DNA of 34,626 bases. Origin: an uncultured Chthonomonas sp. Lineage in GTDB: Bacteria; Armatimonadota; Chthonomonadetes; Chthonomonadales; Chthonomonadaceae. Location of the stretch: assembly GCA_903821495.1 (NCBI GenBank), contig CAIJLM010000236.1:1-34626 (forward strand), read 5' to 3'. Positions 1-34,626 of this stretch are shown here, in pieces (the first letter of the stretch is position 1; each line of letters begins with the position of its first letter). Both the position numbers and the translations under genes were made by a program. The notes beneath the pieces are model-generated. The model saw only the letters and a list, made by a program, of their open reading frames with translations, was not told the origin of the DNA and made no database searches.

Positions 1-1167
1 ACAAAAATCAGCCTCTCCAACATCACAGCCAGCTACGGCAAAATCACCCTCGTGGCTTACCTCAAAGATGTGAGCAGAAATATCAACCTCGCAAACAAGC
101 CTCTCACCTTCTCCCTAGACGGTAACGTTGTCGGAACAGCCTCCACCGATGCCTCTGGGAAAGCCGCTCTCCTCGTTCCTAACCCGCTCGATTTTGGAGT
201 AGGAACGCATACCATGGTAGCCGCCTTTGCAGGAGATAGGCACTACACCCCCTCTACCAGAAGCGCGACACTCACTATAACCAAAGCGCCCACCGCTATC
301 AGTACAAGCGTATTCACCGGAAGCCCCGGCGAAACGAGGAACCTCAAAGCGACGCTGGTTCGTAAAGTAGACAAAGGCTCTCTTGCAAGTCAGACGCTGA
401 CCTACAAGGTAGACGGAGACACGATAGGAACGGCAGTCACCGATGGAACCGGAAAGGCAGTCCTCGCCTATAAGCTCGAAACGACCTACGCTGTCGGCGC
501 GCACACTCTCACCATAGAGTATGCAGGAGATACGAACCACAACGCCTCTACCGGAGCCGGAACTCTGACCGTTGGGAAAGCGTCCACAGTTACCGATATC
601 ACCACAATATTCGGAAGCCCTGGCGAGACAAAGACGCTCAAGGCGACGCTCAGGCGTAAAGTAGACAAAGCCTACCTTGCAAATCAGACATTGACCTTTA
701 AGATAGACGGAAACGTGATAGGAGCGTCCGTCACCGACGCTACAGGCAAGGCTACTCTCTCCTACAAGTGGAGCGAGACCTACTCCACTGGGGCGCACAC
801 TCTCACGGCAGAGTATGCAGGAGATGCCGCTTACATCGCCTCTACTGGAGCTGGGACCCTAACTGTCAATCAAGCTATCACGGGGATGCTCGGCTCTTCG
901 GCTGGAGGTCATATCGGCGTGACAATCACCCTGAAAGCCAAACTGACTCGCAAAACAGACGGCGCTCTGTTGGCGGGTAAGACGGTACGCTTCCAAGTGG
1001 ACGGCGTGGATGTCGGCTCCGCGGTGACAGACGGTATCAATGCGACCAAGATTGCCTATACTATACCTTTTGGCGCTGCACTCGGGGCGCACACAGTAAC
1101 CTTCCTGTTTGATGGAGATGTCTTCTACCTTAGTAGTAGCGACAGTAGGACATTGACCGTAAACTAG
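1..1167 (+). CDS. Secreted Ig-like repeat protein, 3' part (5' end outside window)
   Basis: The frame is open from base 1, so the true start lies upstream; the GTG at 52 is only the first internal start codon. Four consecutive Ig-like beta-sandwich domains of about 95-98 residues are visible (bacterial Ig-like Big_3 type), each with a signature of the form F-x-V/I-D-G-x-x-V/I-G, then VTDGTGKA, then a terminal YAGD. The second and third domains are very alike at DNA level with a 98-codon period (compare bases 319 and 613), which indicates a recent internal duplication. The C-terminus ends with the last Ig domain and carries no sorting signal or membrane anchor. It resembles the C-terminal half of the RCC1/Ig protein at 6060-8123, so the missing N-terminus may also hold RCC1 blades. 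An extracellular adhesive or structural role is inference. Confidence 0.8.
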   Translation, partial: TKISLSNITASYGKITLVAYLKDVSRNINLANKPLTFSLDGNVVGTASTDASGKAALLVPNPLDFGVGTHTMVAAFAGDRHYTPSTRSATLTITKAPTAISTSVFTGSPGETRNLKATLVRKVDKGSLASQTLTYKVDGDTIGTAVTDGTGKAVLAYKLETTYAVGAHTLTIEYAGDTNHNASTGAGTLTVGKASTVTDITTIFGSPGETKTLKATLRRKVDKAYLANQTLTFKIDGNVIGASVTDATGKATLSYKWSETYSTGAHTLTAEYAGDAAYIASTGAGTLTVNQAITGMLGSSAGGHIGVTITLKAKLTRKTDGALLAGKTVRFQVDGVDVGSAVTDGINATKIAYTIPFGAALGAHTVTFLFDGDVFYLSSSDSRTLTVN

Positions 1168-1190
1168 AGGGCTTCTTAATCCCTCTAACA

Positions 1191-1234
1191 GCCCCTCCAA
1201 CCTATTCTCAGGGCGGAGGGGCTATCTCTTTTTT
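1191..1234 (+). terminator. Rho-independent terminator of the Ig-repeat gene
   Basis: A perfect 8-bp stem, GCCCCTCC at 1191-1198 pairing with GGAGGGGC at 1215-1222, is followed by a T-rich tract (1223-1234). It begins 24 bp after the stop codon. The rest of the gap to the next gene (1235-1431) holds a small 6-bp hairpin at 1253-1268 and a TATAAA at 1375-1380 that could be a -10 element for the acetyltransferase, but no good -35 element accompanies it. Confidence 0.8.
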
Positions 1235-1431
1235 CACATAACCTCACCGCCCCTCCTTCGCAAAGGAGAGGAGTCTTAGCGGTTTGAGATTGGGAAGTCT
1301 GTGCGTGTTATACCAAGTTTGGGGCTTTTTCGCGGTTCATTCCCCAAAGAGTGAACTCTTACCTCAGGATAGGGTATAAAGAGGCGACTGGTTGGTTTGA
1401 CCAGAACACGCGACGCTAATTGAGAGAGGCT

Positions 1432-1911
1432 ATGTCAACAAAAGAGACGATTTTACAGACCTATACGGCGGATATTGTGCGAACAGCGGAGGAGCGTTCC
1501 GCCGTTTTCGCTCTGCGTATGCTCGTCTTCGTGGAGGAGCAGGGGGTTCCCGCCGAAGAGGAGTTGGACGCTTACGACCTTACCGCGACCCACTTCCTAA
1601 TACGGAGAGACCCCGCCCCTGATAACACGGAGGGCGGTATCGTTGGGACGGCGCGACTGATAGACAAGGGGCATGGCGCGGGGAAGGTAGGGCGCGTGGC
1701 GATTCATATTGAGCATAGAGGCGCGGGCGCGGGCGCGAAACTCATGCGCTCTATTGAGGAGGTAGCGCGTCAAGAGGGCTATAACGAACTGGTATTAGAG
1801 GCGCAGACCTACGCTATCGGCTTCTACGAAAAGTTGGGCTATGCGGCGGAGGGGGATGTCTTTATGGACTGCGACATCCCCCACAGGCTCATGCGCTATC
1901 GCTTGGAGTAG
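1432..1911 (+). CDS. GNAT family N-acetyltransferase (YjcF-like)
   Basis: A 159-residue GCN5-related acetyltransferase that would transfer an acetyl group from acetyl-CoA to an unknown amine. The N-terminal part has the RMLVFVEEQGVPAEEE segment, followed by THFLI, typical of YjcF/ElaA-like members. The acetyl-CoA pyrophosphate loop is seen as HRGAGAGAKLM, followed by the GFYEKLGYAAEGDVF segment of the last strands. I start at the ATG at 1432 because AGAGAGG lies 2 bases upstream of it in a purine-rich tract; an in-frame TTG at 1420 would add four residues but lacks a ribosome binding site. The 3' end overlaps the convergent MFS gene by 23 bp. The substrate cannot be told from sequence. Confidence 0.87.
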   Translation: MSTKETILQTYTADIVRTAEERSAVFALRMLVFVEEQGVPAEEELDAYDLTATHFLIRRDPAPDNTEGGIVGTARLIDKGHGAGKVGRVAIHIEHRGAGAGAKLMRSIEEVARQEGYNELVLEAQTYAIGFYEKLGYAAEGDVFMDCDIPHRLMRYRLE

Positions 1912-3139
1912 CGGCTTCCTCGTCCCCTGCGCTTTCTGCGCGACGATACAGCCACAGGTTCGGCAGTTGCAGAAGCGCGGAACCGAAGAGCGCCCACCGC
2001 AGAGAGCGATACTTGCCTATCATTCCGATACCGGGTCCCCCCGCCACCTGACCGAGCGCATTGCCCTGATTGGTGATAGAGAGGACGGTGGCGCGAACTT
2101 TAGGGTCTACGCTCTGCACGACCCATGCGTCGAAGAGCGGATGCATTAAACTCAGAGCCGCCCCGCGAACCATAAGCAAGGCTGCCGCCATCCAGAAGTC
2201 TCTCGCCCATGCGAACAGCGCAAGCGACAAAATAACCACCGCATTGAACGCTGTCAGAAGGCGAACGGTGTTTTTTAGGTTCCCATTCGCCGCCTGAACT
2301 CGCTTCCTGCAACCCCACACCACAAGAAACGAGAAGAGAGACCCCAACACGTTCAACACTCCGAACCATACGACGGGCTGGTAGTGACCGAATGCGGGGA
2401 ACGCCACATCCTTGAGGAGATGCGCCTCCCACAAACGGTCAAAACCCTCGCTCGCCAAGCCGACAAAGAGGTTGACCCCAACCACGACTTTTAGAATGGG
2501 GCTAACTCGCACCGCGCTGATACCCTCTTTTAGGGTCTGCTTGAGATGGCTCCACGTGTTGCGCTCCTCTGGAGGAGTGGGGCGAAAGCCCTCTTCTGGC
2601 ATGGCGAACAGCAGAAACACGAAGAGAAGCAGATAGAGCGCCCCGCCCAGAACCACCGGAATAGCGAGCGAAATCGTTCCTAGCCCGATACCTATAAGAC
2701 TAGCGGGCAACCCAATAATACGGTTTATCTGCCCAGAGCGCAGGAACACGCCGTTGACGTTCTTTTCGCCAACCTCGTCTGCAAGCCACGCCTGCGTCGC
2801 TCCGCTGGTAAAGGTGTAGCCTAACCCGACAAGAATCTCCATGCAGAATATCGCCGCCACCGTAGGAAAGAACCCCTGTATGCAACGGGTGATACCCAGC
2901 AGAAAGATACCGCACAGCATGGAGAGGCGACGGCTAAATACATCCGCCACCACCCCCGTTGGAATCTCGAAAACGAGAATCGTCGCCTCAAGAATGGTTC
3001 CCGCCATCACGAGTTGCAGAGGGTCAAGCCGCGCCGTCTGTACAAAATAGAGGCTCATCACCGCGAACATTATCGAATCGGCTATCGTGGTCGCGGCGCT
3101 CATGAAGAGGTAGACCCTCTCCGCTTTATTTTTGGTCAA
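1889..3139 (-). CDS. Major facilitator superfamily transporter
   Basis: A 416-residue polytopic inner-membrane protein, the usual length for a 12-helix MFS carrier. The loop after helix 2 reads GVVADVFSRRLSMLCG, the MFS motif-A position (G-x-x-D-x-x-G-R-R) in slightly degenerate form. The two six-helix halves are joined by a charged linker near residue 190. The start is TTG at 3139, chosen because AGGAG lies 6 bases upstream; no ATG fits. Export of a drug or metabolite is likely but the substrate is unknown. A 22-codon ORF with its own ribosome binding site and a hairpin that can hide this gene's Shine-Dalgarno lie just upstream (see 3144-3262). The 3' end overlaps the acetyltransferase gene on the other strand by 23 bp. 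Confidence 0.87.
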   Translation of the reverse strand: MTKNKAERVYLFMSAATTIADSIMFAVMSLYFVQTARLDPLQLVMAGTILEATILVFEIPTGVVADVFSRRLSMLCGIFLLGITRCIQGFFPTVAAIFCMEILVGLGYTFTSGATQAWLADEVGEKNVNGVFLRSGQINRIIGLPASLIGIGLGTISLAIPVVLGGALYLLLFVFLLFAMPEEGFRPTPPEERNTWSHLKQTLKEGISAVRVSPILKVVVGVNLFVGLASEGFDRLWEAHLLKDVAFPAFGHYQPVVWFGVLNVLGSLFSFLVVWGCRKRVQAANGNLKNTVRLLTAFNAVVILSLALFAWARDFWMAAALLMVRGAALSLMHPLFDAWVVQSVDPKVRATVLSITNQGNALGQVAGGPGIGMIGKYRSLRWALFGSALLQLPNLWLYRRAESAGDEEAATPSDSA

Positions 3140-3143
3140 AACA

Positions 3144-3176
3144 GACTCCTATTACGAAAGAAGAGCCGCAGGGAGT
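3144..3176 (-). promoter_or_regulatory. Candidate hairpin sequestering the MFS ribosome binding site
   Basis: On the minus strand GACTCC (3176-3171) can pair with GGAGTC (3149-3144) across a 22-nt loop. The right arm contains most of the AGGAG used by the MFS gene (3150-3146). The left arm overlaps the last base of the stop codon of the short leader ORF at 3176-3244. This is the geometry of a translational attenuator. The stem is only 6 bp, so it could be coincidence. Confidence 0.3.
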
Positions 3177-3244
3177 CAGGGTGATACGCTAATCCTCCCC
3201 GCGAAAAGAGAGAAACGGGTTTGAAGTAGAGTGGCGGCTGTCAT
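3176..3244 (-). CDS. Possible 22-residue leader peptide upstream of the MFS gene
   Basis: ATG at 3244 lies 10 bases after an AGGAG (3259-3255) and opens a 22-codon ORF ending with TGA at 3176, 36 bases before the MFS start. The peptide begins MTAATLLQTRF. It matches no family I know. The case rests only on the ribosome binding site and its position next to the hairpin at 3144-3176. It is the tail of a longer open frame that begins inside a terminator, and that longer frame I do not believe. Confidence 0.25.
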   Translation of the reverse strand: MTAATLLQTRFSLFAGRISVSP

Positions 3245-3387
3245 GATAGCGAGTCTCCTCTGGAAAATGTAGAGGGCGCAAAGCGGTTCCTCGCTCTCTT
3301 TATCGCATAGCGTTAGGCGGAGGGTAAAGCGGCGGGGGAAAATAGTGGCGTAGAGTAGATGGCTTCGTTCTTGCCACGCTTCCCGCA

Positions 3388-3434
3388 AAACAAGACTCCC
3401 CGCAACCGACATCGGTTAGCGGGGAGTCTTGTTT
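3388..3434 (-). terminator. Strong terminator of the DnaA-domain-like gene
   Basis: A perfect 16-bp inverted repeat (3388-3403 and 3419-3434, with core GACTCCCCGC) encloses a loop that itself pairs as AACCGA/TCGGTT. On the minus strand the hairpin is followed by a short T-rich run. It lies 66 bp downstream of the stop codon at 3501, so it most likely ends that transcript; the arrangement could also stop readthrough from the other direction. Confidence 0.8.
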
Positions 3435-3500
3435 GTACACCTCGTATTTTGAACAGACTGGTAGAATCGCGAGACCTGTAGTATAATACTATCAGGAGAC

Positions 3501-4166
3501 CTATTCGCTCTCCTCTTCCTCTTCTTCAGTCTCTGATTGCAAGTAGACGCGGAGGCGTTCCAGTTCAAAAGCGAGAACGGGGGCGGGAATGTCGGAGAGA
3601 TGGCTGATTCTATCCAGAATACGCGCCACGCCGCGCTCGGAGGCTTCATCGGGCGGGTCTGGGTAGAGCGTCTCCATCGCTTGCGCGAGAATATAGAGGG
3701 CTTCGTTGGCGTAGCGGGCTTTGCCCTGCGGGAGGTTACGCACGGGCGTATCGCTGTGGGCGCGTGAGACGGCATCGTGTACCCCGTCCCATGAGGCGTT
3801 GTACACCCCCTTCTCAAGGGAAGGGCGTGAAGCCGCCTTCGCCGCCGCCGCCGCTCGCGCTTCCGCCGCTTTCGCGTCTCTGTCCTTAATAATCTCCCAC
3901 TCTTGCACGGTGTTACCGTCAATCATGCGAAACTTTAGTTCACGACCAAAAACCTCGCGCACTGCGGTAGTGATGATGTGTTGGAGGGAGTTTTGATTGA
4001 TGACCCCGATATGGTAAGATTTATCCGGGTCTACGCCGATAATAAGACTGTCTCCATCAATGGTGATGGGGCGCGTCTGTTCGATGGCTTCCCAGAAAGA
4101 GCGATTGTTGGTTCTATCCTTCAATCGTTCCACGCAAGTCGCCCAGAGTAGAGGCAGGTTACTCAT
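3501..4166 (-). CDS. DnaA N-terminal-domain-like protein without the AAA+ part
   Basis: A 221-residue acidic protein. Residues about 5-85 resemble DnaA domain I (DnaA_N): LWATCVERLKDRTNNRSFWE, then a TRPITIDGDSLIIGV strand pair, then a helix with ITTAVREVFGRELKFRMID. In DnaA this domain mediates self-association and binding to the helicase and to regulators. An Ala-rich helical linker follows (about 100-120), then a helical C-terminal region, ending in a run of glutamates. No Walker motifs or DNA-binding domain IV are present, so it is not a replication initiator. A role as a DnaA-interacting factor or a domain-I relative with a new job is inference. The start ATG at 4166 has AGGAG 12 bases upstream. 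It has its own promoter (4267-4295) and terminator (3388-3434), so it appears to be monocistronic. Confidence 0.65.
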   Translation of the reverse strand: MSNLPLLWATCVERLKDRTNNRSFWEAIEQTRPITIDGDSLIIGVDPDKSYHIGVINQNSLQHIITTAVREVFGRELKFRMIDGNTVQEWEIIKDRDAKAAEARAAAAAKAASRPSLEKGVYNASWDGVHDAVSRAHSDTPVRNLPQGKARYANEALYILAQAMETLYPDPPDEASERGVARILDRISHLSDIPAPVLAFELERLRVYLQSETEEEEEESE

Positions 4167-4266
4167 AATGATACGTTTCTCCTAATAGAGAGCGAAATAG
4201 AGGCGCATCACAGCGAAACTCTTCTTTTCAAATGAAATGAAAAGCGAGCGGCGGATGCTATAGACG

Positions 4267-4295
4267 ATTATACAGAGAGATTAGGTTTGAGTCAA
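4267..4295 (-). promoter_or_regulatory. Sigma-70-type promoter of the DnaA-domain-like gene
   Basis: On the minus strand TTGACT (4295-4290), a 17-bp spacer and a perfect TATAAT (4272-4267) lie about 100 bp before the start codon at 4166. This is one of the two best promoter matches in the window. The remaining 4167-4352 gap also holds a small CTTTTCA/TGAAAAG inverted repeat near 4215-4235. Confidence 0.75.
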
Positions 4296-4352
4296 GCGGA
4301 AGAGCGAGGAAAAATCGACCAACCTCTCTCTTCATTGCAGGAGTAGAACGAT

Positions 4353-5729
4353 ATGCGACACTGGCAGATAGGTTTTTACAGAGTTTTCAGGCGGACGGCG
4401 CTCTCACTAGCGGCGCTAGGGGCATTGTTGACGCTAGGTTCGCCCTCTTATGGGCAAGCCCAAGACCCTCCCAAAAAAGAGGAGCCTCCGCGCCCCGTCG
4501 AGCGTCCCGGCAGAGACCCTCTCAATCTGGAAGACGACGTTATCGACCAGACTCAGGTTATCAAAACAGGCTTTGTTCTTCGCATCAATGTGGCGGGAGA
4601 GACAGAGCCTAGCGATACCTATTTCGTAGACAGCACGGGTAGCGTGGTGATGAAATATCAGGGTATTCCTATCTCTGTGACGGTAAGCAAATTTCCGCCC
4701 AAGATAGCGGCGGACGAAATCGCGAAGGCTTTCAAGAAGTACCTCAATAACCCAGTGGTCACGGTGAGCATTCTACAGGTTCCACGCTCAACGGTTTTTA
4801 TCAACGCGCCTGCATCGGTTCTGCGTAATCGGGGGCAGGCTATTATAAAGCAGGGGGATACCACTCTCCTTCAGATAATCACCCTCGCGGAGTATTCGGA
4901 GTTAGCGGACTTCTCGAACATCAAAATCACGCGCACCGATAAAGAGGGCAAAAAGACGACCTTCACGGCGAATCTCAAGTCGTTCCTAGAATCGGATAAC
5001 CCAGACGAAAAAGACAACCCCCTTCTTCAAGCCAAAGACCAGATTTCGGTCTCCTCTTTAGGCAGAAACATAGCCAACATTCCTCTCGGTAGTTTCGTCT
5101 ATGTGGGCGGCGAAGTCATAAAGAACCTAGAGAAGATACCCTACCACGACAAGCCCGCCATGACGGTGATAGAGGCGTTGACGCAGGTGGGCGGAACAAG
5201 CCTATTAGCGGATAGAAAGCGCGTACAGGTTCGCAGGGCGGGTTCTAAAACGCCCCTTATTGTAGACCTCGACCTTGTGGATAGCGGCGACGAGACGAAC
5301 AATATAGAACTCAAGCCGGGCGACTCTATTATTGTTCCCCGCCTTGCGATGACTCACTACTACTATATCAATGGGGGCTTCGCGAAGACAGGAAAGTTCC
5401 CCTATGACCATAATATGACGCTCACGCAAGCCGTTATGGAGAACGGGGGACCTGTTCCGTATGCGAAGGTTAAAGACGGTATCATTATCCGCCACCTCAA
5501 CCCAGATGGCGACCCCGCCAAAACGCTGAATATCCCCTTCAATCTGGATTCCATTTTAAAGCGGAAAAAGCCCGACATTGCGGTGCTTCCCGGCGACTCT
5601 ATCTATGTCCCGTCTGGAGCGCCGCCCACAAGACAGCCGCTAGACTTCTTAGGGTTCATCGGCGCGGCTTCCCAAGTCGTCAATCTCTACAATCAGCTTA
5701 TTGGGCGCGGGTTCGGGTTCGGCAACTAA
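4353..5729 (+). CDS. Polysaccharide export protein with SLBB domains (Wza/GumB type)
   Basis: A 458-residue exported protein. An N-terminal signal peptide has arginines at 10-14 and a hydrophobic core at 17-30, with probable cleavage near SYGQA (33-36); there is no lipobox Cys, unlike classic Wza. Residues about 65-160 form the Poly_export domain (TGFVLRINVAGETEPSDTYFVD, then a YLNNPVVTVSIL strand). Two SLBB beta-grasp domains follow at about 245-330 (YVGGEV, ALTQVGG) and 332-430 (YYYINGGF, AVMENGGP), the second ending with LPGDSIYVP. Such proteins form the periplasmic/outer-membrane channel for capsule or exopolysaccharide. The start ATG has AGGAG 9 bases upstream. No Wzc kinase or glycosyltransferase cluster is adjacent, so it is an isolated export gene, flanked by secreted Ig-repeat genes. 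Confidence 0.87.
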   Translation: MRHWQIGFYRVFRRTALSLAALGALLTLGSPSYGQAQDPPKKEEPPRPVERPGRDPLNLEDDVIDQTQVIKTGFVLRINVAGETEPSDTYFVDSTGSVVMKYQGIPISVTVSKFPPKIAADEIAKAFKKYLNNPVVTVSILQVPRSTVFINAPASVLRNRGQAIIKQGDTTLLQIITLAEYSELADFSNIKITRTDKEGKKTTFTANLKSFLESDNPDEKDNPLLQAKDQISVSSLGRNIANIPLGSFVYVGGEVIKNLEKIPYHDKPAMTVIEALTQVGGTSLLADRKRVQVRRAGSKTPLIVDLDLVDSGDETNNIELKPGDSIIVPRLAMTHYYYINGGFAKTGKFPYDHNMTLTQAVMENGGPVPYAKVKDGIIIRHLNPDGDPAKTLNIPFNLDSILKRKKPDIAVLPGDSIYVPSGAPPTRQPLDFLGFIGAASQVVNLYNQLIGRGFGFGN

Positions 5730-5786
5730 CCTACCCCTCCTCTCCTTCCGTGTCTTACTATGGAGATAGCCCTACCTCGCTTCCAG

Positions 5787-5824
5787 CCTCCTCCGCCCTT
5801 CAAATCGGGCGGAGGAGGTTTTTT
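5787..5824 (+). terminator. Rho-independent terminator of the SLBB gene (copy A)
   Basis: A perfect 12-bp stem, CCTCCTCCGCCC (5787-5798) with its complement at 5807-5818, an 8-nt loop and six Ts. An almost identical terminator lies at 8138-8176 after the RCC1/Ig gene. Confidence 0.9.
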
Positions 5825-5825
5825 G

Positions 5826-5861
5826 TCACGTAGGAGATGCGCCGACAAAAGGCGAAGAGTC
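5826..5861 (+). repeat. 36-bp leader repeat, copy A
   Basis: This segment (TCACGTAGGAGATGCGCC and onward to GGCGAAGAGTC) matches 8199-8234 at 35 of 36 positions. It directly follows terminator copy A. It contains a small CGCC/GGCG hairpin and an ATG immediately after AGGAG that would begin a short peptide MRRQKAKS. Its function is unknown; together with the terminator it forms a module duplicated around the RCC1/Ig gene. Confidence 0.85.
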
Positions 5862-5908
5862 CTGTCGTATGCGCCTATCCTACCGCCGCCTTTCAGGTTC
5901 AGTAAATG

Positions 5909-5959
5909 TTGTAAAACTAGGGTGAATCTCTATGTTGTTTTACAATATAATGGTATAAT
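5909..5959 (+). promoter_or_regulatory. Extended -10 promoter with an overlapping inverted repeat
   Basis: TGGTATAAT at 5951-5959 is an extended -10 element with a perfect TATAAT hexamer (5954-5959); no good -35 hexamer is present. A perfect 9-bp inverted repeat, TTGTAAAAC at 5909-5917 and GTTTTACAA at 5937-5945, occupies the -35 region with 19 bp between arms. That position suits an activator or repressor site acting on the RCC1/Ig gene. The regulator is unknown. Confidence 0.55.
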
Positions 5960-6059
5960 ACGCTTGAATTACATTACAGGCATCACTCGCCACGCTTCTC
6001 GCTCTAACTCTGCAAGAGGTGCGGGACTGCTCATTTTGTCAAGATAAGGAACCCTAGCG

Positions 6060-8123
6060 ATGTACAAAGCCGTCTCCTCACTATCGATTTCCCGCGTTTT
6101 GCAATGCGGAATGCTACTCTTCGCCTCAGTAGCCTCGCTGTCAGGATTGCGGTCCGTCGCTTTGGCGCAGTCGGGCGCTCCTTGGGCGTGGGGCTGGAAT
6201 AAGTATGGTCAGGTTGGCAATGGAACTACCGTTGACCAGTGGTCTCCCATCCAGCCAACAGGGCTGTCAAACGTGGTTCAAATAGCGGGAGGCTTGCCTC
6301 AGTCGCTCTTCCTGAAGTCTGACGGAACGGTATGGGCGTGCGGTGGTAACGACAACGGCGCAGTCGGAGACGGCACTGGCGCGCCACAGTTGACTCCCGT
6401 GGTTATTCCTAATCTGACGGGCATGACACAGATAGCCGGAGGCGGGTACCACTCCCTTGCGCTAAAAGCCGATGGAACGGTATGGGCATGGGGATACAAT
6501 GGCTCAGGGCAACTCGGAGACGGCACGACGACAAACCGCTTTGCGCCCGTACAGGTTTCAGGGTTGACAAATGTGACGCAGATTGCCGCAGGAGGGCGAT
6601 ACGACCCGCCGGATAGCCACTCCGCCGCCCTTAAATCGGATGGTACTGTGTGGACGTGGGGCAACAACCGCACAGGGCAACTCGGAGACGGCACTCTCAT
6701 CAACCGACCAACGCCCGTTAAAGTTTCCGGGCTAACCGGAATTAGGTATATTGCGTGCGGCATATATCACACACTCGCCATCAAGTCCGATGGAACCTTG
6801 TGGGCGTGGGGTAACAACGACAACGGAGAGCTTGGAGACGGGACAAAACTCTATCGCGTCACTCCTGTTCAGGTTTCCAACATCACCGGAGTAGTGCAGG
6901 TCGCCGGAGGATTTCACACAGTAGCTCTAAAGTCCGATGGAACTGTGTGGGCGTGGGGGAAAAACGCTCTTGGTCAAGTAGGAGACAATAGTGGACAAGA
7001 CCAGAAACTGCCCGTTCAGGTGGTTAAGCTTTCAGGGATGGTGCAGGTTGTCGCCGCCGAGACCTCAAGCGGCGCGTTAAAGTCGGATGGCACGGTCTGG
7101 GCATGGGGTGAAAATAGCGGCGGACGTTTGGGAGATGGAACCACTACGAACAGAAGCCTTCCCGTTCAAGTCATCACAGTAAAGCATCAGACGTATATTG
7201 CCGGACACGGAGCGCATAACCTCTCTCTGCAAGCCCCGCTCCAAACCACAACCCTAAAACCATCCAATGTCTCCGTCGGCTATGGCGTTCCGGTCACGCT
7301 GACGGCGAAACTCACGAACAGGCTTGGCGGCGTTCTTATCAATGAACCCGTCGTGTGCACTCTGGACGGAGCATCTATTGGAACCGTTATGACGGACGCT
7401 TCGGGAACAGCGCGTGTGGCGCTATCAAACCAACCGGCTCTCGCTTTAGGCGGGCATCCCTTCACAGTAGCATATGCGGGAAACCGCCTCTACTCCGCCG
7501 CCGTTACGAAAACGTCCACCCTTACAATAACAAACTCTAACACGTTGGTGCGGGCTATCGCCGTTACGGGAAGACCCGGCGACACTAAGAACCTCGTCGC
7601 CATCGTCAAACGCAAAGGGGACAACGCCGCCCTCTCCGGGAAAACCACCACCTTCCAGATAGATGGAAATACGGTTGGAACTGGGGTCACGGACGGAACG
7701 GGAACCGCAACCTTCGCCTACACATTCGACGAAACATATGTGGTTGGCGCTCACACACTGACCGCATCATACGCCGGAGATAGTGTAAACCAGCCCGGTT
7801 CAGGAACAGTAGCCCTTACAGTAATTCAAGCCCCCACAGCTCCTGTAGGCAACTCCATGACCGCGAAAGCCGGACAGACGGTCACTCTGCTCGCCATTCT
7901 AGGAAGAACGACTGATGGCTCTCTGCTAGCCGGCAGAACGGTTGGCTTCAAAGTGAACGGCGTGGATTTGGGAACTGTAGTCACCGACGAAGATGGCTTC
8001 GCGATGCTGGACTACGCGATACCCAACGACACCGCTAAGGGAAAATACGTAATTACCGTCACGTTCACGGGAGACAGCTTCTACCTCGCTTCGAGCGGTA
8101 ACGCTTGGCTAAGAATAAAGTAA
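6060..8123 (+). CDS. Secreted RCC1 beta-propeller plus Ig-like repeat protein
   Basis: A 687-residue exported protein. The signal peptide has a hydrophobic core at 17-30 and a cleavage site at ALA-QSG (after 36). Residues about 42-385 carry seven RCC1-type repeats of about 50 residues, each with a W-A/T-W/C-G start, N..G.LGDG and a PVQV-like end plus LKSDGTVWAWG; seven is the number for a closed seven-blade propeller. Three Ig-like domains of about 95 residues follow (about 395-492, 495-592 and 595-687). There is no C-terminal anchor. It resembles the Ig part of the gene at 1-1167. The start ATG has AAGGA 9 bases upstream. It has its own promoter and terminator and is bracketed by two copies of a terminator-leader repeat. 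Surface binding or adhesion is an inference from domain types. Confidence 0.87.
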   Translation: MYKAVSSLSISRVLQCGMLLFASVASLSGLRSVALAQSGAPWAWGWNKYGQVGNGTTVDQWSPIQPTGLSNVVQIAGGLPQSLFLKSDGTVWACGGNDNGAVGDGTGAPQLTPVVIPNLTGMTQIAGGGYHSLALKADGTVWAWGYNGSGQLGDGTTTNRFAPVQVSGLTNVTQIAAGGRYDPPDSHSAALKSDGTVWTWGNNRTGQLGDGTLINRPTPVKVSGLTGIRYIACGIYHTLAIKSDGTLWAWGNNDNGELGDGTKLYRVTPVQVSNITGVVQVAGGFHTVALKSDGTVWAWGKNALGQVGDNSGQDQKLPVQVVKLSGMVQVVAAETSSGALKSDGTVWAWGENSGGRLGDGTTTNRSLPVQVITVKHQTYIAGHGAHNLSLQAPLQTTTLKPSNVSVGYGVPVTLTAKLTNRLGGVLINEPVVCTLDGASIGTVMTDASGTARVALSNQPALALGGHPFTVAYAGNRLYSAAVTKTSTLTITNSNTLVRAIAVTGRPGDTKNLVAIVKRKGDNAALSGKTTTFQIDGNTVGTGVTDGTGTATFAYTFDETYVVGAHTLTASYAGDSVNQPGSGTVALTVIQAPTAPVGNSMTAKAGQTVTLLAILGRTTDGSLLAGRTVGFKVNGVDLGTVVTDEDGFAMLDYAIPNDTAKGKYVITVTFTGDSFYLASSGNAWLRIK

Positions 8124-8137
8124 CTTCGGAAACAGTA

Positions 8138-8176
8138 GCCTCCTCCGCCCTTCAAACTGGGCGGAGGAGGCTTTTT
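8138..8176 (+). terminator. Rho-independent terminator of the RCC1/Ig gene (copy B)
   Basis: A 13-bp perfect stem (8138-8150 and 8159-8171, core CCTCCTCCGCCC), an 8-nt loop and five Ts. It is almost identical to the terminator at 5787-5824. Confidence 0.9.
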
Positions 8177-8198
8177 GTTTTGCCTTCTTCCTCCCAAC

Positions 8199-8234
8199 TC
8201 ACGCAGGAGATGCGCCGACAAAAGGCGAAGAGTC
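8199..8234 (+). repeat. 36-bp leader repeat, copy B
   Basis: It matches 5826-5861 at 35 of 36 positions. It lies about 45 bp before the GH4 start codon. Compared with copy A, about 20 extra bases separate it from the terminator. The frame from its ATG continues into the GH4 gene, but the good ribosome binding site favours the later ATG at 8279. Confidence 0.85.
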
Positions 8235-8278
8235 TTTCCAGAGATAACCGTAATGTTTTCGTAGGAGAGGAGACAACC

Positions 8279-9712
8279 ATGTCCAAAAAGATAGCCATGA
8301 TAGGCGCGGGAAGCGTCGTGTTTTGTAAGACCCTGATAGGCGATATTCTCGCCACTCCCGCCCTTGTAGATTCCGAGTTCGCCCTGATGAGTCCCACCGA
8401 ACCCAAGTTGAGACGCATGGAGGCGTTTGTCAACCGCATGATAAAGGAGAACAGTCTTCCCGCGAAGGTGTGGGCGACGACAGACAGGCGCGAAGCGATT
8501 CGCGATGCCGATTTCGTGGTCGTAATGATTCAGGTGGGCGGCTTTCACGCCTACGGCGCGGACTACGAGATACCCTTGAAGTATGGCGTTGACCAGTGCA
8601 TCGGCGATACGTTGGGACCTGGCGGCATATTTCGCGGGCAGAGGCACATCCCCGTGTTAGCGGGAATCGCGAAGGACATGGAGGAGGTCGCGAAACCCGG
8701 AGCCATCATGCTACAGTACGCGAACCCTATGGCGGCGAACTGCCTCGCGCTTGGCAAGGTCTCCAATGTTCCCTTTATCGGGCTGTGTCACGGAGTGCAG
8801 ACGACCCTCGACTTGATTTCGGGCTACTGCGAGGTTCCCAAAGACGAGATAACCTACGTCTGCGGCGGAATCAACCACATGGACTGGTTCCTGAGATTAG
8901 AGCATAAGGGGCGCGACCTCTACCCCATGCTCCGCGACTGCTTCGAGCGTCCCGAATACTACAAAAACGAGAAGGTGCGTGGCGAGGTCTTCCGACATTT
9001 CGGCTACTTTATGACCGAATCTACCGGACACCTCTCCGAGTACGTGCCTTGGTTCCGCAAGAGCCAGAGCGCTCTCGACCTCTACTGCGACGAGCCAGCC
9101 TTTGGCGGAGAGTCGGGCGCGTACTATAAGTGGGGCAAGGCGATGGCGGAGAAGTACGCCGAAGTAGACCCGCTTCAGTTTGAGAGCGCGGCGATAGAGC
9201 AGAGGAGCGTGGAGTACTGCTCGTACATCCTCGAAGCGGTGACAACAGGGGTTCCCTTCCGCCTTATGGGGAACGTGCGAAACGACGGCTACATCACGAA
9301 CCTGCCGAAGGGGTGTTGCGTGGAGGTTCCCACCTTCGCCGACGACGCGGGACTGCACCCTACCGTTATCGGAGACCTGCCGCCCCAGTGCGCCGCCCTC
9401 TGCATGACGAATATCAACGTCCAGACGCTCTGCGCGGAGGCGGCTCTGAAAGGCGATACAGAGCATCTCGTGCAGGCGATGGCGCTCGACCCGCTGACTT
9501 CCGCAGTCTGCACTCTCAAAGAGATTCGGGAGATGACCTCGGAGATGCTGGAAGAGTTGCGCCCCTACCTGCCGCAGTTCGAGGGCAAATCGGTACGCCC
9601 AACGCCTACTATCCACATTCCCGCCGACTGCAAGGCGGTAGAAGCGCCGCTCGACCCGGCTCTGGCGATTGGCAAGCGGTTCGGCACGCTGATAGAGCGG
9701 AAAACAGTGTAG
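8279..9712 (+). CDS. Glycoside hydrolase family 4 enzyme, alpha-galactosidase (MelA) type
   Basis: A 477-residue cytoplasmic enzyme. GH4 enzymes cleave glycosides by an NAD-dependent redox mechanism that needs a divalent metal, usually Mn. Visible features are the Rossmann loop IGAGSVVF (8-15), the GDTLGPGGIFRGQR segment shared with MelA-type members, CHGVQ with the expected metal ligand Cys170, and GINHMDW with His200. The open frame extends 58 codons upstream through a terminator; I place the start at ATG 8279 because AGGAGAGG lies 8 bases upstream and the protein then begins directly with the first Rossmann strand. The stop codon abuts the next gene. The exact sugar (alpha-galactoside, glucuronide or another) is not certain. 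No sugar transporter is adjacent. Confidence 0.88.
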   Translation: MSKKIAMIGAGSVVFCKTLIGDILATPALVDSEFALMSPTEPKLRRMEAFVNRMIKENSLPAKVWATTDRREAIRDADFVVVMIQVGGFHAYGADYEIPLKYGVDQCIGDTLGPGGIFRGQRHIPVLAGIAKDMEEVAKPGAIMLQYANPMAANCLALGKVSNVPFIGLCHGVQTTLDLISGYCEVPKDEITYVCGGINHMDWFLRLEHKGRDLYPMLRDCFERPEYYKNEKVRGEVFRHFGYFMTESTGHLSEYVPWFRKSQSALDLYCDEPAFGGESGAYYKWGKAMAEKYAEVDPLQFESAAIEQRSVEYCSYILEAVTTGVPFRLMGNVRNDGYITNLPKGCCVEVPTFADDAGLHPTVIGDLPPQCAALCMTNINVQTLCAEAALKGDTEHLVQAMALDPLTSAVCTLKEIREMTSEMLEELRPYLPQFEGKSVRPTPTIHIPADCKAVEAPLDPALAIGKRFGTLIERKTV

Positions 9713-10534
9713 ATGCTGGAACTCTCGTATACGAAGGTGATTCCGTACCCGTTCGACGTGGTTCTTTCGCAGTATTTCGACTACGAGCATATCGCGCACG
9801 TACATCCCGAAACACTCGGCGAATACCGCGTTCTGGAAACAAGCGGAAACAGAATCGTCTACGAGCAAATTTGGAAGCGAAACTGGCGCCGCAAACGCCC
9901 TATCAGTAAGGTTGTGCAGACCTACTTGCCGCCAAACGAAATCTGGTTTGAGTTCATTGAGGGGCTACACAAAGGGACGAAGGTGCATACTCTCCTCTCC
10001 GAACACGCAGAGGGTACGCTGGTGGAGGAGGAGTACCATGTTCCGTTACCCGCGTGGGTCTGGCTCCGTCCGCTGATACGCCCCTTTATGATGCGCTCTA
10101 TTGAGCGTATCTGGGACGAGGATTTGCGGGTGGGGGTCTGCTACGGAGGCTATCCCGGCATACCGAACCTGGAGGCGCAACCCTCCGGCGCTATCGCGCC
10201 TCCCGCTCCCCTCGCCGGGCGCAAACTCGGCAGGGCGAGCGATTTTCCGAAAGACCGCCTCCATCGCCTTCAGATTGACGGGCGCGACATCGTTCTGCTC
10301 CACCATGAGGGCAGATACGTGGCGCTGGACGGGATTTGCCCGCATACAGGCGGCTTTCTGTGGCTTGGCAGAGTGGAGGAAGCCTGTATCGTCTGCCCCT
10401 GGCATGGCGCGAAGTTCGACGTGGCGACGGGCGCGAACGTATGCGGAGCGGCGAAGCGGGGCTTGACGGCTTACTCTGTTGCGGAGGAGGACGGGAACCT
10501 GCTTCTTCGCCCGATAATTACAGAAGAGGCATAG
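9713..10534 (+). CDS. SRPBCC (START-like) and Rieske [2Fe-2S] fusion protein
   Basis: A 273-residue protein that starts on the base after the GH4 stop codon, so the two are probably translationally coupled. Residues 1-150 look like an SRPBCC/START ligand-binding fold (N-terminal strand with YPFDVVLSQYFDYEHIAHVHP, long C-terminal helix near RPFMMRSIERIWDEDLRVG). A Pro/Ala-rich linker (about 155-170) leads to a Rieske domain with complete cluster ligands Cys209-x-His211 and Cys228-x-x-His231 (CPH and CPWH). In oxygenases the Rieske domain is N-terminal to the START-like catalytic domain; here the order is reversed and no mononuclear iron site is evident. It may be a ferredoxin-like electron carrier with a ligand-binding module. 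No signal peptide; the function is unknown. Confidence 0.8.
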   Translation: MLELSYTKVIPYPFDVVLSQYFDYEHIAHVHPETLGEYRVLETSGNRIVYEQIWKRNWRRKRPISKVVQTYLPPNEIWFEFIEGLHKGTKVHTLLSEHAEGTLVEEEYHVPLPAWVWLRPLIRPFMMRSIERIWDEDLRVGVCYGGYPGIPNLEAQPSGAIAPPAPLAGRKLGRASDFPKDRLHRLQIDGRDIVLLHHEGRYVALDGICPHTGGFLWLGRVEEACIVCPWHGAKFDVATGANVCGAAKRGLTAYSVAEEDGNLLLRPIITEEA

Positions 10535-10567
10535 TCCAAAGAAACAGGCGCGGGGAGGTGCAACGTC

Positions 10568-12061
10568 GTGATTCAATTCAAAAAAGTGTGCAGTTTGACA
10601 GGAGTGGTTCTCTTGCTGGCGATGGGGTGTACAGGGCAGGGCGCTCCGCCTACGACCTATGAACGCGCAAAGCAGGAGCTGTTCGCCGCTGTGCAGAACG
10701 AGACTCAATATCCGTCTCGGGTGGAGTGGGCGATTACGACTTTCTATTGGAGCGGCGACACGGAAAAGGGGATGGCTCTCTTGCAACACTTCATGGAGAT
10801 AGTTCCCACGCTACCCCCGTCTCTCCAACCCCTTGCCTACTATAGACTTGTTTCCGAATACAGTAGGTTGAAGGACATCCCCAGAACCAAGGAGGTTATT
10901 CGCAAGATTCTTGAGACTATTTCCAACGCGGATAGCTTCGCCCAATCTCAATTCCACATTAGCATCGCGAGGACGTATATTAAGTTGGGTGAACCAGACA
11001 GAGCGAAGGAGATGTTGGATAAGGCTCTCGCAGTTGTTCCAGATAGCCTGGATGTTAAGGCGGAGACCGACGCAACTATCGCGAATTTGTATATCAAACT
11101 GAATGACCCCGCCAGAGCGAAAGCGGCGCTGAAAATAGCCTTAGAGGACGCCCCTAAGTCGCGTGACGACTATTCCCGCTCTCACGCTTATGCCGCTATC
11201 GCGGAGGCGTACCGCAAATTGAACGACCTCGGCAAGGCGAATGAGGTTATAAGCGAAGGGTTATCTATAGTTCCTAAGTTCAGCGCCTTCTCCCAATCCG
11301 TTGATTTTATAGCCGTTGCAAGAGAGTGCGTCAAATTAGGCGATTCCGGCAAGGCGAAACAGGCTCTTCGCAAGGCGCTAGAAGTAGTTCCTAAAGAGCT
11401 TCCTCAATCTCAATCCTATATCTATACATCTATCGCAGCGGAGTACATAGATCTAAACGTTCCCGATAAGGCGGAAGCGGCGCTAGGGAAGGCTATTGAG
11501 GTTGTGCCTAAATCCGACGACGACTTTAACCGTCCCTTCTCTTATATCCAGATTGTAGATATGTACATCAAGTTGAAGGATTTCAGCAAGGCGAACGCGC
11601 TTCTGGGCAAGGCTATTGAGATGATGCCAAAGTTAAACCAGAACGCCCGCACTAACGCTTATATCGCCTACGCGGAAGCCTATGCCCGTTTGAAGAGCCT
11701 TGATAAAGCGAAAAAACTCCTCAGCGCGGCTCTCGGCAGGGTTTCTCATCTGGACTCTTATATCCAATCACACCACTATGTATCTATCGCGAAAGCTTAT
11801 CTCCATGTGAACGACCTTGCCAAAGCGAAGGAGACGCTTGTCAAGGCTTCTCAGGTCGCTCGGAGCGCAAAAATTGACTACGTAGGCATTGCACAGACTT
11901 ACGCCAACATAGGGGATATAGAACAAGCGTACTCAATCGCGCGGAAAGCCCCCGAAACAGATGAAAAGATATACGCGCTTAGCGCACTGATAAAGGCTTG
12001 GGCATTTCACGAAAACCCCGCTCTGACCCAAAAAGAGGGATACAGAGGGGAGTTGCCGTAA
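10568..12061 (+). CDS. TPR-repeat lipoprotein
   Basis: A 497-residue protein starting at GTG 10568, chosen because GGAGGTG lies 7 bases upstream. The N-terminus has Lys5-Lys6, a hydrophobic core and MGC at 19-21, a non-canonical but plausible lipobox, so it is probably a lipid-anchored periplasmic protein. From about residue 75 to the end there are about ten helical repeats of about 39 residues with the wording A..Y.KL.D..KA...L.KA.EVVPK. They are tetratricopeptide-type but longer than the usual 34. TPR arrays bind protein partners. It follows the Rieske gene by 33 bp and precedes the dGTPase gene by 43 bp, in one direction, so co-transcription is likely. The partner is unknown. Confidence 0.8.
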   Translation: MIQFKKVCSLTGVVLLLAMGCTGQGAPPTTYERAKQELFAAVQNETQYPSRVEWAITTFYWSGDTEKGMALLQHFMEIVPTLPPSLQPLAYYRLVSEYSRLKDIPRTKEVIRKILETISNADSFAQSQFHISIARTYIKLGEPDRAKEMLDKALAVVPDSLDVKAETDATIANLYIKLNDPARAKAALKIALEDAPKSRDDYSRSHAYAAIAEAYRKLNDLGKANEVISEGLSIVPKFSAFSQSVDFIAVARECVKLGDSGKAKQALRKALEVVPKELPQSQSYIYTSIAAEYIDLNVPDKAEAALGKAIEVVPKSDDDFNRPFSYIQIVDMYIKLKDFSKANALLGKAIEMMPKLNQNARTNAYIAYAEAYARLKSLDKAKKLLSAALGRVSHLDSYIQSHHYVSIAKAYLHVNDLAKAKETLVKASQVARSAKIDYVGIAQTYANIGDIEQAYSIARKAPETDEKIYALSALIKAWAFHENPALTQKEGYRGELP

Positions 12062-12104
12062 CTCCTCAAGAGACGGCGCAACCTGAAAGAGAGATGAGTC
12101 AGCT

Positions 12105-13205
12105 ATGCAAACGCCTCGCGAAAGACAGGAACAGTGGGAAAAAGACTACCTCGCGGAGTGGGCGGCGAAATCCGCCGAGTCGCAGGGGCGCGTCTACCCT
12201 GCGCCTACCGACCCGGTTCGCACCGCGTTTCAGCGTGATAGAGACCGTATTATCCACTCCAAGGCGTTCCGCCGCCTCAAGCACAAGACGCAGGTCTTCA
12301 TAGACCCCGAAGAAGACCACTACCGCACCCGCCTCACGCACACCCTCGAAGTGGCGCAGATAGCCCGCACCATCGCACGCGCCCTCCGTCTAAATGAAGA
12401 CCTCACGGAAGCGGTTGCGCTTGCCCATGACCTGGGACACCCTCCCTTCGGACACGCTGGGGAGGAGGCGCTGGATTTGACATATCGGGAGTTTGTTCCA
12501 ACAGCGGGTTTTCGGCACTACGAGCAGAGTCTCCGCATGGTGGAGGTTCTAGAGCGAGGAAGCGCGGAGGAGCAGGATGCACGGACAAATAGACACCCTG
12601 GTTTGAACTTGACTTGGGAGGTTCGCGATGGTATCGCTCACCATAGTAAGGGACGCAAAGACCTGACGGATACCTCTTCGGAACGCGCCTCCACTCTCGA
12701 AGGAAAAGTTGTGCGTATCGCCGACAGGATAGCCTACATCAATCACGATATAGACGACAGCGTGAGGGCGCGTATTCTGAAGTGGCGCGACCTGCCGAAA
12801 GAGCCGCTTAAACTGCTAGGCAAGACGCACTCCGACAGAATTTCGACGATGGTGATGGATGTAGTAAATGTCAGCGACGGCAAGCCGATTGTCGAAATGT
12901 CCCCCGCTATCGCAGAGGCGACAGACAATCTGAAAGATTTCATGTTCGAGCGAGTCTACTGCAACCCTGAACTGGCGCTACTGCACGAGCGCGACAAAGC
13001 GCGGCATATTATCCGCAGTCTCTTCCAGCGCTATATGGCGCGTCCCGCCGATATGACGGGCGATGACGCTCTAATGGAGGCGAGTACAGAAGAACGCGCT
13101 ATCGCTATATGCGACTATATCGCAGGGATGACGGACAGGTACGCCGTCTCCTGTTTCTATAATCACTTCGTTCCCCGCAATATGCGCTCCCCTTTCCCGG
13201 AATAG
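12105..13205 (+). CDS. dgt: dGTP triphosphohydrolase-like HD-domain protein
   Basis: A 366-residue cytoplasmic HD-superfamily phosphohydrolase of the dGTPase family type-2 group, which hydrolyses deoxynucleoside triphosphates to nucleoside plus triphosphate and helps control the dNTP pool. The N-terminal segment FQRDRDRIIHSKAFRRLKHK and the following RTRLTHTLEV are typical of the family. The metal site is intact: His79, His108-Asp109 in AHDLGHPPFGH, and Asp207 in RIADRIAY. The length matches the 330-390 residues of type-2 members. The start ATG 12105 has only a weak purine-rich ribosome binding site (GAGAGATGAG). It is probably co-transcribed with the TPR lipoprotein. Confidence 0.9.
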   Translation: MQTPRERQEQWEKDYLAEWAAKSAESQGRVYPAPTDPVRTAFQRDRDRIIHSKAFRRLKHKTQVFIDPEEDHYRTRLTHTLEVAQIARTIARALRLNEDLTEAVALAHDLGHPPFGHAGEEALDLTYREFVPTAGFRHYEQSLRMVEVLERGSAEEQDARTNRHPGLNLTWEVRDGIAHHSKGRKDLTDTSSERASTLEGKVVRIADRIAYINHDIDDSVRARILKWRDLPKEPLKLLGKTHSDRISTMVMDVVNVSDGKPIVEMSPAIAEATDNLKDFMFERVYCNPELALLHERDKARHIIRSLFQRYMARPADMTGDDALMEASTEERAIAICDYIAGMTDRYAVSCFYNHFVPRNMRSPFPE

Positions 13206-13322
13206 AGGAGATTCGCGCCTGCGAGGAGAGCGAAAGCAGTCGAGCGCGCCAGTCCATCCATCCTATTCTGGAGTGTCGGGTTTTTGCGCGACCCGCCATC
13301 TCCCCTGAAACTGAGCGAGAAG

Positions 13323-14087
13323 ATGAGTATCCTTATTGGAGAACCGCATGAGATTGTCAGGGCGCTCGGACAGGGTTTTGCGTCCGTCGCCGCCGATCCG
13401 CGCCTCTATGTTCGACGGGGGCGGGAATTTATACAGTTCGTAAACGCCAGTGGATTGCAGGGCGATCCGATTGGCGCCAGACGCGAATTCAAGCAATCTC
13501 TTGGTTCAATAAGAGTGTGCAGGGCGCTGGTTCTGGACGAAAAATCGCGAAACTTCGATTTGATTTTTAACAAAGGGGTTCTGTTATCAAGAATCGCCGC
13601 CCGCCATTATGAAAGAACAGGCGATATAGAAGAGTCGCTGAAGCGTTCATTGAGCGCCGGTAAAGACATTGACAGAGGGATACGCGCACGCCTCCATGAC
13701 AGTAGTCTGGATGCAAGGATATACCGTGAAAGCGAGTTCGTCTTCTCAGCCTCTCGAATCCCATGCGCCCAACTCTACCCCGCGATAGACTTTTTATATG
13801 ATGGCGCCCGCGCCTACCTGCTCGAATTCGATATGCCGAGGTTCGACCTGCTAGGGGTTAGCATAGCTGATGTCTTTCAACTCTGGGGCAAATCTCATTT
13901 TACGTTTCAGCCGAATCCTCTCCTGAGTTCCACTCCCTTCGCCGGAGTCGAGTTTGACGGACAAGACCCGGATACGGAGCTTTTTATTCTACACAAGACC
14001 GAGGTTAGCAGACTCGTCTCTCAAAGCTTCAAATCCGCAGACGAGGTATTTTCGTTTGTCGTGGAGAGTGGTCTGAGAAAGCTCTAG
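13323..14087 (+). CDS. Hypothetical protein, no recognised family
   Basis: A 254-residue protein I do not recognise. It has no signal peptide or membrane segment and is mixed alpha/beta in appearance. Visible segments include DPRLYVRRGREFIQFVNASG, a helical middle part with HYERTGDIEESLKRSLSAGKDID, and a C-terminal part with FDMPRFDLLGVSIADVFQLWG. The start is uncertain: ATG 13323 has a weak GAG-rich site; an in-frame TTG at 13284 has GGAG 10 bases upstream and would add 13 residues. It follows dgt by 117 bp on the same strand and ends just before a very strong hairpin terminator. Confidence 0.6.
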   Translation: MSILIGEPHEIVRALGQGFASVAADPRLYVRRGREFIQFVNASGLQGDPIGARREFKQSLGSIRVCRALVLDEKSRNFDLIFNKGVLLSRIAARHYERTGDIEESLKRSLSAGKDIDRGIRARLHDSSLDARIYRESEFVFSASRIPCAQLYPAIDFLYDGARAYLLEFDMPRFDLLGVSIADVFQLWGKSHFTFQPNPLLSSTPFAGVEFDGQDPDTELFILHKTEVSRLVSQSFKSADEVFSFVVESGLRKL

Positions 14088-14113
14088 GGTTAGAAATTGG
14101 AAAACAGGCAAGC

Positions 14114-14150
14114 AAAGTGGGGGGCGGTATTATATACCGCCCCCCACTTT
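14114..14150. terminator. Bidirectional terminator between convergent genes
   Basis: A perfect 17-bp inverted repeat (14114-14130 and 14134-14150) with core GTGGGGGGCGG and a 3-nt loop. It has A residues at the left base and T residues at the right base, so it gives a U-tail in both directions. It lies between the hypothetical gene ending at 14087 and the LuxR-type gene whose stop is at 14177 on the other strand, and should terminate both. Confidence 0.9.
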
Positions 14151-14176
14151 TGCGTTACTAGGACTCCGTCACCGTC

Positions 14177-14416
14177 TTAGGCGACACGAGGTAGTAAACC
14201 TAGTCTGGTCGCTTTCAGAAGCGCCTGCATCTTGTTCTTTACTTTTAGTTTCCCATAGACATTATCCAGATGGAAATCTACGGTGCGCTTACTAATAAAA
14301 AGCCTATCAGCCACTTCCTTACTGGAATGACCTTCGACAACTAAGGATAGTATCTCGATCTCTCGCCTAGTTAGTGTGACGTGTTCCGAAGCGAAATAGA
14401 TATCGGCTTCGTACAT
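14177..14416 (-). CDS. Stand-alone LuxR-type helix-turn-helix regulator
   Basis: A 79-residue protein made almost only of a LuxR/GerE HTH: LTRREIEILSLVVEGHSSKEVADRL, the recognition helix region SKRTVDFHLDNVYGKL, then a C-terminal dimer helix. No receiver or ligand-binding domain precedes it, so activity would depend on expression level or a partner. The start ATG 14416 has GAGAGG 10 bases upstream. The gene stands alone between a bidirectional terminator and an intergenic region with inverted repeats. The target genes are unknown. Confidence 0.88.
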   Translation of the reverse strand: MYEADIYFASEHVTLTRREIEILSLVVEGHSSKEVADRLFISKRTVDFHLDNVYGKLKVKNKMQALLKATRLGLLPRVA

Positions 14417-14442
14417 ATTCGTCTGTCCTCTCTTGCACGCAT

Positions 14443-14469
14443 CTTATAGATGGCGCGGCTTTTGCTCAA
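14443..14469 (-). promoter_or_regulatory. Weak candidate promoter of the LuxR-type gene
   Basis: On the minus strand TTGAGC (14469-14464), 15 bp and TATAAG (14448-14443). The spacer is short for a sigma-70 promoter; the position 27 bp before the start codon is reasonable. Confidence 0.35.
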
Positions 14470-14530
14470 AGAGGTTGTTCCATACTAACCTAGTAATTTA
14501 ACAGGGTAGGCGAAAAATAGTTGAAGACTC

Positions 14531-14556
14531 TTCGCTTGATTGACACAGCAAGCGAA
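14531..14556. repeat. Inverted repeat between the glycosyltransferase and LuxR-type genes
   Basis: TTCGCTTG (14531-14538) and CAAGCGAA (14549-14556) are a perfect 8-bp inverted repeat with a 10-bp spacer. It lies 35 bp after the stop of the glycosyltransferase gene and could be a weak terminator (a T run on the minus strand comes only about 13 bases later) or an operator upstream of the LuxR-type gene. Confidence 0.5.
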
Positions 14557-14591
14557 ACTAGCAAAATTCGTTAGGTTACTATAACAAGAGT

Positions 14592-16193
14592 CTATCTCTT
14601 CTTGCCCCCTATCGTCACAAACTCGTACAGCGTGAACCGAGAGGTCTGCCCTCCCGCCTCTTCGCTACTGTACACCTTTTTCCATCCCTTGAGCGCGCTC
14701 TTTATCGGTGCGGCGATACTTGGCGGGTCGAAGGTGTTCGCCACCGCGACAAACCGAATTTTGCCCTGATTCAAGTTCGCAACCATCTCCGGCATTTTTC
14801 GGGCGGAGGGTGTGGCGAGTATCTCTTCATCCGCGACGGGAACCTCAGCCACCTGCTGTAGATACCAGCGTAGAACGGTGGGCTGTTGCGTTGTGATGAG
14901 CAGTTTGTCCCCCTGCCGCCAAGTCGTTTTTAGATAGCGGGCGGCTTGCGCGGTGCGCGGGGTCATCGCAAGGTCGTCCTCGATAAACTTTGTCTTTTGG
15001 CTTCCCATTATCCAGAACGCTATCCCCGCCATGAGCGCGAAAGGCAGAGGTCGCCAAAGCAGGGAGATGGCGTAGAGCGTCAACCCCGCTACCAGCGAAA
15101 GCGGAGGCAGGCAGTGGGCGAGGTACTGGGGCCCGATAATGTGGGCTTTGTGCGCCACCGCAAGGAAGAGAAGGGTGTAGACAAGCGTGAGCGCCATCTC
15201 TCGCGAAAGTTTTTTGAAGGCGAGCAGTATCGGGGCTACTGCAAAGCCCGCAAGATAGAGAATGAGGTAGGGGCGATAGTCCCGCCAGTACCAGAACAGA
15301 TACGCCCACTTGGGGGCGCGTTCATACACCCTACCGCCAAGGGTTGCGTGTTCCACCGTCTGCGTGGAGACCTCCATATAGTGCCGCAACATCGTGAGCG
15401 TACTGCCTTGCAGTCCGGCGGGCCAGAGAATAAGAGCGGTCAGCAGAAGCAGTCCCGCCCCTACTCCTGCACAGAGTAGAATCGGCTTGCGATTGGCGGG
15501 GTCGCGTATCTCCGGAAAGAGCAGGAAGGGCGCGACGCACGCCATTACGAGGAGAGTGGGCAGGAATATCTCAGAGACGGCGAAGAGAACGCCTAACGCC
15601 AAGCCTATCGCTATGAGCCAGTGGGGGCGGCGCGTTTCGGCGCATTTGAGGCAGAGCCAGAGGAGAACCATCAGATTCAAGGTGATGAGCGCCCAAGGAA
15701 TGGCGTGAGAGCCAGCCCGAATCTGCATGGGGGTAAACAGAACGAGTAGCCCCGCCCCTATCGCCAACTCGCGCCGCCCCTTAAACAGTATCACCCCGCA
15801 GAGATAGGTAAACCCGACTATCAACGCCCCCGCGCCGACAAAGGGGATACGGAGGGTCTTTTCGTCTGCGCCCCAGCGTCGGGCTATCGCGAGAAGGTAG
15901 GAGTTCATGGGGGGGTGGTAGTGCCGTTGAATGGTGAGAGCGAGGGGCTGTTTGGGGTTCGCGCTTCTATCCCAGCGGTTCGCGTCGAAGCCCTTTACTC
16001 CTGCGTGGGCGTAGTCCGCTTCGTCGAACCAGAGGTCGCCTGTGGTGTTGGCGAGGCGTATGGGAACCGCCCCTAGCGAGAGGAGTATCATCAGGGCGAG
16101 GTCTAGCGCCCACACCCATTTTTTCCACTGCGAAAGGGGAGAGTTTTTTTGCGCCTCCGGCTCTTCTACGAGAGGCTGTTCTTGCTCGCTCAT
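14592..16193 (-). CDS. GT-C fold membrane glycosyltransferase (PMT/ArnT-like)
   Basis: A 533-residue protein with about 10-12 hydrophobic helices. The first periplasmic loop holds WFDEADYAHAG (about 56-66), the acidic Asp-Glu motif expected in GT39/GT83-type lipid-linked sugar transferases. The C-terminal 100 residues form a soluble domain. Such enzymes take a sugar from a polyprenyl-phosphate donor and add it to a protein or lipid on the outer face of the inner membrane. The start ATG 16193 has AGGA 6 bases upstream. It is last in the ten-gene minus-strand run, 48 bp after the propeller-like gene. Acceptor and sugar are unknown. A second, distantly similar GT-C protein is at 31713-33569. Confidence 0.8.
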   Translation of the reverse strand: MSEQEQPLVEEPEAQKNSPLSQWKKWVWALDLALMILLSLGAVPIRLANTTGDLWFDEADYAHAGVKGFDANRWDRSANPKQPLALTIQRHYHPPMNSYLLAIARRWGADEKTLRIPFVGAGALIVGFTYLCGVILFKGRRELAIGAGLLVLFTPMQIRAGSHAIPWALITLNLMVLLWLCLKCAETRRPHWLIAIGLALGVLFAVSEIFLPTLLVMACVAPFLLFPEIRDPANRKPILLCAGVGAGLLLLTALILWPAGLQGSTLTMLRHYMEVSTQTVEHATLGGRVYERAPKWAYLFWYWRDYRPYLILYLAGFAVAPILLAFKKLSREMALTLVYTLLFLAVAHKAHIIGPQYLAHCLPPLSLVAGLTLYAISLLWRPLPFALMAGIAFWIMGSQKTKFIEDDLAMTPRTAQAARYLKTTWRQGDKLLITTQQPTVLRWYLQQVAEVPVADEEILATPSARKMPEMVANLNQGKIRFVAVANTFDPPSIAAPIKSALKGWKKVYSSEEAGGQTSRFTLYEFVTIGGKKR

Positions 16194-16241
16194 GCTTTTC
16201 CTGACCAGATAGCCGCGTTGCGCGAATTAGTAGTTGATTGA

Positions 16242-17255
16242 TTATACTCTGTCCGGCAATGTCATGGCGCAGATGTTATTCCCGCACATAAAACTGATGC
16301 CCTTCCTATCAGGCAAAAACTCCAAATCGTAGAGATGGTACATCGAATTCGCTTCGTTTGGAGCAAGGGCGGAGAGAGCGTCCGCGTCAAGAGTTCCCAA
16401 CGGGGTGAAATCTTGCCCGTCAACGCCGCTTCGCCAGAGACTGCTCTGATGTTCCGCTCCAAGAATCCAGACAAGGGATTCGCCATCGGGGGAGAGTTTG
16501 ACCTCCGCCTTACGGTAGCCGCTCGGCAGGGCGAATATATAACTTGCGTTACGGGTGATGTTCGGCTCCAGAGCGATACGCTGTATCTCCGCGTCCGCGT
16601 TAGCGCGTCTTTCAGAGTCGCGGCGACTACAGAGTTCAATCAGATCATTCTGCGGAGTTGTCCCGATACTAACGCCCCTCCGAACTCTTCCCTGTACGGC
16701 GTGTGATTCAATCCAACCGTCCTGTGCGGAGTATATCTCGGCGCTTGTATAGGTCTTTCCGCTCCCTGATGTACCAAGTTCGCACCAACTCTCGCTGTTG
16801 GCGAACCAAACCGCCTGTCCCCCGCGAGATTCGGAGTCGCATTGAGATTGAACGCGGGACGTATCGTCTTTCAGGTTCACAACAAGCCAATCCTCGCGAA
16901 CATCCCGCCAGATGAGATATTTTCTGTCCGGTGAAAGCGTCAACCGAGGCTTTAAGTACGCCTCATCATGGCTTAACTGCGCCCCATTCGTATCAAAGTA
17001 CCGGACAGGCATGACATATCCCTCCGGTTCGCGTCCGGGGCGGGGATTCCAGAGGGAGAGTGTGCGAGAGGCGATGTTGTATTTGAAGGCGCGTATAGGG
17101 AAAGGGCGAATCGCGTAGGGATACGTCTCATCCGGAGGCGCACCGCAAGAGAACGCGAACAAAAGAAGCGTCTCGCTCGAACCCCACATCTTGCAACACC
17201 GCTCAGGGAGTGGAGACGGGATAACAGCGTCTATCCGCTTGAGTAGGCTGTCCAT
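16242..17255 (-). CDS. Putative lipoprotein with beta-propeller-like repeats
   Basis: A 337-residue protein starting at ATG 17255, where AGGAGGGGC lies directly upstream; the open frame extends 27 codons further but without a ribosome binding site. Residues 29-37 form a short hydrophobic stretch ending in FSCGAPP, a poor but possible lipobox (Cys37). The rest has several segments of the PD40/TolB-like type, such as LTLSPDRKYLIWRD, VKLSPDGESLVWIL and LEFLPDRKGISF, each followed by polar turns, which suggests a beta-propeller. I cannot assign a function. It begins 10 bp after the DUF92 gene and is followed 48 bp later by the GT-C gene. Confidence 0.65.
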   Translation of the reverse strand: MDSLLKRIDAVIPSPLPERCCKMWGSSETLLLFAFSCGAPPDETYPYAIRPFPIRAFKYNIASRTLSLWNPRPGREPEGYVMPVRYFDTNGAQLSHDEAYLKPRLTLSPDRKYLIWRDVREDWLVVNLKDDTSRVQSQCDSESRGGQAVWFANSESWCELGTSGSGKTYTSAEIYSAQDGWIESHAVQGRVRRGVSIGTTPQNDLIELCSRRDSERRANADAEIQRIALEPNITRNASYIFALPSGYRKAEVKLSPDGESLVWILGAEHQSSLWRSGVDGQDFTPLGTLDADALSALAPNEANSMYHLYDLEFLPDRKGISFMCGNNICAMTLPDRV

Positions 17256-17265
17256 GGCGCCCCTC

Positions 17266-18123
17266 CTAATAGAACTTATACACCCCGTAAGCCAGCAGAA
17301 GCCACCCCAACAAGACTCCGCACAGGCTCGCCGCAAAGTTCACCCCGTCGTTATTCAGCCACGCAAGCCCTCGAACCTTCGCCGCGTGTTCGCCGCGAAC
17401 GCTCTTTCGCTCCGTTATCTCGCCGGTATGAGGGTCGCGATACTGCACTTGCAGGGTCGCCCCCAAAACGCTATCTACAAGACTCGCAAGGAAGCCCGCC
17501 CACGCCACCGCGAACACCTCCGCAAGGTTCATGCGCCACAGAGGAAGCATGATTAGCGGAATGACGATAGCGCCCGCCAACGCGCCCAAAATCCCCGCGC
17601 CCGACACCGCGCCGGAGACTCCTGCGGGAACCTGCTTCCAGTTCGTGAGGAGGCGCGGAGGCGTGGCGGAGAGTTTGCCTATCTCAGTAGACCACGTATC
17701 CGCATTGACGGCGGCGAGCGCGGCGAGATAGAGCATCAGGAGGTAACGCAGTTTGATAGGAGACCAGATTCCGATATGAAACAGGTTATGCGACATCACA
17801 TAGAAGACAACAACGCACATCGCCGCGACTCCGCCATTCGCCCACACCTGCCCCGCGTCCCGCGCTGAGCCTTTTTCGTCATGACGATTCGCTTGGGCTT
17901 TACGCTCACCGCCTAGTTTCGAGAGGAGCGATGAGGAGAGGAAGAAGACGAGGAGAGCGGCCAGAAACTTCCCGCCGCCTAAGCCGAAGACGACAAACCC
18001 GACAATAGCCGTAGCGATAGCCCCGCTTCGCGAAAGTAGGCGAAACGCATAGGCGCACCCCGTAAAAAGGAGGGCGACCATCAGCGCGAACCAGAGCGGC
18101 GGCTGTAGAAAAAAGGAGGGCAT
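17266..18123 (-). CDS. DUF92 family integral membrane protein
   Basis: A 285-residue protein with about seven hydrophobic segments. Family signatures visible are the SGAIATAIVGFVVFGLGGG segment at the N-terminus, the NADTWSTEIGKLS motif with PPRLLTNWKQVPAGVSGAVS after it, and LNNDGVNFAASL near the C-terminus. DUF92 includes the plant VTE6 phytyl-phosphate kinase and the eukaryotic TMEM19 proteins, so a polyprenyl-phosphate kinase role is possible but unproven in bacteria. The start ATG 18123 has GGAG 6 bases upstream. Gaps to neighbours are 27 and 10 bp. Confidence 0.87.
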   Translation of the reverse strand: MPSFFLQPPLWFALMVALLFTGCAYAFRLLSRSGAIATAIVGFVVFGLGGGKFLAALLVFFLSSSLLSKLGGERKAQANRHDEKGSARDAGQVWANGGVAAMCVVVFYVMSHNLFHIGIWSPIKLRYLLMLYLAALAAVNADTWSTEIGKLSATPPRLLTNWKQVPAGVSGAVSGAGILGALAGAIVIPLIMLPLWRMNLAEVFAVAWAGFLASLVDSVLGATLQVQYRDPHTGEITERKSVRGEHAAKVRGLAWLNNDGVNFAASLCGVLLGWLLLAYGVYKFY

Positions 18124-18150
18124 TGTTATCTCCGCCTCTGTATGCGAGGG

Positions 18151-18918
18151 TTAGTCCACATCTTTACCGCTAATCCCGTCTACGGTCAGGTGGAAATCAG
18201 GGCAGTTATCAACAGCGGGGCGTATGCGCCCTGCCGGAAGAAATTTCGTGTGCGTGTCGCTAAAAGCGACGTTTCGCGCCCCCTCCCAACGGTCTGCGCC
18301 CGGCGTGCGAGTTCCTACAAGTGTTCCCCAGTAGCCGTGAAGCGTTTTGGGGTGTTCGTGCGCGTTGTAGAACTCGCCTACTATGATTTTCTGCGAAGGG
18401 TATTGAACTGCCGCCTCTGTCTGCGTAGTGCAGGTCGCGCCCGCGCCGGGGTCGTTGAGGGCTAGGCGCAGATTGCCAATATCCATCTGATTTATCTGCG
18501 CGGGCGTGTGAAAAAACGCCGCCGAGTAGCCGTAGGAGGTTCCATCGAAAACGCTCCCCGAAATCGTGTCGGAAGGGCAGACCAGTATCGCAGGGCTACT
18601 GTTTACCGAGCTAAAACTACCGTCGCTCTTCTCCTTTTGACCAATGCCGACGTAGGGCATAATGGGCCAGCGAAAGCGCTTTCCCACCCACAGATAGGGG
18701 TCGTTCGTGTTAGGGTATCCTCCATCGTAGTCCTGCGTGTAGAGGGCTATCGCTGTCGTAATCTGCCGCTCGCTACTAACGCAGACTACCTTTCGCCCCT
18801 GCTCCCTTGCGCGAGCGAAGACGGGAAAGAGAATAGCGGCGAGTATCGCGATAATAGCGATAACAACAAGAAGTTCGATAAGAGTGAAGCCTCTACGAAA
18901 TGGTTTGCAAACGTGCAA
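18151..18918 (-). CDS. Prepilin-like secreted protein (type II/IV leader, DUF1559-like)
   Basis: A 255-residue protein with a class III leader: short basic N-terminus (KPFRRG) and cleavage before FTLIELLVVIAIIAILAAILF, the hydrophobic pilin helix, then PVFARAREQGRK. The soluble part has a C-terminal AFSDTHTKFLPAG segment like the H-x9-DG motif of the planctomycetal/armatimonadal family. I start at TTG 18918 because AGGGAG lies 7 bases upstream; a TTG at 18939 overlaps the previous stop as TTGA and has no ribosome binding site. Large families of such pseudopilins are usual in this lineage, and their role is unknown. It follows the cyclase-type regulator by 17 bp. Confidence 0.85.
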   Translation of the reverse strand: MHVCKPFRRGFTLIELLVVIAIIAILAAILFPVFARAREQGRKVVCVSSERQITTAIALYTQDYDGGYPNTNDPYLWVGKRFRWPIMPYVGIGQKEKSDGSFSSVNSSPAILVCPSDTISGSVFDGTSYGYSAAFFHTPAQINQMDIGNLRLALNDPGAGATCTTQTEAAVQYPSQKIIVGEFYNAHEHPKTLHGYWGTLVGTRTPGADRWEGARNVAFSDTHTKFLPAGRIRPAVDNCPDFHLTVDGISGKDVD

Positions 18919-18935
18919 TAGGTGTCTCCCTGATT

Positions 18936-21800
18936 TCAAAGTTGGCTAACGAAATCGAGTATCCGCTCCATACTCATCGCTCTCCCCTGCTCGCTAAGGC
19001 TCTCAAACTCCTCTTCGGAGAGGCTTTGTCGCGCCTCCGAGAGCGTCCCCGTGAACTGGCTCTCTTCTCGTTCTGAACGCGGCGATCCGAGGGTTTTACG
19101 AAGTGCGAGGGCGTGCGCGGCGATAGGAACCGCTACCGCCCACCTCTTTTGCGCGGCGTACAGGTTGAAAAATGAGTCTAATATACGGGCGATACTCCAT
19201 CTGTTGTTAAGCGTGCGTAGATAGGAGAGGCTCTCGCGATAGCTTGCAAGGGCGGTCTGCTCATGCTTTTGGGCGAGAGCGAGATTACCTAGCGTAATCC
19301 ATACCTCTGCAAGCCCGCGCTTGTCTCCTACGGTTTCAAAGAGATGAACGCTCTCTTGCAGGTAGCGAGCGGACGTATTGTAGTCGCCTATATTGAGGGC
19401 GAGCGCCCCAAGAGTGTTGAGAGAAAAGCCTATCGTCTGGCGGTCATCGAACTCTCTGCGAAGGATGAGGCTCTCCTCCACCAACTGCCGCGCCTCCTCG
19501 TATCTTCCCTGCCGTTCTGCAATAAGCCCCATATTATAGAGCGAATGGGACGTATTCTGTCTATCCCCCATCTGCCGCCTCAGTTCAAGGCTCTCCTGAT
19601 AGCGCTCCCATGCGCTCTCATAGTCGCCCAAGTAGAAGGCGAGATTGCCCAGGTTGTTCAGCGATACATGAATCCCCACCTCGTGCTGAATGGCGCGACG
19701 AATGGCGAGAGCCTCCTCATAAAGCTGACGCGCTGAGGCATAGTCTCCCTGCTCCATCAACACAAGCCCCAGATTATTGAGAGCGTTGCCTTCGCCCTGT
19801 CTATCTCCCAAAGCGCGGAGAAGCGTTAGGCTACGTTTGTAGTAGTAGGTCGCCTCTTCGGGGTCTCCCTGACACCACGCCAGAACGCCCGCGCCGATAA
19901 GGGTATTGGCGAAATCGGGGCTTTCCACGTTCGCGCCCGACTGCTCCAACGCCTCTTTGAGATAGGCTCTCCCTTCAAAGAGGTGCGCGTGCATCATCCA
20001 GAAGCGCCAAAGATTCGCGCCAAACTTGAGGCTTTGCGAAGCCCCTTCCATATCGCCCAAGCGCCATTCGAGCGCCCTACGGATATTGTCATGCTCCGCC
20101 TCAAGATGGTAGAGCGTCTCCGCCTGTTCGTGTCCTAAAAGCAGAGGTGCGCTCCTAACAGCGAACTGTAAAAAGTAGTCGCTGTGGCGTTCGCGAAGCG
20201 AGATACCCTCGCCGCGCTCCATCAGTTTGTCTAGCCCATACTGCCGCACCGTTTCGAGGAGACGGTAGCGCGTTCTGCCTTCGCGTTCATCAGGCATCAC
20301 CAGCGATTTGTCTACCAGCGAGTTCAGAAGCGGCTTAATCTCTCCCTTCTGAACATCCTCTCCTACACAGACCTCCTCCATCGCCGCCAAAGTCCACCCG
20401 CCTGTAAAGACGGACGCTCTGCAAAGCATACTTCGCTCCTCCTCATGGAGGAGGTCGTAGCTCCAGTCAATGAGGGCGCGGAGAGTCTGCTGTCGGGGCA
20501 AGGAGGTTCTGCTACCGCCAGAGAGAAGGCGAAACCGGTTGTCAAGGCGCGTTGCAATGGCTTGCGCGGGTAGCGAACGGATACGCGCCGCCGCGAGTTC
20601 TATGGCGAGAGGAATGCCGTCTAGTCGATGGCATATCTGCACAACGGATAGGATGTTCTCCGCGTTGAGTAGAAAAGCGGGGTCTTGTTGCAAGGCTCTA
20701 TCGCGGAAGAGACAGACAGATTCAGACTGCTCCGCCTCTTCGAGGGTCGAGTTCAGCTTTGGAATAGAGAGCGAGGGGACTCTATAGATTATCTCCCCTA
20801 AAACGCCAAGAGATTCGCGACTGCTTGCGAGAACGCGCACCTTAGGACACTGCGCGATTATCTGCCGCGCAAAGAGGGCGCAGGCTTCTATCAGGTGTTC
20901 ACAGTTATCGAGTATGAGGATAGTTTCGCTTCGGCTAAGAGCGTCTAAAACGGTATCGGCGACGCTTTGACCGGGCTGGTCTTTAATGCCAAGCGCCTGC
21001 GCCACCGTTCTCGGTACAAGGGAGGGGTTGGCGATGGGGGCGAGTTCTATAAACCAGACTCCATCTCGCGTTCTATCTAACCACTCCTGCCCCACTTGAA
21101 GGCTGAGGCGCGTTTTGCCACAGCCGCCCGTTCCGGTAAGCGTAAGTAGCTGGGCGCGGGAGAGATGCTCGCGTATCTCCGCAAGTACAGGTTCGCGCCC
21201 TACGAAGTTCGTAGAGGGCGGCGGCAGGTTATGGAGTTGGATAGAGCGAAGGCGCGAGAACTCTTCTGGTAGGCTAGGGTGGACGAGTTGCCAGACGTGT
21301 TCAGGAGTTTCAAGGTCTTTCAGGCGATGAATACCGAGGTCTTTCAGTTGGTAGTTATCGGGAAGGCAGGTCACTACCTCCTGATAGGTAGTCTCGCCCA
21401 GAACTACCTGCCCCGTATGCGCGATAGCGCGGAGACGCGCCGCCCTGTTCACCGTCGCGCCGAAATAGTCTCCGTCGCGCAGTTGCGCTTCGCCCGTAAA
21501 GAGGGCGCACCGTAGGCTTAGAGGCGTGTTCTCATTCCACTTTTCCGCAGTGCAAGCGGACTGGATAGCGCAAGCGGCTTGAAGGGCGGAGAGCGAAGAG
21601 GAGAAAACGACCATGAGGCTTTCGCCCTCGCCACGCGGCTTAACAAGGCTTCCCTCGTAGGCGGCGACGTTTAGAGCGACAATACTGTCTAGGCGGGAGA
21701 CGGCGTTTTGCATCGCTTCGGGATGACTCTCCCAAAGCCTTGCGCTGGCTTCTACGTCAGCGAAGAGTAGAGTAATTATTCCATTTGGCAGACGTGACAA
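18936..21800 (-). CDS. Class III cyclase domain, AAA/NB-ARC ATPase and TPR regulator
   Basis: A 954-residue protein of the AfsR/MalT-like (STAND) multidomain type. Residues 5-170 form a class III adenylate/guanylate cyclase domain: first metal Asp15 in LLFADVEAS, and VNRAARL with the transition-state Asn118 and Arg122. The second metal-ligand position reads GEGES where relatives have GEGDS, so Glu60 replaces the usual Asp. Residues about 195-500 form an NTPase with Walker A GTGGCGKT (223-230), Walker B ILILDN (295-299) and a following helical region. From about 600 to 930 there are tetratricopeptide repeats of about 40 residues. It may couple a ligand or protein sensor to cAMP production. No DNA-binding domain is seen. 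TTG start at 21800 with AGAGGT 9 bases upstream. Confidence 0.87.
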   Translation of the reverse strand: MSRLPNGIITLLFADVEASARLWESHPEAMQNAVSRLDSIVALNVAAYEGSLVKPRGEGESLMVVFSSSLSALQAACAIQSACTAEKWNENTPLSLRCALFTGEAQLRDGDYFGATVNRAARLRAIAHTGQVVLGETTYQEVVTCLPDNYQLKDLGIHRLKDLETPEHVWQLVHPSLPEEFSRLRSIQLHNLPPPSTNFVGREPVLAEIREHLSRAQLLTLTGTGGCGKTRLSLQVGQEWLDRTRDGVWFIELAPIANPSLVPRTVAQALGIKDQPGQSVADTVLDALSRSETILILDNCEHLIEACALFARQIIAQCPKVRVLASSRESLGVLGEIIYRVPSLSIPKLNSTLEEAEQSESVCLFRDRALQQDPAFLLNAENILSVVQICHRLDGIPLAIELAAARIRSLPAQAIATRLDNRFRLLSGGSRTSLPRQQTLRALIDWSYDLLHEEERSMLCRASVFTGGWTLAAMEEVCVGEDVQKGEIKPLLNSLVDKSLVMPDEREGRTRYRLLETVRQYGLDKLMERGEGISLRERHSDYFLQFAVRSAPLLLGHEQAETLYHLEAEHDNIRRALEWRLGDMEGASQSLKFGANLWRFWMMHAHLFEGRAYLKEALEQSGANVESPDFANTLIGAGVLAWCQGDPEEATYYYKRSLTLLRALGDRQGEGNALNNLGLVLMEQGDYASARQLYEEALAIRRAIQHEVGIHVSLNNLGNLAFYLGDYESAWERYQESLELRRQMGDRQNTSHSLYNMGLIAERQGRYEEARQLVEESLILRREFDDRQTIGFSLNTLGALALNIGDYNTSARYLQESVHLFETVGDKRGLAEVWITLGNLALAQKHEQTALASYRESLSYLRTLNNRWSIARILDSFFNLYAAQKRWAVAVPIAAHALALRKTLGSPRSEREESQFTGTLSEARQSLSEEEFESLSEQGRAMSMERILDFVSQL

Positions 21801-21834
21801 TGGGGCGATACCTCTTTGAGGTTAGACGGCGGAA

Positions 21835-22488
21835 CTAACGGCTCGGTTCCTCTATTTTGTTGGCGCATACAACCGCCTCGCAAAAGGCGCGGAGTTTGCC
21901 ATAGTCCTTGCGTCCGGGTTCACGCTCCACGCCGCTAGCGACATCCACCGCGTAGGGGCGAATGGCGAGAACCGCTTCGTAGACGTTATCGGGGGTTAGT
22001 CCGCCCGCCAATACGATAGGCAGGTTGAAACGCGCCTTCGCCTCTCTCGCCACGCTCCAGTCGAAGGTTTGACCGGAACCGCCGAGCTGTTCTTTATGGT
22101 ACGTATCTAGCAGGAGGGCGGAGGGCGTGAATACCTCTAGGGCGGATTGAATCTCTAGTAGACTATTCTCATTCTGCACTCGAAAGACCTGTATGAGCCG
22201 CAGTCGCGGGGGTAAATCACGCATTTCGGGCTGAAAACGGTAGAACTGCAACACGTCATACCGTTCGCTGAGTTCATCCCCAATGTCGCTTAGGTCTCTA
22301 CAGACGGCGGTTCGGGCGACAAACGGCGGCAGACGCAAGGGAACGTCACGCGCCCCCTCCCAACTGCCGACGTAGCGCGGGGTTTGGGGAACATGGATAA
22401 AACCGAGAGCGGAGGCTCCGTATTCGAGGGCTTTCTCCGCGTCGGCTTGATTCGTGATACCGCAAATTTTGATTCGTGTCACTGCCAC
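21835..22488 (-). CDS. trpF: Phosphoribosylanthranilate isomerase
   Basis: A 217-residue TIM-barrel enzyme of tryptophan synthesis that isomerises N-(5-phosphoribosyl)anthranilate to the ribulose form. The general base Cys9 lies in IKICGITN and the general acid Asp128 in LLLDTYHKEQLGGSGQTFDW. The phosphate-binding loops are LAGGLTPDNV (160-169) and VASGVEREPGRKD (183-195). The length is usual. The start is GTG 22488, three bases after the previous stop; a second GTG two codons later is possible. No other trp gene is in the window. It is embedded in the ten-gene run, so here tryptophan synthesis may be expressed with unrelated functions. Confidence 0.93.
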   Translation of the reverse strand: MAVTRIKICGITNQADAEKALEYGASALGFIHVPQTPRYVGSWEGARDVPLRLPPFVARTAVCRDLSDIGDELSERYDVLQFYRFQPEMRDLPPRLRLIQVFRVQNENSLLEIQSALEVFTPSALLLDTYHKEQLGGSGQTFDWSVAREAKARFNLPIVLAGGLTPDNVYEAVLAIRPYAVDVASGVEREPGRKDYGKLRAFCEAVVCANKIEEPSR

Positions 22489-22491
22489 CGC

Positions 22492-22755
22492 CTATATCTC
22501 GTCCATGCCGTAAGCCAGTACGAGAGAGACTTCTTGCGCCTCTTCACTAAGTTCCTGACGTAACGTCTCCCATATCCTTATCTGCTTTTCGTCCTCAGAA
22601 AGCCCGTTCAAAGCGCTCGCGACGATTTTAACGTGAATGCGCCCGTGCCACCCCTCATCCGTTTGAATAGTCACATTGGGTCCAAACGCTTTTCGCAAGG
22701 CGTCCGTCGTCCGCTGGCTTATCTGCCGGTACTTTTCGTCGAATGTTGTCGCCAT
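22492..22755 (-). CDS. Hypothetical 87-residue protein, partner gene of the HEPN protein
   Basis: A small acidic protein with no signal peptide. An N-terminal helix (FDEKYRQISQRTTDALRKAF) is followed by a beta strand with DEGWHGRIHVKIVAS, a helix with LSEDEKQIRIWETLRQEL and a final strand with VSLVLAYGMDEI. The alpha/beta order and the SEDEKQ.RIWE.LR wording remind me weakly of BolA-like small proteins, but I do not assign it. It lies 12 bp after the HEPN gene and 3 bp before trpF. No clear Shine-Dalgarno close to its ATG except AGGAG about 10 bases upstream. A cognate partner or antitoxin of the HEPN protein is possible from position only. Confidence 0.75.
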   Translation of the reverse strand: MATTFDEKYRQISQRTTDALRKAFGPNVTIQTDEGWHGRIHVKIVASALNGLSEDEKQIRIWETLRQELSEEAQEVSLVLAYGMDEI

Positions 22756-22767
22756 CTTTTTTCACTC

Positions 22768-23262
22768 CTACTGTCCTATGATGTTGGGTTGCAACCAGTT
22801 TACCGCCTTATGCACATCTTGCAAAAATCTCTCGGCTTCTTCTCGTTGCGGCGTTGTCACTTCATATCGCCATGTAGATTTCCATGCTGAAAGTCGCCCC
22901 CATAATTGAGGATCGTATTCATGCCTATAGCTAATATCGGTCAGTCCTGCCAGATAGTAAATGTCGTGTCCCGCAGAGGTCGTGGCAATACGTCGTACAG
23001 GCTCTTGCCCAAGGCTCAGGCATCGCGTGTTTATTTTTATTTGCGTGTCTGCCAGAGACACGCACCTTTCTTGGTCAATAAGATACGCTTTGAGAAGACA
23101 TTCAACGGCGTATCCCGCAAGATACATCGCTCCGCGCAGGTGTCTGCTTTCAGCGTCTGACCTTCGAAAGTCGGCAGTTGGCTTTTCCATTAACTCTTCT
23201 GCGTCTTTGAGACGCTGTTGTCCAATTTTGATAAAATCGGATAGGCGATTACAGCCAGACAT
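22768..23262 (-). CDS. HEPN-domain protein
   Basis: A 164-residue helical protein. The HEPN hallmarks are a first long helix with RLKDAEELMEK, then RHLRGAMYLAGYAVECLLKAYLI, in which GYAVExxLKA is the family core, and a later GHDIYYLAGL segment. HEPN proteins are often RNases or binding partners in toxin-antitoxin, CRISPR and anti-phage systems. The canonical catalytic R-x4-6-H is not obvious: the nearest pair is Arg then His eight positions later, so RNase activity is uncertain. No MNT nucleotidyltransferase is adjacent; instead the 87-residue gene follows 12 bp later. The start ATG 23262 has GGGAG about 10 bases upstream. Confidence 0.75.
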   Translation of the reverse strand: MSGCNRLSDFIKIGQQRLKDAEELMEKPTADFRRSDAESRHLRGAMYLAGYAVECLLKAYLIDQERCVSLADTQIKINTRCLSLGQEPVRRIATTSAGHDIYYLAGLTDISYRHEYDPQLWGRLSAWKSTWRYEVTTPQREEAERFLQDVHKAVNWLQPNIIGQ

Positions 23263-23313
23263 TTTCTTCGCTCCCTACCTAATAACTCCGTCCTCACTCT
23301 ACCGTTACGCTTC

Positions 23314-23883
23314 CTACATCCAGCCCTGTAGCCGCTTCAACGCCTTGTTTGTTTTTTCTAAATCAAAGGCTTCCGGGTCAAGCTTCCTGCCCAGCCACTC
23401 TTTCATCTCCCTGTATTCGGGATGTTTCGGGTTCGCCATAATCTCTATCAGCTCCATATAGCTCCACACGCCTCCGCAGTCGTCGGGCGGGCAGGCGCGT
23501 TTCCCCGCGAGGCAGGTCGGGTAGTCTGTTCGGAGGACAGGGGAAACTATCTTTTCGAGGGTGATTTTATGCTCCCAGTCGTCCCCGAAATCGTAGGTGT
23601 ATCGAAACACGCTTTTGGGTTCGACAATAAGATTGGAGAGCGGGACATCCGTTTCATCTTCCGTCTCCTCCATAAGTTCGCCATCAAAAGGCATGGAGTA
23701 GTAAGTCTCTCCAAACATAAAGGAGTGCAGGTGAGAGTCAGTCCACCCCATCGCTATCTGAATAACGGCGTGCAGGGCGTCGAGAGAAATATCCGCAGGA
23801 ACTAGAACGCGCCGATATATCTGCGGAACCACGCCTACTAGCGCGATTTTGAGTTGGTATACACTTGTGATTTGCCTTCGCAT
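23314..23883 (-). CDS. Plasmid pRiA4b ORF-3-like family protein
   Basis: A 189-residue protein of the pRiA4b ORF-3 / IS1096-passenger family. Visible family segments are YQLKIALVGVVPQIYRRVLVP, LDALHAVIQIAMGWTDSHLHSF, FRYTYDFGDDWEHKITLEK, and the cysteine-containing YPTCLAGKRACPPDDCGGVW near the C-terminus, probably a metal-binding loop. The function of the family is unknown; members occur on plasmids and chromosomes and are often found as single accessory genes. The ATG at 23883 lies 6 bp after the ftsK stop, and its GAGGAG site lies within the end of ftsK. Confidence 0.9.
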   Translation of the reverse strand: MRRQITSVYQLKIALVGVVPQIYRRVLVPADISLDALHAVIQIAMGWTDSHLHSFMFGETYYSMPFDGELMEETEDETDVPLSNLIVEPKSVFRYTYDFGDDWEHKITLEKIVSPVLRTDYPTCLAGKRACPPDDCGGVWSYMELIEIMANPKHPEYREMKEWLGRKLDPEAFDLEKTNKALKRLQGWM

Positions 23884-23889
23884 CGTACT

Positions 23890-26289
23890 CTACTCCTCGC
23901 CGTCCTCATCATCAAAGACAGGCGACACATAGTTGGGGTTGAACATTCGCTCAACCTCGTCTTTGGATACCAGAATTTCGCGGGGTCTCGCGCCGTCGAG
24001 GGGCCCCACAATTCCCCGCCGCTCCATCATCTCCACAATTCGGGCGGCTCTTGTGTATCCCACGCGGAAACGACGTTGCAACATAGAAGTAGAGGCTTGC
24101 CCGTTGTTCGCCACAAGTCGAACCGCCTGCTCGAAGAGAACTTGGTCTACCTCCTCTTCGGCGGCGTAGTTCGCGCCTCCGCCCTCGCCCGATTCGGAAT
24201 CGGGAACAGAGAAGGAGTAGTCTGGCTTCTCCTGCTCTTGTAGATGCTGAACAATGGCGTTAGTCTCCGCTTCACTGAGGTAAGCGCCCTGTATGCGTAG
24301 CGGCTTGGGCGCGTCTATCGGCATAAATAGCATATCGCCGCGCCCTATCAGCCGCTCTGCGCCGGGGCTATCCAAAATCGTGCGCGAGTCTATCTGAGAG
24401 GCGACAGCGAAGGCGATACGCGAGGCGATATTCGCTTTAATGGTTCCCGTGATGATGTCTACAGAGGGGCGTTGCGTGGCGATAACGAGGTGAATCCCCG
24501 TCGCTCTCGCCAACTGCGCGAGGCGGCAGATGTGCGTCTCCACCTCCGCGCCCTGCTGCATCATCAGGTCGGCGAGTTCGTCTACAATCAGGACGATATA
24601 GGGCAGTTTGCTCGTTTCGGGAACCTTTGTATTGTAGCCGTCGAGGTTGCGGGTTCCGAGCGCGGCGAATAGGTCGTAGCGCCGCTCCATCTCCTTAATT
24701 GCGGAGCGGAAAATCCCCGCCGACTGCTTCACATCTTTCACTACTGGGTGTAGGAGGTGAGGTATCCCCTCCCAAAGGCTGAGTTCCACACGCTTAGGGT
24801 CTATCATCAGGAGGCGCACCTGTTTGGGGGTGGCGCGATAGATGAGGCTTGCGATAAGGGTGTTCAGCGCGATAGATTTACCAGAGTTCGTGGAGCCTCC
24901 TATTAAAAGATGGGGCATTTTCGTCAAATCAGCGTAGCGGTACTGCCCTGAGACATCTTTCCCTAGCGCAATGGTGAGGAGCGAAGGCGCGTTCTTAAAC
25001 TCTTCGGTCTCTAGGCACTCGCGTAGACTCACGACGACGGTCTGCGCGTTGGGAACTTCTACTCCGATGGCGGCTTTGCCCGGAATGGGAGCCTCCACGC
25101 GCACATCAATCGCCGCGAGGCTCATGGCGAGGTTGTCGGCGAGGCTGACGATTTTGTTGACCTTGATACCCGGCGCGAGTTGAATTTCGTAGCGCGTGAC
25201 GGTGGGACCACTGGCTACCTCGACCACCGTCGACCCGATATTGAACTGCTCAAGGGTCTTCTCAATAATGCGGATTCTATCGGTTATCTCCTCCTGCGAG
25301 CGTTTGGAGACGGCGGGCGGCGACTCCTTGAGAAGCGTTAGCGGGGGCAATGTAAAGGGCTTTATGGGGGAGACCGTCTCCGTCTCGGAGGGAAGTTCTA
25401 ACTGCACGGGTTCGCCGAGGGGGCGGCTCTCCTGCTTCGCAGGCTTGCGCTTGACAGGGACAGGCTCCGGCTCTGGCAGGGCGACGGCTACCGCCTCTTC
25501 AGTCTCCTCCTCTTTCAAGCGATTCGGGTTGAGGGCGTTCCACATTTTGGTAAGCGGGGTGGAGACTTCGGCGGGTTCCAGCGTAGAGGCGGCTCTAGGC
25601 TCTGGCGCAGGGTTGGCGCGAGTGGAGACGACAGCGCGTTCTGCAACACGCGCCGCCCTCTCTGAGCGCTCTGTGTCGTCGGGGTCTTTTTGGGAGGCGA
25701 TGGCGCGTTTGGAAGGCGCGTTTAGAGCCTCTTTAACGGCGCTCGCCCCCGCGTGAGTCTTATCGCGAAGGTGGTCGTATATGTCTATGAAGGGGCGGTC
25801 TACTATTAGGAGAAAGCCGACAAGACCTAGCGCGAAGAGGATGACGTAAGAGATGCTACTTCCTAGCAAACCCACCAGAGGAGCGCCTACCACAGCGCCT
25901 AGCCATCCGCCCGCTCTCACTACGTTTGCGCTGTCCCAATAGTCGTCTGGCTTTAAGACGTAGATATGCCGTCCGCCGACGAAGACAAGGAAAAAGACGA
26001 CGCTACCCACTGAGGAGCGGGAGAGGGAGAAGTTTTGGAAGCCGCGCAGGTACATCCCGCCAAGTAGGAAGAGAAGCGCAGGCAGGACGTAAGCCCCCGA
26101 CCCCGCGATGAGGCGTAGCAGTTTCTCAATGTACTCCGGCAAAAATCCGCCCTGCTTCCATAAGAGGCAGAGAAGACAGATAACCCCTAGCGTACAGAGA
26201 CCTATCCCTACGAGGTCTCTGTTCAGGGGCTTGGGAGCGGGTTGGGTTTTGCTTGTGGAGCGGGGGCGACTCGCGCTCGTTTTCGCCAT
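23890..26289 (-). CDS. ftsK: DNA translocase FtsK/SpoIIIE
   Basis: A 799-residue inner-membrane motor that pumps chromosomal DNA through the division septum and aligns dif sites. The N-terminal part has four or five hydrophobic segments between residues 25 and 162. A Pro/Glu-rich linker spans about 180-330. The motor follows: alpha domain, then the beta RecA-like domain with Walker A GGSTNSGKS (464-472), Walker B VLIVDELADLM and ATQRPSVDIITG. The C-terminal winged-helix gamma domain (about 720-785) contains QASTSMLQRRFRVGYTRAARIVEMME, which reads KOPS in other bacteria. The start ATG 26289 has AGAGGT 8 bases upstream. A strong promoter is at 26324-26352. It heads the ten-gene run. Confidence 0.96.
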   Translation of the reverse strand: MAKTSASRPRSTSKTQPAPKPLNRDLVGIGLCTLGVICLLCLLWKQGGFLPEYIEKLLRLIAGSGAYVLPALLFLLGGMYLRGFQNFSLSRSSVGSVVFFLVFVGGRHIYVLKPDDYWDSANVVRAGGWLGAVVGAPLVGLLGSSISYVILFALGLVGFLLIVDRPFIDIYDHLRDKTHAGASAVKEALNAPSKRAIASQKDPDDTERSERAARVAERAVVSTRANPAPEPRAASTLEPAEVSTPLTKMWNALNPNRLKEEETEEAVAVALPEPEPVPVKRKPAKQESRPLGEPVQLELPSETETVSPIKPFTLPPLTLLKESPPAVSKRSQEEITDRIRIIEKTLEQFNIGSTVVEVASGPTVTRYEIQLAPGIKVNKIVSLADNLAMSLAAIDVRVEAPIPGKAAIGVEVPNAQTVVVSLRECLETEEFKNAPSLLTIALGKDVSGQYRYADLTKMPHLLIGGSTNSGKSIALNTLIASLIYRATPKQVRLLMIDPKRVELSLWEGIPHLLHPVVKDVKQSAGIFRSAIKEMERRYDLFAALGTRNLDGYNTKVPETSKLPYIVLIVDELADLMMQQGAEVETHICRLAQLARATGIHLVIATQRPSVDIITGTIKANIASRIAFAVASQIDSRTILDSPGAERLIGRGDMLFMPIDAPKPLRIQGAYLSEAETNAIVQHLQEQEKPDYSFSVPDSESGEGGGANYAAEEEVDQVLFEQAVRLVANNGQASTSMLQRRFRVGYTRAARIVEMMERRGIVGPLDGARPREILVSKDEVERMFNPNYVSPVFDDEDGEE

Positions 26290-26323
26290 CAGCGCGTACC
26301 TCTTGCCGTGACCTTATAGGCGT

Positions 26324-26352
26324 AGTATAGCAGACTCTTGAGTACCTGTCAA
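26324..26352 (-). promoter_or_regulatory. Strong sigma-70 promoter of ftsK
   Basis: On the minus strand a perfect TTGACA (26352-26347), a 17-bp spacer and TATACT (26329-26324) lie 35 bp before the ftsK start codon. It is the best promoter match in the window and probably drives the downstream minus-strand run. The rest of the gap (26353-26408) shows no terminator for the upstream surface-protein gene. Confidence 0.82.
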
Positions 26353-26408
26353 TTCCTGCCAAGGTATTGAGAGTTCGGCTGAGGCTCAAGGCGAAAAGAG
26401 AGAACGGG

Positions 26409-29400
26409 TTAGAAGCGAATACGGAAGTCAGCCATCGCTGTTATCTCGTCCGGTAGGTTGGGCGCATCGTGCGAGCGAATATCGGCGGAGAGGCTAAGGA
26501 AGCGGTTCGCGTTAAGATTGTGTTCCAGCGCGAGGCGGAGATGGTTGGAGTTATCGTATCTATCGGGCCAGCGGTTGCCGTCTGCGCTAAAGGTCAGCGT
26601 CAGTTTGCTCGATTTGTTGAGTTGTCCCTCAAAGCCGCCGCCGAACGAACGAGTCATTATCTTTGTGGCGGAGTTGTCGCTCAAGCGATAGAAGACCTCA
26701 AGGGCTAAGTCCTTGTGGAAGTTATGCTTTAGCGTGGTGTCGGTTGTCAAAATAGGCAGAACGTTTAGCTTCTCATCCTCTTGCAGAGTTCCGAAAAGGT
26801 AGTTAAGCGAGGTGGCTCTGGATAGTCGCGCCGAAGCGGTAAAGCGTCGTATCATCTTCTCCGAGCCGTCTAGCATAGTGCGCTGTTTGTAGTAGAAACT
26901 GCCCTTAAATGAAAGTTTCGGGTTCGGGTCGGTAGAGAAGAAGTAGGTGCGCGAGATAGCCTCTCCCGTTTTGTCGATGTTGCCGCCGTAGTCGAGCATA
27001 AACTCGTTTTTCCAGAGTTTCCAGGTGGCTTTACCCGTCATTACCTCCGTCATCATTTTGCGCTGGTCGTTCAGCGCGGCGTAACGCGCAGTAATGATGA
27101 AGTCTTGCAGAGGCCCCAGTCGGATAGGCTTCGCGTTCGAGAGCGATACATCCGCCACATCTTTTGTATTGATGGATATCTGATGTATCTCGTTAAAACT
27201 CGCGGCGAACCTTACATCCTTGAGCGGCTCCCCTGTCATACCCACCGTATAGATGTTTACATCGCCCAGTAGCGGGACGAGCGGCGTTGTTGTCGGGGTT
27301 TGGGTGTTCTGAGGATTCTGCGGGTTCTGCACGTCGCGATGAGATATTCCCGCGATAATCGCAAACTTCTTGGTGGCTTGCCACGAGAAGTCAACGCCAT
27401 TCGCAAATTCGTTTCCCTGCTCCCCTTTGTCCATGCTCTCTAGCGATAGCCCAAAGGTAAAGTCTTTAGACGGCTTAATTTTCGCGTTGACGATAGTGGT
27501 ATCTATGCGCGTACCGTCAAAGAAGTCCACCTGCTTGCGCTGTAGTTTGAGAGGGTTCTTCACCGAGTCGGGCGTGCCGAGAGTGAAGAGTTCGGTACGC
27601 GCTCCCTGCGTGGCGACATCGTTTGCAATCGTCACGTTCTGGTCTTTTGTCCATGTGAAGGTGTAGGCTTTGCTGAGTATCTTTGTCAGGCTAAAGGAGC
27701 TGATGTCCATGCCGTTACGCAGTCCGCTCGCCGTCGTCATGTCTCCGTTCGCCTTAAAAAGAATGGCGAGTTTCTTATCTGGGGTGAACTCAAGATTATG
27801 ATGGTAGGTTGTGCGGCCTAGCCCATCGTCGGGGTTGGTAGCCCATATCTCGCCCGTATCCAGTTTTAGCGTTTTGGTCGGCGCGATTTTCAAGCCATAC
27901 TCGTACTTCTTGAAGCCTCTGTCCAGCTCAATGCCGGGCTTCTCCGCGGCGGGAAGGGCGAGGTCGGCTCCACGCGAAAAACTTTTGCTTGTGTCTGAAA
28001 CGCCAATCGCGAGGTTCATCCCTTTTGTGTCTACCGTCACCTTTTCGCGGTTCATAGACATTCGCGCAGGATTAGAGGACTGTCCGCTACTGAGGGGGTT
28101 CAGCAGAGCGTCGGCGGTATTGCCAATGGAGAGGCTCTGAAATCCGATTTGTGTGCTTTTGTTCGCTAACCACGTCAGAAGCAGCTGCTGTCGGCGCAAC
28201 CCGTGTTCGTTGCCGAGGTTCGCCAACTCTAGGTCGGAGAGACCCGTTAGCCCCATTAAGTTCGCGTCCGCCGACTGATTGATAACCGAGAGTTTGACCT
28301 TCTTGTCGACGTAGGTTAAAGCGCTTCTATGTAGGCTTGAGGCGTTCGCTGTAGGTTGTGACGGAGTCATCTGGCTACCGAGCCTGAACTGACTGAGGGT
28401 GAGCGTTCCGCCCTTGCCCTGTTTGCCGAGTTGCGTGTTGAGTTGCATCGCGCTACGCTCTATGCCCACTTCACGCGCCACCTGTTCGCGCTCTTTAGGA
28501 GTCACCTGCTCAGGAGTGGCGGCGGGGTCGTAGAGGCGACGAACATCCAGCGCGAGGAAGGTCTTTTCAATATCGGTCAAGTCCGCTATACGGTGGAATG
28601 CTAAATCCGATTTGCGCTTTAGGAAGGAGATATTGAAGTTCCGCGCTTGAAGGCTCGCCTGAGTGCGGCTCATACCAGAGGTGGTAGCGGCGGGGTCGGT
28701 TCCCATGGCGAGAGGCGTATCAGTAATGCCAATCTGCGAAAGAGAGATAAGGCTATCTTTGCCGGGCATCCCGTCAAAGCGCATAACGTTGCGTGTAAGC
28801 CCGGCGGCTTTGCTCATCTGCGCCCTATCAATAGCGGTCACCATACCCAGCGTACCGTTAGGGTTGAAGCCTTTTAGCATATCTAGGGCGAGGAAACCGC
28901 GCTCCATATCGGTAAGACTGGCGATTTTTGAGAAGCTTGCGCCCACCGTTTGGCGTGTATACGACACGCCGAACTTCTTGGCGTTCAGCGCCACGTTTTC
29001 GCGTTGCAAGCCCTTGCCGGGAGTTTGGAGAGTCTCATCGGCGAGAGAGAGTTGCGAGAGTTGTAGCCCCGTCCCTTTTGCCGAACCAAAGCCTGCATTC
29101 AACGCGCTCCGTGAAATCCCTACTTCATTGACGAGTTGCGCCCTATCTACATCCGTTACCAGTTTCTCGTTATAGGTATTGTCGAACTGATGATAGATGT
29201 CGAGGAGGAGGTTGTTTTTATCGGCGAGAGAGAGGTCTTTCATCCTGCCGAAGGTCTTGCTAATAGAGCGGGTGCTGTATGCGAGAAGGACGTTTTGCCC
29301 CGTGAACCCCATGCTTTGGCGGTTGATAGAGCCGCTACCGTCCTGAATCTGGTTCATATCGAACTGAAGCCCTTGCAGAGGCTGTTTCTTGCCGCCAGTC

Positions 29401-30317
29401 GCGACTCCTAAACCAAAACTCATGCGGTGCATACCGCGCTGACCTTCCAACTCCGTTATCTGCTTGAGCATCTCCGCGTCGTTGGCGTAGTTGGCGCGTA
29501 GCGTCTTAAAACCGTTGAAGTTCGTTCCTACATCCTGATAGCCGCCCCGCACAGAGAACGCGCCCGCTTTATAGTTTGCGTCTTGTAGAATGAGGCTTCC
29601 TGCGCCTCGCGCCTCTTTATTCTCCGCCGCCTTTTCGTTGGGGTTCAGTTTGAGAACCATGTTGTCGCTATCGGCTGTGTTCGAGAAGAACATAAGGCTT
29701 CTGTAGTTGGAGAGGTTCTGCGCTCCGAACATACTGTTCAGCGATAGCCCATAGGTGGAGATGTTCAGCCCTGCGCCGTTGTTGGTTGCGGCTCCGAAGG
29801 TCAGTCCCATCTGCGTCGTGTTGTTCAGGTTCAGGCGCATATTAGGAAGAAAACTCGACACTGAGGCGTTGGCGGGGGCTTTTTCGAGGTAGCGGTAGTC
29901 TACGCTGAGGGTCTCGTAGCGAGAGAGGTTTATCTGTAGGTAGATGGCGCTGGATGCGGAATCGAACCAGTAGTCTTGGTTGAGGGTAAGAAGTCGTCCG
30001 CCCGCGTAGACATTGAGCGTATCTACGAGGATATTGGACTTGGTAAGGACATACGACGACGCGCTCCCCTTGCTACGAATTATCTCCGCGAACGCAGTTC
30101 CTTTATCGACGGAGGTCGTAAGCGCAGAGTTTCCGCTTGCAGTAATCTGGGAGATACCCGGCGTAACGTTCTGTGCAAGAGTCTGACTTGAGAGGAACAG
30201 CCCCGCCAAAGCGACGGAGAGGAGTCCGTAATATCGGCGCGAGTCCGTCGCCCCGCGCTTTTTAGCGTGGCGCGTCCAGCGGCTATATGCTTTTGTCGGT
30301 TTTCCTTGTCTCATCAT
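26409..30317 (-). CDS. Very large outer-membrane beta-barrel-type surface protein with internal repeats
   Basis: A 1302-residue exported protein. A long basic N-region (to about 30) precedes a hydrophobic core (YYGLLSVALAGLFL) and cleavage near TLAQ. Residues about 90-145 (YAGGRLLTLNQDYWFD, then ETLSVDYRYLEK) look like the strand-rich domain seen before large surface barrels. Residues about 355-735 carry four imperfect repeats of about 110 residues, with L-S/T-D..+..LALD, then R.Q+..E.G+.RSA+, then L.LSQ. From about 790 to the end it has alternating amphipathic strands and closes with DFRIRF, a Phe-terminated barrel signal. The start at ATG 30317 has AGG 6 bases upstream; a TTG at 30323 is possible. 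It follows the anti-sigma-like gene by 43 bp. No family is recognised; a surface transporter or structural role is inference. Confidence 0.7.
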   Translation of the reverse strand: MMRQGKPTKAYSRWTRHAKKRGATDSRRYYGLLSVALAGLFLSSQTLAQNVTPGISQITASGNSALTTSVDKGTAFAEIIRSKGSASSYVLTKSNILVDTLNVYAGGRLLTLNQDYWFDSASSAIYLQINLSRYETLSVDYRYLEKAPANASVSSFLPNMRLNLNNTTQMGLTFGAATNNGAGLNISTYGLSLNSMFGAQNLSNYRSLMFFSNTADSDNMVLKLNPNEKAAENKEARGAGSLILQDANYKAGAFSVRGGYQDVGTNFNGFKTLRANYANDAEMLKQITELEGQRGMHRMSFGLGVATGGKKQPLQGLQFDMNQIQDGSGSINRQSMGFTGQNVLLAYSTRSISKTFGRMKDLSLADKNNLLLDIYHQFDNTYNEKLVTDVDRAQLVNEVGISRSALNAGFGSAKGTGLQLSQLSLADETLQTPGKGLQRENVALNAKKFGVSYTRQTVGASFSKIASLTDMERGFLALDMLKGFNPNGTLGMVTAIDRAQMSKAAGLTRNVMRFDGMPGKDSLISLSQIGITDTPLAMGTDPAATTSGMSRTQASLQARNFNISFLKRKSDLAFHRIADLTDIEKTFLALDVRRLYDPAATPEQVTPKEREQVAREVGIERSAMQLNTQLGKQGKGGTLTLSQFRLGSQMTPSQPTANASSLHRSALTYVDKKVKLSVINQSADANLMGLTGLSDLELANLGNEHGLRRQQLLLTWLANKSTQIGFQSLSIGNTADALLNPLSSGQSSNPARMSMNREKVTVDTKGMNLAIGVSDTSKSFSRGADLALPAAEKPGIELDRGFKKYEYGLKIAPTKTLKLDTGEIWATNPDDGLGRTTYHHNLEFTPDKKLAILFKANGDMTTASGLRNGMDISSFSLTKILSKAYTFTWTKDQNVTIANDVATQGARTELFTLGTPDSVKNPLKLQRKQVDFFDGTRIDTTIVNAKIKPSKDFTFGLSLESMDKGEQGNEFANGVDFSWQATKKFAIIAGISHRDVQNPQNPQNTQTPTTTPLVPLLGDVNIYTVGMTGEPLKDVRFAASFNEIHQISINTKDVADVSLSNAKPIRLGPLQDFIITARYAALNDQRKMMTEVMTGKATWKLWKNEFMLDYGGNIDKTGEAISRTYFFSTDPNPKLSFKGSFYYKQRTMLDGSEKMIRRFTASARLSRATSLNYLFGTLQEDEKLNVLPILTTDTTLKHNFHKDLALEVFYRLSDNSATKIMTRSFGGGFEGQLNKSSKLTLTFSADGNRWPDRYDNSNHLRLALEHNLNANRFLSLSADIRSHDAPNLPDEITAMADFRIRF
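28118..29258 (-). repeat. Four-copy coding repeat of about 110 codons in the surface protein
   Basis: At protein level the repeats begin near FGRMKDLSLAD, FSKIASLTDME, FHRIADLTDIE and LMGLTGLSDLE (the last is partial). They share a helix-like LALD block, a basic block with RSA and a strand block with LSQ. The DNA has diverged, so this is an old duplication rather than a recent tandem array. Confidence 0.75.
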
Positions 30318-30360
30318 CGTCAACCTGAATTTCTTAGAGATAGCCTAACCCAACAGTCGG

Positions 30361-31515
30361 CTAGAAGCGCCGAAAAACGAATGCAGAGGACTGTAGTTTT
30401 TTCAAATTGTCAACCACTTTGGTTGCATCCTCGTCACTGCTACCATGATAACTCACCTCTGCGGACGAGCGCCCAGCGGGCTTGTTGGCATCTTTCAAAA
30501 GCAGTCGCGCCTGTTCAATGCGGGTCTTGCGGCGCTGTTCCGGCGAGAGTTCGGCAGTGATAACTCTAGGAGTGGTTGCAGAAGCGGCTTCCGTCGTCCC
30601 GCTAGTGGAGTTGTTCTCTGTGAAAGTGAACGCCGCTGGCATCGCTACAGGCTCTTTGGGCTTCTGGTTCGCTTTATCCATCATAGGTTTGGGCGTAAAC
30701 TCGCCGGGGGTCGGAAGAGGAGTTATCTCGACTCTGGAGTAAGCGACCTCGCGTGGGGGCTGCGTCCCTTTTGGAGGTGCGAGTCTATCCACTATAAGAG
30801 GCTTACGGGATGGCGGTCTGTGGAGACTAGCGCTCTGTAGTCCACCGTTAAAGAGTAGGGTCGGAACTCTGTTAGAGCTTTTGGAAGTCATCTCTTTGCG
30901 GTATCCGCCTGTCGCGCTCTTCGCCGTTTTCACGCTCTTTGCCGTTCCTATAGCGGGGTTACGGCCACTCGCCTGCGGGAAAAGCGGTTCCACCTTGGGC
31001 GCTATTTCCGCTCCTGCGCCTGTATCGTCGGCTTGCGGGATGGCGGCGACCATAACCTCTGTCTGAGAAGTTGTGCGCGTATTCTGCGCGGTGAACACTC
31101 CGTAACTCAAGCCCGCTATCAGCGCGACAGAGCCGACGGGAAGAGCGTAACGCCCCCATATCGGTAGGGTCTGGCGGCGCAGGGCGTTGAGTTGGCTCTG
31201 AACGCGGCGACGTAGCGTGAGGCGCTGAGAGGTAGCGGAGAGTATGCTGTGGCGGAGCGCGGCGGGAGGGGCGATATCGTCCATCTGCGCTAATATCTGA
31301 TGCGTGGTCTGGAAAAAGTTCAGTTCACGGGCGAGTATGGGGTCGGACTGTAGTAACCTGTCCATCTCCTCTCGCTCGGCTTCGTTCGCTTCGCCATCGG
31401 CATAGACGTTCAGCATCTCCCACAGGGAGTCTTCTGCGGTATCGTCCTCCATCAAAAAGAGTGGAAGACCGCTGAGTGATGACGATGAAATCTCCGGTTC
31501 GTATTTTTCGGGCAT
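30361..31515 (-). CDS. Anti-sigma-factor-like single-pass membrane protein
   Basis: A 384-residue protein. Residues 30-80 resemble an anti-sigma domain: LNVYADGEANEAEREEMDRLLQSDPILARELNFFQTTHQILAQM, but without the His-x3-Cys-x2-Cys zinc motif. A single membrane segment lies at about 122-143 (RYALPVGSVALIAGLSYGV), followed by a long, low-complexity Pro/Ser/Lys-rich periplasmic region with a short helical end (EQRRKTRIEQARLLLKDANK). Anti-sigma proteins of this type normally sit beside an ECF sigma gene; none is in the window. The start ATG 31515 has AGAGGCG 8 bases upstream. It precedes the big surface-protein gene by 43 bp, in one direction, so it may sense envelope state or the surface protein. 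Confidence 0.7.
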   Translation of the reverse strand: MPEKYEPEISSSSLSGLPLFLMEDDTAEDSLWEMLNVYADGEANEAEREEMDRLLQSDPILARELNFFQTTHQILAQMDDIAPPAALRHSILSATSQRLTLRRRVQSQLNALRRQTLPIWGRYALPVGSVALIAGLSYGVFTAQNTRTTSQTEVMVAAIPQADDTGAGAEIAPKVEPLFPQASGRNPAIGTAKSVKTAKSATGGYRKEMTSKSSNRVPTLLFNGGLQSASLHRPPSRKPLIVDRLAPPKGTQPPREVAYSRVEITPLPTPGEFTPKPMMDKANQKPKEPVAMPAAFTFTENNSTSGTTEAASATTPRVITAELSPEQRRKTRIEQARLLLKDANKPAGRSSAEVSYHGSSDEDATKVVDNLKKLQSSAFVFRRF

Positions 31516-31621
31516 TTCGCTATCGCCTCTTTTCCTAACGGCGCCTGCTTCTGTTTGGGGTGTAGGGTTCTTGGCAGGTCGTAAAATGTTCTATACCCTT
31601 TGGGACATAGGAGGCTGTGAG

Positions 31622-31744
31622 ATGTTACAAAAAATTGTTTCGGAACTTCGCAAGCGTTTTTTATGGAGTATACTCTTCATCATCCAAGCCCCGCGCAAGG
31701 GAGTTCGCTCTGATGCCCTCTTCGTTACTCTTAGGCGTTCTTGA
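31622..31744 (+). CDS. Possible 40-residue upstream ORF overlapping the GT-C gene
   Basis: ATG 31622 has a perfect AGGAGG 7 bases upstream (31609-31614), the best ribosome binding site of this locus. The 40-codon ORF ends with TGA at 31744 and overlaps the first ten codons of the GT-C gene in another frame. The peptide begins MLQKIVSELRKRFLWSILF: basic helix then hydrophobic, like a short membrane peptide. It may be a coupled leader peptide. Confidence 0.35.
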   Translation: MLQKIVSELRKRFLWSILFIIQAPRKGVRSDALFVTLRRS

Positions 31745-33569
31745 AATACTCTGCGCCCTCCTCCTCTCCTCAGCGCTCGGACTGCGCGTCCTGCTTCTCT
31801 GTAGATTCGACCTACGGAGTTTTCAGGGCTGGGAGAAGCCTATCCTAGTAACGACGCTCGGTTTGGGGTGTTGGCAGTCTCTTCCGTTCGCGCTCTTCGC
31901 GCTACATCTTGGGCTACCCTATCAAATTCGTATCGCGACGGCTCTCCTCGCGCTCGCGCTCGTTCCCGATTCGATTCGCGTTTTGAAATCGGCGCGGCGC
32001 TACATGACCTCGATTCCAGAGGGGGACGGGGCGCTGAAGGCGTTTGCGGGACTGCTAGGTCTTCTGCTCTTCACGCTCTTTCTTCGCGCTCTGCTACCTG
32101 CGATTGATGGCGATGTCTCCTCCTACCACCTTCCTTCCGTTCTGCGGTACTTGCGGGCGGGGGGCTTTATCTACCTCCCGACTCTCACGCCCACGAACTG
32201 GCCCCTCGCCATGCAGATGCTCTACGCGATTCCTCTCGCCTTTCACTCGGAGGCTCCCACAAGTATCATTCCTTATCTATGCGGCGTGTTGACGCTCGGC
32301 GTGATGGCGCTGATGGCGACGCGGCTTATAGGGAATCGCGGCGCGATTGGGGCGATTGGGCTGTACCTCGTGGCGGACGGCTTCTCGTATCAGGGGTTCT
32401 GGTATCAGATGGCGAGTTCGCTCATAGATTTGGGGCTGACTCTCTTTACGACCTGCGCGGTCTACGCGCTCTATCGGGCGAGGGCGGGAAGCGGAGAGGA
32501 GGGGGAGACAAACTGGATACGCCTCTCTGCGGTGTTCGCAGGACTGGCGGGAACGACGAAACTGACGGGCGTGTGGGTGATTCTTTCGCTGTGCGCGGTT
32601 CTCTGCGTGGTTCTGACTATGCAAAAATCCGCTATCGCGCACATCCTGCGAAGGGCGGCGGTCTACTTCGCGACGGCGTTCGCCTTTGTGATACCCTGGC
32701 TTATTAAGACGTGGACGCTGACGGGCAACCCGCTCTACCCGATGTTTTTCAAAGTGTTCGGGGGCAGAGAGTGGACGGCGGAGGGGTGGGCTTTCTATCA
32801 GCGCTCTCACCTGATATGGAACACGCCGAAGGGCATGACGCCGACACCCCAGGTTCTCGCGCAGACTCACCTGAAAATCGCGGCGGCGGGAGCGGTCATC
32901 GGGCTACTGCTGATGTTTGCCAGCCGCAAGAAGCCCTACTCGGTTCCCGCCATGTTCGCGTCGGTGTTTCTTATCTGCATCGCAGGGGGCAACTTCTTTC
33001 ACCTGCGCTTTATGATGCCCGCGTTCCCCTCCATTATGGTCTGCCTTGCGTGCCTGTTTATTCGCTTTCCCAGGTTCTACTCGGTGGTTCTGCCCCTGCT
33101 TTCGCTCTTTGTGGTCATACAAAAAGCGATACTCCCTACCGTTCGCTTCGCGCCAACCGCGCTGGAGATGGCGACGAAACTGGAAACGCGAAGCGAAGCC
33201 TTTCGCGCCAGCGACCAGTACGAGATGGCGGAGTACGTAAACGCGAATCTTCCGCCCGATGCGCGTATGCTTCTGGGTTGCTACGACTACGCGCCCCTCC
33301 TCTATCGCGTAGAGGGGCTGTGGCCCGACTTGCAGGACTCCATTCACTACGATTCGCAGGAGCGGCTGACAGGCGACTTGAAACGCCTGAACGTGCAGTA
33401 TCTTCTGCTGAATCCTGCCTACCCCGACTGGTGTTCGGGAAGCCATAGTTGCCGCGAACGCCTGGAGCGAGAGATTCCGCCTCTGGCTGTAGTGGCGAAA
33501 AAATACGGAACCGCTCTCTACGCCGCGAAGGGCTTTACGCTCTATAAGTTGAATCTTACGATACCGTAA
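31713..33569 (+). CDS. GT-C fold membrane glycosyltransferase-like protein
   Basis: A 618-residue protein with about 12 hydrophobic segments. The first large loop holds PAIDGDVSSYHLPSVLRYL, an acidic motif at the position of the catalytic Asp in PMT/ArnT-like enzymes, and PTNWPLAMQML after it. A soluble C-terminal domain (about 530-618) includes MAEYVNANLPPDARMLLGCYDYA. I start at ATG 31713 because AAGGGAG lies 9 bases upstream and the protein then opens with a membrane helix; a GTG at 31617 in the same frame would add 32 non-hydrophobic residues, and its AGGAGG is only 2 bases away, too close. Sugar donor and acceptor are unknown. It is similar in design to the protein at 14592-16193. Confidence 0.78.
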   Translation: MPSSLLLGVLEILCALLLSSALGLRVLLLCRFDLRSFQGWEKPILVTTLGLGCWQSLPFALFALHLGLPYQIRIATALLALALVPDSIRVLKSARRYMTSIPEGDGALKAFAGLLGLLLFTLFLRALLPAIDGDVSSYHLPSVLRYLRAGGFIYLPTLTPTNWPLAMQMLYAIPLAFHSEAPTSIIPYLCGVLTLGVMALMATRLIGNRGAIGAIGLYLVADGFSYQGFWYQMASSLIDLGLTLFTTCAVYALYRARAGSGEEGETNWIRLSAVFAGLAGTTKLTGVWVILSLCAVLCVVLTMQKSAIAHILRRAAVYFATAFAFVIPWLIKTWTLTGNPLYPMFFKVFGGREWTAEGWAFYQRSHLIWNTPKGMTPTPQVLAQTHLKIAAAGAVIGLLLMFASRKKPYSVPAMFASVFLICIAGGNFFHLRFMMPAFPSIMVCLACLFIRFPRFYSVVLPLLSLFVVIQKAILPTVRFAPTALEMATKLETRSEAFRASDQYEMAEYVNANLPPDARMLLGCYDYAPLLYRVEGLWPDLQDSIHYDSQERLTGDLKRLNVQYLLLNPAYPDWCSGSHSCRERLEREIPPLAVVAKKYGTALYAAKGFTLYKLNLTIP

Positions 33570-33588
33570 CCTCTCAGGAGACTGACCA

Positions 33589-34011
33589 ATGATTGAACAC
33601 GCCCTTTTGGAAGAGGCGCATTTTGACGACACACAGCGCGACCTGCTGAAACTGACGTGGGAACTCCTCCACGCCATTCATACAGGCGATATAGCCTTCT
33701 ACGCGAAACACTCCACAGCCGACCTCTCCTGCTTCGAGGATGTGTGCGCCTACCGTATTGACGGCGTGGATTTCCACCTCTCACTGATGCGGCAGATGGC
33801 GGAGAACCCCGACATGGCTCCGCGTCGCTTCGATATGGTGTCGCCCCGCGTACAGGTCTACGGGGACTCGGCTATCGTCACCTATACCCGCCTGATGACC
33901 TTCGACTCGCATGGAACGCCCGTCTGGAAGACCTACAACGAAACGCGGGTGTACATCAAGCAGGAGGGTGTTTGGAAGATGGCGCACTTCCATCGCTCGC
34001 CTACTTCGTAA
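33589..34011 (+). CDS. NTF2-like / CaMKII association-domain family protein
   Basis: A 140-residue cone-shaped NTF2-like fold. The first long helix pair (LLKLTWELLHAIHTGDIAFYAKHS), the strand with SCFEDVCAYRIDGVDFHL, the central strands RRFDMVSPRVQVYGDSAIVTYTRL and the end WKMAHFHRSPTS match the calcium/calmodulin-kinase II association-domain group found in many bacteria. In bacteria these are usually free-standing oligomeric proteins of unknown ligand. The start ATG 33589 has AGGAG 8 bases upstream. The gene follows the GT-C gene by 19 bp and is probably in the same transcript. Confidence 0.88.
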   Translation: MIEHALLEEAHFDDTQRDLLKLTWELLHAIHTGDIAFYAKHSTADLSCFEDVCAYRIDGVDFHLSLMRQMAENPDMAPRRFDMVSPRVQVYGDSAIVTYTRLMTFDSHGTPVWKTYNETRVYIKQEGVWKMAHFHRSPTS

Positions 34012-34038
34012 TGTTGCGACGCGGGAGAGGAGGCGAAC

Positions 34039-34557
34039 ATGGAGCGGGAAATCCCGAAACCGCCCAATCTTGACCCCAGTTTCTATATCGTTCAGGATGG
34101 CGTAGTTCATCGGTTCTGGCGATTAAAGCAGGTAGAGTTCCTTGAGGATGGCATTCCCGCAAAAGGATACTACCACCTTGTCCAGATAGACCCTCCTCTG
34201 GATATCGCCGCCATGATGACGGGGCGTTACTGGGACGTGTCTGAAGAAGATAGAAGACGCTTCACCGCGTCCGGACTGACAAGTTCCGCGTTTCTGATTA
34301 TGACTCTGCGCGTAGTACCGTATGAAGGAGACTACTACGCTTTTTTTGTTCCCCTGAAATCGCCTCTCCTTACAGGAAAACGCTTTAAGGGAGAGGAGTG
34401 CGTCTATTGCGGCGGCTGGGAACGCCTCCTGTCAGAAGAAGAGGCTCTGCGCCCTGATAAATTCCGCAGAAAGCAGGAGTGGCAAGGGCGTGCGTATGCC
34501 GTAATCATTATTGCGCTACTCATCTGGTCTATCGGCTCTATTTTCCATAAGTGGTAA
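34039..34557 (+). CDS. Tail-anchored hypothetical protein
   Basis: A 172-residue protein I do not recognise. It begins MEREIPKPPN, has a soluble domain with a CVYC pair at 121-124, and ends with a single hydrophobic helix (AYAVIIIALLIWSIGSIF, about 152-169) plus a short HKW tail, which suggests a C-terminally anchored inner-membrane protein facing the cytoplasm. The start ATG 34039 has AGGAGG 5 bases upstream. It follows the NTF2-like gene by 27 bp and precedes a paralogous gene by 17 bp. Confidence 0.75.
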   Translation: MEREIPKPPNLDPSFYIVQDGVVHRFWRLKQVEFLEDGIPAKGYYHLVQIDPPLDIAAMMTGRYWDVSEEDRRRFTASGLTSSAFLIMTLRVVPYEGDYYAFFVPLKSPLLTGKRFKGEECVYCGGWERLLSEEEALRPDKFRRKQEWQGRAYAVIIIALLIWSIGSIFHKW

Positions 34558-34574
34558 CTTCCATGGAGGTAGAT

Positions 34575-34626
34575 ATGGAGCAGGAAATCCCGAAACCGCC
34601 TGACAGCGACCCCGGTGAAGGATGGC
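34575..34626 (+). CDS. Tandem paralog of the tail-anchored protein, 5' end only
   Basis: ATG 34575 with GGAGGT 4 bases upstream opens a frame reading MEQEIPKPPDSDPGEGW, cut off by the window edge. The first nine codons match those of the preceding gene (MEREIPKPP) almost base for base, so the two genes are tandem paralogs. An in-frame ATG at 34563 has no ribosome binding site. Confidence 0.75.
   Translation, partial: MEQEIPKPPDSDPGEGW

Follow-up and report, generated by a model that had tools for sequence, protein, structure and literature searches.

A conserved operon of an anti-sigma gene and a giant predicted outer-membrane barrel in Armatimonadota, and its candidate link to a bamA-linked sigma gene

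The gene pair and its conservation

The window, meaning the whole stretch of 34,626 nucleotides analysed here from an uncultured Chthonomonas sp., carries two minus-strand genes of which the first encodes an anti-sigma-type protein and the second a very large protein, here called the giant. They are separated by 43 bp, and both this gap and the coordinates given in an earlier note on this DNA were confirmed. The features of the locus are as follows, in the order in which they are read.

31604..31629, minus strand: promoter element TGTAACA-N15-TGTC, 88 bp before the anti-sigma ATG (footprint and motif counts)
30361..31515, minus strand: anti-sigma gene, 384 aa, ZAS-like, with a cytosolic anti-sigma domain, one transmembrane helix, a periplasmic arm and a C-terminal Phe
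31216..31428, minus strand: anti-sigma domain (zf-HC2/ASD-like), approximately residues 30-100 (zf-HC2 alignment, zinc-bearing relatives, RsiW profile match)
31087..31158, minus strand: predicted transmembrane helix, approximately residues 120-143 (hydropathy peak at residues 123-143)
30364..30399, minus strand: anti-sigma tail QSSAFVFRRF with its flank, a short hydrophobic stretch with a conserved final Phe (47 partners compared)
26409..30317, minus strand: giant gene, predicted outer-membrane barrel, 1302 aa from the ATG at 30317 or 1304 aa from an upstream TTG
29886..30092, minus strand: N-terminal strand-rich domain of the giant, approximately residues 78-146, with a GxxLxxxxDYxxD motif (alignment; paralogues that have no anti-sigma partner)
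28914..29258, minus strand: repeat 1, approximately residues 356-470, a helical insert and four strands (self-alignment against shuffles; model)
28554..28913, minus strand: repeat 2, approximately residues 471-590 (self-alignment; model)
28194..28553, minus strand: repeat 3, approximately residues 591-710 (self-alignment; model)
27834..28193, minus strand: repeat 4, approximately residues 711-830, degenerate (weak self-alignment; modelled as strands with short helices)
26412..27833, minus strand: C-terminal strand-rich region, approximately residues 831-1304, with a final Phe (hydropathy profile; ends of relatives)

The anti-sigma gene and the giant gene form one conserved operon. At 47 loci from 12 Armatimonadota families, the same-strand gene directly upstream of the giant is a relative of the window anti-sigma. 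Measured at 29 of these loci, the intergenic distance ranges from -1 to 272 bp, with a median of 35 bp, and the remaining neighbours of the pair vary from family to family. The earlier note had left the pairing to a homologue search and had named homologues that are never adjacent as the outcome that would speak against it. The pair is kept in 47 genomes, although partnerless homologues do exist in two families: 10 genomes of f14 and one of f5 were inspected, and the giant is present there on its own. Sequence search recovered giants in 41 of 61 relatives. A profile search covering 291 genomes of the phylum gave matches in 269, and the weak ones among them are paralogues that have only the N-terminal domain in common with the giant. 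Across Armatimonadota the anti-sigma is thus encoded together with the largest predicted outer-membrane protein of the group. A literature search, with subscription journals mostly outside its scope, returned no paper joining Armatimonadetes or Armatimonadota with these features.

The description of the upstream gene as anti-sigma-like in the earlier note is borne out by its relatives, the window copy alone falling below the cut-offs: its match to an NCBIfam anti-sigma model (2.8e-10) lies under the cut-off of that model, and its alignment to zf-HC2 at residues 32-52 lies below that of Pfam. zf-HC2 is matched by 24 of 29 relatives (best 5.6e-25), and a profile of the family matches the solved structures of RsiW (2e-9), RskA, RsrA, ChrR, RseA and MucA. 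The HxxxCxxC zinc ligands are present in 32 of the 47 partners and lost in the window copy and its whole family; the partner in family f28 has neither zinc ligands nor a terminal Phe, yet the sigma gene described below is retained there. A single hydropathy peak corresponds to one transmembrane helix, followed in the window copy by a periplasmic arm of approximately 230 residues (234) that is 10% proline and poorly conserved. Sequence features thus describe a membrane-anchored protein of the anti-sigma type, predicted to inhibit a sigma factor.

The end of the arm is conserved. The last residue is Phe in 44 of 47 partners and Tyr in one, and the two exceptions both belong to f28. The window genome has 16 other ZAS proteins whose ends could be read, and none of them carries a terminal Phe; the same holds in one f5 and four f14 genomes for every ZAS protein whose end could be determined. 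Hydrophobic residues stand at positions -5, -6, -8 and -10, which does not strictly match the -3, -5, -7, -9 pattern of a classical outer-membrane beta-signal, and we rejected that assignment. Given that the tails also have no aromatic residue at -3, a PDZ ligand is just one option for their function, another being that they dock onto either the giant or BAM. We consider the conserved tail likely to be the sensor end of the anti-sigma, and the part played by its Phe is put forward as a hypothesis.

The giant has a signal-peptide-like start, no transmembrane helices and no cysteine in 1,304 residues, and its C-terminal Phe is found in 29 of 33 relatives. Searches of Pfam, NCBIfam and the PDB found no sequence relatives of the giant; its N-terminal domain gave weak matches to DUF2460 and PDB 7woi, and this domain also occurs in paralogues that have no anti-sigma partner and is kept in f14. 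Where four 110-residue repeats had been proposed, three are strong (local scores of 91-110, where shuffled sequences reach at most 48), and the fourth is degenerate, scoring at or near the shuffle maximum. The repeats measure approximately 110-120 residues and their number differs among relatives, the window being without one unit of L031 and L032, and L033 without another. Across residues 810-1304 of the family profile, hydropathy alternates in both halves (lag-1 z of -3.3 and -2.4; lag-2 z of +2.9 and +3.5), which is not seen in the control FtsK; the same test of the repeat region gave no signal.

Structure prediction was informative for part of the giant. An AlphaFold model of the repeat region (residues 300-830) reached moderate confidence (pLDDT 67.7, pTM 0.65) and forms an open sheet section of paired hairpins, with strands of 10-13 residues, long enough to cross a membrane, and a helical insert after each four strands. 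Its best 50 PDB matches are all outer-membrane proteins, among them AlgE, Occ porins, chitoporin, LptD, SlpA and BtuB, at low TM-scores (up to approximately 0.3). The full-protein prediction proposed in the earlier note did not yield the soluble, non-barrel C-terminus that would have counted against a barrel, but the near-full-length model (1,200 residues, four sequences) was itself poor at pLDDT 38.5; its PDB matches are outer-membrane barrels at TM <0.2, with one at 0.34 when normalised to a short target. Taken with the signal peptide, the hydropathy alternation and the model matches, the barrel-like protein with a final Phe of that note does look like an outer-membrane barrel, and the giant is likely, although not proven, to be one that is built from repeated four-strand units.

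A sigma gene beside bamA and a shared promoter

In the window genome an ECF sigma gene adjoins 16 of the 17 other ZAS genes, and none lies near the window anti-sigma. A sigma profile run over 706 kb of sequence surrounding giants, in 59 stretches, detected a sigma gene in 5 only, and in two of the five this is a distinct, divergent sigma-ZAS cassette of family f19. Several other sigma genes of the window genome also stand without a neighbouring ZAS gene.

Upstream regions aligned in a related family first revealed, as a phylogenetic footprint, a bipartite element whose shape we take to be that of an ECF sigma promoter, with an AAC core in the -35 box and a -10 box of the GTC type. Both boxes are conserved and the spacers vary freely. 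With up to one mismatch, TGYAACA-N15-YGTC precedes 29 of the 47 partner genes, 13 of them exactly; reversed controls gave 1 of 47 and none, respectively. The motif lies upstream of the partner gene in 24 of 25 loci within the order Chthonomonadales and of 12 of 13 anti-sigma genes in the window's family. It was not found in families f6, f19, f28, f29 and f30, nor seen before the sigma gene in f3, and in its clear form it is confined to Chthonomonadales and a few loci outside.

A second gene carries the same promoter. Among 30 sigma loci of the window genome, only one is preceded on its coding strand by the motif with the 15-nt spacer, and this sigma gene is flanked by the end of tamB and the start of bamA (homology and sequence features identify both). 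Of 17 genomes of the window's family, 15 have TGTAACA-N15-CGTC ahead of it. Given that motif counts in single genomes are close to chance when set against control counts, orthologous hits alone were used to define a regulon, and in a scan of three genomes the motif is shared by orthologous genes in just two places, ahead of the anti-sigma/giant operon and ahead of the bamA-linked sigma gene.

The position of the sigma gene is itself conserved: sigma precedes bamA in all 30 loci of a first set, with tamB before sigma in 29 and the remaining locus cut by a contig end, and the sigma-bamA order recurs in 18 of 19 loci from 16 more families. No anti-sigma gene was found near sigma-bamA or bamA in approximately 80 loci. 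Two genomes, G015 and G027, have the bamA-linked sigma gene and no giant was found in them, from which it follows that this sigma has roles that do not involve the giant, or another anti-sigma.

Two families, f14 and f5 (10 and 2 genomes respectively), have tamB directly abutting bamA, with no sigma gene between them, and these are the same families in which the giant stands without an anti-sigma. Among giant-bearing genomes with both sites readable (G017, G047 and G229 were unscored), sigma and anti-sigma are both present in 44 and both absent in 11 (10 from f14, 1 from f5), and none is discordant. By family the count is 12 versus 2 (Fisher p 0.011), a value to be read in the light of the families not being independent. 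Families f28, f29 and f30, which adjoin f14 in the phylum table, retain both genes. With good support, we infer that this anti-sigma matches the bamA-linked sigma, which it would bind directly.

These results also bear on whether the partner still regulates at all. It could be a former anti-sigma turned mechanical or assembly partner, in which the cytosolic domain has ceased to regulate transcription, while the proline-rich arm and the C-terminal strand dock onto either the giant or BAM. The absence of an adjacent sigma gene at almost all loci, the missing zinc ligands throughout the window's family and the conserved tail would all suit such a protein. However, 32 of 47 partners retain the zinc motif, the partner gene has an ECF-type promoter in common with a sigma gene, and in f14 and f5 sigma and partner are absent together with the giant remaining, which is not predicted for a structural partner of the giant. 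We regard this explanation as unlikely.

Comparison with known systems

In FecI-FecR-FecA signalling, the signal crosses the periplasm via a membrane anti-sigma (PMC9249621), and the operon order, anti-sigma then outer-membrane barrel, is the same as here. By analogy the giant could be a ligand receptor that passes its occupancy directly to the anti-sigma arm, so that the sigma answers an outside ligand and not an assembly failure; the N-terminal domain of the giant, which could be periplasmic, would suit this. Yet Pfam, searched with 33 giants and a limit of E = 1, gives no match to STN, plug or TonB box, and the partners match zf-HC2, not FecR, so the defining features of the FecR-FecA group are missing. 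The N-terminal domain is, moreover, kept where there is no anti-sigma to receive a signal, in f14 and in partnerless paralogues. Unlike in FecI-FecR-FecA, no sigma gene is adjacent; the linked one neighbours tamB and bamA, which indicates assembly rather than uptake, and a ligand-driven system is accordingly improbable. The earlier note had also considered a new secretion or uptake system, and this is unsupported: Pfam and NCBIfam searches found no domain that would speak for such a machine, and an SprA-like (type 9 secretion) translocon was rejected after Pfam and PDB profile searches returned no match.

That the anti-sigma controls some other unlinked ECF sigma, the motif belonging to a separate regulator of both operons, is suggested by the many ECF sigma genes of the window genome, several of which have no ZAS neighbour, but is very unlikely given that the motif has ECF promoter geometry and that the sigma gene bearing it is the one jointly absent with the anti-sigma.

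What decides for a signalling system, which the earlier note had offered as one possibility and which is now the best reading, is that the two operons have a promoter in common, that one of them encodes a sigma linked to bamA, that this sigma and the anti-sigma are missing from the same genomes, and that the C-terminal Phe of the anti-sigma is conserved. The closest known counterpart is RpoE-RseA-DegS/RseP of Escherichia coli, in which, as is proposed here, a membrane anti-sigma with a periplasmic part controls an ECF sigma tied to outer-membrane protein assembly, and in which the promoter is autoregulated, as the motif predicts here for the window's family. The gene order differs from that of E. 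coli, the sigma gene (tamB-bamA) and the anti-sigma gene (giant operon) standing apart, and the anti-sigma here carries a domain of the zinc-finger type and has Phe as its own last residue. The mode of action we propose is like that of sigmaE-RseA, and the gene arrangement is different. The N-terminal domain resembles those of RsiW, RskA and related proteins, as the profile matches to their solved structures indicate, but unlike them the window protein has no neighbouring sigma gene and has an arm with a conserved C-terminal Phe.

Tail recognition has a precedent in the AlgU-MucA-AlgW pathway of Pseudomonas aeruginosa, in which the periplasmic protein MucE activates the pathway through its outer-membrane-protein-like C-terminal WVF, to which the PDZ domain of AlgW binds (PMC8545111). 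There the tail is carried by a separate activator, whereas here it is on the anti-sigma; YxF and WVF ligands have an aromatic residue at -3, and the tails here do not. For the giant, the best structural matches of the partial models are SlpA, LptD, AlgE and Occ porins, at low TM-scores of 0.06-0.25, to none of which a sequence relationship was found, and it differs from them in its four-strand units with helical inserts.

A candidate outer-membrane assembly response

We consider it reasonably likely that the anti-sigma/giant operon belongs to a dispersed outer-membrane assembly response of the sigmaE/RseA type. The ZAS-like anti-sigma in the inner membrane would hold, through its cytosolic domain, the ECF sigma encoded between tamB and bamA, and its long disordered periplasmic arm, ending in the hydrophobic stretch and Phe, would report on the outer membrane. 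A failure of assembly may lead to release or cleavage of the arm, and the sigma set free in this way would then transcribe the anti-sigma/giant operon and also its own gene, behind which bamA lies. The giant, as a modular barrel, would be a large BAM client and could serve as sentinel or as output. A more specific version, which we rate as doubtful, is that the anti-sigma mimics the C-terminus of an outer-membrane protein and that its tail competes with clients, or docks beside them, at BAM or the giant, so that assembly capacity is read directly, with no separate protease ligand.

Surveillance of outer-membrane assembly is poorly known in diderms outside Proteobacteria. If our reading is correct, Armatimonadota have a sigmaE-type system with a new layout, in which the sigma is encoded by bamA and the anti-sigma by the gene of the largest outer-membrane protein, and the conserved Phe on the anti-sigma suggests direct sensing of assembly. 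The reading also assigns a probable partner to two genes, one anti-sigma and one sigma, neither of which has a partner nearby, and it offers a promoter and a regulon that can be tested.

Anti-sigma partner and sigma genes

The periplasmic arm of the ZAS-like anti-sigma partner (window 30361-31515, minus strand) carries a short MDxxNQxP-like motif, also present in relatives from the window's family (f1), to which its conservation is limited. Family f28 retains the bamA-linked sigma, although neither the zinc motif nor the terminal Phe survives in its partners (L153, L154). In family f19 the anti-sigma/giant pair is adjoined by a further cassette.

L144:1743-3103, separate divergent sigma-ZAS cassette
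L145:1650-2830, separate divergent sigma-ZAS cassette

Variation at the giant gene

In one relative the gene for the giant is broken into two overlapping frames (L031:6004-10180), which is a frameshift or assembly error. Four genomes from the window's family encode another large protein after the giant, one that has no match in Pfam and measures 1083-1087 aa in its complete copies.

L037:10155-12914, second large protein
L038:2944-6207, second large protein
L041:11214-14465, second large protein
L042:3980-7243, second large protein

Other proteins with the N-terminal domain

Four genomes each encode a shorter paralogue (636-669 aa) that shares with the giant both the N-terminal domain and a barrel-like end, in all four cases with no anti-sigma partner.

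L182:1496-3451, shorter paralogue
L183:3014-5023, shorter paralogue
L184:3725-5683, shorter paralogue
L185:3990-5900, shorter paralogue

Proteins of 849-1091 aa bearing the motif of this domain are found elsewhere.

L188:2657-5716, motif protein after csaB-like gene
L189:3447-5996, motif protein after csaB-like gene
L190:1903-5178, motif protein after csaB-like gene

The gene immediately before each of them is csaB-like and encodes a polysaccharide pyruvyl transferase, which suggests a connection with the attachment of cell-wall polymers.
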